Shown one piece after another: positions 1 to 64,000 of a DNA stretch of 64,000 nucleotides. This stretch comes from Nitrospirota bacterium (lineage in GTDB: Bacteria; Nitrospirota; Nitrospiria; Nitrospirales; Nitrospiraceae): assembly GCA_030684575.1 (NCBI GenBank), contig JAUXVD010000008.1, forward strand, positions 930,001 to 994,000, read 5' to 3'. The notes under the pieces are model-generated. The model was not told the DNA's origin. It saw only the letters and a program-made list of their open reading frames with translations, and did not search any database. Within the stretch, counting starts at the first letter, position 1. Each line of letters begins with the position of its first letter. The translations under genes were made by a program, and so were the position numbers.

Positions 1-2
1 TG

Positions 3-836
3 CCGAGACTCGTCTCGACCGGGTGGCCTATCGTCATGACGACAGGTGTGATCAGCCTTGTGTCATTCATGGACGACCGGCGTGGTCTTCCGATTGTGAT
101 ACGGCTTGGGGTTCACCTCCTGGTTGCAGCTCTCCTCGTGATCGGTGCAGGGTTGGTGATTCCCTCTATAGCCGTTCCCTCCCTCGGGTTCATCAAGCTG
201 GGATGGATCGCAGCTCCCTTTACGGTTGTGTTTCTCGTCTGGATGGCTAATTTATACAACTTTATGGATGGAATGGACGGGTTTGCCGGCGGTATGACGG
301 TGATCGGCTGTGGCTTACTCGGGTATTTGGGCTGGCAGGCCCACCATCCTTTGGTTTCTGTGCTTGCAACCGTGCATTCTGTGGCGGCGGCGGGATTTCT
401 TGTCCATAATTTTCCTCCGGCGAAGATTTTCATGGGCGATGTCGGGAGTGTGTCCACAGGCTTTCTTGTGGCGGCATTGACTGTTCTCGGATGGCGCGAC
501 GGAGTTTTTGATCTCTGGGTTCCGCTTATCGTATTCTCACCCTTTATCCTTGATGCTACCGTGACGTTGGTACGGCGGGCCCTTCGTCATGAAAAAGTAT
601 GGGAGGCCCATCGGGATCACTATTATCAGCGATTGGTATTGATTGGGTGGGGCCATCGACGGACGGTCTTAGCAGAATATGGATTGATGGCTCTGTGCGG
701 AGGCTTGGCGCTCTGCTATCAGTATGCATCGGAAGAGTGGCGGCTCGTCGTTTTGGGGTTCTGGGCGATGTTATTTTTCTCCCTAGCCCTTGCGGTGCAG
801 GGCGTTGAGCAACGGAGACAACCGCTCGGATTTTGA
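3..836 (+). CDS. WecA/WbpL-type polyprenyl-phosphate sugar-1-phosphate transferase (5' end outside window)
   Basis: Integral membrane glycosyltransferase of the MraY/WecA/WbpL family, which moves a sugar-1-phosphate from a UDP-sugar to undecaprenyl phosphate and so starts a lipid-linked glycan. The reading frame is open back to the window edge, and about 80-100 N-terminal residues are missing, so the first internal ATG at 36 is not the true start. Visible family motifs are SFMDDRRGLP (the DD motif), NLYNFMDGMDGFAGG and KIFMGDVGS, with hydrophobic helices between them. The next gene, an O-antigen ligase-like protein, and the CapD-like dehydratase after it fit an O-antigen or capsule role. The exact sugar substrate cannot be read from the sequence. 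Confidence 0.88.
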   Translation, partial: PRLVSTGWPIVMTTGVISLVSFMDDRRGLPIVIRLGVHLLVAALLVIGAGLVIPSIAVPSLGFIKLGWIAAPFTVVFLVWMANLYNFMDGMDGFAGGMTVIGCGLLGYLGWQAHHPLVSVLATVHSVAAAGFLVHNFPPAKIFMGDVGSVSTGFLVAALTVLGWRDGVFDLWVPLIVFSPFILDATVTLVRRALRHEKVWEAHRDHYYQRLVLIGWGHRRTVLAEYGLMALCGGLALCYQYASEEWRLVVLGFWAMLFFSLALAVQGVEQRRQPLGF

Positions 837-846
837 AAGCATATCG

Positions 847-2115
847 GTGCTAGTGAATTCATTATTTGCCATGCCGGCATCCGGGCGCGTACCGAAGCTG
901 GATGCCATTCTCCGTTTCGTGTTGGTCGTGTATATTGCAGTCCTTCCGTTCACGCCACTCTTCCGCGTGGAGCGAACCGGATTTCTTGTCCTCCTGGGTT
1001 TGCTGGTTTGGTGGTGTGTTACGAATCGGCATCTATTCTATTCCCGGACACCGTACGATATGCTCCTGCTCGCGTTTGTTGCCTGGGTCGGGCTTACGAT
1101 CCCGTTTTCCGTCTCTCCGTTTTATAGTGTGCAGGAGTACGGAAAGTTACTCCAGCAGATGCTGGTCTTTTACGCGGTGATCTATTTCTTCAAGGGGCGA
1201 TTCTATCGACAGGTTCTTTTAGGTCTGGTCGGGGTCATGGCCATCATTGTCGCCGGATATGGACTTTCTCAGTTCAATCTCAATGATGCTCAGTTGGTGC
1301 ATTCTTTTCTTCCTGCTGAAGTATGGCTGACCACATTTCTAATCATGGTCATTCCTTTTGGGTTAGCGCTGGCTTTAGGCGAGGGGCCTCCAGAAATACG
1401 AATAGGCAGTGCCGTTGTTGTCGGAATGATGACGGCCTGCTTGCTCGCCACTCAATCTCGCGCAGGGCTGGTTGCCTTTGTGGCTGAGCTTTGGGTCATT
1501 GTTTGGTTCATTCGATCGACTCCCGCCAAGGTCGTCACAGCGTTGACGACGGGTTGTGCGATTGCCGTTGTCCTGATAGTTTTCAACGCAAACACAATCC
1601 CCTCGGCCGATATAAGCGCCGATATCACAAGCTCGATTCCTGTTAAAAAAGGTTTTTCATCTGTGTTTCACCGGTTTGATATTTGGGGCTTCACCTTGTC
1701 TGAGATCGCCAAGAATTGGTTGGTTGGGATTGGATATGGGAACCATAGTTATCTTTTGCTCTATGGCCAAGACAACGAAGTTGTCCTGCCTGGGCATGCT
1801 GCCATCACACAGTCAGGGACACACAATATATTTCTTTATCTGGCGCTTCATGTCGGGCTCCCAGGGATGTTGCTGTTTGGGTGGTTCTTTGTTCGGGTCG
1901 TTCAGACGACTGCTGCAGAATACCGACAAGCTCAGGATTGGCTGTCGAAATCCATTCTTGTGGGGTCAGTTGTCAGTGGCCTGGGGTTGATTGTCCGTCT
2001 ACAGTTCGATCAAATGTTTATTGGGACGTTGGCCATGCTCTTCTGGGTGCTTTTGGCGATGGCAGTTCTGAGTTACCCGTCATACAATCAAGTAACTGAA
2101 GAGATTCGAGCCTGA
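847..2115 (+). CDS. O-antigen ligase / polymerase-like (WaaL/Wzy) membrane protein
   Basis: Polytopic membrane protein of about 420 residues with roughly ten to twelve hydrophobic segments. A larger soluble loop contains HRFDIWGFTLSEI and GIGYGNHSY, followed by the SGTHNIFLYLALHVGLPG stretch typical of the Wzy_C/O-antigen ligase family (the THN(x)yL motif). Such proteins join or polymerise lipid-linked glycans on the periplasmic face. The frame is open upstream to 790, inside the preceding gene. I prefer GTG 847, which has GAAAG seven bases upstream; ATG 871 is the alternative. Ligase and polymerase cannot be separated by sequence alone. Confidence 0.8.
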   Translation: MLVNSLFAMPASGRVPKLDAILRFVLVVYIAVLPFTPLFRVERTGFLVLLGLLVWWCVTNRHLFYSRTPYDMLLLAFVAWVGLTIPFSVSPFYSVQEYGKLLQQMLVFYAVIYFFKGRFYRQVLLGLVGVMAIIVAGYGLSQFNLNDAQLVHSFLPAEVWLTTFLIMVIPFGLALALGEGPPEIRIGSAVVVGMMTACLLATQSRAGLVAFVAELWVIVWFIRSTPAKVVTALTTGCAIAVVLIVFNANTIPSADISADITSSIPVKKGFSSVFHRFDIWGFTLSEIAKNWLVGIGYGNHSYLLLYGQDNEVVLPGHAAITQSGTHNIFLYLALHVGLPGMLLFGWFFVRVVQTTAAEYRQAQDWLSKSILVGSVVSGLGLIVRLQFDQMFIGTLAMLFWVLLAMAVLSYPSYNQVTEEIRA

Positions 2116-2177
2116 AGGCGTGAAGCGTCAACGGAGGTCTCGTTGGCGAATCGCATGCTTAAGGTGAAGAAGAGGCT

Positions 2178-4085
2178 ATGCAAAAACTCGTGATCGCGCT
2201 ATTCCATCGTCTCGTCGGTCGCTATGGGCTATTTATGCAGCGGTATCGATCAGTTCTTGTGGTCTGTACTCAGCTCGGGCTTATTGCTGTGGCGAATGTG
2301 GCAGCCTTTGCCCTCCGATTCGAAGGGGATATTCCCCTCGACCAAGTGCGACTGTTCTACAGTGGCCTCCCCCTCGTGTTGGCCATATATTCGATTGGTC
2401 TTGCCGTATTTGGTATTCAGCAAGGGCTGTGGCGTTATGTCGGCCTCCATGATTTAGCCCGCATTTTCTGGGCCTCCGTCATCAGCGCAGTAGTGTTCTT
2501 CGGTGTTGTTCATGGTCTACTCGGGTGGGTGGCGTATCCCCGCTCGGTCATTATTTTGACGAGCGTGCTGAGTGGACTCTTTCTCGCCGGCATCCGGCTG
2601 GCTGTTCGCTGGTTCCGTGAATGGCTTCGAGTCTTAAGCCCCTCGGCTAGAAGAGTCTTGATTGTTGGAGCGGGCCATGCCGGAGAGTTGTTGGTGCGGG
2701 ATATGTTGAGCGACGGGAACTCGCAGTACCGGCCGGTAGGTTTGGTGGACGATGATCCGATCAAGCGCAAGATGAAGATTCATGGCGTATCGGTGGTGGG
2801 GGCTATTGAAGATATTGCCGGCCTGACGCGAGGGCTTGTTGCGCATGAGATCATTGTGGCGATTCCATCGGCGTCGACCGCCCTGAAGCAGCGGATTCTT
2901 GCCGCAGCAGAAGGGTGTAAGGTTCCCATCAAACTTTTGCCGAGTGTGAAGCAGCTGTTGGCGAACCCTGAGGCACTGAGGCAGGTTCGACCGATGAGCC
3001 TGGAGGATCTTCTCCAACGTGAACCTATTCAGATGGATCGGCAGGAGTTGAATCCCTTGCTCGAAGGGAAACGAGTACTTGTGACCGGTGCAGGGGGGTC
3101 GATCGGGTCTGAGCTCTGCAGGCAGATCGCTCGATATCATCCATCGACATTGATCCTCTTTGAGCGTTATGAGAATGGGCTGTACGCATTAGATCTTGAA
3201 TTGCGAAGGCAGTTTCCGACACTCACGATTATTGCGGCGGTGGGAGATGTCACCGTCCACGACCGGGTGATCGAGGTGTTGCGGCAGACGGACCCGGAGC
3301 TTGTCTTTCATGCTGCTGCGCATAAGCATGTGCCCTTGATGGAGCTGAATCCGAAGGAGGCCGTCCGCAATAACATTTTTGGAACCAAAGTTGTGGCTGA
3401 GGCTGCTTTGGCTTGTGGCGTGGATCGATTTGTGCTGATTTCCACCGACAAGGCGGTGAATCCGACCAGTGTCATGGGCGCCACAAAACGGGTAGCCGAA
3501 GACCTGCTGCAGAGACTGAGTTATAGCGGACAGACAAAATTTACGGTGGTCAGGTTTGGGAATGTGCTGGGCAGTAACGGCAGTGTGGTCCCTTTGTTTA
3601 CGGACCAGATCCGAAGAGGTGGGCCGGTTACGGTGACCCATCCTGAGATCAAACGTTTCTTCATGACGATTCCTGAGGCGGTGCAATTGGTGCTACAGGC
3701 CAGCCTGTTGGGTCGGGGCGGTGAAGTGTTTGTGCTGGATATGGGGGAGCAGGTCAAAGTAGTCGATTTGGCTAGAAATATGATTGTGTTGTCCGGTCTT
3801 GTGCCTGACCAGGATATTCAGATTGAGTTTAGCGGGTTACGGCCTGGGGAAAAATTATACGAAGAGCTCTTTGACGCAACTGAGCAAGTGGAGCCTACGT
3901 CGCACGCAAAGATCCGGCGTGCCATCAGTCCACAGGCGATTCAGTCTGATCGTCTCGATCGAGCGATGGCTCATCTCGAAGCTGCCCTGAGTCATGGCGA
4001 TGACGATGAATTGATTCGCCGACTCAATGAGGCTGTCCCAACCTATACTCCAATGTCGGCTCGCAACGCTGTACATATTCATTGA
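2178..4085 (+). CDS. CapD/WbpM/PglF-type membrane nucleotide-sugar 4,6-dehydratase
   Basis: A 635-residue member of the FlaA1/WbpM/CapD family, membrane-bound NAD(P)-dependent UDP-HexNAc dehydratases that make 6-deoxy-4-keto sugars for surface glycans. Four N-terminal hydrophobic segments (about residues 20-145) precede a first Rossmann-type domain (VLIVGAGHAGELLVRDM near 160) and a catalytic SDR domain (VLVTGAGGSIGSELCRQI near 300; HAAAHKHVPLME; STDKAVNPTSVMGATKR). Full length for the long family form. AAGAAGAGG lies just before ATG 2178. It sits between the ligase-like gene and the kdsC/manC/manB group, consistent with a polysaccharide precursor role; the product sugar is not decidable here. 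Confidence 0.9.
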   Translation: MQKLVIALFHRLVGRYGLFMQRYRSVLVVCTQLGLIAVANVAAFALRFEGDIPLDQVRLFYSGLPLVLAIYSIGLAVFGIQQGLWRYVGLHDLARIFWASVISAVVFFGVVHGLLGWVAYPRSVIILTSVLSGLFLAGIRLAVRWFREWLRVLSPSARRVLIVGAGHAGELLVRDMLSDGNSQYRPVGLVDDDPIKRKMKIHGVSVVGAIEDIAGLTRGLVAHEIIVAIPSASTALKQRILAAAEGCKVPIKLLPSVKQLLANPEALRQVRPMSLEDLLQREPIQMDRQELNPLLEGKRVLVTGAGGSIGSELCRQIARYHPSTLILFERYENGLYALDLELRRQFPTLTIIAAVGDVTVHDRVIEVLRQTDPELVFHAAAHKHVPLMELNPKEAVRNNIFGTKVVAEAALACGVDRFVLISTDKAVNPTSVMGATKRVAEDLLQRLSYSGQTKFTVVRFGNVLGSNGSVVPLFTDQIRRGGPVTVTHPEIKRFFMTIPEAVQLVLQASLLGRGGEVFVLDMGEQVKVVDLARNMIVLSGLVPDQDIQIEFSGLRPGEKLYEELFDATEQVEPTSHAKIRRAISPQAIQSDRLDRAMAHLEAALSHGDDDELIRRLNEAVPTYTPMSARNAVHIH

Positions 4086-4117
4086 TCTGCGCTGCCCTGT
4101 CTCTCGATTTTTCCGGT

Positions 4118-4141
4118 TGGGGACAGATATGGGGACAGATA
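4118..4141 (+). repeat. Two tandem copies of a 12-bp TGGGGACAGATA unit
   Basis: Two exact head-to-tail copies of TGGGGACAGATA lie in the 206-bp gap between the dehydratase and the KdsC-like gene. TGGGGACAGAT occurs again at 63719-63729. Similar GGGGACAGAT strings are familiar to me from intergenic dispersed repeats in other genomes, but no hairpin or transposase is seen here. The rest of this gap holds nothing I recognise. Confidence 0.6.
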
Positions 4142-4291
4142 TATGTGGTGCGGTTCATCTCTGCGCCTACTCCAGGATGAGGGCGGCGGTCATATTTGCT
4201 GACTTATTTGTTTTCTTTTATCTCGGTTTTTGGTGTGCAGAGTTAGGCAAGGTTAGTAAGATGGCACAGGTCAATAGATAGGACTCATACA

Positions 4292-4858
4292 ATGGTGCAA
4301 CGGACATCAACGAAAAAAATAGCTCAGCCTCGGAAGGTCTCACGTACGTTGCTCAGGCAGATCCGTCTCTTTGCCACCGATGTCGATGGTGTCCTGACTG
4401 ATGCAGGCATGTACTATGCTGAGTCCGGCGATGAGTGGAAGAAGTTTAATACGCGTGACGGTATGGGGATCAAGCTGCTGCAAAAGGCCGGGATCATCAC
4501 CGCTATTGTCACGCAGGAGCGGACGAAGTTAGTCGCACGGCGTGCTGAGAAGCTCACGATCCCCGAGCTGCACCAAGGGGTGCTGGATAAGTTGTCGCTC
4601 GTCCGCGAGATGGCGTCACGTTATGGACTCACGCTCAGCCAGGTTGCTTACATCGGGGACGATATTAACGATCTCGAGACGCTCAAGGCGGTGGGATTTT
4701 CTGCCACACCGGCCGATGGAATGCCCCAAGTTGCTGCAGTGGTTGACTATATATGTCAGAAGAAGGGTGGTGAGGGGGCGGTTCGGGAAATCATTGAGAT
4801 GATTTTAGCAGCTCAAGGCTCAACGTCCAAAGTTACAGCATCAGGAAAGCGCACATAG
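4292..4858 (+). CDS. kdsC: KdsC/YrbI-type HAD phosphatase
   Basis: A 188-residue HAD-superfamily phosphatase of the KdsC (3-deoxy-D-manno-octulosonate-8-phosphate phosphatase) type, a tetrameric, capless enzyme that releases Kdo in LPS precursor synthesis. Motif I is FATDVDGVLTD (nucleophile and acid/base Asp), followed by the family stretch KKFNTRDGMGIKLL; motif IV is YIGDDINDLETL. The N-terminal ~20 residues are basic and probably disordered. No kdsA or kdsB is nearby, so a role in another nonulosonate (such as neuraminate-type) pathway is possible. The next gene, manC, follows after 17 bp, suggesting co-transcription. Confidence 0.8.
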   Translation: MVQRTSTKKIAQPRKVSRTLLRQIRLFATDVDGVLTDAGMYYAESGDEWKKFNTRDGMGIKLLQKAGIITAIVTQERTKLVARRAEKLTIPELHQGVLDKLSLVREMASRYGLTLSQVAYIGDDINDLETLKAVGFSATPADGMPQVAAVVDYICQKKGGEGAVREIIEMILAAQGSTSKVTASGKRT

Positions 4859-4875
4859 GGCAGGAGATTCAGGGT

Positions 4876-6357
4876 ATGGCTTCTCTCACACGGCGAACAT
4901 CGAACCTCGAACAGGATAACCACCTCTATCCCGTGATCATGGCAGGTGGAAGCGGCACCAGGTTTTGGCCGCTCAGCCGACAATTGTTTCCCAAACAGTT
5001 GCTGCGAATTATGGGAGATGAAACGCTGATTCAGCAGACCATGCGCCGGGTGGTCTGTGCGTCGGCACCCAACCGGGTGATGATCTCCACGAATCCGGCT
5101 CAAGCAGAGTCCATTCGCGGCCAGTTGGGTGAATGGAAAGATGCGCTTGCAGATAATTTTGTACTTGAGCCGGAAGGGCGCAATACCGCTCCGGCCATTG
5201 CCTTGGTCGCCTTAGAACTGGTTCGTCGGGACCCTGACGCGATTATGCTAGTGGTTCCTGCTGATCATATCGTGAAGGGTCAGCGAGCATTTGATGCGGC
5301 GGTCTCGTTGGCGGCGACGCTGGCGAAGCAGGACTATTTGGTGACATTCGGTATCAAGCCGATTCGTCCTGAGACTGGTTACGGCTATATCAAGCCCAAC
5401 CGGAATGTCACATTGGAAAAACAGGGCATACTCAAGGGGCACCCGGTCAGCCGGTTCGTTGAAAAGCCTAATGCCGCCAAGGCGGCACAATATCTCAAGG
5501 CGGGGGACTATTATTGGAACAGCGGCATGTTCATTTGGCGTGCGGCAGCGATTCTTGACGAGATTAAGCGTCACCAACCGGCCCTCTATCGTGGGATCGA
5601 GCAGATCGGCCAATTGATCCAGACCGGAGCATCGAGGCAGGCGATCGACGATGCCTACCGGATGCTCAAACCGGTCTCGATCGATAACGGTGTGATGGAG
5701 CAGTCGAAGAGAGCCGCGATCGTGCCCGTGGCTTTTCAATGGTCTGACGTCGGGAGTTGGGGAAGTTTGGATGAAGTAGCGTCGAAGGATAAGGCCGGCA
5801 ATGTCCTGGTCGGTCGTGTCGTCGACATCGATAGCCATCGGTCGATTGTGTACGGGGATCGCCGCCTCGTGGCAACGATCGGGCTCACCGACATGGTGGT
5901 GGTGGATACGCCTGACGCCACATTAGTCTGTCCGAAATCCCGTGCGCAAGATGTGAAACAGCTGGTTGAGATTCTCAAGAAGCAGAAAGCGCCGGAACAT
6001 CTGGAGCATCTCACCGTGCATCGGCCCTGGGGGTCTTATACGATCCTGGAAGAGGGATCGGGTTATAAAGTGAAGCGGGTGACGGTGAAGCCGGGAGGTC
6101 GTCTCTCGTTGCAGATGCATCATCAACGAAGCGAACATTGGGTGGTGATCACGGGGACGGCACGAGTGACGAGGGGTGACGAGGTGTTCGATCTCAAAGT
6201 TGGACATAGTACAGAAATCCCTGTTGAAACCCGTCATCGTTTGGAAAACCCCGGTCAAGAGACCCTGCATATCATTGAAGTGCAGAACGGGCCTTACCTT
6301 GGGGAAGACGACATTGTCCGGTTTCAGGATGATTATGGGCGGACGCCAACATCGTGA
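4876..6357 (+). CDS. manC: Mannose-1-phosphate guanylyltransferase / mannose-6-phosphate isomerase
   Basis: Bifunctional 493-residue enzyme of the AlgA/ManC/CpsB family that makes GDP-mannose from Man-1-P and GTP and interconverts Fru-6-P and Man-6-P. The N-terminal nucleotidyltransferase domain carries IMAGGSGTRFWPLSRQLFPK and a FVEKP motif; the C-terminal type II PMI cupin carries HRPWGSYTILEEG, LSLQMHHQRSEHWVV and a GxA turn. Length matches the fused form. The phosphomannomutase gene follows 73 bp downstream, so the two provide a complete Fru-6-P to GDP-mannose route for the surface polysaccharide genes upstream. Confidence 0.95.
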   Translation: MASLTRRTSNLEQDNHLYPVIMAGGSGTRFWPLSRQLFPKQLLRIMGDETLIQQTMRRVVCASAPNRVMISTNPAQAESIRGQLGEWKDALADNFVLEPEGRNTAPAIALVALELVRRDPDAIMLVVPADHIVKGQRAFDAAVSLAATLAKQDYLVTFGIKPIRPETGYGYIKPNRNVTLEKQGILKGHPVSRFVEKPNAAKAAQYLKAGDYYWNSGMFIWRAAAILDEIKRHQPALYRGIEQIGQLIQTGASRQAIDDAYRMLKPVSIDNGVMEQSKRAAIVPVAFQWSDVGSWGSLDEVASKDKAGNVLVGRVVDIDSHRSIVYGDRRLVATIGLTDMVVVDTPDATLVCPKSRAQDVKQLVEILKKQKAPEHLEHLTVHRPWGSYTILEEGSGYKVKRVTVKPGGRLSLQMHHQRSEHWVVITGTARVTRGDEVFDLKVGHSTEIPVETRHRLENPGQETLHIIEVQNGPYLGEDDIVRFQDDYGRTPTS

Positions 6358-6430
6358 TGCGTGGAGCGCCAGTGTCGCGCATCTCTTGATCCTCATCACC
6401 CATCACTGATTACACATCACAGAGGTATAC

Positions 6431-7831
6431 ATGGGACTCTTTCGCGAATATGATTTGCGCGGCATCGTGGGGCAGGAGCTCACCGATTCGATTGCGGAGC
6501 AGGTCGGACGTGCCTATTGCACTTATGTCAAAGACCGTGGGGTCAAGACGATTTCAGTCGGGCGCGATGGTCGACTCAGTTCGCCTGGTCTCTTCGCGTC
6601 CCTTGTGCGCGGGCTCCTCGCCGGTGGCCTGAACGTCGTCGATATTGGTATTTGCCCCTCGCCGCTGGTGTATTTCTCGCTGTTTCAGCTGCCGGTTGAC
6701 GGCGGTATCATGATCACCGGGAGCCACAATGCGGCTGAATACAACGGATTCAAGATTTGCGTCGGGAAAGAAGCGATTCATGGAGAAGAGATCCAGGCGC
6801 TGCGAGTAGTGATGGAGGCAGGCGCGTTTGTCTCAGGCGTCGGAACCTTGTCGGAACATGCCATCATTCCTGACTATCTGGCCTATCTTAAGAAGAGTTT
6901 CGCGCATGTCAACGCCAAGCGCCTGCATGTCGTCATCGACTGCGGAAACGGTGTCGCGGCGTTGGTGGCCAAGGAGGCGTTGGAGCTCTTGGGCTGCCGC
7001 GTCACTGGGCTCTATTGCGACCTTGATGGGAGATTCCCGAATCATCATCCCGACCCCACAGTCTTAGAGAATCTTGACGATTTGATTCAGGCGGTCAAGC
7101 AGCACAAGGCCGATGTCGGGATCGGCTACGACGGAGATGCCGATCGTATCGGGACCATCGATGAGCAGGGGAACGTGTTATGGGGCGATCGCCTGATGGT
7201 GGTCTACTCGCGCGATATTTTGGCTGAAAAACCCGGGAGTACCATCATCTCCGAGGTCAAATCGTCGCAGAGTCTCTATGACGATATCGCAAAACGAGGG
7301 GGACGCCCGATCATGTGGAAAACTGGTCATTCCCTGATCAAAGCGAAGATGAAAACCGAACAGGCGGTGTTGGCCGGTGAAATGTCCGGGCACATGTTTT
7401 TTGCCGATCGGTATTTCGGGTATGACGATGCAATTTACGCCTCCTGCCGACTGGTGGAGATTCTGGCCAAGACGACTCAGCCACTCTCTGCCTTGGTCGC
7501 GGATCTTCCGAAGACGTCTGTTACTCCAGAGATTCGAGACGATGTGTCCGACTCCATCAAGTTTCAGTTAGTCAAACATGTGCAAGATCGCTTGGCAGCC
7601 TGTATGAAGAGCCGTGAGCCCCTTGGCCCTGCCAAGTTGGTGATTCGCGATGTGGTCACCATCGATGGGGTCCGCGCCATATTCGAGGATGGATGGGGGC
7701 TGATCAGAGCTTCGAATACCCAGCCTGCCCTCGTGTTGCGTTTTGAAGCTACCTCGCCGGAGCGGTTGGCCACGATCCGCGCAGTCGTCGAAGGCGAGCT
7801 TAAGGCGGCCAAGCAAGCTCTTGGCTGTTAG
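6431..7831 (+). CDS. manB: Phosphomannomutase / phosphoglucomutase
   Basis: A 466-residue alpha-D-phosphohexomutase (AlgC/ManB type) converting mannose-6-P to mannose-1-P and possibly glucose phosphates. Catalytic phosphoserine loop GGIMITGSHNAAEYNGFK, metal loop GIGYDGDADRIG, sugar-specificity loop GEMSGHMFF and C-terminal phosphate-binding RASNTQPALVLRFEA are all present. The start MGLFREYDLRGIVG is canonical. The TAG stop codon is the first part of a 127-bp palindromic repeat, so the repeat supplies the terminator codon. Pairs functionally with manC upstream. Confidence 0.95.
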   Translation: MGLFREYDLRGIVGQELTDSIAEQVGRAYCTYVKDRGVKTISVGRDGRLSSPGLFASLVRGLLAGGLNVVDIGICPSPLVYFSLFQLPVDGGIMITGSHNAAEYNGFKICVGKEAIHGEEIQALRVVMEAGAFVSGVGTLSEHAIIPDYLAYLKKSFAHVNAKRLHVVIDCGNGVAALVAKEALELLGCRVTGLYCDLDGRFPNHHPDPTVLENLDDLIQAVKQHKADVGIGYDGDADRIGTIDEQGNVLWGDRLMVVYSRDILAEKPGSTIISEVKSSQSLYDDIAKRGGRPIMWKTGHSLIKAKMKTEQAVLAGEMSGHMFFADRYFGYDDAIYASCRLVEILAKTTQPLSALVADLPKTSVTPEIRDDVSDSIKFQLVKHVQDRLAACMKSREPLGPAKLVIRDVVTIDGVRAIFEDGWGLIRASNTQPALVLRFEATSPERLATIRAVVEGELKAAKQALGC

Positions 7832-7957
7832 CAGGATGCTGAACCCCCCCCGCCAGCTTCGTTCTCGGCTCATCGAAATCCTCAACGTACCCCTGAGGGT
7901 ACACCTCCGGTTTCGATTCGCCTGCGGCCTTGCCGGACGGGCTTTTTGAGCATCCTG
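7829..7957 (+). repeat. ~127-bp palindromic intergenic repeat, copy 1
   Basis: Begins TAGCAGGATGCTGA and ends TTTTTGAGCATCCTG, so its ends are inverted copies; the middle has CCTCAACGTACC and GAGGGTAC, which pair with each other. The TAG is the manB stop codon. Related copies lie at 15502, 23847, 25019, 36716 and, inverted, 41286. There is no coding potential and no transposase; it behaves like a REP/MITE-type element that could fold as a long hairpin and perhaps end transcription after manB. Confidence 0.8.
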
Positions 7958-7998
7958 GAGGGCGTTTTCTTCCTGCAGCGTATCGACCACGAGACGTA

Positions 7999-8838
7999 AT
8001 GACTTCGCATCAACCTCCACGGGCTCATCAGCGGGGTGATTTGCTGCTCCAAGCTACTTTCTTGCGTGTCTGGATTTTCCTCGCCTGCCTGATCCTGGGA
8101 GCCATGAGCAGCGTAGTCTCCTGGGCTGGGACTGGCGATCTGCCTACAGTACGACCCTTCCAAGTCGGAGAACAGCTCACCTTCGACATCTCTTGGCTGA
8201 ATATCACCGCAGGCACAGCCGTGATGGCAGTCAGTGGTGCCGGCACGGAAGGGGATCAATCGCTGGTGAAATTGGTTACCACGGCGCAGTCGAGGCCGGC
8301 GATCACCAAGTTCTTCCCGGTAGACAATCGGGTGGAGTCATTACTGGATCCCGCCAGGCTACTGCCGGAGCATCTGACGTTTAAGCGACGAGAAGGGAAA
8401 AAGAAAGAAGATATCGAGTACACCTTTCACCAGAAAGAGGGGAAGGTCACGGTAGTCAAAGGGGGGACTACCGAAATCTTGGACATGCCCCCTGGCACAC
8501 AAGACGTCATTTCCTGCCTCTACAATACGCGCAGTGCATTGTCGCTGCAGCCAGGTACATCGCTGACGATGAACGTTTATCACGATAAGAAGAACCGCAA
8601 GGTGGAGGTACGGGTCGAGGAGATCGAAACAGTCAGCGGACCCTGGGGTACGGTTGAAACGGCCCGTCTGTTGGTCGTCATGCCGTTCCAAGGCCTTTTT
8701 CTTAACCAGGGCAACATACGGGTCTGGTTGACTAACGATGCACGGCGCATTCCGGTTCGAATGAAGGCCAAAGTTGTCATCGGGTCGATTGTGGCGGATC
8801 TCATCAGTGGATGGCAGGCCTCGGAAGCAGCCCCATAA
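7999..8838 (+). CDS. Exported DUF3108-family protein
   Basis: A 279-residue protein with a hydrophobic signal segment (FLRVWIFLACLILGAMSSVV) followed by a beta-rich domain starting VRPFQVGEQLTFDISWLNITAGTA, typical of the DUF3108 family, whose members are periplasmic or outer-membrane-associated and of unclear function. The frame is open to 7930, but that part lies inside the palindromic repeat, so I choose ATG 7999. The stop overlaps the open frame leading into fbp, whose own start is at 8895. The family name is recognised from the YxVGExLxFxIxWlgi pattern; no enzymatic motif is visible. Confidence 0.75.
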   Translation: MTSHQPPRAHQRGDLLLQATFLRVWIFLACLILGAMSSVVSWAGTGDLPTVRPFQVGEQLTFDISWLNITAGTAVMAVSGAGTEGDQSLVKLVTTAQSRPAITKFFPVDNRVESLLDPARLLPEHLTFKRREGKKKEDIEYTFHQKEGKVTVVKGGTTEILDMPPGTQDVISCLYNTRSALSLQPGTSLTMNVYHDKKNRKVEVRVEEIETVSGPWGTVETARLLVVMPFQGLFLNQGNIRVWLTNDARRIPVRMKAKVVIGSIVADLISGWQASEAAP

Positions 8839-8894
8839 AGAGAACCAGCCTTTCGTTGCCCGCCCTCTTCAAAACGGTTATACTCGCCTCGACT

Positions 8895-9899
8895 ATGGGA
8901 CAGTTTCCTCTTACTTTAAGCAGCTTTATCAGTCAGCACCCGATTGAGTCTTCTGGGGCTACGGGAGATTTCTCCTGTCTCCTGGGCCAGATCGGCTTGG
9001 TGGGAAAACTGATTACCCGAGACCTTCGACGTGCAGGGCTGATCAATATCCTGGGAACGACCGGCGAAGTGAATGTGCAGGGGGAGACGGTTAAAAAACT
9101 GGATGAGATTGCGAACGAGACATTCCTGCAGGCCTTTCGCCAGAGTGATGTGGTCTGCGCATTGGCGTCGGAGGAGATGGAAAAGCCAGTCCTGCTCCCT
9201 GGGAATTGGCCGCAGGCCCAGTACATGGTGTTGTTCGATCCGCTCGATGGCTCATCCAACACGGACTGCAACATGCCGATGGGTGCGATTTTCTCCATCG
9301 TGAAATGTGCAGATAAAGATCGGATGCCGACGGAGGATGACCTCGTCCGCAAGGGAACAGAACAGGTGGCTGCCGGCTATCTCCTGTTCGGCTCAAGCAC
9401 CATGTTGGTCTATACGGTTGGACAGGGGGTTCACGGGTTTACATTAGAGCCTGGCATCGGCGAATATCTCTTGTCTCACGAACAGATCCGTATTCCTGCC
9501 AGGGGCAAGGTCTATGGCGCAAATGAAGGCAATTATCATAAGTGGACGACGGGGACGAAGAAGTACCTGGACCATGTGAAGGTTCAGGATAAAGCCACGG
9601 GGCGGCCCTACAGCGTCCGGTATTCCGCCTGTTTGGTCGCCGATGTACACCGGATTCTCCTCGGGGGAGGCATCTATCTTTATCCAGGCGAGCTGGACAA
9701 GCCGGAAGGGAAGCTCCGATTATTGTACGAAGCCAATCCGTTGGCATGGGTCGTGGAACAGGCAGGGGGGAAGGCCAGCACCGGCACCATGCGTATCCTC
9801 GATGTCGAGGCTAAGCAACTGCATCAGCGGGTGCCATTGATCATCGGAAGTCCGAGCGATGTGGGCGACGCAGAGGCATTCATACAAGGTAGACGGTAA
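8895..9899 (+). CDS. fbp: Class I fructose-1,6-bisphosphatase
   Basis: A 334-residue class I FBPase that hydrolyses fructose-1,6-bisphosphate to fructose-6-phosphate in gluconeogenesis and reductive carbon metabolism. The metal site VLFDPLDGSSNTDCNMPMG and the substrate loop GKLRLLYEANPLAWVVEQAG are intact. The frame is open to 8811, but ATG 8895 gives the family's usual length (about 332 residues) and start (MGQFPLTLSSFI). A class I aldolase gene follows after a 161-bp gap with an unusual hairpin region, placing two consecutive gluconeogenic steps side by side. Confidence 0.95.
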   Translation: MGQFPLTLSSFISQHPIESSGATGDFSCLLGQIGLVGKLITRDLRRAGLINILGTTGEVNVQGETVKKLDEIANETFLQAFRQSDVVCALASEEMEKPVLLPGNWPQAQYMVLFDPLDGSSNTDCNMPMGAIFSIVKCADKDRMPTEDDLVRKGTEQVAAGYLLFGSSTMLVYTVGQGVHGFTLEPGIGEYLLSHEQIRIPARGKVYGANEGNYHKWTTGTKKYLDHVKVQDKATGRPYSVRYSACLVADVHRILLGGGIYLYPGELDKPEGKLRLLYEANPLAWVVEQAGGKASTGTMRILDVEAKQLHQRVPLIIGSPSDVGDAEAFIQGRR

Positions 9900-9935
9900 C
9901 CGTGTCGACTGAAACTATCCAGGTCGATAGGCTGA

Positions 9936-10005
9936 AGGTGTTCAGGCTGAAGTGTCCGGATCTCAGGACTTCAGCCTGTGCCTGGAGCCGTCAGCCTGAA
10001 CACCT
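9936..10005 (+). other. Region with two mutually exclusive hairpins between fbp and fba
   Basis: The arm at 9936-9950 is an exact 15-base inverse complement of 9991-10005. The overlapping arm 9943-9953 is an exact 11-base inverse complement of 9968-9978. The two pairings compete for the same left arm, because the right side carries two similar TCAGCCTG copies. No T-run follows either stem. It could be a degenerate dispersed repeat, an attenuator-like leader for fba, or an mRNA processing site. Confidence 0.6.
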
Positions 10006-10060
10006 GAGCAGGCCCTCACGAATAACGCATCACGTTTCATGAATACACCGGAGGACAGAC

Positions 10061-10984
10061 ATGGCTGATCGCGTACAAGAGATTTTGAGCTGGTACAGCA
10101 GCGACAACGTGGGCACACAAACCAATATCGCCCGGCTGCTGCGCCATGGCAAATTGGCGGGGACAGGCAAGCTGGTGATTTTGCCCGTGGATCAAGGGTT
10201 CGAGCATGGCCCGGCCAGGAGTTTCGCGGTCAATCCTGCTGGGTATAATCCCCTCTATCACTTTCAGCTGGCAATCGATGCAGGCTGTAATGCCTACGCT
10301 GCGCCGTTGGGGTTTCTCGAGGCCGGGGCGAGCCAGTACGCGGGACAAGTCCCGCTCATTCTGAAACTCAACAGCCACGATTCGTTACATGATGACAAGG
10401 ATCCGATGCCGTCAGTCACCGGAAGCGTCTCGGATGCCTTGCGTCTTGGTTGCGTGGCGGTAGGGTTCACAATCTACCCTGGGTCTTCGCACTGCAACGC
10501 CATGTATGAACAGTTGCGCGAGATTGCCGCGGATGCCAAGGACTGTGGGTTAGCCGTCGTTGTGTGGTCGTACCCCCGGGGGGCAGGACTGAGCAAGGAA
10601 GGAGAGACCGCCATCGACGTGGTGGCCTACGCAGCGCAGATCGCGGCTCAACTTGGCGCCCATATCATTAAGGTCAAACTTCCCTCAGCGCAGCTTGAAC
10701 AGGCTGCAGCCAAGAAGGTGTACGAGTCGGTGAAGATTCCAATCACCACGCTGGCTGAGCGAGTGAAGCATGTGGTGCAGAGTTCGTTCGATGGCCGCCG
10801 GATCGTGATTTTCTCCGGAGGGGCCAAGAGCGAGGACAAGAATGTGTTTGATGAAGCGCGCGCGATTCGCGATGGCGGTGGGTTCGGTTCCATTATCGGG
10901 CGGAACTCGTTCCAGCGTCCCAAATCGGAGGCGATCACGTTTCTCCATACCATCATGGGGATCTATTCCGGCGAGGGCAAATGA
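10061..10984 (+). CDS. fba: Class I (DhnA/FbaB-type) fructose-bisphosphate aldolase
   Basis: A 307-residue Schiff-base aldolase of the DhnA family, cleaving or forming fructose-1,6-bisphosphate. Recognisable segments are VILPVDQGFEHGPARSF near the N-terminus, VVVWSYPRGAGLSKEGET, the Schiff-base lysine region GAHIIKVKLPS, and IVIFSGGAKSEDK in the phosphate-binding part. GGAGGACAG lies just before ATG 10061. With fbp upstream it gives the triose-phosphate to fructose-6-phosphate branch that would also feed manC and glmS products. Confidence 0.93.
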   Translation: MADRVQEILSWYSSDNVGTQTNIARLLRHGKLAGTGKLVILPVDQGFEHGPARSFAVNPAGYNPLYHFQLAIDAGCNAYAAPLGFLEAGASQYAGQVPLILKLNSHDSLHDDKDPMPSVTGSVSDALRLGCVAVGFTIYPGSSHCNAMYEQLREIAADAKDCGLAVVVWSYPRGAGLSKEGETAIDVVAYAAQIAAQLGAHIIKVKLPSAQLEQAAAKKVYESVKIPITTLAERVKHVVQSSFDGRRIVIFSGGAKSEDKNVFDEARAIRDGGGFGSIIGRNSFQRPKSEAITFLHTIMGIYSGEGK

Positions 10985-11041
10985 AGAGTCGGCCTGGTTT
11001 CACGTGCGGCGTCAGTCTGTCGCTTGAGGGATGAAGGATAC

Positions 11042-12562
11042 ATGGTACCTATGAAGTCACGTCGGCCCGGGCTCGTTCCGTTCATTTTGATCGCCGTTGG
11101 GATCATCATTGGAGTGGTGGTGGCGTCCGATATGGGATGGCTTCCGAGCGGCACCGCCGGGCCCGACCAGATTCCAGCCCCGTTCGTTCGCCCGGTGGCC
11201 ACGGCTCCACAGTTGCCGCTGGCCGGAGGGAGCGGCAAAAACTTCGTCGAGATCGCAAAATCGGTCAAGCCGGCGGTCGTCAACATTGCGGCGACGAGAA
11301 CGGGAAAAGCCGGAGAGAGCCCTCAATCCTCGCCATTTGACGATCCCTTCTTTCGAAGGTTCTTCGGAGACGAACTTAAGCGCGATATCCCGAAGGAACG
11401 GAAGGAACGGGGACAGGGGTCCGGGGTCATTGTGGATCCCAGCGGCGTGATCATTACCAACAATCATGTGGTGAATAAGGCCGACGACATTCGCGTGGTG
11501 CTGTCCGATAAACGCGAGTTTAAAGCCAAGTTAATCGGGACGGACTCCAAGACGGACATTGCGGTGATCAAGATCGAGGCCACGGGGCTATCGCCGATCG
11601 CCTGGGCGGATTCCGATCAATTGGAAGTCGGCGAGTTTGTGCTGGCGGTGGGCAGCCCATTTGGCCTGACGCAAACGGTGACGATGGGCATCGTCAGTGC
11701 GGTTGGGCGAGCCAGCATGGGGATTGCCGAATATGAAGACTTCATCCAGACCGATGCCGCGATTAATCCAGGCAATTCAGGCGGGCCGTTGGTCAACATT
11801 CGTGGCGAGTTGGTCGGTATCAACACCGCCATCTTCAGCCAGAGTGGCGGGAATATGGGGATCGGGTTTGCCGTGCCCAGCAATATGGCGCGTTCGATCA
11901 TGGACCAACTGGTCGGTACAGGAAAAGTCGTGCGCGGATGGCTGGGAGTATCCATTCAAGACCTGTCTCCTGAGTTAGCGGCACAATTCGGCATCACGGA
12001 AACAAAGGGTGTGCTCGTCAGCGATGTGATGGACGACAGTCCTGCAAAGAAGGCGGGGTTTGAACGAGCCGATGTGATTGTCGAGTTTGACGGGAAGACG
12101 ATGGATTCGCCGACGCATTTGCGCAATGCCGTGGCGCAAACCCCTCTGGGGAAAAAGGTGCCGATTAAGCTGATTCGAGACAAGAAGTCCAAGGTGCTCG
12201 AGGTCACCATCGTCGAGCAACCGAAGTCCATGTCACAGCCTGGTGCAGAGGAGAATGCGGAGTCGATTGCGCCGACAGGGGTGCTGTCGGATCTTGAGGT
12301 GCATGAACTGACAGAGGAGTTGACGAGTCGGTACGGGATCAAGTCGAGCGAGCGAGGCGTCGTGGTGACGCGCGTGAAGCCCGGCAGTACGGCAGAAGAT
12401 ATGGGCGTGCGTGAAGGCGACATGATTCTGGAGGTGAATCGAAAGGCTGTGACCTCGGTGAAGGTGTATGAGCGGGTCATGTCAGGCCTTTCCAAAGATC
12501 AAGCGGTCCTCTTATTAGTGAAGCGACAGGGCCGATCCCTTTATCTCACGCTTCGGCCCTAA
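11042..12562 (+). CDS. htrA: HtrA/DegP-family serine protease with two PDZ domains
   Basis: A periplasmic quality-control protease of about 506 residues. An N-terminal membrane anchor ([17 protein letters not shown]) is followed by a trypsin-like domain with catalytic His in [11 protein letters not shown] (about 142), Asp in SKTDIAVIK (about 171) and Ser in [11 protein letters not shown] (about 245), then PDZ1 ([15 protein letters not shown]) and PDZ2 near the C-terminus. The linker around 390-410 is acidic. ATG 11042 has GAAGGA just upstream; TTG 11024 in the same frame is an alternative. DegP, DegQ and MucD cannot be separated here. Confidence 0.93.
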
Positions 12563-12615
12563 GGACCGTTCCACCCTGCCTCGTGAGGGCAGGACATGTG
12601 CCGGGAGGTGAAGGT

Positions 12616-13641
12616 ATGGTATCGCGAGCCATATTCGTCCTTCTCAGTGCCTTGGCCGGGATGGTGCTGTTCTTGAGAGCCGAGCCGGCCAATGCGTCCT
12701 ATTGGTTGTACGGAGTCGGCATCGGGGCCCTCACGGGTGGGTTGATCGTCGCCGGAGAGTACGCGTTACGCAACTTATCATTCGGCATTATTGTGGGAGG
12801 AACAGGCGGCTTAGCCATCGGGCTGTTGCTCACCGGATTAGTCGAATGGGTCGGCGGTGAGATCTTCGATGTTCAAACCTTCCTGTTTCATATCGGCGGG
12901 CTGGTGTTTCTTCTCGGGCTGCCCTATTTAGGGCTCGTGCTTGGTGCGCGGTTCGGGAAGGAGAAGTTCCCGAGCTCGGAGCAGAAGTTCTTCGAATTAT
13001 CTGGTTCGACCGTCTGCCCAAAAGTGCTGGATACCAGCGTGATTATCGATGGGCGGGCGGCGGACCTCTGTGAAACCGGATTTCTTGAAGGTACCTTTCT
13101 CGTGCCGCATTTCATCTTGGACGAACTCCAGCACATTGCCGACTCGTCCGATTCGCTGAAGCGTGCTCGAGGCCGGCGCGGCCTCGACATCCTCAACAAG
13201 ATTCAAAAGATGGTCGGCGTCGATGTGCGGATCATCGACGAGGATTTTCCTCACATCAAAGAAGTCGATGCAAAGTTGGTCGTGCTGGCAAAAAAGATGA
13301 ATGCGAAAATCATCACCAATGATTTGAACTTGAATAAAGTGGCCGAGCTGCAAGGGGTGCGGGTCCTGAACATCAACGAACTCTGCAACGCACTCCGTCC
13401 TGCCGTCTTGCCGGGAGAGACTATCCGGGTGTTTGTGTTGAAGGAAGGGAAGGAAGCCAACCAGGGTGTAGCCTATCTGGACGACGGGACGATGATCGTC
13501 GTCGATAATGCCCGGCGCTCGATTGGGCGGAATGTGGATGTCGTGGTGACCAGCGTGCTGCAAACGACCGCAGGACGCATGATCTTTACCCGCCTGAAGG
13601 AAGACACCGAGCGAGAGGAGTTACAAGTCGCTCGTGGCTAA
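12616..13641 (+). CDS. PIN-TRAM domain membrane protein (YacL family)
   Basis: A 341-residue protein with four N-terminal hydrophobic helices (about residues 5-110), then a PIN nuclease-fold domain beginning [16 protein letters not shown] with conserved acidic residues (DTS, DELQ, DAKLV, TNDLNLN), then a C-terminal TRAM domain ([19 protein letters not shown]). This is the YacL family, found next to ispD in many bacteria; a role in RNA metabolism is suspected but not proven. GGAGG eight bases before ATG 12616 decides the start. It overlaps the ispD start by 8 bp, indicating translational coupling. Confidence 0.88.
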
Positions 13642-14353
13642 ACGCGTTGTGGCGGTCGTTCCTGCAGCCGGCAAAGGGCTGCGGATGGGTGGCGCCGTTC
13701 CCAAGCAGTTTCTTTCGTTGGGCGGTGAGCCCATTGTGGTGCATTCCCTTCGGGCGCTCCAAGCTGCTGCCTGCATCCACGACATTATTCTCGCCGTGCC
13801 GTCAGCCGATCTCGACTATTGCCGCAACGATCTCGTGGTCCGGTACGGATTCACAAAGGTCACCAAGATTGTACAGGGCGGCAAGGAGCGTCAGGACTCG
13901 GTTCGGCTTGGGCTGGATGAGGTGTCTGAGGAGACGGAGATCGTACTGGTCCATGATGCGGTTCGGCCGTTTGTGACGGTGGCGATGATCGAGGACGTTG
14001 TGGCGGCAGCCCGCCAACATGGGGGAGCTATCATTGCGCTCCCCATGCGGGATACGGTCAAGCAGGTCGGGCCCGGGCATCTCATCCAGCGGACGGTTGA
14101 TCGGCAACCCCTCTGGTTGGCTCAGACGCCGCAGGCCTTTCGAATGGATTGGCTGCGAGAGGCACACCGAAAAGCCAAGGTGGAAGGGGTGCCAGCCACA
14201 GACGACGCATTTTTGTTCGAGTGGATGGGCCATCCGGTGGTGGTCGTCGAGGGGAGCGGAGAAAACATCAAAGTGACGCGGCCGGAAGACCTGGTGATTG
14301 GCGAAGCCATTCTCGCGTCCCGGGCTGCCGTGCGATCTGGAGGGCTGGCATGA
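13634..14353 (+). CDS. ispD: 2-C-methyl-D-erythritol 4-phosphate cytidylyltransferase
   Basis: A 239-residue MEP-pathway enzyme that makes CDP-ME from MEP and CTP. The nucleotide-binding signature [19 protein letters not shown], the VHDAVRPFV motif and the C-terminal [11 protein letters not shown] and IKVTRPEDL segments are all intact. GTG start 13634 lies inside the end of the PIN-TRAM gene (8-bp overlap), and the stop overlaps the ispF ATG (ATGA), so the three genes appear translationally coupled. Confidence 0.95.
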
Positions 14354-14832
14354 CGAAGATTCGTGTGGGGTGCGGGTACGATGTGCACCCGCTCGGTGCA
14401 GGGAGAAAATTAATCTTGGGCGGGGTCGAAGTCCCACATTCGAAAGGTTTGCTGGGACATTCCGATTCCGACGTGCTCGTGCATGCGGTCTGCGATGCCC
14501 TGCTCGGCGCGATGGGGGAAGGTGATCTGGGCCGGCATTACCCGAGTTCCGATCAGAAGTACAAGGGGATTTCTAGCCTGAAGCTGCTTGAAGATGTGAT
14601 GGGGAAGCTGGCGAAGAAAGGGTATCGGGTCGTGAATGTCGATACGATCATTGTGGCACAGGCTCCCCGGTTGAGCGCGTTTCTGGCTGCCATGCAACAG
14701 CAGATTGCGCAGGTGATGGGGATTGAGCCTGATCTGGTGAATATCAAAGTGAAGAGCGGCGAGGGTCTCGATGCTGTCGGGCGCGAGGAGGGCATGCAGG
14801 CCCATGCGGTCTGTTTGATTGAGGCCTTGTGA
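14350..14832 (+). CDS. ispF: 2-C-methyl-D-erythritol 2,4-cyclodiphosphate synthase
   Basis: A 160-residue trimeric MEP-pathway enzyme that cyclises CDP-ME2P to MEcPP. The N-terminal signature GCGYDVHPLGAGRKLILGG holds the metal ligands Asp and His; GHSDSDVLVHAVCDALLGA provides the third ligand and flexible loop; the C-terminal KVKSGEGLDAVGREEG is conserved. The frame is open upstream inside ispD, but ATG 14350 with GGAGGG upstream and the ATGA overlap fixes the start. Separate ispD and ispF, not the fused form. Confidence 0.96.
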   Translation: MTKIRVGCGYDVHPLGAGRKLILGGVEVPHSKGLLGHSDSDVLVHAVCDALLGAMGEGDLGRHYPSSDQKYKGISSLKLLEDVMGKLAKKGYRVVNVDTIIVAQAPRLSAFLAAMQQQIAQVMGIEPDLVNIKVKSGEGLDAVGREEGMQAHAVCLIEAL

Positions 14833-14853
14833 TCGTCGTAGGATAGACACACC

Positions 14854-15504
14854 ATGCTGAAAGCCATTCGACAGGACCTTCAGGCCGTATTCGATCGGGA
14901 CCCTGCGGCCACGAGCCGCCTTGAGGTCATTTTTACCTATGCCGGATTTCATGCCCTCCTCATCTTTCGTCTCGCGCATTGGTTGAAGTGTCACGGCGTG
15001 CCATTTGTTCCGCGAGCCTTGTCCCAGTTGGCGCGTTGGCTCACCGGCATTGAAATTCATCCTTCGGCCAAGATCGGTACTGGGTTTTTCATCGATCATG
15101 GGATGGGTGTCGTGATCGGCGAGACGGCTGAGGTTGGAGACTACGTGACCCTGTTTCAGGGCGTGACACTCGGTGGAACGGGCAAGGAGCGTGGGAAGCG
15201 ACATCCGACAGTGGGGAATCATGTCGTCGTCGGAGCCGGGGCCAAGATTCTCGGTGGGATTACGATCGGCGACAATGTGAAGATCGGTGCCAACTCGGTT
15301 GTGCTGAAAAACGTCGCGGCGAACTCTACGGTTATTGGTGTACCGGCTCGCGTGATTAAAACGCAAGGCGAGCGGCTACCCGATGCCACCATGGACCACA
15401 TCAACCTCCCTGACCCCGTCAGTGACCGGCTCTTAGCACTCGAACAGGAGCTGATCGACCTTCGCACGAAGTTAGAGAATCAAGAGTCCCCCCGCCTGTT
15501 CTAG
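14854..15504 (+). CDS. cysE: Serine O-acetyltransferase
   Basis: A 216-residue CysE that acetylates serine for cysteine synthesis. It has the short N-terminal helical region of the compact form, then a left-handed beta-helix of hexapeptide repeats ([60 protein letters not shown]). Catalytic His residues in the DHG and RHP segments are present. It lies 21 bp behind ispF. Its TAG stop is the start of repeat copy 2. Confidence 0.94.
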
Positions 15505-15627
15505 CGGGATGCTGAAACAGTCCTCCAGCATCGTTCTCGCTTCGTTCAGACCCTCAACGTACCCCAAGGGTACGCCTCGGCCCTTCACTCGCTGCGGCCT
15601 TGCTGGACGAACTGTTTGAGCATCCCG
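15502..15627 (+). repeat. ~125-bp palindromic intergenic repeat, copy 2
   Basis: Starts TAGCGGGATGCTGAAACAG and ends CTGTTTGAGCATCCCG; the two ends are inverse complements. The centre again has CTCAACGTACC and AAGGGTACG. The TAG is the cysE stop codon. The compensating changes in both arms (GCGGGATG with CATCCCG, where other copies have GCAGGATG with CATCCTG) argue that base pairing is being kept. Confidence 0.8.
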
Positions 15628-15723
15628 AAAGCCAAATTCCCATCAAAATGAAATGTAGTACGCTTCGGTCAATCACTGAAGCGAGGCGTGTTGCTTTGCG
15701 AGTTGGTGCATGCGGAGGAACGG

Positions 15724-15749
15724 TGGCGCGGTCCAGGTGGACCGCGCCA
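15724..15749 (-). terminator. Strong GC hairpin downstream of the PsiF-like gene
   Basis: TGGCGCGGTCC pairs exactly with GGACCGCGCCA around a 4-base loop, 18 bp beyond the stop codon of the minus-strand PsiF-like gene. There is no clear U-tract on the exit side, so it may be a transcript-stabilising stem rather than a strict intrinsic terminator. Confidence 0.5.
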
Positions 15750-15766
15750 GATAGTGAGATGACGAG

Positions 15767-16087
15767 TTAGTTCGACAGACAGGTACTCATGAATTTCTTT
15801 CGCTCTTCGCCCTTGAGGCTCTGCTCGCCCGCTTCTTTGTTGCAGGTCTTCATCTTATTCTGCTGAGTCCCACCTACCTTCTCCGCTTTTGCCGGTTTTG
15901 CCGAGAGGCATTCTTTCATAAACGCCTTCCGTTCATCGCCTTTCCCTTCACCCAATCCCTTCGCCGTCGCGTCTGCATTGCACGTCTTCATTTTGTTTTG
16001 CTGAGCCGGCGCCGCGAAAGCAAACGGCGCGATGCACAGTCCGGACACAAAGAAGGATACCACCGCGAGGCTGGATGTCTTCGTCAT
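15767..16087 (-). CDS. Exported protein with two PsiF-type repeats
   Basis: A 106-residue secreted protein. A signal peptide (SLAVVSFFVSGLCIAPFAFA) is followed by two PsiF repeats, each of the form QQNKMKTCN...KG(E)ERKxFMxxCLS, giving four regularly spaced cysteines in two CxnC pairs. PsiF was named in E. coli as phosphate-starvation-inducible; the molecular role is unknown. The second ATG (16085-16087) is preferred because AGGAGA lies six bases upstream, while the first ATG directly abuts it. Confidence 0.82.
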   Translation of the reverse strand: MTKTSSLAVVSFFVSGLCIAPFAFAAPAQQNKMKTCNADATAKGLGEGKGDERKAFMKECLSAKPAKAEKVGGTQQNKMKTCNKEAGEQSLKGEERKKFMSTCLSN

Positions 16088-16131
16088 ATGCATCTCCTTT
16101 GGTGAAAGTGGGGATGGGAAACGACCGCATC

Positions 16132-16140
16132 ATAATAGCA
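16132..16140 (-). promoter_or_regulatory. Candidate extended -10 promoter for the PsiF-like gene
   Basis: On the minus strand the sequence TGCTATTAT is an extended -10 element (TGn followed by TATTAT), about 45 bp upstream of the chosen start. No good -35 hexamer is seen at the expected distance, which is usual for extended -10 promoters. Sequence-only guess. Confidence 0.35.
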
Positions 16141-16209
16141 AATATTCAGCGCACTGTCTTTGGGAATGTCGGGCAATTCACCTAGAGTCCACGCGCCGAC
16201 TCAGCCCTA

Positions 16210-16947
16210 TTACTCGTAATCCACGTGCATGAGACAGAGACCATGAGGTGGGGCAGTTCGGCCTGCGGCAGATCGATCTCTGGCCCTCAGGACCTCCGCG
16301 AGACTGTCGGCGGGCCGTTTACCCAGTCCCACGTCGACGACCGTTCCAACCATTGCGCGAACCATGTGCTTCAGAAACCGGTCGGCGTAGGCTTCAATCA
16401 GAATCTGGTCGCCATGGCGAATGACCGAAAGTTGTTGCAGATGGCAGATGGGGTTGGTGTTGTCCGTCAGGCTACCCTCGAAGGAGGAAAAGTCCTGTGT
16501 CCCGATCAGCGCGGTGGCAGCCTGCCGCATGGCTGCCTCATCCAGCGGGCGGTAGATATGCCAGACAAACGCACGGTCGATGGCAGGTTTGGCTGAACGG
16601 TGGAGGATACGATAGGTGTAAAGCTTACCGCGTGCGCTATGTTGTGCATGAAAGTGGTCGTCCATGAGGGCAGAGGCACGAACGGCAATGTCTTTCGGCA
16701 ACACGGCATTGAGCGCCCGCATCCAGTTGGTTGCCGTCCATTCCAGCCCCGTACGAAAACTGGCGACCTGTCCGAGCGCATGGACGCCGGAGTCGGTGCG
16801 GCCTGCGCCGATCACGGAGACCGTGGCTTGACTAACTTGTTGGATGGCCTGCTCGATGGCCGCTTGGATCGTGGGTTGGTCTGGTTGGCGCTGCCACCCG
16901 GCGTAGCCGGTACCGTCGTATTCAAGGACTAACTTTACGGTAGGCAT
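16210..16947 (-). CDS. truA: tRNA pseudouridine(38-40) synthase
   Basis: A 245-residue TruA that converts U38-U40 in the tRNA anticodon arm to pseudouridine. The start VKLVLEYDGTGYAGWQRQ and the catalytic Asp motif GAGRTDSGVHALGQVASF are canonical, and the C-terminal half has FLKHMVRAMVGTVVDVG. It lies 28 bp downstream of the amidase gene on the same strand, so the two are probably co-transcribed. Confidence 0.95.
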   Translation of the reverse strand: MPTVKLVLEYDGTGYAGWQRQPDQPTIQAAIEQAIQQVSQATVSVIGAGRTDSGVHALGQVASFRTGLEWTATNWMRALNAVLPKDIAVRASALMDDHFHAQHSARGKLYTYRILHRSAKPAIDRAFVWHIYRPLDEAAMRQAATALIGTQDFSSFEGSLTDNTNPICHLQQLSVIRHGDQILIEAYADRFLKHMVRAMVGTVVDVGLGKRPADSLAEVLRARDRSAAGRTAPPHGLCLMHVDYE

Positions 16948-16975
16948 GGAGGTCGCAAGGAAGGCGGCGTGGAGA

Positions 16976-18259
16976 TCATCGCTCGGACAGCTTTGCAGAG
17001 GTGAGGAACGATTTCACACTATCTTCCAGCGCTTCCGCGACGCGTGTGGTGAAGAGGTTGGTTCTGAGCAGCTCCTCTTCAGACGCATTTGAGATAAAGG
17101 CGATTTCTGCCAGGATGCTGGGCATGCTGGTGTAGCGGAGCACGTAGAATGGCGCTGTCTTCACGCCGTGGTCGACGAGGGGATAATGTCCGTTCAGATT
17201 CGTCACCATGGCTTCCTTGGCCATCCAGGCGAGTTCGAGGGACGCTTCGATCTTCTTCGCCGTCAAGAGATCGGCGACGAGATATTCCCATCCCACTCCG
17301 GTGCTGTTCAGCGGGGTGCCATTTTCACGGGCCGCGACTTCGAGCGCCCGTTGATCCTTGGCCTGCCCGAAGTGGTAGATCTCAATTCCCTTTACGGAGC
17401 GTTGAGGGTGCGAATTGACATGTATCGAGAGGAAGAGATCCGCATCCTGCCCATTGGCAAACTTTGCCCGGTCTTCCAATTCAATGAACTGGTCTCGCTC
17501 ACGGGTCATGAGCACGCGGATACCTGCATGCTTGCTTAAGAGATCGCGCAGTTTGAGCCCGACTTTGAGTGTAATGTCTTTTTCTTCCGTCCCGCGCTGT
17601 CCATGGGCGCCAGGATCTTTCCCTCCATGGCCTGGATCGATCACGATGGTCTTAAAAGACTTGGCTCGTGGCTGAACCGGTTGAATGGGCACGGGAAGCG
17701 GAGGGGCCTGCTCTATCGGCGGTTCGGTCGCTTGAGTCGGCAGGGTTTCCCTGGGCGGCACGACATCGATGACAAGCCGTGGAGGATTGGCGAGCGTGGT
17801 CACGGTATAGCTGTGGAATAAACCGGCCGGGAGGGAGACTTCAACCGATCGTTGAGATGCTTGCGTGATGATAAATGGCTTTGCCAGCCTGCCGGTTGCA
17901 ATCTTCGTCTTCGCTGAAGGACTCAACGTGGCGTTTGGAATCGTGATGGTCACGCCTTCAGCCTGGAGGAGGGGATGTTTGCTGGGACGAGCTTTCGCGT
18001 CGAGATCGAGGACAAGTCTGGTCAATCCCGGTGAGATGGCCGTTCGGAGGTTGCGAATCGTCGTCAGGCCTGGGAGACGTGGCGCAAGTCGTATTTGAGA
18101 GGACTGCGTCCGTTTAGCCTTCGACGGAGATTCATGCTGGGCCTCACTCGTTGCCGCAACGGCATGACCTGGCTGGTACAGCGTAATGGCAAGACTTGGG
18201 AGGACGAAGAGTCCGGCCAGAAAGATGAGGGTGAGGATGCGCCACGGGGCTGATCGCAT
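16976..18259 (-). CDS. N-acetylmuramoyl-L-alanine amidase (AMIN + Amidase_3)
   Basis: A 427-residue periplasmic cell-wall hydrolase of the AmiA/B/C group, cutting the MurNAc-L-Ala bond during septum splitting. An N-terminal signal segment (ILTLIFLAGLFVLPSLAITL) is followed by an AMIN-like domain (about 65-165; IRNLRTAISPGLTRLVLDLD), a Pro-rich linker, and the zinc Amidase_3 domain with KTIVIDPGHGGKDPGAHG (first ligand), FLSIHVNSH (third ligand) and ILAEIAFISN (catalytic Glu). Length and order match AmiC-type enzymes. Confidence 0.92.
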   Translation of the reverse strand: MRSAPWRILTLIFLAGLFVLPSLAITLYQPGHAVAATSEAQHESPSKAKRTQSSQIRLAPRLPGLTTIRNLRTAISPGLTRLVLDLDAKARPSKHPLLQAEGVTITIPNATLSPSAKTKIATGRLAKPFIITQASQRSVEVSLPAGLFHSYTVTTLANPPRLVIDVVPPRETLPTQATEPPIEQAPPLPVPIQPVQPRAKSFKTIVIDPGHGGKDPGAHGQRGTEEKDITLKVGLKLRDLLSKHAGIRVLMTRERDQFIELEDRAKFANGQDADLFLSIHVNSHPQRSVKGIEIYHFGQAKDQRALEVAARENGTPLNSTGVGWEYLVADLLTAKKIEASLELAWMAKEAMVTNLNGHYPLVDHGVKTAPFYVLRYTSMPSILAEIAFISNASEEELLRTNLFTTRVAEALEDSVKSFLTSAKLSER

Positions 18260-18390
18260 GGGTGTTCGCTGCCTATGAAGGGATATAGAGTTTTTTCTCA
18301 GATGCGGGAGTCGTTGTCAAGGGGATTGCCCGTCCCAACATCTATTCGAGCGGATTGACAGCGGGCGGTACGGGCAGTAGGGTCTTTGGC

Positions 18391-18921
18391 ATGGCGCTTC
18401 ACTTGATCGTGGATGGCTACAATTTGCTGGCTCAGACTGGCCGGATCGGCGGAGCAAGCATGCATTCTGAAATAGCACGCGAGGCCTTCTTGCGCGATTT
18501 GGCAGCCTATCGCCAACGGAAGTCCCATGCGATTACCGTGGTTTTTGATGGTTGGCAACAGGGTTGGGGGACGGAACGGCGCGAGCATCGGTTGGGGCTT
18601 GAAGTGATTTTCTCTCGGCGCGGAGAGAAAGCGGATCAGGTGATCCAGCGTCTGGCCGCTGAGTTCGGATCCGATTGCGCGGTGGTGAGTTCCGATCGTG
18701 AGATCGTCGACTTTGCGAGGGCGCAAGGCGCGTTTGTGATGAAGGCTCAGGAATTTGTCGTGAAATTGCAGAGTCTGTCGAGCGTACCTGGTGCATCCCT
18801 GCATAAAGAATTGGATACAGGAGAGGACTTGCGACCGAAGCGAGGTCTGGAGAAGCGAGGGAATCCCAGAAAGTTGCCCAAGGCCCAGCGGCAGCGCAGC
18901 CGGCAGCTCAAGCGATTTTGA
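18391..18921 (+). CDS. YacP-like NYN-domain nuclease
   Basis: A 176-residue protein of the YacP/Rae1 NYN family, PIN-like ribonucleases. The LIVDGYNLLAQ motif, TVVFDGW and VVSSDREIVDFA with conserved acidic residues are visible; the C-terminus is very basic (KLPKAQRQRSRQLKRF). A TTG at 18355 is in frame, but ATG 18391 starts at the canonical ALHLIVDGYN. The 3' end overlaps the convergent tatD by 14 bp. Confidence 0.82.
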   Translation: MALHLIVDGYNLLAQTGRIGGASMHSEIAREAFLRDLAAYRQRKSHAITVVFDGWQQGWGTERREHRLGLEVIFSRRGEKADQVIQRLAAEFGSDCAVVSSDREIVDFARAQGAFVMKAQEFVVKLQSLSSVPGASLHKELDTGEDLRPKRGLEKRGNPRKLPKAQRQRSRQLKRF

Positions 18922-19687
18922 ACAGGCGTTTGGCGTTGTCGGTCGTGATGCGTCCGATAGTTTCGACCGACATGCCCGGCACATCGGCATGCAACTCCGC
19001 TAGTTTGTGCGCAACGAATGACACATAGGCCGGTTCGTTTCGTTTTCCTCGGTGCGGCATCGGCGTCAGGTAGGGGCAGTCGGTTTCAATGAGCAGCCGG
19101 TCCAATGGAGCCGTCTTCGCGATGTCTCGGAGCATCGTCGCGCTCTGAAATGTGAGAATCCCGGAGAACGAGAGGTAAAATCCTAAATCCAGCGCATCCT
19201 TCGCCAGCCAGGCATCCCCTGAGAAACAGTGAAATACCCCGCCGATCTCCGAGGCCTTCTCTTCTTTCAAAATTGAAATCGTATCGTCCTGGGCTTCTCT
19301 GGTGTGAATGATCACCGGAAGCTTCAGTTCGCGAGCGAGCTGGATTTGTTCGCGGAACCGTGCGCGCTGTTCCTCTGGCGAGGAATGGTTGTAGTGGTAG
19401 TCGAGGCCGATCTCGCCATAGGCAACCACTTTGTTGCTCTGAGCCAGACGACGAAACTCGTCATACCAACCATCGAGAATATGTTTCACTTCATGCGGAT
19501 GGACGCCGATGGAGGCATAGACGGAGGGTTGTTGTTCGGCCAATGACACGGCCGCCTGGCTGGTCGCCAGATCGCAGCCGATGGTGACGAAGGCCTCGAC
19601 GCCGGCTTCCCTGGCGCGGGCGATCATCGCATCACGATCCTCATCGTAGCGGGCATCGTCCAGATGGGTATGGGTATCGAAGAGCAT
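18908..19687 (-). CDS. tatD: TatD-family metal-dependent hydrolase
   Basis: A 259-residue TatD/YcfH-type metallo-dependent (TIM-barrel) deoxyribonuclease. Metal ligands are seen in LFDTHTHLDD (HxH), GEIGLDYHYNHS (Glu), VIIHTREA, HCFSGD and the late ETDCPYLTP Asp. It lies 47 bp downstream of the aroG-type gene on the same strand. In many bacteria tatD follows metG and holB; here those genes are more than 10 kb away. Confidence 0.92.
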   Translation of the reverse strand: MLFDTHTHLDDARYDEDRDAMIARAREAGVEAFVTIGCDLATSQAAVSLAEQQPSVYASIGVHPHEVKHILDGWYDEFRRLAQSNKVVAYGEIGLDYHYNHSSPEEQRARFREQIQLARELKLPVIIHTREAQDDTISILKEEKASEIGGVFHCFSGDAWLAKDALDLGFYLSFSGILTFQSATMLRDIAKTAPLDRLLIETDCPYLTPMPHRGKRNEPAYVSFVAHKLAELHADVPGMSVETIGRITTDNAKRLFKIA

Positions 19688-19734
19688 ACAGGTCTTTCAG
19701 GAGAGCGTGGATCGCTCTGAAGGCAGAGGTTTGG

Positions 19735-20793
19735 CTAGGCTGGTTTGGCCGCGATCGTGTTGGCCAGTTCATTCAAGAGGGCTTCGGTCTCGTCCCAGCC
19801 GAGGCAAGCATCGGTGATGGATACCCCGTGGGCGAGGGAGATGCCTTGTTTCCAGGTTTGTTTGCCCGGGTGAAGATTGCTTTCGATCATCAGGCCCATG
19901 ATGGATTGGCGGCCTTCACGGAATTGCTCGATCGCATATCGGGCGACGAGGCTTTGGCGCTTATGGTCTTTGCTCGAGTTGTCGTGCGAGCAGTCGATCA
20001 TGACGGGGCGGGCGATGCCTTCCCCGGCCACAGCCGCTTCGGCTTTGGCCACATGCTCGGCGTCGTAATTGGTTTTTCCGCCACCGCCGCGGAGGACGAT
20101 GTGCCGGTCCGGGTTGCCCGTCGTCTTGATGATCGACGTTTGGCCCTCGGCATTGATCCCGAGGAAGTGGTGCGTGGCGCGTGCGGACGTCATGGCATTG
20201 ACCGCGACTTGCAAGCTGCCTTCGGTTCCATTTTTAAAACCGACCGGCATCGACACACCGCTGGCAATTTCCCGATGAGTTTGGCTTTCCGTGGTGCGGG
20301 CCCCGATGGCCGTCCAGCTGATCAGATCGGCGACGTACTGAGGACTAATGGGGTCGAGCAATTCTGTGGCGCAAGGCATGCCGGATTGGTTGATTTTGAG
20401 AAGAATCGATCTGGCCAGTTCCATGCCGGTGGCGATATCGCAAGTGCCATCCAGGTGAGGGTCGTTGATGAGACCTTTCCAGCCGACCGTCGTTCGAGGT
20501 TTCTCGAAGTAGGTGCGCATCACGATCAGGAGTTGATCGCGCAACGCATCGGCGACCGGCTTCAGCTTGGCGGCATATTCGTAGGCGGCTTCCGGGTCAT
20601 GGATCGAGCAGGGGCCGACAATGATGAGCAGGCGCTCGCGGTCTTGCCCATGGAGGATGTTCCGGATGGCCGTTCTGGTTTCCACCACGAGTGCCGCGGC
20701 CTGATCGGTAACCGGGAGCTTGGCTTTGATTTCGCGGGGGGAAGGCAGCGGTTTGATTTCAATGATATGTTGGTTGTCGAGAGGTCTCTGCAT
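19735..20793 (-). CDS. aroG: Class I 3-deoxy-7-phosphoheptulonate (DAHP) synthase
   Basis: A 352-residue AroF/AroG/AroH-type enzyme condensing PEP and erythrose-4-phosphate, the first shikimate-pathway step. Motifs: LLIIVGPCSIHDPEAA, MRTYFEKPRTTVGWKGLIND, MPVGFKNGTEG and the metal-binding MIDCSHDNSSKDHKRQ. AAGGCGG four bases before ATG supports the start. Which aromatic amino acid inhibits it cannot be read here. Confidence 0.95.
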   Translation of the reverse strand: MQRPLDNQHIIEIKPLPSPREIKAKLPVTDQAAALVVETRTAIRNILHGQDRERLLIIVGPCSIHDPEAAYEYAAKLKPVADALRDQLLIVMRTYFEKPRTTVGWKGLINDPHLDGTCDIATGMELARSILLKINQSGMPCATELLDPISPQYVADLISWTAIGARTTESQTHREIASGVSMPVGFKNGTEGSLQVAVNAMTSARATHHFLGINAEGQTSIIKTTGNPDRHIVLRGGGGKTNYDAEHVAKAEAAVAGEGIARPVMIDCSHDNSSKDHKRQSLVARYAIEQFREGRQSIMGLMIESNLHPGKQTWKQGISLAHGVSITDACLGWDETEALLNELANTIAAKPA

Positions 20794-20954
20794 GGTTCCG
20801 CCTTTTCACCTGGGAGGCATCTTCTATGGCCCGGAGTCCAAAGGGTGATAATATGAGCGCTGGAATGGATAAATATAGCGAATATTCCAGGAAATATCCA
20901 CAGGATGAGGCATTTCACCCGGTCGAAACTAGAAAGGTGCCTGAAGTCAGTCGT

Positions 20955-20982
20955 TTGACAAGCCTCAAAGGCCTATGATACT
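20955..20982 (+). promoter_or_regulatory. Candidate sigma70-type promoter upstream of the His-rich small protein
   Basis: TTGACA at 20955-20960 and GATACT at 20977-20982 with 16-bp spacing. The predicted start of transcription lies only a few bases before ATG 20995, so the mRNA would be nearly leaderless; no Shine-Dalgarno sequence is visible before that ATG, which agrees. Confidence 0.35.
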
Positions 20983-20994
20983 TAGCTCGCCCCG

Positions 20995-21327
20995 ATGATT
21001 CTTCCTACGTCCATACTGCGTTTGCCCAGCATCCTACGGGGTGCTGTGGCGATCGGTCTTGTTCTGCTCTTGCTGGCCATTGCTCCGTTTGCCGTGGCGC
21101 AGGACGTTCATCACGAGTTGGCGGCGGCCGATCACGATGGGCACGAGCATTCCGATACCGACCTCTGTCAGTGGGTGCAGCATCATGCCGCTAGCTCTCT
21201 CGACGTCGGCGCGCCGCTTCTCACGGCTTGTGACCTCGTTGATGTATTAGCGCTTCCGGCTGACTCAGTTCTTCTTTCGTTCGAACTATCCACTCCTGGT
21301 CCTTCTCGCGCTCCTCCCTGCAGCTAA
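20995..21327 (+). CDS. Small exported His-rich protein upstream of TonB-dependent receptor
   Basis: A 110-residue protein with a clear signal peptide (GLVLLLLAIAPFAVAQ) followed by a short His/Asp-rich segment (DVHHELAAADHDGHEHSD) and the motif DLCQWVQHHAASSL. Proteins of this kind (similar to DUF2946-type small proteins) are often encoded beside metal-related TonB receptors, from memory. The spread of His, Asp and one Cys suggests metal binding in the periplasm. The receptor gene begins about 98 bp downstream. The family is not certain; the association with metal is an inference. Confidence 0.65.
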   Translation: MILPTSILRLPSILRGAVAIGLVLLLLAIAPFAVAQDVHHELAAADHDGHEHSDTDLCQWVQHHAASSLDVGAPLLTACDLVDVLALPADSVLLSFELSTPGPSRAPPCS

Positions 21328-21425
21328 TCACGCCGACTCACTGTGCACTACCCTTCGACGGCTGTCGTCGATCAGCCTGTTCAGGGGGTGGGGCGCCTTA
21401 TTTTTATGTGATTACTGGAGGCTTC

Positions 21426-23846
21426 ATGCGACCGATCGGTTGGCTTTTCATTATTCGTGCGGTCTGTCTCTGTGCCGGTCTCACGTTTACTCATCAGGGT
21501 CATGTCGTAGCGGCTGAGCCCAATCTGATCACCGGATCTGTTCAGAATCAGGATCTTCGGCGAGTGGGTCAGGTGCTTGTCGAGGTGAAGGATCAAGAAG
21601 GATCGTTGGTGACGACCGGCGTCTCGAACGATGCCGGTGAGTTCAGCATTCCCGTTCCTGCCGATGGCACCTATTCGCTCAGTGCCGTACAAGATACCTA
21701 TCGCAGCGAATATGTCGTGCTCAAGATCGGGACCGAGGTTCCCAACCCCATTACGCTAACCCTCTCTAAGACGAGGGAGATCGCACTTGAAGTATGGTCG
21801 CCCCTCGTACCGATTCAATATAAAGCGTCGAGCGAAACCTATTCGGTCAGCCGAAAGGACATTGAAGAATTGCCGCGTGGCAACAATGTCGAATTGCACG
21901 ATGTGCTGGTGACGATCCCGAGTGCCGCCTATGGCGCGCTCAAGCAGGTCCATATCCGGCAGGAGCATGCCAATATTCAGCTTCGAATCGACGGCGTGCC
22001 GATTCCTGATACCGTGTCCAGCGCCTTCTCCGATGTGATTTCGCCGCGGGCCTGGGAACGGGCCGACATCATTCTTGGAGGCATGGAGGCGCAGTATGGC
22101 AACAGGACGGCTGCGGTCCTGGACATTACCACGAAGAGCGGCACCAAGCCTGGGTTCGGATCCGCGCAAATGTTCGGCGGGTCGAACAACACGGTCAATC
22201 CGTCGTTCGAATATGGGGGCACGATTGGCGAGAAGTTTCGATACTATGTGCTGAACAGTTATACCTCGACGAATCGCGGGATCGAACCGCCGACGCTGGG
22301 CCATTCTATTTTTCACGGGCAAAGTGAGCGGAATCAGACATTCATCCGTGGCGACTATCAGCACAATAATTCGAACAACTTCTCGTGGGTGTTTTTGAAT
22401 TCCGTCGCGAAGCATCAAATCCCCACGTCCCCGAATGGAACACTCGATCCCAGCGGACAGATGCTGCCGCTCCTCCAAGCGAGCCGGCCAGGATTCACGC
22501 CGGTGGCCCCTCAGGCCATCGACGAAAATCAAAAGGAGAATAATCAATATGGGCACATGGTGTGGCGGCACGATGTGAATAGCAGCAACTTCTTCAGCCT
22601 CTCCGGGTATGTCCGCCATACCAGAGCCACCTTTCGAACGGATCCATACAACGTCCTGGCGTACACAGCCGATCCGACTGAATCCTTTTCCGCCGGTAGC
22701 CAGGATCGGAGCGCGTATTCGAGCGGAGTCCGACTGGATCACACCTACATGCCAAGCAAGGAGCATGTAGTCAAAGCCGGGTTCCAGATCGACCGGACGC
22801 AGGCCGTGAACAAGACGAGACTGTTCACCTTTGCAGATGACGGGGCGGGCAATCCAACCGGAGATGTGCTGAGCCTCAATGCGGACAATCGGCTGATCGG
22901 CTGGCGCCAGGAATTCTGGGTTCAGGATCAGTGGAGCCCGAACGATCGGTGGACGTTCAACCTCGGCGTGCGAGGGGATGCCGTGCAGTATCTTCGAAAC
23001 GAAGGGCAGATCAGCCCGCGGGTCGGGGTCACCTACAAGGCCGATCGGGCTAATGTGTTCCATGCCTTCTACGGACGGCAATTTACGCCGCCGAATCTCG
23101 AAGCCATTTCCTTTGCGAAGCTCAATACGGCCGGGACAAAGGCGGCGCCGGAAGATACGACGAATAATACGGTTCGAGCCGAACGGGCCCATTACTTCGA
23201 GGCCGGTAGCTACCATGCGCTCTCGCGTTGGGCGACGTTGGAATTGACCGGGTACTACAAGCTTGCTAATTTCCTGGCGGATGCGGGCCAGTTCGGCACC
23301 ACGCCTTTGTTGAACTACTTTGCCTTCGAACGGGGCTGGACCAGAGGCATCGATGGAGCCTTGAAGCTTCAACTCATGGATAACGTAACAGCACGAGGGA
23401 ACGTGGCTTGGGGGCAATGTAAAGGATATGGACTGCAGTCAGGGCACTTCCTGCTCGAAGCGACCGAGATTCAGGACATCAATTCAAAGGGCGGGATAAA
23501 TTGCGATCACCAACAGACCCTGACGAGTTCGGCCGTGGTCGCCTATCGCTTCTTGGAGCGGACGACGCTCACAGGCCAGATGTTGTTTTCGTCGGGGTTG
23601 CGGGCATCGGAAGAAGGCGGCAAGACGAATTCCACCCATAGTCCCTCGTACACGACCTACAACATGTCCCTCACACACGTGATTTCGCTTCCCTGGGACG
23701 GGCAGAAGTTTCTCGTCGGGTTCGATGTCGTGAATTTGTTGGATCAAAAGTATTTCATCAATCAGGGAGAGGGGAACATCGGATTGGGCGTGTCTCACGC
23801 CGGGATGCCGAGGTCGTTCTTCTTCCGCGGCCAATGGTTCTTTTAA
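21426..23846 (+). CDS. TonB-dependent outer-membrane receptor with N-terminal carboxypeptidase-regulatory-like domain
   Basis: An 806-residue receptor. A signal peptide is followed by a CarboxypepD_reg-like beta domain (ITGSVQNQDLRRVGQVLVEV ... GEFSIPVPADGTYSLSA, about 30-110), a plug domain (SRKDIEELPRGNNVELHDVL, IRIDGVPIPDTVS-like segment, QYGNRTAAVLDITTKSG) and a 22-strand-type barrel that ends in Phe (FFFRGQWFF), a BAM signal. GGAGG four bases before ATG 21426 sets the start; a GTG at 21408 is in frame. The neighbours (His-rich protein before, TonB-CTD-like protein after, CobW GTPase and CDF transporter nearby) suggest metal or metallophore transport, but the ligand is unknown. The TAA stop is directly followed by a shortened repeat copy. 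Confidence 0.9.
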   Translation: MRPIGWLFIIRAVCLCAGLTFTHQGHVVAAEPNLITGSVQNQDLRRVGQVLVEVKDQEGSLVTTGVSNDAGEFSIPVPADGTYSLSAVQDTYRSEYVVLKIGTEVPNPITLTLSKTREIALEVWSPLVPIQYKASSETYSVSRKDIEELPRGNNVELHDVLVTIPSAAYGALKQVHIRQEHANIQLRIDGVPIPDTVSSAFSDVISPRAWERADIILGGMEAQYGNRTAAVLDITTKSGTKPGFGSAQMFGGSNNTVNPSFEYGGTIGEKFRYYVLNSYTSTNRGIEPPTLGHSIFHGQSERNQTFIRGDYQHNNSNNFSWVFLNSVAKHQIPTSPNGTLDPSGQMLPLLQASRPGFTPVAPQAIDENQKENNQYGHMVWRHDVNSSNFFSLSGYVRHTRATFRTDPYNVLAYTADPTESFSAGSQDRSAYSSGVRLDHTYMPSKEHVVKAGFQIDRTQAVNKTRLFTFADDGAGNPTGDVLSLNADNRLIGWRQEFWVQDQWSPNDRWTFNLGVRGDAVQYLRNEGQISPRVGVTYKADRANVFHAFYGRQFTPPNLEAISFAKLNTAGTKAAPEDTTNNTVRAERAHYFEAGSYHALSRWATLELTGYYKLANFLADAGQFGTTPLLNYFAFERGWTRGIDGALKLQLMDNVTARGNVAWGQCKGYGLQSGHFLLEATEIQDINSKGGINCDHQQTLTSSAVVAYRFLERTTLTGQMLFSSGLRASEEGGKTNSTHSPSYTTYNMSLTHVISLPWDGQKFLVGFDVVNLLDQKYFINQGEGNIGLGVSHAGMPRSFFFRGQWFF

Positions 23847-23930
23847 CCAGATGCCGAGCCAGGTCACCAGCGTCGTTCTCAGTCGCCCGTCTCCCTGCGG
23901 CCTCGTTGCCTGGCCTGTTTGAGCATCCGG
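23847..23930 (+). repeat. Shortened palindromic repeat, copy 3 (central part deleted)
   Basis: Starts CCAGATGCCGAGCCAGG right after the TAA of the receptor gene and ends CCTGGCCTGTTTGAGCATCCGG. It keeps CCAGCGTCGTTCTC and CTGCGGCCTCGTTG of the family but lacks the central AACGTACC/GGGTACG block, making it about 84 bp. The outer arms still pair. Confidence 0.65.
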
Positions 23931-23953
23931 CAGTGATAGGGTAGGATGTGCAT

Positions 23954-24385
23954 ATGATGAGATTATGTCTTGCGATATTCTTCGCGGTAACGTTGGCCGG
24001 GCCGGTCGCTGCATTTGCGGTAGCCGGTGACGAGGCGACGCATGCGGACGATCACCATGAAGATGTGCTGGAGCTGCCCGAGGTTCATGTCCATGGACTG
24101 CCGCTGAATAAGGACCAACAGCTTGGGCCGGTTCCCAAAGCGACACCTTGGCCGGCCATTCCGCCGGCCTTGGACGGCAAAGAACTCGACGATTGGATGA
24201 AGGCCCGCATGTTGGTCTCCAAAGATGCGACGGTGACCGTCGTAGTTTTGGAACCGGCCAAACATCGGGAACTGACCATCGCCGGGATGGCTGCCCTGAA
24301 CAAGTGGACCTTCGATCCCCAGATGAAAGGTGATGAGCCGATCGATGGGGAACTGACCGTGAGGATCCATTTTCGCACGAGATAA
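23954..24385 (+). CDS. Secreted His-rich protein with TonB C-terminal-like domain
   Basis: A 143-residue protein. A cleavable-looking signal peptide (MRLCLAIFFAVTLAGPVAAFA) is followed by a His/Asp/Glu-rich stretch (THADDHHEDVLELPEVHVHG), a Pro-containing linker and a C-terminal domain with VTVVVLEPAKHRELTIAG and AALNKWTFDPQMKGDEPIDG..., which matches the TonB_C/energy-transducer fold (the AALxxWxFxPxxxxGxPV pattern). Unlike normal TonB it has no obvious N-terminal anchor and Pro-rich periplasmic span. TAGGA seven bases before ATG 23954 sets the start. It directly follows a TonB-dependent receptor gene, so a periplasmic partner or metal chaperone for that receptor is plausible. Confidence 0.7.
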   Translation: MMRLCLAIFFAVTLAGPVAAFAVAGDEATHADDHHEDVLELPEVHVHGLPLNKDQQLGPVPKATPWPAIPPALDGKELDDWMKARMLVSKDATVTVVVLEPAKHRELTIAGMAALNKWTFDPQMKGDEPIDGELTVRIHFRTR

Positions 24386-24487
24386 GTGCTGGAAGGCTAG
24401 GGGCATGAGGCATGTGGCGAGAGGCAATCAGGTGAAGCAGGCAATCCCTCACGCCTCACGCCTCGTGCCTCTGTCTGCCGGTACCCT
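24386..24487 (+). other. Spacer with GAGGC/GCCTC inverted clusters
   Basis: Between the TonB-CTD-like gene and PAP2. It holds GGGCATGAGGCATGTGGCGAGAG on one side and the related CTCACGCCTCACGCCTCGTG on the other, an imperfect inverted repeat with internal 8-bp tandem units. Similar ACGCCTCACG runs occur near 39090. Probably a dispersed hairpin; no gene. Confidence 0.4.
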
Positions 24488-25021
24488 ATGAGCTGGGACG
24501 AATCGTTCTTTCGTGCCATCAATGGCCTCGCCGGTCAGTCGGCTTGGGTCGACCACGTTGCGCTCTCTCTTTCCAACTCAAGCCTGTTGTGGGTTCCCGG
24601 CATCCTGTTGGTCTGTTATTGGTTGTGGCTGTCCTGGCGCGAAGTACTGTTGGGTGCGCCGGTCCTGGCAGCGACGATTGGGATTGCCGATTTTCTCGGC
24701 GCCCGTCTGAAGCATCTGGTCGCGCGGCCGCGCCCCTGTATGTCGCTGCTGGACATTCAGCATGTGGAAGCCGCTTGCGGAAAAGTGTTCAGTTTTCCCT
24801 CGAATCACGCGATCAATACCGCAGTCGCCGCGGCGTTCCTGCAGGTTCTCTATCCCCGTTCAGGCTGGGTGAGTTGGCCGCTGGTCGGACTGGTTGGCCT
24901 CTCGCGAGTCTATATCGGGGCGCACTATGTCACGGATGTGGTGGGAGGCTGGGTGATAGGTGGATTATTGGGGGCCGGCGCTGCCTGGCTGCTTTTGCGT
25001 TACTCCCGTTTCCGTTCCTAG
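24488..25021 (+). CDS. PAP2-family membrane phosphatase
   Basis: A 177-residue integral membrane phosphatase with the three PAP2 signature motifs: KHLVARPRPC (C1), FPSNHAINT (C2) and RVYIGAHYVTDVVGG (C3), spread over about five to six hydrophobic helices. Members dephosphorylate undecaprenyl pyrophosphate, phosphatidic acid or lipid A; the compact form here most resembles BacA-independent undecaprenyl-PP phosphatases, but the substrate is not fixed by sequence. Its TAG stop is the start of repeat copy 4. Confidence 0.88.
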   Translation: MSWDESFFRAINGLAGQSAWVDHVALSLSNSSLLWVPGILLVCYWLWLSWREVLLGAPVLAATIGIADFLGARLKHLVARPRPCMSLLDIQHVEAACGKVFSFPSNHAINTAVAAAFLQVLYPRSGWVSWPLVGLVGLSRVYIGAHYVTDVVGGWVIGGLLGAGAAWLLLRYSRFRS

Positions 25022-25146
25022 CAGGATGCTGAAAATGTCCGCCAGCTTCGTTCTCGGCTTATCGAAATCCTCAACGTACCACTGAGGGTACGCCTCCGGT
25101 TTCGACTCGTCTGCGGCCTAGCTGGACGAACGTTTTGAGCATCCTG
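25019..25146 (+). repeat. ~127-bp palindromic intergenic repeat, copy 4
   Basis: Starts TAGCAGGATGCTGAAAATG and ends ACGTTTTGAGCATCCTG. The middle holds CCTCAACGTACC and GAGGGTACGCCTCCGG. TAG is the stop codon of the PAP2 gene. It is very similar to copy 1 over its full length and lies between this gene and the convergent CobW gene. Confidence 0.8.
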
Positions 25147-25185
25147 AAGAAACTCTGGCATCCTGCGTGGTTTTCTTTCAGCCCG

Positions 25186-26133
25186 CTAGATTTCCAAGCA
25201 GTCCAATAATTTTGCTTGGCAGCTTTCCACATCATAGCCTCGTCCAATCAGCACAATTGCATGGTTCGGTTCGTCGAGCAGGGTAATCGGTGCAATGGTG
25301 GCGTTGCCTGGCGGGGCATATTGAAATTCTTGCAGTTCAGGCCCCTTGGCAAAGCGGAAGAAGCCTTTCGCCCGTTCAAGCTCCGGGGGCAGCGCCTTCA
25401 TCCAACTCAGGAACCGGACGAGATTCAACGGGCCTGGCAGTCGAACCGTCGTGGCGATGGGATGGTATGAGGCTCGTTTGTTCGTCGGGGCTGATCGCGG
25501 TACGCCGAATTCCACATTGACTGTCGGCGCCGGCGACCTCCGCGTGATCGGTTCGAGCAGCGCTGAGGGGTCGACTCGGGCATGGCTGGTTTCCCAGACC
25601 CGTGCGTAGGGATTCTGCGTGACGATTGCGGCCTTGAAATTCTCCCAATGGCCGGCGACATAGAGATCTTTTTTGTTGAGGATCAGTTCGTCAGCGCAGC
25701 GGATCGCCTGGGAGGTGACGAATCCACCCATACTCTCCCGATCGGTGGGGATGGGATGCAGGAGGGCGATGACTTTTTCCAAATGTGCGAGCCTCGCGGT
25801 GTAGAGGTCGGTGACACCATCGATGACTTCGGCTGGATCGGCCATGCCGGAACATTCGAGGATGATCACATCCGATTCATAGTCCCGCACCAGTTGGGCG
25901 ATCCCCCAGGACAAGTCTTCCTTCGTATCGCAGCAGACACAGCCGCCGGCGAGGTTCATGACTTGTTCGGCAATGGTGCCTGCACGAGGGCCGTCGATGC
26001 TCACCTCGCCGGCTTCGTTCATCAAGACGCCGGCCCGTTTGCCCTGACTTTTCCAATGTTCAAGGAGCCGCATCAAGAGCGTGGTTTTTCCTGCTCCGAG
26101 TGAACCGCAGAGGATATAGAAGGGGATAGACAT
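25186..26133 (-). CDS. CobW/COG0523-family GTPase (putative metal chaperone)
   Basis: A 315-residue G3E-family P-loop GTPase. Walker A is LCGSLGAGKTTLLMRLL, the metal-binding GGCVCCDTKED (CxCC) follows, then LECSGMADPAEV (Walker B region) and LNKKDL (guanine specificity). A C-terminal CobW_C-like domain ends the protein. COG0523 proteins insert or deliver Zn, Co or other metals; no client enzyme is identifiable. The second ATG (26131-26133) has AGGA six bases upstream and is preferred over the first (26139). The CDF transporter gene lies just upstream on the same strand, strengthening a metal-homeostasis reading. Confidence 0.87.
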   Translation of the reverse strand: MSIPFYILCGSLGAGKTTLLMRLLEHWKSQGKRAGVLMNEAGEVSIDGPRAGTIAEQVMNLAGGCVCCDTKEDLSWGIAQLVRDYESDVIILECSGMADPAEVIDGVTDLYTARLAHLEKVIALLHPIPTDRESMGGFVTSQAIRCADELILNKKDLYVAGHWENFKAAIVTQNPYARVWETSHARVDPSALLEPITRRSPAPTVNVEFGVPRSAPTNKRASYHPIATTVRLPGPLNLVRFLSWMKALPPELERAKGFFRFAKGPELQEFQYAPPGNATIAPITLLDEPNHAIVLIGRGYDVESCQAKLLDCLEI

Positions 26134-26209
26134 ATTCATTCCTGGTTATCGAAAGGCCCTGCAGACATCGTGACCTACATACTACCGGCCACAAGGGATT
26201 CTGAACAAC

Positions 26210-27154
26210 TCAATGATGGTGGGTGAGGGCTTCGAGCTCAGGATGCTGCGCGGCGAGTTTGGTCAGGTCGCAATGGACGTCGTCGGGGTCGCAGCAATGC
26301 GTTTCCACTTGAATCGTCATGTGTTTGATCCCGAAATCGGCGGTAATCCGGTCGTGGATCGATCGCAGGAGCGTATTCGTCAGGGTGGAGTCATCGCCGT
26401 CGGTCAGCACATGGCAGGTGAGCATGATGAGGCGGGGCTCTACGGCCCAGATATGGAGATCATGCACATTCTTCACACCGGGCATAGACTCGATCGTTGT
26501 GGCGACGTGAGACGCACTGATCGTGGGCGGCGTGGATTCCAGTAATACGTCGAGGGATTCTTTGAACAGCGGCCAGGCCCCATGGAGAATGGCGCCGACG
26601 ACGAGGAGACTGATGAGCGGATCGAGCACCGTCCAGCCCGTCAATAAAATTGCTCCGCCGCTCAGCACGACACCGAGCGAGACCCAGGCATCGCCCAGCA
26701 TGTGCCAAAAGGCGCTGCGGATGTTCAGGTCATCTTTCGCGCCATGCTGGAGTAGCAACGCGATGCTGAGATTGGCCACAAAGCTTATGGCCGCAATGCC
26801 CATGATCCACCCGCCATCGACGGAGACGGGATGCAGTAACCGCTTGAGTGCTACGAGGGTAATGCCGATCGCCGTCAGCACGAGGATAAACGAGTTGAGA
26901 AATGCGGCAATCACGCCGGCGCGGTGATAGCCGAACGTGCGCGTTTCGCTGGCCGGCTGCCTGGTGAGAATGTGGGCATACAGCGCCAGAAAGAGCGAGC
27001 CCTGATCGACGAGATTGTGGCCCGCGTCGCTCATGAGCCCGACGCTGTCGAGCAAGAAGCCGCCGATGAATTCAGCCGTGATGATCACGGCGTTCAGCGC
27101 TAGCGCGATATAGAGACGCGACCGCAAGTGTTCGAAGGAGACGAGAGAACTCAT
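26210..27154 (-). CDS. Cation diffusion facilitator (CzcD/ZitB/DmeF type) transporter
   Basis: A 314-residue CDF metal/proton antiporter exporting Zn, Co or related ions. Six hydrophobic helices are visible, with metal-site residues in SDAGHNLVDQG (TM2) and an H/N-containing TM5 (FWHMLGDAWVSLGVV). The cytoplasmic C-terminal domain includes VHDLHIWAVEPRLIMLTCHV and ends with a His/Cys/Asp-rich tail (HCCDPDDVHCD ... HHH) likely to sense metal. Located between the CobW GTPase gene and the methyltransferase gene on the same strand. Confidence 0.92.
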   Translation of the reverse strand: MSSLVSFEHLRSRLYIALALNAVIITAEFIGGFLLDSVGLMSDAGHNLVDQGSLFLALYAHILTRQPASETRTFGYHRAGVIAAFLNSFILVLTAIGITLVALKRLLHPVSVDGGWIMGIAAISFVANLSIALLLQHGAKDDLNIRSAFWHMLGDAWVSLGVVLSGGAILLTGWTVLDPLISLLVVGAILHGAWPLFKESLDVLLESTPPTISASHVATTIESMPGVKNVHDLHIWAVEPRLIMLTCHVLTDGDDSTLTNTLLRSIHDRITADFGIKHMTIQVETHCCDPDDVHCDLTKLAAQHPELEALTHHH

Positions 27155-27217
27155 GGCCTAGTGTCGCATGGCCCATGAGACAGGGCAAGCATCCGGGCGA
27201 GTTGGAAATGCGGTGTA

Positions 27218-27889
27218 CTACCGTACTGATTGAGCGGCAGTGAACTCCAGAAAGTATTGGCGTGGCAGGAAGCTGTGCTCCCGGTCGAGCCGATATCCTG
27301 CGTCGGTCAGTTCTTTGACGATGGTCTCACGAGAGACGAGATGATGTTTGGGGAACCCAAGCTTGCCTGATCGCTCATCGGGGTAAAAATCGATAATGCT
27401 GATGCGGCCTCCCGGCTTGAGCGACGATGCGAGGTCGCGGAAGTATTTGGAGCGGTCGTCAAGATGATGGATGGTATTGCAGATGAAGAGGAGATCGACG
27501 GATTCGAACGGCAGTTTCGGACTGTCCGATCGAGCCAGGATAAACTCCGCTGTATAGGGCACGTGCATATGCACGATGCTTTCTTTCGCATAGGCCAGCA
27601 TCTCCGGCTCGACGTCCACGGCATAGACCATTCCGGTCTCGGTCACGGCTTCGACGAAGCGGCGCGTGAAGTACCCTGACCCTGAGCCAAGATCGGCGAC
27701 CGCCATGCCGGGTTTCAACCTGAGCGCCTCTACTATCTGGGCCGGTTTCTGGTCGCGATCGCGCTCGGTACTATCGAGGTGTTCCAGGTATTGTTTGATA
27801 TCGTCGGGGCGGCGGTGCTGGTCTTGGGCTATCGCTGTCCCGGCAAGGAGCACAGAGAGGCTGGCCACGAGGATCAGGTTCTTATTCAT
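27218..27889 (-). CDS. SAM-dependent methyltransferase with signal peptide
   Basis: A 223-residue class I methyltransferase with motif I VADLGSGSGYFTRRF, an acidic end of strand 2 (VYAVDVEPEM) and FICNTIHHLDD at motif IV. Before the domain is a clear signal peptide (LILVASLSVLLAGTAIAQ), which is unexpected because SAM is cytoplasmic. GAGGAG nine bases upstream supports this start. It follows the beta-rich exported protein gene with a 2-bp gap, so the two are co-translated. Substrate unknown; related signal-bearing methyltransferases exist in other bacteria, from memory. Confidence 0.8.
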   Translation of the reverse strand: MNKNLILVASLSVLLAGTAIAQDQHRRPDDIKQYLEHLDSTERDRDQKPAQIVEALRLKPGMAVADLGSGSGYFTRRFVEAVTETGMVYAVDVEPEMLAYAKESIVHMHVPYTAEFILARSDSPKLPFESVDLLFICNTIHHLDDRSKYFRDLASSLKPGGRISIIDFYPDERSGKLGFPKHHLVSRETIVKELTDAGYRLDREHSFLPRQYFLEFTAAQSVR

Positions 27890-27891
27890 GG

Positions 27892-28752
27892 TTACCGGCT
27901 CCTCGGTGGTAAACGTTCGCTGAGCACAGGAAATTTTGCTTGGCCGATACCGAAGTTTCCGTTCGAGGGATCAGCCGCTACGACGCGCAGGGTGATCCCG
28001 TCCGGTGCATCAGTCGGGAGGGGGACGAAAAACGGGGCTTCGAAGCGCGCCCGGTCGCTATTGTAAAACAGCTGGAGCCGTTCAAGAACTCGCTCTCCGA
28101 TCATCAGCTCACCATAGATGTGGATTTTCCGGGAGTCCCAGTCCCCGTGCGGGCGAACAGGCGCTCCAGACAGGGTTCGGACTGATGCGCGCAGGGTCAC
28201 ATCGTTTCTCGCGATCAATGACATGCCTGGTTGAGGATGTTCGATTTGGACGATGTAGCCGTAGAGGTGGAGGACGATCCCGTCGTTGGTCGTGTCTTGC
28301 CCGGGCACGAGCCATACGGTCGTCGACGCGCGCTGGGACGATGCGGGGTAGGCGAGCGGCCCTTCCGCGGTCACCTCAACCAGCGTGGGACGGAGCAGGT
28401 CGAAAGTTGCGGAAAACGCTGCCGCGGGTCGGGAGCTATAGTGCGGCTCCTCCATGAGCCGAGGCGTCCGCATAATTTGATTCTGGTCGCCGGCATCGCC
28501 CTGCTGAATACCGGTGGCCAGGATCTGTTTGGTGGCCACGTCAGTGATCGTGACGCGGGCGTTTCCGACCTCGCGGCCGAGGACCATCGACCCATGGCTC
28601 ACGACTCGAACCAAGATCGTCGTCGATTGGGGCTCGTTCAAATGGAGATCGGGAGGGGGTTCTCCTTGAGCCTGGGTCGCGAGGCAGGGGAGGGGCATCA
28701 GCGCAGCACTACAGAGAAGCAGAAGTTGGATTGTGGCAACTGCCCGGTTCAT
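27892..28752 (-). CDS. Exported beta-rich protein of unknown function
   Basis: A 286-residue protein with a signal peptide (IQLLLLCSAALMPLPCLA) and two or three Ig-like beta domains (VRVVSHGSMVLGREVGNARV ... ; VEHPQPGM-like IVQIEHPQPGMSLIARNDVTL). No catalytic motif is recognised. Its ATG overlaps the metG stop codon (ATGA) and its stop is 2 bp from the methyltransferase start, so it is the fourth gene in tmk-holB-metG-this-methyltransferase. I do not recognise the family. Confidence 0.7.
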   Translation of the reverse strand: MNRAVATIQLLLLCSAALMPLPCLATQAQGEPPPDLHLNEPQSTTILVRVVSHGSMVLGREVGNARVTITDVATKQILATGIQQGDAGDQNQIMRTPRLMEEPHYSSRPAAAFSATFDLLRPTLVEVTAEGPLAYPASSQRASTTVWLVPGQDTTNDGIVLHLYGYIVQIEHPQPGMSLIARNDVTLRASVRTLSGAPVRPHGDWDSRKIHIYGELMIGERVLERLQLFYNSDRARFEAPFFVPLPTDAPDGITLRVVAADPSNGNFGIGQAKFPVLSERLPPRSR

Positions 28753-30767
28753 TTCACCTTGGTGCCGGGGTCAACTTCCTCAAGGATGGTGGCCAAGCCA
28801 CGGACTTCGCTGTCTCCTGCGGCCAGGACCATGCCTTGCGATTCGATGCCCATGAGCTTTGCCGGCTTGAGGTTGGCGACGATGATGATCATTTTGCCGA
28901 TCAGGGCTTCGGGCTCGTACTTCTTGCCGATGCCTGCGACGATCTGCCGCTGCTCAGCGCCCTCTCCTAGACTGACTTGTAGCTTGAGCAGCTTCTCTGA
29001 TTTCGGGACGCGCTCGGCACTGAGGACCTTCGCGGTCTTGAGCTGAATTTTCATGAAGTCATCGATGGTGATCTGCACCGGAGCGGGGGCCTGTGGTGCG
29101 GGGCTAGAGGCGATGGGCGTCGGAGATGGCTGTGCGGAAGTGGTTGGCGTGGGGGTTGCTGCTGTCGGTTGTTGGGGAGTGGTTACGTCGCTCACGGGTT
29201 TGACTCCTTGTGGTTTTGATTCGATGCGAGGAAAGAGGCCCGGGCCTTTGCAGATGTTGACCTCAGCAAGCGGCGTTTCCCATTGATAGGCCATGTGCGG
29301 TATTGGTTTTGAAAAGTCGAATGACAGGCCGAGTTGCTGGGCGAGTTGTCCTGCCGTGTGGGGCATGTAGGGATACATGAGTACAGAGAGCAACCGTAGC
29401 GCTCTCGCGGTCGTATTCAGCACGGTGTCGATGCGTGGTTGGTCCTCAGGATTCTTTGCGAGTTTCCAGGGGGCAGCCTTATCGATGTATTCGTCACAGA
29501 GGCCGATGAGCTCCCAGATGGCCTGGAGGTTTTCGCGAAAGGCGAGCGCGCGATAGCCCTGATCGATTCGTTCAGGGAGGCCTGTCGCTGTGGTGGCAAT
29601 TTTGGCTTCAAGTTCTGAAATGGCCGGCGTTCCTGCCGTAGGAATGGTGCCGTGGGCGAACCGTTCAATCATCGTCAATGTTCGGCTCAACAGATTGCCG
29701 ATTCCATTGGCCAGGTCGCTGTTGATGTTGGTCACCATTGCCGATTGCGAAAAGTCGCCATCCTGTCCGAACGGGACCTCTTTAAATAAGAAGTATCGGA
29801 ACGCGTCGGCGCCGAATGCATCGATCATCTTATTGGGGTCGACGACGTTGCCGCGGCTCTTCGACATCTTTTCGCCATCGACCGTCCACCAGCCATGCGC
29901 AAAGATCGTCTCCGGTAGAGGGAGGTTCAGCGCCATGAGCATCGTGGACCAATAGACGGCATGGGTGGTGAGGATGTCCTTCCCGACTAAATGGACGGAT
30001 GCCGGCCAATATCGATCTTGAGACGGAGTCGGGGGCAGATATTCTAATCCGGAGACATAATTGACCAAGGCGTCGAACCAGACATAGGTGACGTAGTCCT
30101 GGTCGAAGGGTAACGCAATGCCCCAGGAGAGCCGTGACTTCGGTCGCGAGATCGAGAGGTCCCCGAGCTTCTGGGTTGTGAGAAACCCCAGCACTTCATT
30201 CCTGCGCGACTCAGGACGGATGAAGTCTGGATGTGACTTGATGTGCTCGATTAGTTGTTCCTGATATTGCCCCATCTTGAAAAAGTAGTTGTGCTCGCTA
30301 ATGCGTTCGACCGGTCGTTTGCAGTCCGGGCAGAGGCCGCTCTCGACATCCTTTTCAGTCCAAAACCGCTCGTCAAACGTGCAGTACCATCCGGTATAGT
30401 CAGCCTTATAAATCAGTTGCTTATCAAAGAGGTCTTGAAGGTATCGTTGCACGACTGACTTGTGTGGGGCATCGGTCGTTCGGATGAAGGCATCGTTCGA
30501 GATATTCAGCCGTTTCCAGAGGTCCTGAAACTGGGGTGCCAACTTATCGCAATGGGCCTGCGGGTCGATGCCGGCCTTGGCTGCGGCCTGCTGAACTTTT
30601 TGTCCATGCTCATCGAGCCCGGTGAGAAAGAAGACGTCCCGTCCTCGCAGCCGCCAATACCGAGCAAGGACGTCAGCCGCTACGGTGGTGTAGGCATGCC
30701 CGATATGTGGCACGTCGTTGACGTAATAGATTGGCGTGGTGATGTAGAAGTGATCGGGGGTACTCAT
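28749..30767 (-). CDS. metG: Methionyl-tRNA synthetase with C-terminal tRNA-binding domain
   Basis: A 672-residue class I synthetase charging tRNA-Met. HIGH motif is in DVPHIGHAYTTVAADVLARY, a zinc knuckle has GLCPDCKRPVERI, and KMSKSRGNVVDPN is the KMSKS loop. After the anticodon domain comes a low-complexity Pro/Thr/Ala/Ser linker and a C-terminal Trbp111-type OB-fold tRNA-binding domain (KIQLKTAKVLSAERVPKSEK). A TTG at 30779 is in frame; ATG 30767 begins the canonical STPDHFYITTPIYYVN. The stop overlaps the next gene (ATGA). Confidence 0.95.
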   Translation of the reverse strand: MSTPDHFYITTPIYYVNDVPHIGHAYTTVAADVLARYWRLRGRDVFFLTGLDEHGQKVQQAAAKAGIDPQAHCDKLAPQFQDLWKRLNISNDAFIRTTDAPHKSVVQRYLQDLFDKQLIYKADYTGWYCTFDERFWTEKDVESGLCPDCKRPVERISEHNYFFKMGQYQEQLIEHIKSHPDFIRPESRRNEVLGFLTTQKLGDLSISRPKSRLSWGIALPFDQDYVTYVWFDALVNYVSGLEYLPPTPSQDRYWPASVHLVGKDILTTHAVYWSTMLMALNLPLPETIFAHGWWTVDGEKMSKSRGNVVDPNKMIDAFGADAFRYFLFKEVPFGQDGDFSQSAMVTNINSDLANGIGNLLSRTLTMIERFAHGTIPTAGTPAISELEAKIATTATGLPERIDQGYRALAFRENLQAIWELIGLCDEYIDKAAPWKLAKNPEDQPRIDTVLNTTARALRLLSVLMYPYMPHTAGQLAQQLGLSFDFSKPIPHMAYQWETPLAEVNICKGPGLFPRIESKPQGVKPVSDVTTPQQPTAATPTPTTSAQPSPTPIASSPAPQAPAPVQITIDDFMKIQLKTAKVLSAERVPKSEKLLKLQVSLGEGAEQRQIVAGIGKKYEPEALIGKMIIIVANLKPAKLMGIESQGMVLAAGDSEVRGLATILEEVDPGTKVK

Positions 30768-30806
30768 GGGGCGTGACAAAAGATATCAGGTAATAAACGG
30801 CGAAAG

Positions 30807-31835
30807 CTAGATTGATAGAGGGACGGACGACAGGGCGACCGCGTCGCGCAGGCGGAGCAGAATCATTTCCAACGCCATGTGGAGATTGAGGTGCCTGGTC
30901 GCGCGTTGCTCGGTCATTTCAATTTCACGGAGCAGGTCCAACAGCAAGTCGGTGTTGGCCTGTTGGGCGTAGGCTTCCAATGTCGCAAGATCGTCAAGAT
31001 AGAGCAGCTGGTCGCGGTCTCCTCCGACTTGAATCAGGACGAGGTCGCGGATCCAGCGGGCCAGCCAGGCGAGTATGTCCTGGGCGCGGTCGGCTTTCGC
31101 AATCGCTTCCGCCGAGGTCAGGATGGACCCGATCGATTGCAAGGATTCTGGGCGGACCAAGTTCACCAGTTCCTGTTGACGCGCGCGCGTGTCTTTCACC
31201 TCGGCGGTCAGGGCTTCCCCGATGCGGCCTTCGCTGATGATGGCGAGGAATCGCGCATCCGCGGGGGGGATGTTGCCTGTCAGGATGAGCGCGGCTTCCA
31301 CTTGTGTGCGAGCCGGTGTTGTAAAGCGAAGGGCCTGACAGCGCGACCTGATGGTCGCCGGGAGGGCGGCGGGGCGGCTCGAGATGACGAGGAAGAGACT
31401 ATGGGCTGGTGGCTCTTCCAGTGTTTTGAGGAGCGCGTTGGCCGCGCCGATGGTCATGCGGTCGGCGTCATTGATCAGGCAGATTTTCCGCTCGCCGATG
31501 AGCGGACGGTACATGATCTGATGTTCGATGTCGCGGACTTGCTCGATCTTAATTTGCCTGGTGGCCTGTTCCGGGTCCGGCTCGATGACGAAAAAGTCCG
31601 GGTGCGTGCGGGCTTCGATCTGTTGACAGGATCGGCAGGTGCCACAACTGTCGATCCCTTCCGCGACAGGAGGCTGTTCACAGTTGAGTGCTTGCGCCAG
31701 ACGAATCGCCGTCAATTGTTTCCCGATCGCCTCTTCACCGTGGAACAGATAGGCATGCGCCAATCGTTGATGGGTGACGGCAGCCTGCAGCAGTGCGATG
31801 GATTGTTGATGTCCGATACAATCGCGAAAGGGCAT
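30807..31835 (-). CDS. holB: DNA polymerase III delta' subunit
   Basis: A 342-residue AAA+ clamp-loader subunit. The N-terminal FRDCIGHQQSIALLQAAV and HAYLFHGEEAIGKQLTAI (P-loop-like, with variant residues as usual for delta'), a zinc module CGTCRSCQQIEARTHPDF, and the sensor-region MTIGAANALLKTLEEPP are recognisable. It follows tmk by 1 bp and precedes metG by 39 bp, the common tmk-holB-metG order. Confidence 0.92.
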   Translation of the reverse strand: MPFRDCIGHQQSIALLQAAVTHQRLAHAYLFHGEEAIGKQLTAIRLAQALNCEQPPVAEGIDSCGTCRSCQQIEARTHPDFFVIEPDPEQATRQIKIEQVRDIEHQIMYRPLIGERKICLINDADRMTIGAANALLKTLEEPPAHSLFLVISSRPAALPATIRSRCQALRFTTPARTQVEAALILTGNIPPADARFLAIISEGRIGEALTAEVKDTRARQQELVNLVRPESLQSIGSILTSAEAIAKADRAQDILAWLARWIRDLVLIQVGGDRDQLLYLDDLATLEAYAQQANTDLLLDLLREIEMTEQRATRHLNLHMALEMILLRLRDAVALSSVPLSI

Positions 31836-31836
31836 G

Positions 31837-32514
31837 TTAGCTCCGGCGGCGTGGCGGGCGACCTTGTCGAGTCATCCAGCCTAGCACGATCTCGGCGAGC
31901 TCGTCCTGGACATCTTGCACGGGCCGATTGGCATTCACGATGGTCATGCGGCGAGGTTCTTCGGCTGCGAGCGTCAAAAATCCCCGGCGCACCTTTCGGT
32001 GAAAACGTTCTGTCTCACGGTCTAGCCGATTCTGCGCTCCATGATCAGCTCGCCGCCTGGCCAGGCCCACGGAAATCGGGAGGTCGAGGACGAGGGTGAG
32101 GTCCGGCGTGAGTCCGTTGGCCGCGACGGCGTTGGCCGCCCGCAACCACTGAAGGTCGAGGCCCCGTGCGTATCCCTGGTAGGCCAGCGTGGAATCGGAG
32201 AACCGGTCGCAGAGCACCACGGTGCCACGTCGTAATGCCGGCTCGATGAGATGGGTAACATGTTGATGTCTTGCCGCGAGGACCAGCAGGGCTTCGGTTT
32301 GAGGTGTCACGGGGTCCTGCGATGAGGCGGTGAGGAGGATCTGTCGAATCGCTTCGGCGGTTGCCGTGCCACCCGGCTCTCTGGTTTGGAGCACGCGATA
32401 GCCCGCTTGAGTCAGCACGTCAGCGAGGTGACGGATTTGGGTGCTTTTCCCACTGCCTTCGACCCCCTCGAGCGTAATGAAATGACCGTGCGTCTTCGGC
32501 CTCTTTGTCCCCAT
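31837..32514 (-). CDS. tmk: Thymidylate kinase
   Basis: A 225-residue dTMP kinase. P-loop is ITLEGVEGSGKSTQ, the DR(F/H) motif is LCDRFSDSTLAYQGYARG, and a LID-type Arg-rich segment is AQNRLDRETERFHRKVRRGF. The frame continues to 32634, but the methionine at 32514 (MGTKRPKTHGHFITLEG) gives normal length. First gene of the tmk-holB-metG operon; divergent from the DUF502 gene with about 130 bp between starts, where both promoters must lie. Confidence 0.93.
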   Translation of the reverse strand: MGTKRPKTHGHFITLEGVEGSGKSTQIRHLADVLTQAGYRVLQTREPGGTATAEAIRQILLTASSQDPVTPQTEALLVLAARHQHVTHLIEPALRRGTVVLCDRFSDSTLAYQGYARGLDLQWLRAANAVAANGLTPDLTLVLDLPISVGLARRRADHGAQNRLDRETERFHRKVRRGFLTLAAEEPRRMTIVNANRPVQDVQDELAEIVLGWMTRQGRPPRRRS

Positions 32515-32645
32515 CGTGTCGGCCCCATCGCCAGTGAAGAAAACGGGCCGGATGGTATTCCAAGTTGTTGAAAATAGCAAGAAAAGGCTTGCGAGGCCCT
32601 CGTAGATCTCTGTATGATGACCGCCTACGTCCATCGGCCATATGT

Positions 32646-33314
32646 ATGCTGAAAACCTCGCTAAAACGCTACTTTCTGACGGGTCTGCTCGTGATCATCC
32701 CCATCTGGGGAACCGTCCTCATTTTGAAGACCCTGTTCGTGGCCGTCGATGGCATTCTGGGGGATCTCCTGGTCCGGCTGGTGCCGAGTCATTATGTGCC
32801 AGGGCTGGGGATTCTGGCGTTGATCCTGTTGGTTTTTATGGCCGGGCTGTTCGCCACCAACTTTATGGGTCGGCAAATTGTAAAATGGTGGGAGGAGTTC
32901 CTGAATCGTGTGCCGCTCGTGCGGGGCATCTACTCGACGTTAAAGTCCATGATGGACATTGTGTCGTTCTCTGATCAGCCCTCATATAACCGCGTCGTCC
33001 TGATTCAGTTTCCCAAAAATGGCCATTATTGCTTTGCCTTTGTGACGGGTGTGACCAAAGGGAGGATGCAAGATCTTGCGCAGGAGCCGCTGATCCACGT
33101 GTATGTGCCGACGTCCCCGAATCCGACGTCTGGTTATTTCCTCTTGGTGCCGGAGCATGAAGTCACCGCTGTTGATATGACTGTTGAGGAGGCGATGAAG
33201 CTGATCGTTTCAGGTGGGCTCTGCTCTCCCTCCTCTTCCATGGCATCGGCGGTGACGGCTGCGACGAAGCAGGGGATGGTGAAACAGCCCGAAGTGGGAG
33301 TGCCGATTGGATGA
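32646..33314 (+). CDS. DUF502 membrane protein
   Basis: A 222-residue protein of the DUF502 family (found in many Gram-negative bacteria and plants as LCV-like proteins). Two N-terminal transmembrane helices (YFLTGLLVIIPIWGTVLILK and ILALILLVFMAGLFATNFMG) precede a conserved cytoplasmic domain with RVVLIQFPKNGHYCFAFVTG and VYVPTSPNPTSGYFLLVP. Function unknown. The stop codon region overlaps the glmU ATG by 4 bp. The frame is open from 32565; ATG 32646 starts at the conserved LKRYFLTGLL. Confidence 0.85.
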   Translation: MLKTSLKRYFLTGLLVIIPIWGTVLILKTLFVAVDGILGDLLVRLVPSHYVPGLGILALILLVFMAGLFATNFMGRQIVKWWEEFLNRVPLVRGIYSTLKSMMDIVSFSDQPSYNRVVLIQFPKNGHYCFAFVTGVTKGRMQDLAQEPLIHVYVPTSPNPTSGYFLLVPEHEVTAVDMTVEEAMKLIVSGGLCSPSSSMASAVTAATKQGMVKQPEVGVPIG

Positions 33315-34879
33315 GCCGTTCACGAACCGCTGAAGTCTCGAAAAAGAAACAGCCGATTGCCATGAACCGGCAGGGAACGATCGCCGGTCTTGCCGTGGTC
33401 GTCATGGCGGCCGGGCGTGGGACACGTATGAGGTCAAAGCAGGTGAAGGTGCTGCATCCAGTGGCAGGCCAGGCGATGGTGCTCTATTCGGTGGGGCTCG
33501 GATTGCGCGTCGCAGGGGATCGCGTGGCAGTCGTGGTGGGGCATCAGGCCGATGAGGTTCGGCAGGTCATCGACTCCGCGACGTCAACAGTGAAGAGCGG
33601 CTCCTCAGTGGCGATTGTTGAGCAGCGTGAGCAATTAGGGACAGGCCACGCGGTCTTGCAGAGCCGTTCGGCATTTGCAGTGGGCAAACGGGGCGCCCCA
33701 TCGAGCTATCTGATTCTGAACGGCGACACGCCGCTGCTTCAGGACAAGACCGTACGCGAGCTCCTGCGTGTGCATCAGGCGGAACGAGCGACCGTGACTA
33801 TTCTGACGGCGGTCCTTGAGGACGCGAGTGGCTACGGGCGAGTCGTGCGTACCCATTCGGCCGAGCGGGCAGTCTCTCGTATCGTCGAGGATCGTGATGC
33901 CAACGACGGGGAGCGGGCGATTCGCGAAATCAACGTGGGGACCTATGTGGTCGACGGGGAGTTCCTTTTCAGCGCGTTGGAAAAGCTCGACCCGAGCAAT
34001 GCCCAAGGGGAATATTATTTGACGGATATCGTCCGTCTCGCTGCGGAGCAGGGACGGCCTGTGGCCGCAGTGGTCCTCGACAATCCCGACGAAGGGCTTG
34101 GCGTGAATACGCGCCGACAGCTTGCGACAGCTGAACAGGTGGTGCGGCAGCAGATTCGTGAACGATGGCTCGATGCCGGGGTGACGATGATCGATCCGGC
34201 TTCAACCTGGATTGACGCGACGGTCACGATTGGAAAAGACACCGTGCTCTATCCCAACGTAACGCTCGAAGGCACGACGGTCATCGGGGAAGATTCTGTG
34301 CTGCGTTCCTACAGCAGGCTGACGAATTGTACCGTTGGTAATCGTGTGGAGATTCTCGATCATTGCTTGTTTACAGACTCTCAAATTGAAGACGACGCAC
34401 ATCTGGGGCCCTTTGTTCATCTGCGGCCCGGTGTGGTGGTGCGGAAGAAGGCGAAGGTTGGGAATTTCGTCGAGATGAAGAAGACCGATTTGGGCGAAGG
34501 ATCGAAGGCAAACCATCTGAGTTATCTGGGAGACGCAACAATCGGAAAAGGGGTCAACATTGGCGCCGGCACCATCACCTGTAACTACGACGGCGTGCAC
34601 AAATTTCAGACCGTGATCGGAGATGGGGTCTTTCTCGGCAGCGATACGCAGTTGATCGCGCCGGTAACGGTGGGGGCGAGAGCCATCATCGCAGCCGGCA
34701 CGACGGTGACGCAGGATGTGCCTGCGGATGCATTGGTGATTGCGCGGGTGCCTCAAGTGAACCGGGCTGGGTGGGCTGCGCGCCGACGGGTGTTGGCGAT
34801 GCAAGCTCAGGTTGGCCCCGTATCGTCGTCACTGTCGACGAAGAGTCTTCCCAAGAACCAGTCGAAAAAGCGGAGGTAG
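33311..34879 (+). CDS. glmU: Bifunctional UDP-N-acetylglucosamine pyrophosphorylase / glucosamine-1-P N-acetyltransferase
   Basis: A 522-residue enzyme making UDP-GlcNAc. The N-terminal uridylyltransferase has VVVMAAGRGTRMRSKQVKVL and GTGHAVLQS; the C-terminal left-handed beta-helix acetyltransferase has LGPFVHLRPGVVVRKKAKVG and AGTITCNYDGVHKFQT. About 25 residues extend the N-terminus compared with E. coli; ATG 33362 is an alternative start. glmS follows after 9 bp, so two steps from Fru-6-P to UDP-GlcNAc are linked. Confidence 0.95.
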   Translation: MSRSRTAEVSKKKQPIAMNRQGTIAGLAVVVMAAGRGTRMRSKQVKVLHPVAGQAMVLYSVGLGLRVAGDRVAVVVGHQADEVRQVIDSATSTVKSGSSVAIVEQREQLGTGHAVLQSRSAFAVGKRGAPSSYLILNGDTPLLQDKTVRELLRVHQAERATVTILTAVLEDASGYGRVVRTHSAERAVSRIVEDRDANDGERAIREINVGTYVVDGEFLFSALEKLDPSNAQGEYYLTDIVRLAAEQGRPVAAVVLDNPDEGLGVNTRRQLATAEQVVRQQIRERWLDAGVTMIDPASTWIDATVTIGKDTVLYPNVTLEGTTVIGEDSVLRSYSRLTNCTVGNRVEILDHCLFTDSQIEDDAHLGPFVHLRPGVVVRKKAKVGNFVEMKKTDLGEGSKANHLSYLGDATIGKGVNIGAGTITCNYDGVHKFQTVIGDGVFLGSDTQLIAPVTVGARAIIAAGTTVTQDVPADALVIARVPQVNRAGWAARRRVLAMQAQVGPVSSSLSTKSLPKNQSKKRR

Positions 34880-34888
34880 ATCACTCCT

Positions 34889-36718
34889 ATGTGTGGAATT
34901 GTCGGATACGTGGGCGATCAAGAGGCGGTCCCGATTCTCATCGGCGGCCTCGCGAAGCTAGAGTATCGAGGCTATGACTCGTCCGGCGTTGCGGTGTTGC
35001 AAAGCGACAAAATCGAAATTCGGCGCACGGTCGGTAAACTGGTCAATCTTCAGAAGTCGCTGAAGGAAAAATCCCTCAAGGGCACAGAGGGAATCGGCCA
35101 TACGCGATGGGCGACGCATGGGAAGCCCTCAGAGCAAAATGCCCACCCACACCGCTCGAAAGGCTGCGTGCTCGTGCACAACGGCATCATTGAGAACTAT
35201 CAGCCGCTGAAACAGCAATTAGAGAAAGAGGGCTACAAGTTCCATTCAGAAACGGATACGGAAGTCGTCGCCCATCTGATCGATAAGTATCTCCAGCAGG
35301 GTATGAAGCTGGCCGAGGCCGTGCGAGCCGCCACGAAGGATGTGCGGGGGAGTTATGCGCTGGCAGTCATTTCGGAGCGGGAACCGGGAATCATGATTGC
35401 GGCGCGCTCCGGATGCCCGCTGGTCGTAGGCAAGACCGCCAAGGCATCCTTCGTTGCGTCCGATGTCATGGCGATGCTGGCCCATACCCGCGACGTGACC
35501 TACCTCGAAGAAGGCGATGTGGCAGTCGTAACGGCGAGTGAGATCCATTTCACCGATATCGAGGGACGTCCCGTTAAACGGAAAGCGACCAATATTACGT
35601 GGGATGCCTCTGCGGCAGAAAAGAGCGGATTCCCGCATTTTATGTTGAAAGAGATTCACGAGCAGCCGCAGACGATTCTCGATACCATGCGCGGGCGTTA
35701 CTCGTATGAAACCGGTGAAGCGGACCTGCCGGATATCGGATTAACGCCGAAAGAATTTGCCGCCGTCGGCCGGATATGGATTGTCGCATGCGGTACGTCG
35801 TGGCACTCGGGCCTGGTGGGGAAGTACCTATTGGAGGAGATGGTCCGTACCCCGGTGCAGGTCGATATCGGCAGTGAATTCCGCTACCGCGACCCGTTGG
35901 TCGAGAAGGACGATCTCTTCATCACAATTTCGCAGTCAGGCGAGACCGCCGACACATTGGCTGCGGCACGTGAGGCGAAGGCCAAGGGCGCGCGTATCGT
36001 CTCGATCGTGAATGTTGTGGGCAGTACCCTGGCTCGCGAATCGGATGGTGTGCTCTATACCCATTGCGGACCCGAAATCGGCGTGGCCTCGACCAAAGCC
36101 TTTACCGCGCAGCTCACGGCGTTGTATATGCTGGCGCTGCACTTGGGGCGTGTGCGAGGAACCTTATCGGTTGCGGACGGCAAGGCCTGGCTCGACCGTC
36201 TTGTCTCGCTTCCGGCGTTGGTCGAGCAGGTGCTTGGGCGCGAGGCGGAGATCGTGGCGATTGCCAAACGGTATTACAAAAAGCGGAATTTCTTGTTCCT
36301 TGGCCGCGGGATTAATTTTCCGATTGCGCTCGAAGGCGCACTCAAGCTGAAAGAGGTGTCCTATATCCATGCGGAGGGTTATGCCGCAGGAGAGATGAAG
36401 CATGGGCCGATTGCGCTCATCGATAAGGACATGCCGGTGGTGGTGTTGGCACCGAGGGATCGCCTGTACGAAAAGACCGTGAGCAATCTGATGGAAGTGA
36501 AGGCCCGGCATGCACCGGTCATCGCGTTGGTCGCGGAAGGCGAGCGGGAGCTGGGGAAGATCGCCGATGCGGTATTCACGATTCCTGACACGCACCCCTT
36601 GCTGTCGCCGATTCTGTTCACGATCCCCCTGCAGCTCCTGGCGTATCATATCGCCGTGTTGCGGGGGGCGGATGTGGATCAGCCGAGAAACCTGGCAAAA
36701 AGTGTGACGGTTGAGTAG
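34889..36718 (+). CDS. glmS: Glutamine-fructose-6-phosphate aminotransferase (isomerizing)
   Basis: A 609-residue glucosamine-6-phosphate synthase. Cys2 of MCGIVGYVGDQEAVPI is the glutaminase nucleophile; HTRWATHGKPS and the NGIIENY motif complete that domain, and two SIS domains follow (ACGTSWHSGLVGKYL, ITISQSGETADTLAA; C-terminal DQPRNLAKSVTVE). GGAGG before ATG 34889 lies in the glmU tail. Its TAG stop is the start of repeat copy 5. No glmS ribozyme is seen upstream. Confidence 0.96.
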   Translation: MCGIVGYVGDQEAVPILIGGLAKLEYRGYDSSGVAVLQSDKIEIRRTVGKLVNLQKSLKEKSLKGTEGIGHTRWATHGKPSEQNAHPHRSKGCVLVHNGIIENYQPLKQQLEKEGYKFHSETDTEVVAHLIDKYLQQGMKLAEAVRAATKDVRGSYALAVISEREPGIMIAARSGCPLVVGKTAKASFVASDVMAMLAHTRDVTYLEEGDVAVVTASEIHFTDIEGRPVKRKATNITWDASAAEKSGFPHFMLKEIHEQPQTILDTMRGRYSYETGEADLPDIGLTPKEFAAVGRIWIVACGTSWHSGLVGKYLLEEMVRTPVQVDIGSEFRYRDPLVEKDDLFITISQSGETADTLAAAREAKAKGARIVSIVNVVGSTLARESDGVLYTHCGPEIGVASTKAFTAQLTALYMLALHLGRVRGTLSVADGKAWLDRLVSLPALVEQVLGREAEIVAIAKRYYKKRNFLFLGRGINFPIALEGALKLKEVSYIHAEGYAAGEMKHGPIALIDKDMPVVVLAPRDRLYEKTVSNLMEVKARHAPVIALVAEGERELGKIADAVFTIPDTHPLLSPILFTIPLQLLAYHIAVLRGADVDQPRNLAKSVTVE

Positions 36719-36845
36719 CAGGATGTTGAAAATCATCCCCAGCTTCGTTCTCGGCTTGGCAAAATCCTCAATGTACCCCGGAGGGTACACTTGCGGTTTT
36801 GCCGTCGCCTGCGGCCTTGCTGGAGGATGATTTTCAACATCCTGC
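36716..36845 (+). repeat. ~128-bp palindromic intergenic repeat, copy 5, with perfect 21-bp ends
   Basis: GCAGGATGTTGAAAATCATCC at 36718-36738 and its exact inverse complement at the other end (36825-36845) form a perfect 21-bp inverted repeat. Centre: CCTCAATGTACC and GAGGGTACAC. TAG at 36716-36718 is the glmS stop. The extended, error-free arms suggest this is the youngest or best-maintained copy in the window. Confidence 0.85.
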
Positions 36846-36866
36846 GGGATGGGCAAACGGAGGAAC

Positions 36867-37169
36867 ATGGAAATTACGAAACAGGAAGTTGAGAAGGTCG
36901 CGAAGTTGGCGCGGCTGGAGTTGACGGATGTCGAGAAGGCGGCGTTCACGAAACAGCTGAGCCAGATCCTTACGCATGTAGAGACGTTGAAGCAGTATGA
37001 CACTACAGGAATTGAGCCGACGGCGACAGTATTGGGGCAAGTGAACGTGTTTCGTCCCGATGACGTGCGGGCGTCCCTATCCATCGAGCGGGCGGTGGCC
37101 AATGCGCCGGAGTCGGCCGACGGGTTCTTTGTGGTGCCAAAAATTATTGAAGATCGACAACCCCTTTAA
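36867..37169 (+). CDS. gatC: Asp-tRNA(Asn)/Glu-tRNA(Gln) amidotransferase subunit C
   Basis: A 100-residue GatC, the small subunit that wraps around and stabilises GatA in the GatCAB transamidosome. The start MEITKQEVEKVAKLARLELT and the C-terminal FVVPKIIEDRQPL are canonical. GGAGG just upstream selects ATG 36867 over 36849. panD and gatA follow directly. Confidence 0.94.
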   Translation: MEITKQEVEKVAKLARLELTDVEKAAFTKQLSQILTHVETLKQYDTTGIEPTATVLGQVNVFRPDDVRASLSIERAVANAPESADGFFVVPKIIEDRQPL

Positions 37170-37180
37170 GCGAGGTTTGA

Positions 37181-37546
37181 ATGCTCAGGCAAATGTTGCG
37201 GTCAAAGATTCATCGGGCCACGGTGACGGAGTCCTGCCTCGATTATGAAGGCAGTCTCACGATCGACGAGGATCTGATGGAGGCAGCGGGGATTTTGCCC
37301 TATGAGGCGATCGTCTGCTCGAATTTGAATAACGGCGAGCGGTTCATGACCTATGCCATGGCGGGCAAGCGTGGCGCAGGTGAGATTATCCTCAACGGGC
37401 CGACGGCGCGGAAAGGTGCGGTGCGTGATCAGATCATCATCTTCTGTTACGAGTATTATTCGGAGGAAGAAATCAAGCGCCACCTGCCCAAGATTATCCA
37501 AGTCAATGAGAAGAACCGAATCGTTCCAGGGAAGACAAAACACTGA
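37181..37546 (+). CDS. panD: Aspartate 1-decarboxylase
   Basis: A 121-residue pyruvoyl-dependent enzyme making beta-alanine for pantothenate. [20 protein letters not shown] and the self-cleavage site YEGSLTID (Gly-Ser) are intact; [18 protein letters not shown] and a basic C-terminus follow. The stop overlaps the gatA ATG (TGATG). Its position between gatC and gatA, splitting the amidotransferase operon, is unusual. Confidence 0.94.
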
Positions 37547-39012
37547 TGTCGCTTCATAAACTCTCGCTCTACGAGCTCCATAAAAAGTTTACCGCCGGTG
37601 AAGTCACCGCGACGGAGATCGTTCGCGCCTATGGATTGCGGATCGGCCAGGTGGAGTCCAAGGTGAAGGCCTATATCACGCAGGCCAAAGACTCGGTGGT
37701 GGCGCAAGCGAGCGCGCTCGATGCGTCGCTGAAAGGGTGGCGCAGGACGTCGCCGATGATGGGGATGCCGCTGGCGATCAAAGATAATATCTGTACCGAG
37801 GGTGTCCGCACGACGTGCGCGTCCCAGATGCTCGGCAATTTCGTCCCGCCATACGATGCCACCGTCATTGCAAAGTTGCGCGCTCAGGGATACCTACTCC
37901 TTGGAAAGACCAACCTCGATGAGTTCGCGATGGGCTCATCAACAGAAAATTCGGCCTTTGGACCCAGCCGCAACCCCTGGAACCTGCAATGTGTTCCAGG
38001 GGGATCCAGCGGAGGATCGGCCGCGGCGGTCGCGGCGGATGAATGTGCCGCGGCGTTGGGGTCTGATACCGGCGGGTCGATCCGGCAGCCGGCGGCATTT
38101 TGCGGGGTCGTGGGCCTCAAGCCGACCTATGGGCGGGTCTCCCGGTACGGATTGATTGCGTTCGCCTCTTCGCTCGATCAAATCGGACCGATTACGAAAG
38201 ATGTGATGGATTCAGCCTTCCTCCTCGGCGCGATCGCCGGTCACGATCCGTTGGATTCGACATCGGCTGATGTTCCGGTGCCGGACTATCTCAAGGCGCT
38301 CAAAAAGAAAGACCTCAAGCGGCTGAGGGTCGGTGTGCCGGTCGAGTTTTTTGCGGAGGGGTTGGACCCTGACGTCGAGCTGACCGTGCGGGCGGCGATC
38401 CAGGAACTGAAAGCACTGGGTGGGGAAATTAAGGAAATTCAGTTACCGAGGACGGACGCGGCGGTGGCGACGTACTATGTCCTTGCCACGGCTGAAGCCA
38501 GCTCAAATTTAGCCCGCTATGACGGAGTGAAGTTCGGGCTTCGCGCCAAAGAGACCAAGGACCTGCTTGAGTTGTATATGAAGACGCGGCAGGAAGGCTT
38601 TGGACCCGAGGTGAAACGACGGATCATGCTGGGAACCTACGTCCTTAGTGCGGGATATTACGATGCCTATTATGGCAAGGCGCAAGCGGTGCGGACATTG
38701 ATTCGCCAGGATTTCGAGGCAGCGTTTCAGGACGTCGATCTCATCGTGACGCCTGTGACTCCCACGCCGGCATTCAAGTTCGGCGCGAAGGCGGATGACC
38801 CGCTCCAGATGTATCTGTCGGACATTTTCACCATTTCGGTGAATCTCGCTGGTGTGCCAGCGATCTCGTTGCCCTGCGGATTCAGCCGGGCCGGGTTGCC
38901 CATCGGGTTGCAGTTGATCGGTCGGCCGTTCGAGGAAGAGACGCTGTTGCGAGCGGCCTACGCCTACGAACAGAGTACGCAATGGAAAACGAAGAAGCCG
39001 GTGATACGGTAA
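37546..39012 (+). CDS. gatA: Asp-tRNA(Asn)/Glu-tRNA(Gln) amidotransferase subunit A
   Basis: A 488-residue amidase-signature glutaminase that frees ammonia for GatB. Catalytic Lys is in [14 protein letters not shown]; the cis-Ser and nucleophile Ser lie in [19 protein letters not shown] and [18 protein letters not shown]. Overlaps panD by one base, so translation is coupled. Presence of GatCAB implies indirect charging of tRNA-Gln and/or tRNA-Asn in this organism. Confidence 0.96.
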
Positions 39013-39106
39013 TCATGGTGACAGGTCAGAACGTGACAGGGAACCCGGTTCGGTCTCTTCAGGTATTACGTTTTACGCCTCACGGCTCACGCGCGTTGGA
39101 GGTCTT

Positions 39107-39490
39107 ATGACAATCGTTGATGTGGCTGCGATTCTGGTCGCAGTAGTCTTTGCGCTGTTGGTGGGCTATCTCGTGCCTGTGCTGATTCAGGTTCGAAAGA
39201 CCATGGCGGAGTCCGAACAGCTTCTGGCTATCATGAAACGGGATTTTCCGTCGCTGATCAGTGAGCTTCGGGTGATGAGCGGGAATGTGAACGATCTGGC
39301 GGAGCAGGCTCGCGGGGGGGTGGAGCATGCGACCGTCCTCTTGCATGCGGTCGGGGAGGTCGGGGAGTCGGTGCAACATATGCACGATGTCGTGAGGGGC
39401 TCAAGTGGATCGCTGCTGGCCAATGTTTCCAGTGTGGTCGCAGGATTTAAAGCGGCGACCCAAGTCATGAAGGAACGGTTTCGAAAATGA
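39107..39490 (+). CDS. DUF948-family small membrane protein
   Basis: A 127-residue protein with one N-terminal transmembrane helix (VAAILVAVVFALLVGYLVPVL) and a long amphipathic helical part with heptad pattern (RKTMAESEQLLAIMKRDFPS ... VQHMHDVVRG). It matches the DUF948 family, whose members in Firmicutes lie beside YtxH-type general-stress proteins. Here too a YtxH gene follows after 13 bp. GGAGG before ATG 39107. Role unknown; probably membrane-anchored, cytoplasmic coiled coil. Confidence 0.78.
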   Translation: MTIVDVAAILVAVVFALLVGYLVPVLIQVRKTMAESEQLLAIMKRDFPSLISELRVMSGNVNDLAEQARGGVEHATVLLHAVGEVGESVQHMHDVVRGSSGSLLANVSSVVAGFKAATQVMKERFRK

Positions 39491-39503
39491 GGAGGGCATC
39501 ATA

Positions 39504-39824
39504 ATGGCGGACGATAGGGGATCGGCAGCGGCAGTGGTTGTGCTTGCATTTTTGACCGGCGCAGCGTTGGGCACGGTTGCGGCGTTATTGCTGGCTCCAC
39601 AGACCGGACGGGAGTCGCGCGAGCAGCTGCGTGGGTATGCCCGTCGGGCAGAAGGTAGTCTTCGAGACCTGGCTGATCGCGCAGGCGATGCGTTTGAAGA
39701 GGTCGTGGAGGAGGGGAAGGAATTTGTGGAGTCGAAGAAATCAGTTCTGCGCGACGCGTTTGAAGCCGGTCGGGATGCCATGCGGCGCGAGCGTGATCAG
39801 TTGCGTGGGGAGGACCGAGGCTAA
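39504..39824 (+). CDS. YtxH-domain protein
   Basis: A 106-residue protein with an N-terminal transmembrane segment (AVVVLAFLTGAALGTVAALLLAPQTG) typical of YtxH (the AALLxAPxxGxExR motif), followed by a charged, long helical region rich in Glu, Arg and Asp. YtxH proteins are linked to general stress in Bacillus; function unknown. GAGGAGGG seven bases before ATG. gatB starts 3 bp after its stop. Confidence 0.82.
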   Translation: MADDRGSAAAVVVLAFLTGAALGTVAALLLAPQTGRESREQLRGYARRAEGSLRDLADRAGDAFEEVVEEGKEFVESKKSVLRDAFEAGRDAMRRERDQLRGEDRG

Positions 39825-39827
39825 GCG

Positions 39828-41258
39828 ATGGTCTACGAAGTTGTGATCGGGGTGGAAGTGCATGCGCAGCTACGGACGAAGTCCAAGCTGTTTTGCGGTT
39901 GTGGGACCATATTCGGGCTCACGGCCAATAGCCAGACCTGTCCCTTGTGTTTGGGGCTCCCTGGCACCTTGCCCGTGATTAACCAGGCGGCAGTTGAGAT
40001 GGCGGTCCGTGCGGGCTTAGCGTTGAATTGTACCATCGCAGCGAGCAATCTCTTTGCACGTAAGAACTACTTCTACCCCGATTTGCCCAAGGGCTATCAG
40101 ATTTCGCAATACGAGGCGCCGATTTGCGAGCATGGCTGGATCGAGGTTGCAGGGAGTGACGGGCCGAAGCGGGTTCGTATCCGTCGCGCCCATCTGGAAG
40201 AAGATGCGGGGAAGAGCGTTCATGTCGCCGGCTCGAATGGGAGTCGCGTTGATTTGAATCGGGCGGGGACACCGCTGTTGGAAATTGTGACGGAACCGGA
40301 CTTGCGGTCGTCCGATGAAGTCGTGTCGTACTTGAAAGGCCTCCGCGATGTGTTGATGTATCTTGAGGTCTGCGACGGCAATATGGATGAAGGGAGTTTC
40401 CGCTGCGAGCCGAACCTCTCGCTCCGTCCGTTGGGCCAGAAGGAATTCGGAACGAAGGTCGAACTGAAAAATATCAATTCGTTCAAGTTCGTGAAGGATG
40501 CCGTTGAATACGAGATCAAGCGCCAGACGAAGGTGCTGAACGAGGGCGGGAAAATCAATCAGGAGACCAGGCTCTGGAATCTCGAGCGCGGCGAGACAGC
40601 GGTCATGCGCTCGAAAGAAGAGGCGCACGACTACCGCTACTTTCCCGATCCCGATCTGGTGCCGCTTAAGCTCGATAAAGAATGGATCGAGGGTTGTCGC
40701 AAGCAGGTCACTGAATTGCCCGCAGCGAGAATGCAACGATTTGTCAGCGAGTTTACGTTGTCCGAGTACGATGCCGGCCAATTGACCGCAACGAAGGCGG
40801 TGGCCGACTATTTTGAAGCTTCGGTGAGGTTGTTCAATCAGCCTAAGACGGTGAGTAATTGGGTGATGGGTGAGCTGACCAGAGAACTGAATAACTCCGG
40901 AACCGATGCCAGCGCTTCGCCGGTATCACCTGAACGGTTGGTCGGGTTACTCCAGTTGGTCGAGCAGGGGACGATCAGTCTGAAAGTCGCACGCGAAATT
41001 TTCCCAGAGGTTTATCGTAGCGGGAAGTCGCCGGAACAGATCGTTCAAGAGAAGGGCCTCATCCAAGTATCTGATGAAGGGGCGCTCGACCAGATCATCG
41101 GCGACGTCCTCGCGAAGAATCCGACGCAAGTGGCGCAGTTCAAAGAGGGGAAACAGCAAGTGCTGGGATTCCTTGTCGGTCAGGTGATGAAGGCGAGTGG
41201 CGGCAAGGCGAATCCGGGGATGGTGAACGAGCTACTCAAAAGGAAGTTGGCGGGGTGA
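39828..41258 (+). CDS. gatB: Asp-tRNA(Asn)/Glu-tRNA(Gln) amidotransferase subunit B
   Basis: A 476-residue GatB, the kinase/transamidase subunit of Gat[23 protein letters not shown], the zinc Cys residues (FCGC and [13 protein letters not shown]), [19 protein letters not shown] and [11 protein letters not shown] are conserved, and a YqeY-like tail domain ends with [12 protein letters not shown]. Separated from gatA by the DUF948 and YtxH genes. Confidence 0.96.
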
Positions 41259-41285
41259 GGGGGCAAGGGTGTGACTGTGGGCGGA

Positions 41286-42703
<1,418 letters not shown>

Positions 42704-42719
42704 GGATGCTGCGTATACG

Positions 42720-43073
42720 ATGATGATTATTAAGCAGAACCGTGGACGGCAGTGGCTCGATTGGCAACGTCGCATGATGACGGGCGCGCAGTATGTCGGA
42801 GGCGCCGCTTGTCTGCTGTTGCTGGTTGCCCTGGTGTTCGGTGACATGGGGCTGCCGCGCTATTTGTCTATGCGTGAGCATGCCCAGCAGTTGGACTCGG
42901 ACCTTCAGGAGTTGCAGCGGACGGCCCGCACGCTTCGAGGAGAGATTGATCGTCTGGAGCACGACTCCTCGAAGATCGAACAATTGGCGCGAGAACAGCT
43001 CGGCTACGTTCGCAAAGGTGAAACCGTGTATCAATTGGTTCCAGCACCATCACAGGAGCGGCCACGCCCGTAA
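42720..43073 (+). CDS. ftsB: FtsB/DivIC-family septum formation initiator
   Basis: A 117-residue single-pass protein with a transmembrane helix (AACLLLLVALVFGDMGLPRYL) and a coiled coil (HAQQLDSDLQELQRTARTLR), ending in EQLAREQLGYVRKGETVYQL, the typical FtsB end. Such proteins link FtsL and FtsQ in the divisome. eno-ftsB is a common pair. The frame is open upstream into eno; ATG 42720 (or 42723) is the sensible start. Confidence 0.87.
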   Translation: MMIIKQNRGRQWLDWQRRMMTGAQYVGGAACLLLLVALVFGDMGLPRYLSMREHAQQLDSDLQELQRTARTLRGEIDRLEHDSSKIEQLAREQLGYVRKGETVYQLVPAPSQERPRP

Positions 43074-43077
43074 CACC

Positions 43078-43962
43078 ATGAAGTTTGGCACAGTCGCGAT
43101 CATTGGACGACCGAACGTCGGCAAGTCGACCTTGCTGAATCAATTGCTCCAGCAGAAGGTGGCGATTGTCTCGGATAAGCCGCAAACGACGAGAACCAGA
43201 ATTCTTGGGGTCGTGCATGCGCCGGGTGCGCAGATTGCGCTACTCGATACGCCGGGCTTGCACAAGCCGCAACATCTGCTCAATCGGCGCATGGTTCGCA
43301 CCACGGTCGACACGCTGGAGGAGGCCGATATCTTGTACGTGTTGATGGACACGACAAGTTCGCCTGGTCCCGGCGATCTCTTGGTGATCGATCATGTGAA
43401 AGGGGCGATCAGGAAGCGTCCTCGCCCGGTGATCTTGGTGCTGAACAAGGTGGATCTGGTCAATAAGCTGAAGCTGTTGCCGGTCATGGAGAACTACGCC
43501 AGATTATATGCATGGACGGACGTGGTGCCGGTATCGGCTGAAACTGGCGATAATGTCGATCGATTGTTGTCGGTGACCGTGGCCCATCTTTCAGAAGGGG
43601 ATGCGGCCTATGATGCGGAGACCGTGACGGATCAGTCCATGCGGACGCTGGCGGCTGAAATCGTTCGCGAAAAAATTCTGCATCAGACCTACGAAGAAGT
43701 GCCCTACTCCGTTGCTGTGGAGGTCGACGAGTTTGTTGAGGAGGGGAAGCTGGCGCGTATTAGTGTCACGGTGCTGGTCGAGCGAGACTCTCATAAGGCG
43801 ATCTTGATCGGGAAACATGGAGAGCGGCTCAAGTCGGTCGGGACGGATGCGCGGCGTGAGATGGAGCAAATTTTCGGGATGAAAGTGTTTCTGCAGGTGT
43901 GGGTGAAAGTGCGGGAGGCATGGCGAGAAGATGAGCATGCCCTCACCGAATTAGGCTACTAG
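43078..43962 (+). CDS. era: GTPase Era
   Basis: A 294-residue ribosome-assembly GTPase binding 16S rRNA. G1 is IIGRPNVGKSTLLNQ, G3 DTPGLHKPQ, G4 LVLNKVDLV; the C-terminal KH domain has AILIGKHGERLKSVGTDARR. The frame is open upstream in the ftsB gene, but ATG 43078, 4 bp after ftsB, starts the canonical MKFGTVAIIGRPN. The stop TAG is followed by CAGGAT, the same string found at the ends of the palindromic repeats. Confidence 0.95.
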   Translation: MKFGTVAIIGRPNVGKSTLLNQLLQQKVAIVSDKPQTTRTRILGVVHAPGAQIALLDTPGLHKPQHLLNRRMVRTTVDTLEEADILYVLMDTTSSPGPGDLLVIDHVKGAIRKRPRPVILVLNKVDLVNKLKLLPVMENYARLYAWTDVVPVSAETGDNVDRLLSVTVAHLSEGDAAYDAETVTDQSMRTLAAEIVREKILHQTYEEVPYSVAVEVDEFVEEGKLARISVTVLVERDSHKAILIGKHGERLKSVGTDARREMEQIFGMKVFLQVWVKVREAWREDEHALTELGY

Positions 43963-43972
43963 CAGGATCGAG

Positions 43973-45433
43973 ATGTTGCCGACGGAACGTATCACAGAAT
44001 CGAGTCCAGTGGATCCGCGTTCTCGCTCGGGGGATAAAGATCTCCTCCGCGACGCGTTGCGTGACCAGGCTGATCGGGGGCGGACCAAGTCCGACATCGT
44101 GTTGTTGTCGGTGCAACGGCTGTTGCGGCGTGGCGCGATCACCAATCTTGCGAAAATGCTGGGCCGGATGCACCAGGCCGACGTGGCCAAGGTCATTCTG
44201 CATCTGTCGTCGCCCAAAGAAAAGCGGGAAGTATTTGAACTGGTGCGGGGCGAGTCGAAGCGCGGCCAAGTCCTGAGCGAACTCGACAGCGACAGCATCA
44301 ATCAAGTGCTGGCAGACCTTCTGCATTCGGATATCGCCTGGCTGATTAAAGATCTTGGTCCTGACGACGTGGCCTACATCCTCGGTGTGTTGCCGGAGGA
44401 ACGAGCCACCGAGATTCTTTCGCTCATGCGGACGGAGGACTCCACGGAAGTCGCCGACCTGCTGAAGTATCCGAAGGATACGGCCGGCGGCATCATGACG
44501 ACGGAGTTTTTCGCACTCCCGGAAGATGCCACGGCACAAGATGCCATCCGCCGTCTCCAGCTGGCGACGGACGCGGAGATGGTGTTTTATATTTACGTGA
44601 CCGACAAAGATGAGCATTTGGTCGGCGTGCTTTCGCTGCGACAGTTGTTGACGGTTCCTCCCACGACGCCGCTGAAAAACATTGCCACACGTGACGTGAT
44701 CAGTGTGACGGTCGACATGGACCAGGAGGAAGTCGCCCGCCAGGTGGCGAGTTATAACTTGCTCGCGATCCCAGTCATCGACAAAGACAATACATTGGTT
44801 GGCATTATCACGGTCGACGACGTCGTGGACGTGATCCGGGAAGAAGCAACCGAAGACATGCTGAAGATGGCCGGCGCGATCGAGGAGGATTCGGTCTCAA
44901 AGTCTTCCAGCTTCGCATCTGCGAAACATAGGCTCCCGTGGCTCTTTACGAATCTGGTCGGCAGTCTATTTTCTGGGGCAATTCTGTGGGAGTTCAGGTA
45001 TACGATTCAGGAAGTGGTGGCCATCGTCAGTTTTATTCCGGTCATCGCCGCCATGGGTGGAAACGTCGGACTCCAGTCCTCGACCCTCATCATTCGTGGA
45101 TTGGCAACCGGGCTGATCGCGCTGACGGATGTGCGCACCGTATTTATCAGGGAAATCAAGGTTGGACTCTTGATGGGACTCGCCTGCGGCGTGATGCTGA
45201 CGATCGTGGGGTGGATTTGGCATCAGGCATTTCTGGGTATGGTCGTCGGCGTGTCGCTGATTATCGCGTTCATGGTCTCGACGAGTATGGCGACGTTCAT
45301 GCCGATTCTGTTGAAGCGTATGGGGGTGGATCCTGCCGTGGCGGCCGGACCATTTGTGACGACAGCGAATGACATCACGGGCATTACCATCTATCTCTCT
45401 CTAGCCACGATGTTTATGGAACACCTTCGCTAA
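43973..45433 (+). CDS. mgtE: MgtE-family magnesium transporter
   Basis: A 486-residue Mg2+ channel. A cytoplasmic N domain rich in helices (LLQR-like RLLRRGAITNLAKMLGRMHQ) is followed by two CBS domains (about 160-290, including NLLAIPVIDKDNTLVGIITV) and five transmembrane helices (from about 310), with the pore-lining segments VAAGPFVTTANDITG and MGGNVGLQSSTL. AGGA five bases upstream of ATG 43973. The operon continues from era. Confidence 0.92.
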   Translation: MLPTERITESSPVDPRSRSGDKDLLRDALRDQADRGRTKSDIVLLSVQRLLRRGAITNLAKMLGRMHQADVAKVILHLSSPKEKREVFELVRGESKRGQVLSELDSDSINQVLADLLHSDIAWLIKDLGPDDVAYILGVLPEERATEILSLMRTEDSTEVADLLKYPKDTAGGIMTTEFFALPEDATAQDAIRRLQLATDAEMVFYIYVTDKDEHLVGVLSLRQLLTVPPTTPLKNIATRDVISVTVDMDQEEVARQVASYNLLAIPVIDKDNTLVGIITVDDVVDVIREEATEDMLKMAGAIEEDSVSKSSSFASAKHRLPWLFTNLVGSLFSGAILWEFRYTIQEVVAIVSFIPVIAAMGGNVGLQSSTLIIRGLATGLIALTDVRTVFIREIKVGLLMGLACGVMLTIVGWIWHQAFLGMVVGVSLIIAFMVSTSMATFMPILLKRMGVDPAVAAGPFVTTANDITGITIYLSLATMFMEHLR

Positions 45434-45494
45434 TGGGACTGACCATGCGGTCTTGCCGCCAGGCTGGTTTTTTATCGCAACGGGTGTCATCCCT

Positions 45495-46247
45495 ATGCCG
45501 CTGATCAAGACGGCGGCCATCACGCTGAATAGTCGGAAGTGGGGCGATGCAGATCGGATCGTGACGTTCTATACCAAGGAGATGGGGAAGGTTCGCGGGG
45601 TGGCGCGGGGGGCTCGTCGGATGAAGAGCCGGCTCGGCGCATCGCTAGAGCCGCTCACTATCTGCCATCTGAACCTGTTCGAAAAGTCCGGTGATTCTCT
45701 CTTTCGAATTTCTCAAGTCGATCTCGTAGAGCCGTTCATGAGATTTCGAGAAGACCTGACGCTCATGACCGCTGCCGCCAGGATGGTCAATGTGGTCAGT
45801 GCTGTGACACCGGATGGGGATCCTGATCTGCCGCTCTTCGAGACACTCGAGCAGGGGCTGCGCGCCTTAGTTGCGAGCCAGGATCCGGCGTTGACCGCGC
45901 TATTGTTTCAGATTCGTCTGCTGGGCCTTATTGGATTTCGTCCTGAGACCAATCATTGCACGGCGTGCGGAAAGGGCCGGTTAGTGGGAGAACCTCAGTT
46001 CTCGCCTCTCTCAGGGGGCCTGGTGTGCGTAGTTTGTGCTGCACGACAGACCTTCCGCTGTTTGCCGCTCTCGCGAGGGAGTTTGGCTTTTCTGCATCAG
46101 GCGTTGCGACTTGCACCTGCAATGGTCGATCGCTTGAGGGCCGCAGGGCAAGTCAGGTATGAGGTGGAGCGAGCGGTCGAAGGCTATGTTACAGTCGTGG
46201 CAGGGAGACAACTGCCTCCCGTGAATTTCTTGTCGTATCCGTCATGA
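45495..46247 (+). CDS. recO: DNA repair protein RecO
   Basis: A 250-residue recombination mediator that loads RecA with RecR. The OB-fold start LIKTAAITLNSRKWGDADRI and TFYTKEMGKVRGVARGARR are typical, and a zinc-binding module CTACGKGRLVGEPQF ... VCVVC lies at about 155-180. An in-frame ATG at 45453 would add 14 residues without family support. era-recO proximity is common, with mgtE between here. Confidence 0.91.
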   Translation: MPLIKTAAITLNSRKWGDADRIVTFYTKEMGKVRGVARGARRMKSRLGASLEPLTICHLNLFEKSGDSLFRISQVDLVEPFMRFREDLTLMTAAARMVNVVSAVTPDGDPDLPLFETLEQGLRALVASQDPALTALLFQIRLLGLIGFRPETNHCTACGKGRLVGEPQFSPLSGGLVCVVCAARQTFRCLPLSRGSLAFLHQALRLAPAMVDRLRAAGQVRYEVERAVEGYVTVVAGRQLPPVNFLSYPS

Positions 46248-46287
46248 ACTTGACCCGCTGATTCATTGTGAAAGGGAGTTGCCTGTC

Positions 46288-46644
46288 ATGACAGAGGTCT
46301 TGTGTGAACCGAAAGACATGGCCTGGGTCGAGAAGGGTGTGTTGGGCATCGAATGGAGCGACGGGCACAAGGCTGTCTACCCCGTTCGGTATCTCCGCCA
46401 GCAATGTCCCTGTGCCGCTTGTGTCGACGAGTGGTCTGGAGTCCGCCGTTTGCAGCCGGACGATGTCCCCATCGTCATCATGTTGCAGGATGTGCAGCCG
46501 GTCGGACGGTATGCGCTGCAATTTACGTGGAGCGACGGTCACGACACAGGGATTTACTCCTATGCCCTCCTTCGGCGGCTGTGCCAGTGCGATATCTGTC
46601 AGCCTGTGAAGCCGAGTGAACCGAGGAGCCGACGTCTGCTGTGA
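46288..46644 (+). CDS. DUF971 / GBBH-like N-terminal domain protein
   Basis: A 118-residue protein with the DUF971 fold (LGIEWSDGHKAVYPVRYLRQ ... CPCAACVDEWSG ... LQFTWSDGHDTGIYSYALLR), which resembles the N-terminal domain of gamma-butyrobetaine hydroxylase and is linked to Fe-S carriers (ApbC/Mrp) in other bacteria. Cysteines CPCAAC and CQCDIC could bind zinc or a cluster. GGGAG nine bases before ATG 46288. Its stop overlaps the GTG of the next gene. Confidence 0.82.
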   Translation: MTEVLCEPKDMAWVEKGVLGIEWSDGHKAVYPVRYLRQQCPCAACVDEWSGVRRLQPDDVPIVIMLQDVQPVGRYALQFTWSDGHDTGIYSYALLRRLCQCDICQPVKPSEPRSRRLL

Positions 46645-47162
46645 GAGACTATACTGGTATCAATGCCACTTCTTGTGGTGTTCCTCGGTTCCTGAACCTC
46701 AATGGTCTGAGACTCTCGAACTGGGCCGTGGTGGCGTTGGTGGTCGCTCTTGGATCGGCATTTGGCTGCAGCGGGATGCCGTCGTTGGAAGAACAAGAGC
46801 GCCATGTGCGAGAGAACGAGTTGGTGCTCCATCAGTTGACCCCGCGCGCGTTTGTCGGGGCATGGGGCGCACCGACGTATCAGCATGCTGAGTTCATGCA
46901 GTTCTTCGGTATGAATGATGATTCGCTTATGCCACGGTCGAGATTGGCGAGTGGAGAACCGCCACGAGGGTGGGAGGTTGATATTGAAGCCGGCGATGCG
47001 CTGTTTCTAGCTTATCCCGATCGCGGGTGGCTGGTGGTGTTTCTTGAGGAACGGCTTGTTTATCGCGAAGCGCTGACCGCGGCGCAGCTCCATACCTTGG
47101 GTCGTAGTTGGCAGCATGAAGATAAGTTTCGCTCCAGATTTGAAGTGCCAACTGCTCCATAA
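46641..47162 (+). CDS. Putative lipoprotein of unknown function
   Basis: A 173-residue protein whose hydrophobic segment (WAVVALVVALGSAFGCSG) ends in a lipobox-like GSAFGC, preceded by an unusually long N-terminus when read from GTG 46641 (4-bp overlap with the previous gene). The mature part is acidic and ends with DKFRSRFEVPTAP. Motifs: FVGAWGAPTYQHAEFMQFFG and GWLVVFLEERLVYREAL. I do not recognise the family. A start further inside is possible but no better one is evident. Confidence 0.6.
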   Translation: MRDYTGINATSCGVPRFLNLNGLRLSNWAVVALVVALGSAFGCSGMPSLEEQERHVRENELVLHQLTPRAFVGAWGAPTYQHAEFMQFFGMNDDSLMPRSRLASGEPPRGWEVDIEAGDALFLAYPDRGWLVVFLEERLVYREALTAAQLHTLGRSWQHEDKFRSRFEVPTAP

Positions 47163-47168
47163 ATATCT

Positions 47169-48677
47169 GTGTCCTGTGGGCCTCCCGTGACCAAGTATCC
47201 ATTGAATCTCCTCATGGTTTCCTCAGAAGCGGTTCCCTATGCCAAGACCGGCGGGCTTGCTGATGTCGCTGGCGCGTTGCCTCTTGAGTTGGCAAAGCTC
47301 GGGCATGACGTCATCCTCTTACTCCCCCACTATCGTTGCCTGAATGAGTCAGGGCGATCCTTCCGTCCGGTCTGTCGCCTCCAAGTGCCGACTCCTCAGG
47401 GGCCTGTCGACACGCTGATCGAAGAAGATGTCATTTCCGTCGGTAGCGAAGGTCGCCACGTCCGTGTATGGACAGTCCGAAACGAGGCCTTCTTTGATCG
47501 GCCCGGGTTGTACGGAGATCGCGGCGCTGATTATCAGGATAATCTCGACCGGTTTGCATTTTTCTGCCGCGTAACGATTGAGGTGATCGCCTATCAGCAC
47601 ATTGTGAACCAATGGAAGACCCATCTCCTCCATCTGCACGATTGGCAATCGGCGTTGTGTGCAGTCTACCTCAAGACCATGGGGCAAGACCGGCCGGAGA
47701 TTCAGGGTGTGTGCACTGTACTGACGCTCCACAATGTAGGGTATCAAGGGGTGTTCCCTGGAGTGCAATTCGAGAAAACCGGGCTACCGCAGTTGCTGTT
47801 TACGCCTGCGGGGCTTGAGTACTACGGTTCCGTGAATTTGCTCAAGGGGGGAATCGTCTTTGCCGATTTTGTGACGACTGTGAGCCCGACCTATGCGCGA
47901 GAAATTCTCACGCCCGAATGTGGCTTTGGGCTGGAGGGTGTATTGCACAACCGTGCGGACCAACTCTTGGGCATCTTGAACGGGATCGACATCGATCGAT
48001 GGAACCCAGAAACTGATCCCTACCTTCCAGCAAATTACTCAGTGACCGATCGCTCGGGGAAGTTGCTCTGTAAAAAGGCGCTCCAACAAGAGTTCCATCT
48101 TCCTGAAACATCGGTTCCGTTGCTTGGCGTGATTGCACGGCTGACGTCGCAGAAGGGGCTAGATCTTGTGGCGGCCATCATTCCACAATTAATGGCGATG
48201 GATTTGCAATTGGTGGTCTTGGGAACAGGCGAGCCGGAGCTGGAAGCTATATTTCAGGCGCTTCAGGTGCGCTATCCGCGTCGCATGGGACTTCGTCTTG
48301 GCTTTGATGAAGGTCTTGCGCATCGCATCGAAGGTGGGGCAGATGTATTTGTGATGCCTTCACGCTATGAGCCTTGCGGATTGAGTCAGCTCTATAGTCT
48401 CCGTTACGGAACTGTTCCTGTTGTGAGAAAGACGGGTGGGTTGGCAGATACGGTCGTGCCATTGACCGTCCAGGCTCAGCAGGCTGGGCAGGCAACAGGG
48501 TTTCACGTTGAAGAGGATACGGCAAGCGCTCTTCTGTCAGTATTGAGTCGAACTGTGGCGATGTATCAGGATCGATCGATGTGGGAGCATTTAGTTAAGG
48601 CAGGGATGAGCACGGATGTGTCCTGGGCTCGTTCGGCGAACGCCTACGATCACCTGTTTGTGTCGCTGGTTAAATAG
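47169..48677 (+). CDS. glgA: Glycogen (starch) synthase, GT5
   Basis: A 502-residue ADP-glucose-dependent glycogen synthase. KTGGLADV near the N-terminus binds the donor; HDWQSAL and the GT-B C-terminal donor site SRYEPCGLSQLYSLRYGTVP with KTGGLADTV are typical. GTG 47169 or 47187 could start it. No other glg genes are seen in the window. Confidence 0.93.
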   Translation: MSCGPPVTKYPLNLLMVSSEAVPYAKTGGLADVAGALPLELAKLGHDVILLLPHYRCLNESGRSFRPVCRLQVPTPQGPVDTLIEEDVISVGSEGRHVRVWTVRNEAFFDRPGLYGDRGADYQDNLDRFAFFCRVTIEVIAYQHIVNQWKTHLLHLHDWQSALCAVYLKTMGQDRPEIQGVCTVLTLHNVGYQGVFPGVQFEKTGLPQLLFTPAGLEYYGSVNLLKGGIVFADFVTTVSPTYAREILTPECGFGLEGVLHNRADQLLGILNGIDIDRWNPETDPYLPANYSVTDRSGKLLCKKALQQEFHLPETSVPLLGVIARLTSQKGLDLVAAIIPQLMAMDLQLVVLGTGEPELEAIFQALQVRYPRRMGLRLGFDEGLAHRIEGGADVFVMPSRYEPCGLSQLYSLRYGTVPVVRKTGGLADTVVPLTVQAQQAGQATGFHVEEDTASALLSVLSRTVAMYQDRSMWEHLVKAGMSTDVSWARSANAYDHLFVSLVK

Positions 48678-48727
48678 GGCCTCCGCTGGGGCGTAGGGGA
48701 GAATAGCTAGCACCGCGAGTGAATCGA

Positions 48728-49216
48728 CTAGGGAAGGTTGAGTGTAACCTCAACGATGTTCGTCTCAAGCTCAGAAAGCAAGGTCTTCGCCTGCAGGGTG
48801 TAGTAGGCATACTCAGTTTGGGGCTGGTAGCTCAGGACAGTCCTGAGAAGGTCTTTGGCGACATCAAGCTTTCCTGCCTCCATGGCAGCAGAGCCGGCCC
48901 GTAAAGAGCAGGCTGCAGCCATTGCTTTTACATCTACCGCAAATCTGGCCGCAGGGGTCGAGACCAACTTCTCAAGTTTCACTGGTAGGGGAAGAACGAA
49001 AGATTCCTGAGCTAGCGAATGGTTCGCCGCGCTTGTTAATGCGAGCGCATCCTCTCTCAATTGGTCGATGCCGGTGCCGGTTTGGCAACGGGAGTAGGTG
49101 CCCCAAAGGCTCATGAAGCTTCCGTTATCGATGACGGCTGTTTTTACCGGTTGGCCAGTCTGACAGCCGGCTACTACGATTAAGAGGCTTATGAGTATGA
49201 GCTGAGTCGTTTTCAT
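48728..49216 (-). CDS. Putative lipoprotein of unknown function
   Basis: A 162-residue protein with signal LILISLLIVVAGC (lipobox VAGC). The rest is mostly helical (TSAANHSLAQESFVL ... YYTLQAKTLLSELETNIVEV), with two further Cys residues (SRCQTGTG and AACSLRAG). No family recognised. It converges with glgA and precedes the EPS-locus regulator on the same strand. Confidence 0.7.
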   Translation of the reverse strand: MKTTQLILISLLIVVAGCQTGQPVKTAVIDNGSFMSLWGTYSRCQTGTGIDQLREDALALTSAANHSLAQESFVLPLPVKLEKLVSTPAARFAVDVKAMAAACSLRAGSAAMEAGKLDVAKDLLRTVLSYQPQTEYAYYTLQAKTLLSELETNIVEVTLNLP

Positions 49217-49314
49217 GCTACCCCTGATGATTGTCCTGCTATTGAGTTGCTCTCAACCTTCTGGTATCGGAGCAATGCAATCGATAGGCCAAAAACTAAC
49301 AATGTAAGGTAATG

Positions 49315-49331
49315 ATTTTATTTAATAAAAT
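49315..49331. repeat. 17-bp A+T palindrome
   Basis: ATTTTATTTAATAAAAT is a perfect 17-bp palindrome (8-bp arms) in the 188-bp A+T-rich gap between the lipoprotein start and the luxR stop, both on the minus strand. It may be an operator for the lipoprotein gene or just part of a weak terminator for the regulator gene; nothing else is seen in the gap. Confidence 0.4.
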
Positions 49332-49404
49332 GCCATGCTCGAAATGTTCGTATGTGTTGAAGAAAGCGCACTGTGTGATTTTAGTTGCAGGTTACTGTGG
49401 CAGA

Positions 49405-50013
49405 TTATGAGTTAAAGATATGAACGAGGATACCTGTCCTGGTCGTGGAGTTCGTTTTTCTCATGATGTGTTTGATGTGTTCTTTCACTGTCTGCTCAGT
49501 AATCTGAAGCGCATTCGCGATTTCTTTATTCGTCCAGCCCTTTGCCAGGTGCTCAATGACGGATTGCTCGCGATTGGTCAATTGAAACTTTTCCTTGGCT
49601 TGATCGGTATTGAGCTGTTGTCGCCTCGCCAACTCCTCTAATGTGACCACGAGTCTCGCATATTGGACCCCACCGCGATCAGGGAGGCCAAATCCCCGCA
49701 ACAGGATGGGTTGTTCAGGATTGCCTGCAACACGTTTGATTTCGAATTGTTCCCAGTCCTTTGCCTCAGTGCGAACATGGAGCGCCTTGATAATTTCCCC
49801 GCAGAGTTCTGTCAGGGCCGTAGGCAAGACTCCATGGGCAGACTTCAGGCTCCCTCCACCATGTTCGGCTGCATTGATTTGTTTTGATAGTTCCGAGGCT
49901 TGCCGATTCATATGTAGGAGTTGCATGGACGCCGAGAGGACAACAATCCCTGCGCCTGCCCGTTGATCGGCAAGAGTGTCTGTCGGGTCTACGGGCAGTG
50001 AGGAATCACTCAT
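49405..50013 (-). CDS. LuxR-type transcriptional regulator with PAS-like N-terminus
   Basis: A 202-residue regulator. The N-terminal half resembles a PAS domain (GAGIVVLSASMQLLHMN ... FEIKRVAGNPEQPILLRGFG), and the C-terminal quarter is a LuxR/NarL HTH (LTNREQSVIEHLAKGWTNKE ... HIKHIMRKTNS). There is no receiver domain or visible phospho-acceptor. It is divergently transcribed from the EPS operon that begins with the PilZ gene about 350 bp away, which suggests local control of exopolysaccharide genes. Confidence 0.85.
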   Translation of the reverse strand: MSDSSLPVDPTDTLADQRAGAGIVVLSASMQLLHMNRQASELSKQINAAEHGGGSLKSAHGVLPTALTELCGEIIKALHVRTEAKDWEQFEIKRVAGNPEQPILLRGFGLPDRGGVQYARLVVTLEELARRQQLNTDQAKEKFQLTNREQSVIEHLAKGWTNKEIANALQITEQTVKEHIKHIMRKTNSTTRTGILVHIFNS

Positions 50014-50365
50014 GGAGGAGGGATACTTTCGCGGTTATTTCAAGAACAATGCTAGACAATCCAATGCTTTCTGTTAAGGTAGCACGTAGACATCGAGAAC
50101 GTAACTATAGAGTGGAAATAGTACCTAACCCTTTAGGGGGAGTCAACACCCACCTTTGGAGAAGCGAGTCCTACATCGTCGGTATTGTCCCTCACTCGAT
50201 GCCTTTCTATACTCTCCCTACAGAGTCAAGGCGTTCGGATAAACCATGAGGGCATCCGGCGTTGTCAGTAGAAAGAGCACGACGGGCAAGGCTCTTTTCT
50301 CGCGGGGCTGGACTCGGTGTTGGTGTGAAGATCTTTGCAGCAATTAATTTCGTAGGGGGGATACA
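50014..50365 (+). other. 352-bp divergent intergenic region upstream of the EPS operon
   Basis: Lies between luxR (-) and pilZ (+). It contains no convincing gene; short frames on both strands are not supported. CTGTTAAGGTAGCACGT at 50071-50087 resembles pieces of the enterobacterial JUMPstart/ops element (CTGTTAAG and GGTAGC), but in altered order. No sigma54 GG-N10-GC pair was found. AGGGGGG at 50354-50360 is the ribosome-binding site for the PilZ gene. Confidence 0.5.
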
Positions 50366-50713
50366 GTGGGACAGAATGAGTGGGAATGGCCAATCGCGAC
50401 GGATTTCCAGAAACACCACGATCGAGCGGCGCTCTTGCGTCCTATCCCCTACGAGATGACAGCCCCGGTGAACGATCCGCTGGCGGTTGCTCACAGGGGG
50501 AAAGCGCTGTCGGTCAATATTAGCAGCGGAGGTATGCTCATTTTGATGGATCAAGCCCCAGCGATCGAACAGGTGATGAAGGTCTATGTGCCGACACCTA
50601 TCACTGCGGCAGAGACTCCGACACTCGCAGAAGTGCGGTGGACGAGGAAGTTACCGTTTGGTAAAAATAGTGGAGTGGGTCCCTATTTCGTCGGTCTCAA
50701 GTTTATGTTCTAG
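50366..50713 (+). CDS. PilZ-domain protein
   Basis: A 115-residue single-domain PilZ protein, a fold that binds c-di-GMP. The (D/N)xSxxG motif is present as VNISSGGML; the upstream arginine motif appears as RAALLRPIPY rather than the strict RxxxR, so binding is uncertain. It ends YFVGLKFMF, the typical last strand. GTG start with AGGGGGG five bases upstream. First gene of the EPS operon, 85 bp before the first Wza-like gene, suggesting c-di-GMP-linked control of export. Confidence 0.82.
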   Translation: MGQNEWEWPIATDFQKHHDRAALLRPIPYEMTAPVNDPLAVAHRGKALSVNISSGGMLILMDQAPAIEQVMKVYVPTPITAAETPTLAEVRWTRKLPFGKNSGVGPYFVGLKFMF

Positions 50714-50797
50714 GCGAGATTGCAATGTGAGCTCGAGGGGCGGAGACCACACTGTATGCGCAGTATGATAGTGTCGATTCACTACATGAGGGCAGTG

Positions 50798-51451
50798 ATG
50801 AATATGATGATACGTAGTATTGCGATTATGGGTATTATCCTGGCGATGACAGCGGCAACGGCATTGGCACAATCGAAGCCGTCCGCAAGTAACCCACTCC
50901 AGGAGTCGGCACATGAGAAGGCGTCACTGATTGTGACGACCGATTATATCCTCGGACCGGAAGACGTATTAGAAGTTACGGTATGGCGGAACGTCGACCT
51001 TTCAAAAACGGTGACCGTACGTCCCGATGGGAAAATTTCTCTTCCGCTTATCGGTGATGTATCTGCTGTGGGTAAAACGACGGTGCAATTGGCTGAGGAT
51101 ATTTCTGGTAAGTTAAAGGAATATAAGGAAAACCCCCAGGTGTCCATTCTTGTGAAAGAAGTGAATAGCTACGCGATTTATGTGCTCGGAGAAGTGGCAC
51201 ACCCGGGAAAGTTTCCGCTGAAGAGTAAGACTACCTTGTTACAGGCCGTCACAGTTTCCGGAGGTTTTACAGCTACAGCAGCGAGAAATAAGATCGTCGT
51301 GTTTCGCTTTGCCAAGGATGGCGCGAGCCAAATTAAGATAAAGGCAAGCTATGATGACATCGTGTTGAGAGATGGGTCGAATCAAAATATTGAGTTGAAA
51401 CCGGGTGATCAAATTGTTGTGCCGTCAGAGACAATGGTGCTCGTGCCATGA
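50798..51451 (+). CDS. Wza/GumB-type polysaccharide export protein (periplasmic/secreted form)
   Basis: A 217-residue protein with a signal peptide (IRSIAIMGIILAMTAATALAQ) and a Poly_export domain followed by an SLBB domain: YILGPEDVLEVTVWRN, VRPDGKISLPLIGDV, and VKEVNSYAIYVLGEVAHPGK. No lipobox. GAGGG before ATG 50798 decides the start over upstream in-frame codons. It is a close paralogue of the next gene and overlaps its open frame end. Confidence 0.88.
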   Translation: MNMMIRSIAIMGIILAMTAATALAQSKPSASNPLQESAHEKASLIVTTDYILGPEDVLEVTVWRNVDLSKTVTVRPDGKISLPLIGDVSAVGKTTVQLAEDISGKLKEYKENPQVSILVKEVNSYAIYVLGEVAHPGKFPLKSKTTLLQAVTVSGGFTATAARNKIVVFRFAKDGASQIKIKASYDDIVLRDGSNQNIELKPGDQIVVPSETMVLVP

Positions 51452-51468
51452 TGTGCAGGAGGGGCGGA

Positions 51469-52104
51469 ATGATATCTGCTATGTGCATTGATTTGATGAG
51501 AAAGACTCTTTGCGTGTGTGTGATGGTGGGAGTTTCGCTCCTGCTTGTGGTTGCTTGTGTGGGAATCCCTAAAGAAGCGTTAGACGAAGTCAGTCGGCCT
51601 CTCCCGAAGGATTTCCTCCTCGGACCTGAAGATGTTGTGGAGGTAATGGTGTGGAGAAATCAGGATTTGTCTCGTACGGTAGTGGTACGGCCAGATGGAA
51701 TGATTTCTCTCCCTCTAATTGGAGATGTGCAAGCAAGCGGTCTGACAGCATCGGGAGTGAGTGAAAAGATATCTAAGCGATTATCAGAATACAAAGAAAA
51801 CCCGTCCGTATCTGTCAGCGTGAAGGAAATTAATAGTTACTATATTTATGTTGTGGGGGAATTCGTACATCCAGGAAAGTATCCGCTGAAATCTTATACC
51901 ACGGTTCTGCAGGCAGTGTCGTTAGCCGGAGGGTTCACTCAATATGCTTCGAAGAATCGAATGGCAGTTATGCGGACCATTCGTACTGGAGCAGTGGATG
52001 AACGGCATGTACGCATTCCTGTTCGCTATGATGATTTGGTAATGGGAAAAGGGGAGGTCGGAAATTTCAGGCTTTTGACAGGGGATACCATTGTTGTGCC
52101 CTAA
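51469..52104 (+). CDS. Wza/GumB-type polysaccharide export lipoprotein
   Basis: A 211-residue paralogue of the preceding export protein with the same Poly_export/SLBB layout (FLLGPEDVVEVMVWRNQDLS, VRPDGMISLPLIGDV, VKEINSYYIYVVGEFVHPGK), but with a lipobox (VSLLLVVAC) in place of a simple signal peptide. AGGAGG lies upstream of ATG 51469; earlier in-frame ATGs at 51448 and 51451 overlap the previous stop. Such proteins form the outer-membrane channel for exopolysaccharide. Confidence 0.88.
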   Translation: MISAMCIDLMRKTLCVCVMVGVSLLLVVACVGIPKEALDEVSRPLPKDFLLGPEDVVEVMVWRNQDLSRTVVVRPDGMISLPLIGDVQASGLTASGVSEKISKRLSEYKENPSVSVSVKEINSYYIYVVGEFVHPGKYPLKSYTTVLQAVSLAGGFTQYASKNRMAVMRTIRTGAVDERHVRIPVRYDDLVMGKGEVGNFRLLTGDTIVVP

Positions 52105-52117
52105 GGTCTTTGCATCC

Positions 52118-53425
52118 ATGGTCCCCCTGTCGCGCTTGCTGGTCGTCGCCGTGGTCGTCTTTCTTTTGGCGTTGACAAATACGGTGTCGGCGCAAACAAG
52201 AAGTGATGGAAGTGAGCAGACCTCAGGGACTTCACAGGACGCTTTCCGCCGACCGATTGCTCCAGTGAGCGCACCTTCGGCGGGATCTCCCGCTCCGGTG
52301 ATTCCGTTTGTAACTATCTCTGAGCGGTTTGATGACAATGTCTTGTTTACCCCGACGAATAAAATGCAGGACTTTGTGACGAATGTCACGGCTGGTGCGC
52401 GGCTTAATTATAGGGACGATATGGTTGATGGGACTTTTCGCGGAGGTCTTGTCTCTGAGGTGTATGTACGCAATCCTGGATTGAATTACATTGGGGCTAA
52501 TGCGGCACTCACTGCTGTTTTGGACAATGCGGTGGGAAAGGTGGTTCGCGGTTTGGGGCTTAGAGTCAGTGATGCAGTGTCCTATAGCCCTAGGTCGCAG
52601 GCCTTTATTACGCCAGAAGCGCCTGTGAATAGTTTCATCAATGGCATTCAAGCCTTCAGAAATAATACTCTTACGAATGCCACAAATGTGCTGAGCACGT
52701 ATGCCCTCAATCCATTGGATCAGGTTAGGGCGTCCTACTCATATCAGATGATCAGATTTTTCAACGATCAGCCAGTTTCTGGTGCTGTCGGTGGTTTGTT
52801 TAACTCGGATGTTCACACGCTCTTGACAGGGGTGGAGCATCAGCTCAATCCTTCTGATTCAATTGGAGGATCCTATCAGTATCAGCAGATGGCATTCGCC
52901 CCAAATACCGGTGGTCCATCAGCGATGGTGTCTGTTAACAGTGCCATGGCAACATGGAAGAATTCAATTTCTCGAGAGCTGAGGATGGAAGTGTCCCCTG
53001 GTGCTTCGATCTTGTCTAGTCTCCCCGGACAACCGCAATGGACGCTGCACACAAGTTTGACGTGGAGTGACACGAGAACAGCCGCGGGAGTTTCATTCTA
53101 CAGAGACATTTTCCCTGGCTTCTTTTTTGCTGGGTCTGCCATTAGGACAGATGGGGTGACCCTAACTCTTTCGAGAATTTTAACTAGTCAGTGGACGGTA
53201 GGCGCTCAGTCAGACTATGCGTCTAGCCGCTCTCTTGGGGCGGGGAGTGGAAACCTTCAATTTAAGTCTTTCGGTGAGCGGGCCTTTCTGAATTACACTT
53301 TCTACCCTGGGCTAATTGCTAGTGCGAGCGCAACGTACAATCATTTTACTTTTGGTCAGGTGGGCTCTGAGAATCAGTTGAGTCGTCAGACGGTTACGCT
53401 TACGCTCACTGCAGAATGGAATTAA
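52118..53425 (+). CDS. Outer-membrane beta-barrel protein of the EPS locus
   Basis: A 435-residue protein with a signal peptide (LLVVAVVVFLLALTNTVSAQ), a Pro/Ser/Ala-rich spacer, then a barrel of many amphipathic strands (ISERFDDNVLFTPTNKMQDF ... SYQYQQMAFAPN ... TLTLTAEWN). The FDDNVLFTP motif and position between export and Wzz genes match outer-membrane proteins (EpsL-like/PEP-CTERM-associated barrels) of exosortase-A-type EPS loci, from memory. The TAA stop overlaps the next ATG. Confidence 0.75.
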   Translation: MVPLSRLLVVAVVVFLLALTNTVSAQTRSDGSEQTSGTSQDAFRRPIAPVSAPSAGSPAPVIPFVTISERFDDNVLFTPTNKMQDFVTNVTAGARLNYRDDMVDGTFRGGLVSEVYVRNPGLNYIGANAALTAVLDNAVGKVVRGLGLRVSDAVSYSPRSQAFITPEAPVNSFINGIQAFRNNTLTNATNVLSTYALNPLDQVRASYSYQMIRFFNDQPVSGAVGGLFNSDVHTLLTGVEHQLNPSDSIGGSYQYQQMAFAPNTGGPSAMVSVNSAMATWKNSISRELRMEVSPGASILSSLPGQPQWTLHTSLTWSDTRTAAGVSFYRDIFPGFFFAGSAIRTDGVTLTLSRILTSQWTVGAQSDYASSRSLGAGSGNLQFKSFGERAFLNYTFYPGLIASASATYNHFTFGQVGSENQLSRQTVTLTLTAEWN

Positions 53426-55749
53426 TGATGAACTCGTCTACCGAACTTGGCATTCATGACTATATCGGTTTAGTCCGTCGCCGGAAATGGTTGATTCTTT
53501 CAGTTGTTACAGTCGCAATGGCTATTGCGACTGTCTTGTGCGTTATCCTGCCGAAAAGCTTTCGTTCGACAACAACAATTCTTGTCGAAAGCCAGAAGAT
53601 CCCGGAGAGTTATGTAAAATCAGGGGTCGAAGGTACGATTGAAGGTCGAATTAATTCCATTCAGCAAATTGTCATGAGTCGATCATTGCTAACCAAGATT
53701 GCCGAGGACTTTAATTTTTTTCGTCCGGATACATCCCCTGAAGAGCGAGAGTCTATCGTAAGCGGCATGCGGAAAAGCATTAGGGTGAATACAGCCGAAA
53801 CAGGACATGTAAAGGGGCGAAATACAATTGAAGCATTTTCCATTTCGTTTGCTAACGAAGACGCGCTCACTGCCATGAAAGTAACCGAGAGATTTGCCGA
53901 ACAGTTTATTGAGCAAAACTTGAAGTTTCGCGAGCAGCTTCTGGAGGGGACCTCTAGCTTTCTTGCACAAGAACTGCGTTTAGCCGAGGCTAAGCTTGAA
54001 GATCAGGAGCGGTCGATCAGTGAGTTTAAGCGTAAGTTTATGGGGGAACTGCCTCAGCAGATGGAGGCGAATCTCAGGAGTTTAGACCGTCTACAAATGG
54101 ACGTGAACTCGACGCGTGAAAATATTCAGACGGCTATGAACAGAGTTGGCATTCTTGAGAAACAGGTCAATGAGGCAGTCAGTGGTGCGAGAACTCAAGG
54201 GGCAACGGAGTCAATATCCACGAATCAAGGGCGTGTCGGCGACCCCCTGATCTCACGACTTTCAGAGCTGGAGCGTACACTGACCACGCTTTCAGCTGAG
54301 TATCGCCAGACGTATCCTGACATTGTGCAGGCTCGTCAGGAGATTGAAGCGGTAAAGGATCAACTGGCTCTCAAGTATGGCGTCTCGAAAGATGAAGTTA
54401 AAGCAGGGTCGGCTAAGTTGATAGATCCGGTGCTTCGTGACCAGATGAGGCAGCGAGATGAAGCGAAGAATGAGCTTGAAGTTTTGAAGGAACGGCTTCG
54501 CCGTCTGATCGAGCAGGTTAAGCAATATGAGGGACGAGTAGAACGGGTTCCTGCTCGAGAGCAGGAACTCATGATTTTGATTCGCGACTATGACAATATG
54601 CAGAAGAACTATCAGTCGCTGCTCGACAAGAGTCTGAACGCCCGGCTGGCAGAGAATTTGGAGAAACGGCAAAAAGGGGAGCAGTTTCGCGTTCTTGATC
54701 CAGCCAATCTTCCTGCCACACCTGAATCACCTAATCGCCTTTTCATTCTTCTCGGAGGCCTGTTTGTTGGCTGTGGGATTGGCTTTGGGGCTGCGTTTGG
54801 GATTGACTTACTGCGGCCATCATTTAGACGCCCGGAGGAAGCGGAAAGCTTTTTAGGGCTCCCCATACTCGCTGGAATTCCTTCCTTTAGTACATTGCCT
54901 GGTGCCAAGTGGAGCCTGCCGGTTTCTCCGGCACTTTCTACTCCACTCACCCAAGACGAGAAGAATAGAAAAGCTCTCCAGCTTTCTTATGGGAGAAAAG
55001 GCCAAAATGGGTCTGGCTCGACGGCACTAGTAAAAGGAGCGTCTGCTCAGGACGATGCCTCATGGAATCTTATTTCCAAGTGGTGGCCAAACTCCATGAT
55101 TGCGGAACAGTATCGAGTCGCTGCGACGCGGCTGGCGCTTATGTCGACGGGGCAGCAGCATTCGGTTGCTCTAATTACAAGCTCTCTGATGGGAGAGGGA
55201 AAAAGTTCCACGGCCATCAATCTTAGCCATGTGTTTGCGCAGGGATTGGACAAGAAGACTCTGATCATTGATTGTGATCTTAAGCGACCTGCGGTAAGCA
55301 AGTATTTAGCAATGCCTTCCGGTCCTGGATTAGCTGATTATTGGGCAGGCACCCATACGATTGATGAATGTCTTCATAAGATGGGAGATATTCCATTGTG
55401 GGTGTTACCCGCAGGGACTCGGAGTGAAAAAGTCATCGAGTTATCGAAGGTTCGCCAACTCGAGCAATTGCTCGACGAGATGCGCCCTCGGTTTGACCAA
55501 ATCATTCTTGATGCTCCGCCCGTATTCCCATTGGCAGATCTCAACTTTCTGTCACGCATGGCTGATGTGATGGTATTTGTGATTCAGGCGGGAAAGACGA
55601 GCCGTGATGTGGTAGAGAAAGCGATGAAATCTTTACGTCCACAATGTCAGGTTGGGATTATTCTTGCCGGCGTTGAATCGATGAGTATTCCCTCCTATCA
55701 ATGCCATTATGATGACCCAGTTGGCGCTCGGTATGTCGAAGGAAAGTAG
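53425..55749 (+). CDS. Wzz/GNVR chain-length determinant fused to BY-type tyrosine kinase
   Basis: A 774-residue fusion protein. An N-terminal Wzz domain with a first transmembrane helix (about 30-50), a long periplasmic coiled-coil (about 170-420), a GNVR-type end (RDYDNMQKNYQSLLDKSLNA) and second helix (LFILLGGLFVGCGIGFGAAF), then a cytoplasmic BY-kinase with Walker A SSLMGEGKSSTAINLSHVF (about 590), Walker A' LIIDCDLKRP and Walker B QIILDAPPVF. The tail has only three Tyr residues (SYQCHYDDP, RYVEGK) rather than a Tyr-rich cluster, which may limit autophosphorylation. ATG 53425 overlaps the previous stop; ATG 53416 is possible. Confidence 0.9.
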   Translation: MMNSSTELGIHDYIGLVRRRKWLILSVVTVAMAIATVLCVILPKSFRSTTTILVESQKIPESYVKSGVEGTIEGRINSIQQIVMSRSLLTKIAEDFNFFRPDTSPEERESIVSGMRKSIRVNTAETGHVKGRNTIEAFSISFANEDALTAMKVTERFAEQFIEQNLKFREQLLEGTSSFLAQELRLAEAKLEDQERSISEFKRKFMGELPQQMEANLRSLDRLQMDVNSTRENIQTAMNRVGILEKQVNEAVSGARTQGATESISTNQGRVGDPLISRLSELERTLTTLSAEYRQTYPDIVQARQEIEAVKDQLALKYGVSKDEVKAGSAKLIDPVLRDQMRQRDEAKNELEVLKERLRRLIEQVKQYEGRVERVPAREQELMILIRDYDNMQKNYQSLLDKSLNARLAENLEKRQKGEQFRVLDPANLPATPESPNRLFILLGGLFVGCGIGFGAAFGIDLLRPSFRRPEEAESFLGLPILAGIPSFSTLPGAKWSLPVSPALSTPLTQDEKNRKALQLSYGRKGQNGSGSTALVKGASAQDDASWNLISKWWPNSMIAEQYRVAATRLALMSTGQQHSVALITSSLMGEGKSSTAINLSHVFAQGLDKKTLIIDCDLKRPAVSKYLAMPSGPGLADYWAGTHTIDECLHKMGDIPLWVLPAGTRSEKVIELSKVRQLEQLLDEMRPRFDQIILDAPPVFPLADLNFLSRMADVMVFVIQAGKTSRDVVEKAMKSLRPQCQVGIILAGVESMSIPSYQCHYDDPVGARYVEGK

Positions 55750-55751
55750 AG

Positions 55752-56798
55752 ATGGAGAAAACTACTGCTGTGATCATTCCCAGTTTGAGGGAGATTCCCG
55801 TTCCTAGTCGAAGGCGGTACAGCCTTAAACGGCGCGTGGTCATTCTTGGTTGTGGCCAGCTTGCTTCCGAGGTGTATCATATCCTTGTGACAAAACGACG
55901 AATGACTGTGGACGTGGTGGGCTTCATCGATCGAGAACCCTCGCAAGTGAGCTCCCACTTAGGGAATCCCCAGATCATTGGTACCTATGAGAACCTCTGC
56001 GAAGTGGTTGAACGGTTTCAAGTTCATACTATTGCAGTATGTGTAGAAGATCGACGGTCTGTTCTTCCGGTTCAAGCCCTGCTCGATTGCAAAACCATCG
56101 GGATCGAGGTGATTGACGGGCATCAAATGTATGAGGAGGAGTCAGGGCGTCTATCAATCGACCAACTTCGACCGAGTGCCCTCATCTTCTCCGCAGGCTT
56201 TCAGCGGCGAGTCTTGACGATGGGGTTGAAAAGGGCGGTAGAAGTGGTGCTTTCGGCCATTGGTATGGTGCTGTTGCTGCCAGTATGTATTCTGATTGGC
56301 CTTCTTATCAAGATGGATTCGCCTGGCCCTGTTTTTTACAGGCAGATGCGTGTCGGGCTGCGCGGTCAGCCGTATATGATCTGGAAGTTTCGCTCGATGT
56401 ATAGCGACGCAGAAAAGAGTGGCCCACGATGGGCGGAAAAGCAGGACCCTCGAATATCCCGAGTCGGCCGTATACTCAGGAAGTTGCGGATCGATGAACT
56501 GCCACAGCTCTATAACGTGCTGAGAGGAGAGATGAGCTTGGTCGGTCCACGTCCTGAGCGACCGGTATTTGTCGATGAGCTCAGAAAGAAAATCCCTTAC
56601 TATGATATTCGGCATACCGTTCGACCCGGGGTGACGGGATGGGCACAGACGCAATTTCGCTATGGATCGACTGCTGAGGATGCACATACCAAGCTGCAGT
56701 ACGATTTGTATTACGTGAAAAACATGACCCTAGCCTTGGACTTTCGAATATTGACTGAAACAGCCAGAGTTGTTCTGCTTGGGGAAGGGGCCCGTTAG
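55752..56798 (+). CDS. Polyprenyl glycosylphosphotransferase without N-terminal membrane bundle
   Basis: A 348-residue initiating sugar-phosphate transferase. It starts with a Rossmann-like CoA-binding-type domain (RRVVILGCGQLASEVYHIL), then one membrane segment (IGMVLLLPVCILIGLLIKM) followed by the catalytic domain: SPGPVFYRQMRVGLRGQPY, WKFRSMYSDAE, and LRKLRIDELPQLYNVLRGEM with SLVGPRPERP. Full-length WbaP/EpsB-type proteins carry four more N-terminal helices; here they are missing, and the kinase gene ends 2 bp before the ATG, so this looks like the natural start rather than a fragment. Confidence 0.88.
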   Translation: MEKTTAVIIPSLREIPVPSRRRYSLKRRVVILGCGQLASEVYHILVTKRRMTVDVVGFIDREPSQVSSHLGNPQIIGTYENLCEVVERFQVHTIAVCVEDRRSVLPVQALLDCKTIGIEVIDGHQMYEEESGRLSIDQLRPSALIFSAGFQRRVLTMGLKRAVEVVLSAIGMVLLLPVCILIGLLIKMDSPGPVFYRQMRVGLRGQPYMIWKFRSMYSDAEKSGPRWAEKQDPRISRVGRILRKLRIDELPQLYNVLRGEMSLVGPRPERPVFVDELRKKIPYYDIRHTVRPGVTGWAQTQFRYGSTAEDAHTKLQYDLYYVKNMTLALDFRILTETARVVLLGEGAR

Positions 56799-56803
56799 GA
56801 GCA

Positions 56804-57736
56804 ATGAAGCCACAACCAAGTCGAGTACATGCGCTCTCCTTTGATGTAGAAGAACATTTCCAAGTCGCGGCATTTTGGTCGACGATGAGGAGGCGCCAGT
56901 GGGACAATTATGAAAGCCGGGTGGAGCGGAATGTCGAGAAAATTCTCTCGATCCTCTCGACTCATGGGGTTCATGCAACATTTTTCGTGCTTGGATGGGT
57001 TGCCCAAAAACATCCGGAGCTTGTGAGGACTATTGCGAGTTATGGTCATGAGATCGCCTCTCATGGTTTCGGACATGAATTGATTACCTCCCAGACGCCG
57101 GGTCTATTTCGGGAAGATGTTCGCAACAGCAAAGACATCCTTGAGAATATAATTGGTGGGCCGGTCCACGGCTACCGGGCCCCGTCTTTTACCATTACAT
57201 CGGAAACGAAGTGGGCGCTGCCCATACTGGTTGAGGAAGGGTATGTCTATGACTCAAGTATCTTTCCCATCCAGCATGATCGCTATGGGATGCCTGGGGC
57301 CAACCCCTGGTGCCATCTCTTAGAGACCCAGGCTGGTGCTCTATGGGAAGTCCCTCCATCGACATTACGAATGGGACCAATTCGTCTTCCGATCGCAGGC
57401 GGTGGGTATTTTCGATTGTATCCATATCAGATTTTGCGCAGTTTTCTCACGCGTGCCGCTACTGAGGAGCAGCCACTCGTCATGTATTTCCATCCGTGGG
57501 AGCTTGATCCAGATCAGCCGAGAATGGAAGGATCGTTGGTGTCGAAGTTTCGCCATTACTTGAATCTTCGGAAAACGGAATCTCGCTTGCAGCAATTGGT
57601 GAAGGACTTTAGGTTCGCGTCGATACGAGAAGCCGTTGACACAGTTGGTGTGGCCTGCGCCGATAAAGAGCAAGCTCTTGGGTTAGAGGCAGCTGGGGGT
57701 GTTCCCTGCCTTGCGGAGAAGACTCTCAATCGCTGA
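56804..57736 (+). CDS. Polysaccharide deacetylase (NodB type, exosortase-A-associated form)
   Basis: A 310-residue deacetylase. It starts ALSFDVEEHFQVAAFW (catalytic Asp), has the zinc HxxxH motif in IASHGFGHELI, GYRAPSFTIT, and a C-terminal DUF3473-like region (YFHPWELDPDQP). This form is typical of exosortase-A EPS loci, from memory (TIGR03006-like). No signal peptide is visible, so the active site may be cytoplasmic, as in that group. The pseudogene follows 4 bp later. Confidence 0.87.
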   Translation: MKPQPSRVHALSFDVEEHFQVAAFWSTMRRRQWDNYESRVERNVEKILSILSTHGVHATFFVLGWVAQKHPELVRTIASYGHEIASHGFGHELITSQTPGLFREDVRNSKDILENIIGGPVHGYRAPSFTITSETKWALPILVEEGYVYDSSIFPIQHDRYGMPGANPWCHLLETQAGALWEVPPSTLRMGPIRLPIAGGGYFRLYPYQILRSFLTRAATEEQPLVMYFHPWELDPDQPRMEGSLVSKFRHYLNLRKTESRLQQLVKDFRFASIREAVDTVGVACADKEQALGLEAAGGVPCLAEKTLNR

Positions 57737-57740
57737 GCCT

Positions 57741-58200
57741 ATGCAGGCGCTTGGCATATGGCATATATAACCGCATCAAGAATATGCAGTGGGGTCCGGA
57801 GCTCTGATAGGCTGGATTGAGGTTCTCTGTCCACGGGTCAGGAAGACAAGCACCTTAGGCAAAGATGCAGTCTGTCGTCACGCCGTTATTTTCAGGCTAT
57901 CTCTTCGCTAGATCCTGTCTCTTGAGGTCAAGACTCGTCATGTATGTCACAGGTGCGTAGAACCGTATTGCATGTGGGCCTGCGCCGGACACTGTGCAGC
58001 GCGATATCATTGCCAGTATCCGTGAATGACGGCAGACGGGGCTGTCGATCCAAAGCTCCCTGCGCTACTGTGGAGATGTGGGTCGTATTCAAGAAGGTCC
58101 ACTCTATGGGCTAGAAGCAGTGTTCGAGCTGGAGATGAATCGACAGCAACGAGCAAGGCTTTTGTTGAAAACCCTGACTTGCCAGCGCGGGTCGTTCTAG
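57741..58200 (+). pseudogene. Decayed NusG/RfaH-family transcription antiterminator
   Basis: The only clear remnant in the 791-bp gap before the amidotransferase. From ATG 57741 one frame reads MQALGIWHI-stop-PHQEYAV ... GWIEVLCPRVRKTSTLGKDA, like the start of a NusG N-terminal (NGN) domain. Near 57865-57890 the homology shifts to another frame: PLFSGYLFARSCLLRSRLVM and, after a TAG at 57958, GPAPDTVQRDIIASIRE. After a TGA at 58027 the same frame gives the KOW-domain-like GDVGRIQEGPLYGLEAVFEL ... QRARLLLKTLTCQ, ending at 58198-58200. One frameshift plus three in-frame stops rule out a normal product. RfaH/UpxY-like factors are usual in EPS loci. Confidence 0.78.
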
Positions 58201-58527
58201 ATCTGAATTCAGTTATCAATCTGAAATTTTCAGGTAAGATTAGCCAGGACGGGTTCTCGCCTGGTTCCCCTAAATGGGAAAGTCTATTAAAGGGACTCGC
58301 CAAGGGCTCCTCGCTCCATTAAAATGTCACGCCGCAAGTCCGCAGGGTGTGCCAAGGGGGTGAGGTGTGAATTCGTGGAGAGATGTTTCTGGCCTATAGC
58401 ACCGGGACGCGGCAGCTCATTCAGCGCCTCTCGTTTCTGTGACAGGGCTGGTTTCGAGTAGACGATAGGGCAAGATCTCATGATTTTTAAAGTAAAGTTG
58501 TCGTTCTAGTAAACTCGAGATAACTCT
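58201..58527 (+). other. Spacer between the NusG-like pseudogene and the amidotransferase gene
   Basis: About 327 bp without a supported gene. Short open frames on both strands (such as 58026-58322 on the plus strand, which crosses the pseudogene) have no recognisable domain. It may hold the promoter of the downstream amidotransferase transcription unit, but I find no confident -35/-10 pair. Confidence 0.4.
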
Positions 58528-60465
58528 ATGTGTGGCATTGCAGGAATTGTAACGCATCCTAGCGCTGCCGTTGAAAAGTCAGTACTCCAACGGATGATCA
58601 GTATGGTGAATCATCGTGGGCCAGATGCGGCAGGATTTCACCTGTCTGGACCTGTGGGGCTCGCGCACGCGAGGCTCAGTATTATTGACGTTGGCGGTGG
58701 GCATCAGCCGATGCATAACGAGGACAAGACCGTATGGATCACCTTCAATGGTGAAATCTTCAATTATGTCGAATTGCGTGAAGATCTCATTAAAAAGGGG
58801 CATCGGTTTCAAACCCAGTCGGATACAGAAGTTATCGTGCATCTGTATGAAGAGAAGGGCGAAGAGTGCGTTCATGATCTGAATGGGCAGTGGGCCTTTG
58901 CCATTTGGGATTCCAGACGCGAGCGGTTATTTCTTTCGCGAGATCGGTTAGGGGTTCGCCCGCTCTTCTATGCACAGACTCCGGAAGGGTTTGTGTTTGG
59001 ATCTGAAATCAAGTCGTTGCTGGTCGTTCCCTCCGTGCCTCGAGCCATTGATCGACAGGCCTTGGATGAATTGTTCACCTTTTGGGTCACCCTTCCACCT
59101 CGAACAATTTTCGAAGGGGTCTCAGAGCTTCCTCCAGGGCATTCAATCATTCTTGAGCATGGCGATCTCCAGATCAAACCCTATTGGACCCTCGACTACA
59201 ACCCGTCGAAAGGGTTGATAGAGGAAGAGGAGGCGAGAGAGGGCCTGCTTGAGCTGCTTCTCGATGCTGTGCGGATTCGTTTGCGGGCGGATGTGCCAGT
59301 CGGCGCCTATCTGAGCGGTGGGCTTGATTCGACGGTGATTGCGGCACTGGTGAAGAAGCTTGGGACGACGCATCTGAAAACATTCTCCATCGCATTTGAA
59401 GATAAAGAGTTTGACGAGAGTAGCTTTCAGAACGAGGCAAGCCAGTTTCTCGGGACCGATCACCAGGGAGTCCTCTGCTCATCCCAGGATATCGGTCGAG
59501 TATTTCCAGAAGTGATTTGGCACACCGAGAAACCTGTTTTGCGGACGGCTCCCGCTCCTCTATTTCTGTTGTCTAAGTTGGTGCGAGAGCAGGGATACAA
59601 AGTTGTGCTCACCGGAGAGGGCTCGGATGAAATCCTGGGAGGGTACGATATCTTCAAGGAAGCGAAGATCCGGCGATTCTGGGCTAAATACCCAGATTCA
59701 AAGTTTCGGCCGATGCTTCTGAGGCGCCTCTATCCCTATATGAAAAATATTCAGTCCCAGTCCGACGCCTATCTGCGTGCATTCTTCCATGTGAGAAAAG
59801 AGGACGTCGAGAGCCCGTTTTTTTCTCACTTGCCTCGCTGGGACATGACATCGAAGATCAAACTTTTCTACTCAACGGCCACAGCGGACAGTCTTAAGCG
59901 CTGTGATGCGATGCAGGCGATCGAAGGTCTGTTGCCAAGCCGATATGGGCAGTGGGATCACTTTTCGCAATCGCAATATCTTGAAGCGGCCCATCTCCTT
60001 CCAGGGTATATTCTATCATCTCAAGGAGATCGGATGGCGATGGCCCATTCCATTGAGGGCCGGTTTCCCTTCCTTGACTACCGGGTCGTGGAATTTGCGT
60101 CGAGACTTTCTCCGCAGCTCAAGATGAAAGTCTTGAACGAGAAATATCTGTTGAAGGCGGCGATCGGAGACATGATTCCACGTTCGATCAGAAACAGACA
60201 TAAGCAGCCGTACCGTGCGCCTGATAGCCAGAGTTTTCTTGCCGACGGGAAGAAGGGCAAGTTATTTGAATATGTCGAAGAGCTACTTGCTCCTCACGCC
60301 ATTCAGGAGGGAGGTGTGTTTGATGCAGGGGCGGTAGGAAAGCTATTGGAGAAGGCAAGACAGGGTCAGATTGTGAGCATGAAGGATAATATGGCGTTGG
60401 TTGGGGTCCTCTCGACTCAGGTGGTCATCGACCGGTTTATTAAGAACTTTCCAAGGAGCGTGTGA
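58528..60465 (+). CDS. Asparagine-synthase-like amidotransferase (exosortase-A EPS type)
   Basis: A 645-residue AsnB-type enzyme. Cys2 in MCGIAGIVTHPSAAVEK is the glutaminase nucleophile; NHRGPDAAGFH and FNGEIFNYVELREDL complete that domain. The synthetase domain has the PP-loop YLSGGLDSTVIAAL (about 262) and VLTGEGSDEILGGYDIF. It closely resembles amidotransferases encoded in exosortase-A EPS loci (TIGR03108-like, from memory) rather than a housekeeping AsnB. The ACP gene follows after 1 bp. It probably amidates a small acid or carrier-bound intermediate linked to EPS modification. Confidence 0.85.
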   Translation: MCGIAGIVTHPSAAVEKSVLQRMISMVNHRGPDAAGFHLSGPVGLAHARLSIIDVGGGHQPMHNEDKTVWITFNGEIFNYVELREDLIKKGHRFQTQSDTEVIVHLYEEKGEECVHDLNGQWAFAIWDSRRERLFLSRDRLGVRPLFYAQTPEGFVFGSEIKSLLVVPSVPRAIDRQALDELFTFWVTLPPRTIFEGVSELPPGHSIILEHGDLQIKPYWTLDYNPSKGLIEEEEAREGLLELLLDAVRIRLRADVPVGAYLSGGLDSTVIAALVKKLGTTHLKTFSIAFEDKEFDESSFQNEASQFLGTDHQGVLCSSQDIGRVFPEVIWHTEKPVLRTAPAPLFLLSKLVREQGYKVVLTGEGSDEILGGYDIFKEAKIRRFWAKYPDSKFRPMLLRRLYPYMKNIQSQSDAYLRAFFHVRKEDVESPFFSHLPRWDMTSKIKLFYSTATADSLKRCDAMQAIEGLLPSRYGQWDHFSQSQYLEAAHLLPGYILSSQGDRMAMAHSIEGRFPFLDYRVVEFASRLSPQLKMKVLNEKYLLKAAIGDMIPRSIRNRHKQPYRAPDSQSFLADGKKGKLFEYVEELLAPHAIQEGGVFDAGAVGKLLEKARQGQIVSMKDNMALVGVLSTQVVIDRFIKNFPRSV

Positions 60466-60466
60466 C

Positions 60467-60715
60467 ATGTCATCGATTGAGACAGAGCTGCGAAAGTATA
60501 TTCTGGACAAATTATTGTTTGGACGGACAGAGGTGGCGCTGAGCGGCGATGCTTCATTTCTAGAGTCCGGTATTATCGATTCGACGGGGGTCTTGGAGCT
60601 GGTTTCCTTCTTGGAAGAGCAATTCCAAGTCAAGGTTGAAGACGAAGACCTCATTCCGGCGAATCTGGATTCAATCAATGCCATTGTTCGCTACGTAGAG
60701 AAGAAGCGAATATAA
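60467..60715 (+). CDS. Acyl carrier protein
   Basis: An 82-residue acidic ACP/PCP-type carrier. The phosphopantetheine serine lies in ESGIIDSTGVLELV (DS motif), and the helix IV region DLIPANLDSINAIVRYV is typical. The frame is open upstream in the amidotransferase gene, but ATG 60467, 1 bp after its stop, begins the domain. Lies between the amidotransferase and the AMP-forming ligase, which likely loads it. Confidence 0.88.
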   Translation: MSSIETELRKYILDKLLFGRTEVALSGDASFLESGIIDSTGVLELVSFLEEQFQVKVEDEDLIPANLDSINAIVRYVEKKRI

Positions 60716-60961
60716 ACGTCATGCAAATCGAGGGATTTCTTTGCTTCTCTGGCAGTCGTCCAGCGCAGAGAACACGATTGCGGGCATGAAGAGTCATGGT
60801 GATGATGACGATCGAACCCCCATTGATGCGAACGACGTAAATGCGCGTCGAAGCATTGTCGGTCGCTCCCAAGAGCGGGTAGGACACGCAAGAGAGGCAG
60901 ACGGTACAGCAGGTTCGTTGTGGCCTCTGCAGCTCCGTCTATTGAATGGCAAGGGTAGGGT
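60716..60961 (+). other. 246-bp spacer between ACP and ligase genes
   Basis: The spacer is longer than the other gaps in this operon. Several short frames exist (for example MQIEGFL from 60721 that stops after 22 codons) but none is convincing. It may be the remnant of a lost gene, as in the NusG-like gap upstream; I cannot show that. The ligase RBS (AGGG) lies at its end. Confidence 0.35.
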
Positions 60962-62470
60962 ATGCGCGTAGAGACTGTCATTGCTCAAACGATGGATTCA
61001 TGGCCTCACAAGGTCGCCGTTGTCTATAAGGGCCGACAATGGACCTATGGAGGATTGCGAGACCTTGTCGCGACGGTGAAGCGCAGGCTAAGCGAAGGCG
61101 GATTTACAGAAGGTGATCGGGCGATTCTCTGGATGGAGAATTCGCCTGACTATATCGCCGCATATCTTGCTGTGCTTCAGGCCGGGGGTGTTGTGGTGGC
61201 CATCCATCCCCAGGTTCCGGTCGCAGAGGTCGTTCGTATTATTCGCCATGTTGGTGCAACCGGACTGATCGCCTCTTCGGCAGTCAAGCATTGGACCATT
61301 GGCGATGTGAGTTCGGTCGGCCTACGATTTATCGTGAGAGACGACCAGGTCGTTGCCTGTCGTCACGGAGAGTCCACCATCACGAGCCAGGCGGACCTTG
61401 CACAAATTATCTATACATCCGGGTCGACAGGCCAGCCGAAGGGTGTGATGCTGACGCACCAAAATTTAATGGCCAATACGAAGTCGATTCTTGAGTACCT
61501 GCAGCTTACGTCGGACGACTCAGCAATGGCCGTTCTTCCGTTCATGTATGCCTATGGCAATTCAGTCATGCTCACGCACCTCTTTGTCGGTGGAACGCTC
61601 GTAATCGAAAACAGCTTTCTCTATCCTCACGTGATCCTGGAAAGTATGATGCGGGAAAAAATCACCGGGTTTTCCGGCGTGGCCACCACCTATGCCATCA
61701 TGCTCAACCACTCGAATTTAAAATCATATTCGTTCCCAGCACTGAGGTACTTGACGCACGCGGGCGGTCCCATGCCGTCAGAATTGTTGGTTCGCGTACG
61801 ATCGGTGTTTTTGGAGGCACGTCTGTTTATCATGTATGGCCAAACTGAAGCGTCCGCACGGTTGACCTATCTCCCTCCAGACCTGTTGGATGTGAAGAAG
61901 GGATCTGCCGGCCGCGCAATTCCCGGTGTGACCCTGAAGATCGTCAAAGAGGGAGGCGCGGAGGCACCTGTCGGAGAAGTCGGAGAAGTGTATGCCTCGG
62001 GGGATAATATCATGCAAGGGTATTGGCAAGATCCTCATACGACGGCTGATACGCTCCGAGAAGGATGGCTTCGCACAGGTGATCTGGGGCGATTAGACGA
62101 GGATGGCTATCTGACGATCGAAGGCCGCAATAGCGAGATGATCAAGTCCGGTGCCTATCGGATCAGTCCTGTGGAGATTGAAGAGGTGCTGTTGCAGCAT
62201 CCTCAAGTGCACGAGGCCGGAGTGGTCGGCGTCGACGATCCGATTTTAGGGCAGAAAATTTGCGCGGTCGTCACACTGAAATCCGCAGGCTGTGCAACCG
62301 ACCAAGAGCTTCTCGCGCATTGTGCTCAGGGGTTAGTGCAATACAAACGGCCCAAATCGATTATTGTGGTTGATGCGTTGCCCAAGTCGCCTTCCGGTAA
62401 GGTGTTGAGGCAGAATCTTCGCGAAATCAGCTTGCGCGCAGTTCAATCATCGGCGCCTGTTACGTCCTAG
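60962..62470 (+). CDS. AMP-forming acyl ligase of the EPS locus
   Basis: A 502-residue ANL-superfamily enzyme. The P-loop motif IIYTSGSTGQPKGVMLTH (about 150) and GWLRTGDLGRLDEDGYLTIE in the C-terminal region are intact, with the lysine motif KSPSGKVLRQNL near the end. It resembles acyl-CoA ligases associated with exosortase A (TIGR03098-like, from memory). It probably activates a carboxylic acid and loads the upstream ACP or CoA. Confidence 0.88.
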   Translation: MRVETVIAQTMDSWPHKVAVVYKGRQWTYGGLRDLVATVKRRLSEGGFTEGDRAILWMENSPDYIAAYLAVLQAGGVVVAIHPQVPVAEVVRIIRHVGATGLIASSAVKHWTIGDVSSVGLRFIVRDDQVVACRHGESTITSQADLAQIIYTSGSTGQPKGVMLTHQNLMANTKSILEYLQLTSDDSAMAVLPFMYAYGNSVMLTHLFVGGTLVIENSFLYPHVILESMMREKITGFSGVATTYAIMLNHSNLKSYSFPALRYLTHAGGPMPSELLVRVRSVFLEARLFIMYGQTEASARLTYLPPDLLDVKKGSAGRAIPGVTLKIVKEGGAEAPVGEVGEVYASGDNIMQGYWQDPHTTADTLREGWLRTGDLGRLDEDGYLTIEGRNSEMIKSGAYRISPVEIEEVLLQHPQVHEAGVVGVDDPILGQKICAVVTLKSAGCATDQELLAHCAQGLVQYKRPKSIIVVDALPKSPSGKVLRQNLREISLRAVQSSAPVTS

Positions 62471-62622
62471 CTCGTATCCGTCGCGCGAGCCGCGAGCCTT
62501 TCATTGGACTCTGTGACGAAAGAGATTTGTGAGGGATCGAAAAATGGCATGACGTCGAGTCCCTGCTGCAGTGGGTAGATGTCTGCACTGGATGACAACA
62601 GAATGTTGGGAGGAGGGTGACG

Positions 62623-63624
62623 ATGAAGCAAGAGTCAGGGCTATTCTCGGCGGATCAGTTGAAGCTTGATGTCAGCAAAGAGGCAGACCGAATTGGTGTG
62701 TTCATGCGGGAAGGCGTGTTCAAACAGCTCAAGCGAAAAGGAGTGGTGGTCGGACTCTCCGGAGGCATCGACAGCAGCGCGGTCGCCGCCCTTTCGGTTC
62801 ATGCCTTGGGGGCCGATCGCGTGGTGGGCATATTCATGCCTGAATCGGATTCTTCAGACGATAGCCTGCGCTTGGGGCAGCTACTGGCCAAAAAGCTTGG
62901 GATTCGAACGTTCAAAGAAGATATCTCCGGCATTCTACAGGGGGCTGAATGTTATCGGCGACGTGACGAGGCGATCAAGGCTGTCGTCCCGCAATACCAT
63001 GCAGGGTATAAATCCAAGCTGGTGCTCTCCTCTCTCGATAGTTCGGAGTTCAGGATCTCGTATGTGGTGGTTCAGGATCCCGAGGGCAAGCAGACGAAGG
63101 TGCGGCTCACGGCCGATGCATTTTTGGCGCTTGTTGCCGCGACGAATTTCAAGCAGCGGACAAGAAAGATGATGGAGTACTACTACGCCGACCGCTTCCT
63201 CTATGCGGTTGGAGGAACGCCCAATCGTCTCGAATACGACCAGGGATTTTTCGTGAAAAATGGAGATGGCTCCGCAGATATCAAGCCCATCGCGCATTTA
63301 TATAAGTCGCAGGTGTACCAGATTGCTCGATTCCTCGGGGTTCCAGAAGAAATCCTGAACCGTCCTCCGACAACCGACACCTATTCATTGGCACAATCCC
63401 AAGAGGAATTCTATTTCTCTCTGCCCTACGACAAGATGGATCTCTGTCTCTACGCAAAGGACCGGCAGATTCCGGCAGCGGCCGTGGCCGTGGCGGCAGG
63501 GTTGACGGCTGCGCAGGTTGATCGGGTCTATCGCGACATCGATGCGAAGCGTGCCGTTGCGCGATATCTACATATGGAGCCGTTATTGATTGAAGCGGTC
63601 GGCGACGTTGGGAAACCCTCCTAG
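62623..63624 (+). CDS. NAD-synthetase-like (NadE-family) ammonia-dependent ligase
   Basis: A 333-residue protein with the NadE-like PP-loop VVVGLSGGIDSSAVAALSVH near residue 45, YADRFLYAVGGTPNRLEYDQ and IKPIAHLYKSQVYQIARFLG of the NAD synthase fold. No glutaminase domain, so it would use free ammonia or ammonia from a partner such as the upstream amidotransferase. The unusual insert LSSLDSSEFRISYVVVQDPE separates the halves. In this EPS context it may amidate an acyl or sugar acid rather than make NAD; a housekeeping NadE role is the alternative. GGAGG upstream decides ATG 62623. Confidence 0.8.
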   Translation: MKQESGLFSADQLKLDVSKEADRIGVFMREGVFKQLKRKGVVVGLSGGIDSSAVAALSVHALGADRVVGIFMPESDSSDDSLRLGQLLAKKLGIRTFKEDISGILQGAECYRRRDEAIKAVVPQYHAGYKSKLVLSSLDSSEFRISYVVVQDPEGKQTKVRLTADAFLALVAATNFKQRTRKMMEYYYADRFLYAVGGTPNRLEYDQGFFVKNGDGSADIKPIAHLYKSQVYQIARFLGVPEEILNRPPTTDTYSLAQSQEEFYFSLPYDKMDLCLYAKDRQIPAAAVAVAAGLTAAQVDRVYRDIDAKRAVARYLHMEPLLIEAVGDVGKPS

Positions 63625-63884
63625 GTTTTTGTGGGACATGGCTTGTGGCTGAGGCCGGTGCGTTTCAGGTTTGGGACCGTTGAAAAGACTGTTTCAGTTC
63701 GAACCACAGCCTCACCCTTGGGGACAGATGTCACGAGCGTTCGCTCTCGCCTTGATGGCCAGTAGGGGAAGGAGCGGGCTTTGGCGATGATCACAGTGTA
63801 TGCGTCAAAGCCCGCACCCTTGATGGATATCGTTCTGCTTCGGCCGGCTGAATTGCAAAACTGGAATGGCAGGTGATACGGGAG
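63625..63884 (+). other. 260-bp spacer before the last gene
   Basis: Contains a third copy of TGGGGACAGAT (63719-63729) and several short frames (such as MITVYASKPAPLMDIVL near 63786), none supported. No terminator with a T-run is seen after the NadE-like gene. Confidence 0.35.
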
Positions 63885-64000
63885 ATGGCGCTGCAGTCTG
63901 ACCGATCCCTAACGCACTCTTGGGATGGGCTCGCGCGGATGAGAGTCTGTTTCGGCCATCAATCGGTTGGAGCGGACATCATGAAGGCGCTTTCGGCGCT
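63885..64000 (+). CDS. Start of a GHQSVG-motif (SGNH-hydrolase-like) protein, cut by window edge
   Basis: Open frame from at least 63852 to the window end; ATG 63885 or GTG 63873 could start it. It reads MALQSDRSLTHSWDG ... RMRVCFGHQSVGADIMKALSA. The FGHQSVG motif is familiar to me from SGNH/GDSL-like proteins in EPS contexts, but with about 38 residues the family is only suggested. No upstream ribosome-binding site is clear. Confidence 0.5.
   Translation, partial: MALQSDRSLTHSWDGLARMRVCFGHQSVGADIMKALSA

Follow-up and report, generated by a model that had tools for sequence, protein, structure and literature searches.

The core of the RfaH loading site ops (GGCGGTAGNNTG) is a proven target of RfaH in E. 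coli (PMC5995543). Recruitment of RfaH needs ops bases 3-8 (Zuber et al. 2018, PMC5995543). Within the element C3 pairs with G8, G5 and T6 are read directly, and the TG at positions 11-12 sets the pause (PMC5995543). RfaH has been described as 'mostly limited to Proteobacteria' (PMC7593976), and a search of the open-access literature found no publication naming both RfaH and Nitrospira. In this study we analysed a 64,000-nucleotide stretch of DNA from a Nitrospirota bacterium (the window, G000:C8:930001-994000), whose nearest named relatives are Nitrospira genomes. It carries an XrtA/PEP-CTERM-type exopolysaccharide cluster interrupted by a gap. This gap very probably contains what is left of an antitermination module of two parts, a dead factor and an eroding site, with cis-loading control lost and the enzymes kept.

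The exopolysaccharide locus and its gap

In this locus, genes for export proteins, an outer-membrane protein, a Wzz/kinase, a sugar transferase and the deacetylase follow one another up to the 791-base gap, after which come the amidotransferase and the ligase. The features, all on the + strand, are as follows.

50720..56798, +, export and assembly genes: two Poly_export/SLBB proteins, outer-membrane protein, Wzz/kinase and sugar transferase
56804..57736, +, XrtA-system polysaccharide deacetylase (TIGR03006), directly before the relic
57752..58220, +, relic of an RfaH-like NusG paralog (NGN and KOW) with at least three frameshifts and three stops, from alignments and a neutral codon-position pattern
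58389..58405, +, hairpin remains, CTGGCCTATAGCACCGG; relatives have the hairpin ahead of their ops-like site
58408..58419, +, eroded ops-like site, CGCGGCAGCTCA; GGCGGYAGCYTG in intact relatives
58528..60465, +, asparagine-synthase-like amidotransferase, the first gene past the eroded site
60962..63624, +, AMP-binding ligase and NAD-synthase-like gene

The genes at 60962..63624 start a same-strand gene run that extends ~38 kb past the eroded site. At the head of the locus the two Poly_export/SLBB genes are adjacent (50720-52104), and most relatives retain both. In the leader that separates the divergent gene from the first export gene, 50170-50188 of the window and the ~50 bases ahead of it hold a block, CCTACATCGTCGGTATTGT, preceded by TAACCCTTTAGGGGGAGTCAACA. 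The block is strongly conserved in ten Nitrospira loci and is probably the promoter or an operator of the locus.

The sequence-only reading had placed a decayed NusG-family gene in the gap, broken by one frameshift and three stop codons. In a tblastn search, intact NusG paralogs located directly after the deacetylase in other Nitrospira genomes matched window positions 57844-58185 through in-frame stops, with E values down to 1.4e-16. When frameshifts were allowed, the intact ortholog of locus L089 aligned with 57752-58220 over residues 9-167 of its 168, with 77 of 159 residues identical (48%) and a score of 334 (null 34.5±6.0, maximum 64, n=50). These alignments show that 57752-58220 is a decayed gene for a specialised NusG paralog. 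The three named stops (TAA 57768, TAG 57958 and TGA 58027) were all present. The frameshifts had been undercounted, since there are at least three, near 57760, 57856 and 58185. The first stop, TAA 57768, is at the codon aligned with K10 of RfaH, and the same stop occurs in the related genome G017.

Intact orthologs in related genomes

Public genomes were scanned with the deacetylase, which yielded 78 loci; most of the genomes analysed are metagenome assemblies. The comparison of this gap in related genomes, which had been proposed from the sequence alone, found an intact gene in the same slot in seven Nitrospira loci (L089, L090, L091, L092, L094, L096 and L153). In all seven the order deacetylase, factor, amidotransferase is intact and the factor has an open frame of 168-190 codons. 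In a tree of the sugar transferase and deacetylase, these seven loci are sister to a group made up of the window, G017, G009 (locus L145) and L088, and the relic state requires at least four separate changes on this tree. Other arrangements were also found. The factor is at the operon head in L105, L140 and L141, an UpxY-type factor is at the locus head in L097 and L147, factor remnants are present in L098, L138 and L152, and the N. defluvii group has no factor near the locus. Genome G008 has a KOW remnant after the deacetylase (L098, G008:C81) together with an intact head-of-operon RfaH-like gene with a site (L075, G008:C66); here one module has been replaced by another.

Relationship of the factor to other NusG paralogs

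Membership of the NusG family is clear, with Pfam NusG over its cut-off in the intact paralogs and PDB RfaH/NusG matches spanning both domains. The RfaH model TIGR01955 was the best NCBIfam model for every RfaH-like copy tested, at 102-130 bits, below its equivalog cut-off of 144.5. The same copies scored 68-85 bits with the UpxY model NF033644, short of the cut-off of 100, and 30-44 bits with the LoaP model NF033641, far under the cut-off of 125. An UpxY or LoaP identity of the factor was ruled out by these model scores. The best PDB sequence match was to RfaH (4.5e-19), and the modelled N-terminal domain fits ops-bound RfaH at 1.6-2.0 A over ~95 residues. AlphaFold predicted the C-terminal domain as beta strands with low confidence. 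Among the ops-contacting residues, K10 is present in every RfaH-like row and R73 in most of them; R23 is kept in some and H20 in none. H20, R16 and E48 of RfaH are not kept in the factors, E48 aligning to S. By sequence the factor is RfaH-like rather than UpxY- or LoaP-like. Since the RfaH model cut-off is not reached and some RfaH residues are missing, we limit the claim to a factor that would work like RfaH, not one that is RfaH.

A search for NusG paralogs with model scoring found no intact RfaH-like gene remaining in this genome. The other specialised paralog is an UpxY-type gene at C8:882849 (114 bits), ~105 kb from the relic. It heads a separate gene run (L077:11644-13332, G000:C8 ~881600-883300) and is preceded by an apparent winged-helix regulator and a four-helix-bundle-like gene. 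Control of the operon might have passed from the dead factor to this UpxY-type paralog acting in trans, or to a new internal promoter. Such a transfer is consistent with the retention of one UpxY-type gene in the genome, with the UpxY-type genes heading this locus in L097 and L147, and with the head-of-operon gene beside a downstream remnant in G008. However, the UpxY-type gene sits in its own locus and no common site was found beside UpxY-type genes, and we consider a transfer possible but rather unlikely. Loss of a factor together with its own loading site is the explanation that we prefer.

The ops-like site and its association with the factor

When the stretches between factor and amidotransferase were aligned, GGCGGTAGC was found in all seven intact loci, mostly followed by CTG or CTA and preceded by a hairpin, for example CTGGT-CGATGT-ACCAG. 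The site consensus GGCGG(T/C)AGC(C/T)TG matches E. coli ops. Pairing in the hairpin is kept despite changes on both sides (CG/TA/GC, GC/AT); the loop lengths differ among loci, and in the alignment the stems did not line up. The variant GGCGGCAGC takes this position in another intact clade. Exact copies of GGCGGTAGC numbered 16 across the 2.38 Mb (both strands) of fetched loci, and 14 of them were 55-230 bases after an RfaH-like gene. No match over the 35-bit Rfam gathering score of JUMPstart (RF01707) was obtained at these sites. This genome has no other intergenic ops match; its six exact copies of GGCGGTAGNNTG (15 in a reversed control) all lie within open frames of >100 codons.

Nearly all further specialised NusG paralogs of 61 genomes were fetched. 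The core GGCGGYAGC was found beside 7 of 13 RfaH-like genes and 0 of 37 UpxY-like genes (p=1.7e-5, a value that overstates independence, the sequences and loci being related). The downstream side alone, which was tested first, gave 5/12 and 0/36 (p=4.6e-4, overstated likewise). Five of the seven genes with the core have it after the gene and two before; another genus and another family each contribute one of these genes. No site was found beside the RfaH-like paralogs L189, L194, L197, L211 and L213. A 16-base pattern searched over the 61 genomes returned real sites mixed with a recurrent match, GATCGGCGGCAGCTC, which is probably coding. In L193 and L217 a hairpin and ops-like site 110-130 bases upstream of an RfaH-like gene were confirmed after the pattern scan; with the site upstream of the gene, the factor would act on its own message.

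The site is also eroded where the factor is broken or lost. Mismatches to GGCGGYAGCYTG had a median of 0 in 24 intact loci and ranged from 1 to 5 in seven broken or lost loci (p=1e-4, again overstating independence among related loci). These seven are the window (3), G017 (4), G009 (3), L093 (5), L097 (5), L095 (2) and L088 (1), the last with a nearly intact gene. A count of 3 was also obtained for two intact loci, N. moscoviensis (L103) and L219. The factor remnants L152 and L138 are accompanied by GGCGGTCTTCTG and AGTGGTGGCTCG, respectively, and their sisters have the full site. In the window, the central six bases CGGCAG are the working variant of another intact clade, so the case for erosion depends on positions 1, 11 and 12 and on the T6 that its own clade has; taken alone it is modest. 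A change of T6 to C had been considered as the killing change and was dropped, as intact clades use GGCGGCAGC. Across lineages, including others that lost the factor, the comparisons support a joint decay of factor and site.

Alternatively, GGCGGYAGC could be a bystander. It would then be a pause or RNA element belonging to the operon, close to the factor gene by chance rather than recognised by the factor. In line with this, a nearly intact site persists as GGCGGTAGTGCG in L154, where the factor gene is gone. Against this, the motif tracks RfaH-like genes in both operon positions, in another genus and in a second family, never occurs beside UpxY-like genes and erodes where the factor is broken; its core is, moreover, the one that RfaH targets in E. 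coli (PMC5995543). We regard a bystander role as improbable and take the site to be the putative target of the factor.

Decay of the factor and selection on its neighbours

The same slot in G017 is 80% identical in DNA to the window and has four stops and three frameshifts, sharing the first TAA and little else. In G009 ~390 bases of the factor gene are gone. Differences between the window and G017 relics are about equal at the three codon positions (.17/.23/.20). The dN/dS values for deacetylase, amidotransferase and ligase between the same two genomes are.05-.09, with the amidotransferase at about 0.05. The relic is evolving neutrally, and its neighbours, including the downstream operon, are under purifying selection; thus the factor died and the operon did not. 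In L088 a well conserved factor gene has a lone frameshift (L088:10171), which is either an assembly error or a very recent loss. With one frameshift only, L088 was dropped as a relic and treated as possibly live.

That the gene is intact and its stops and frameshifts are assembly or sequencing errors, as the single frameshift of L088 could be, is hardly credible for a window copy with at least three frameshifts and three stops at 48% residue identity to L089 and evenly spread substitutions, and since the nearest relatives G017 and G009 are broken at the same spot in different ways, assembly error is excluded.

The operon had been suggested, from the window's sequence, to have lost dedicated antitermination. 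This is supported by the comparisons, and it gains weight because the site is eroded as well, no intact RfaH-like gene is left and the downstream genes are under purifying selection.

DISCUSSION

From the observed relic identity, intact orthologs, factor-site association and joint erosion, we infer pausing, binding and antitermination in the following way. The module would pair an RfaH-like NusG paralog with an ops-like loading site that lies ~200 bases further downstream and is preceded by a small hairpin. In intact relatives, RNA polymerase arriving via the export genes would transcribe the factor gene and then pause at the ops-like site, where the non-template strand would be read by the factor encoded in the same operon. 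With the factor loaded, the polymerase could then continue across ~40 kb of glycan genes and would not terminate prematurely. In the window and its two nearest relatives, the dead factor and eroding site would have ended this cis-loading control, with the enzymes retained.

What is new here is a hairpin and ops-matching site found, by sequence, after intact factors and before two other paralogs. We are inclined to believe that Nitrospira and related families have a self-contained cis RfaH-ops module whose factor gene and hairpin-ops site travel as one within polysaccharide operons, move between the head and the middle of the operon, switch between the variants GGCGGTAGC and GGCGGCAGC, and have repeatedly been lost together. 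If so, the cis module would show how RfaH-ops may have worked before there was a trans-acting, autoinhibited factor, and in-operon NusG paralogs would gain a recruitment site. Such paralogs occur in another phylum beside an ops-matching site with two base variants, and the natural losses show joint decay. With these paralog-site pairs and losses, existing proteins can be used to test whether site recognition preceded autoinhibition in RfaH evolution or followed it. The gap itself shows how a gene-plus-site switch is built and lost.

Like LoaP, the factor is a specialised NusG paralog for long operons, but it scores far below the LoaP cut-off. It shares with UpxY of Bacteroides the encoding of a NusG paralog within the polysaccharide operon that it would serve; its sequence is closer to RfaH, however, and true UpxY-type Nitrospira genes lack the site. 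JUMPstart (Rfam RF01707, PMC2864571) likewise has a stem-loop followed by the ops sequence at polysaccharide genes, whereas the Nitrospira sites fall below the Rfam threshold and are located mid-operon, between genes, in most loci. The closest likeness is to E. coli RfaH/ops (PMC5995543, PMC7593976): an NGN and KOW NusG paralog, the site GGCGGTAGNNTG and polysaccharide operons. In the window's sister clade the factors retain positions K10, Q13 and R23. In contrast to E. coli RfaH, the Nitrospira factor has E48 of the autoinhibited state and H20/R16 replaced, scores below the RfaH model cut-off, and has its gene within the operon that it would target, alongside its own site.
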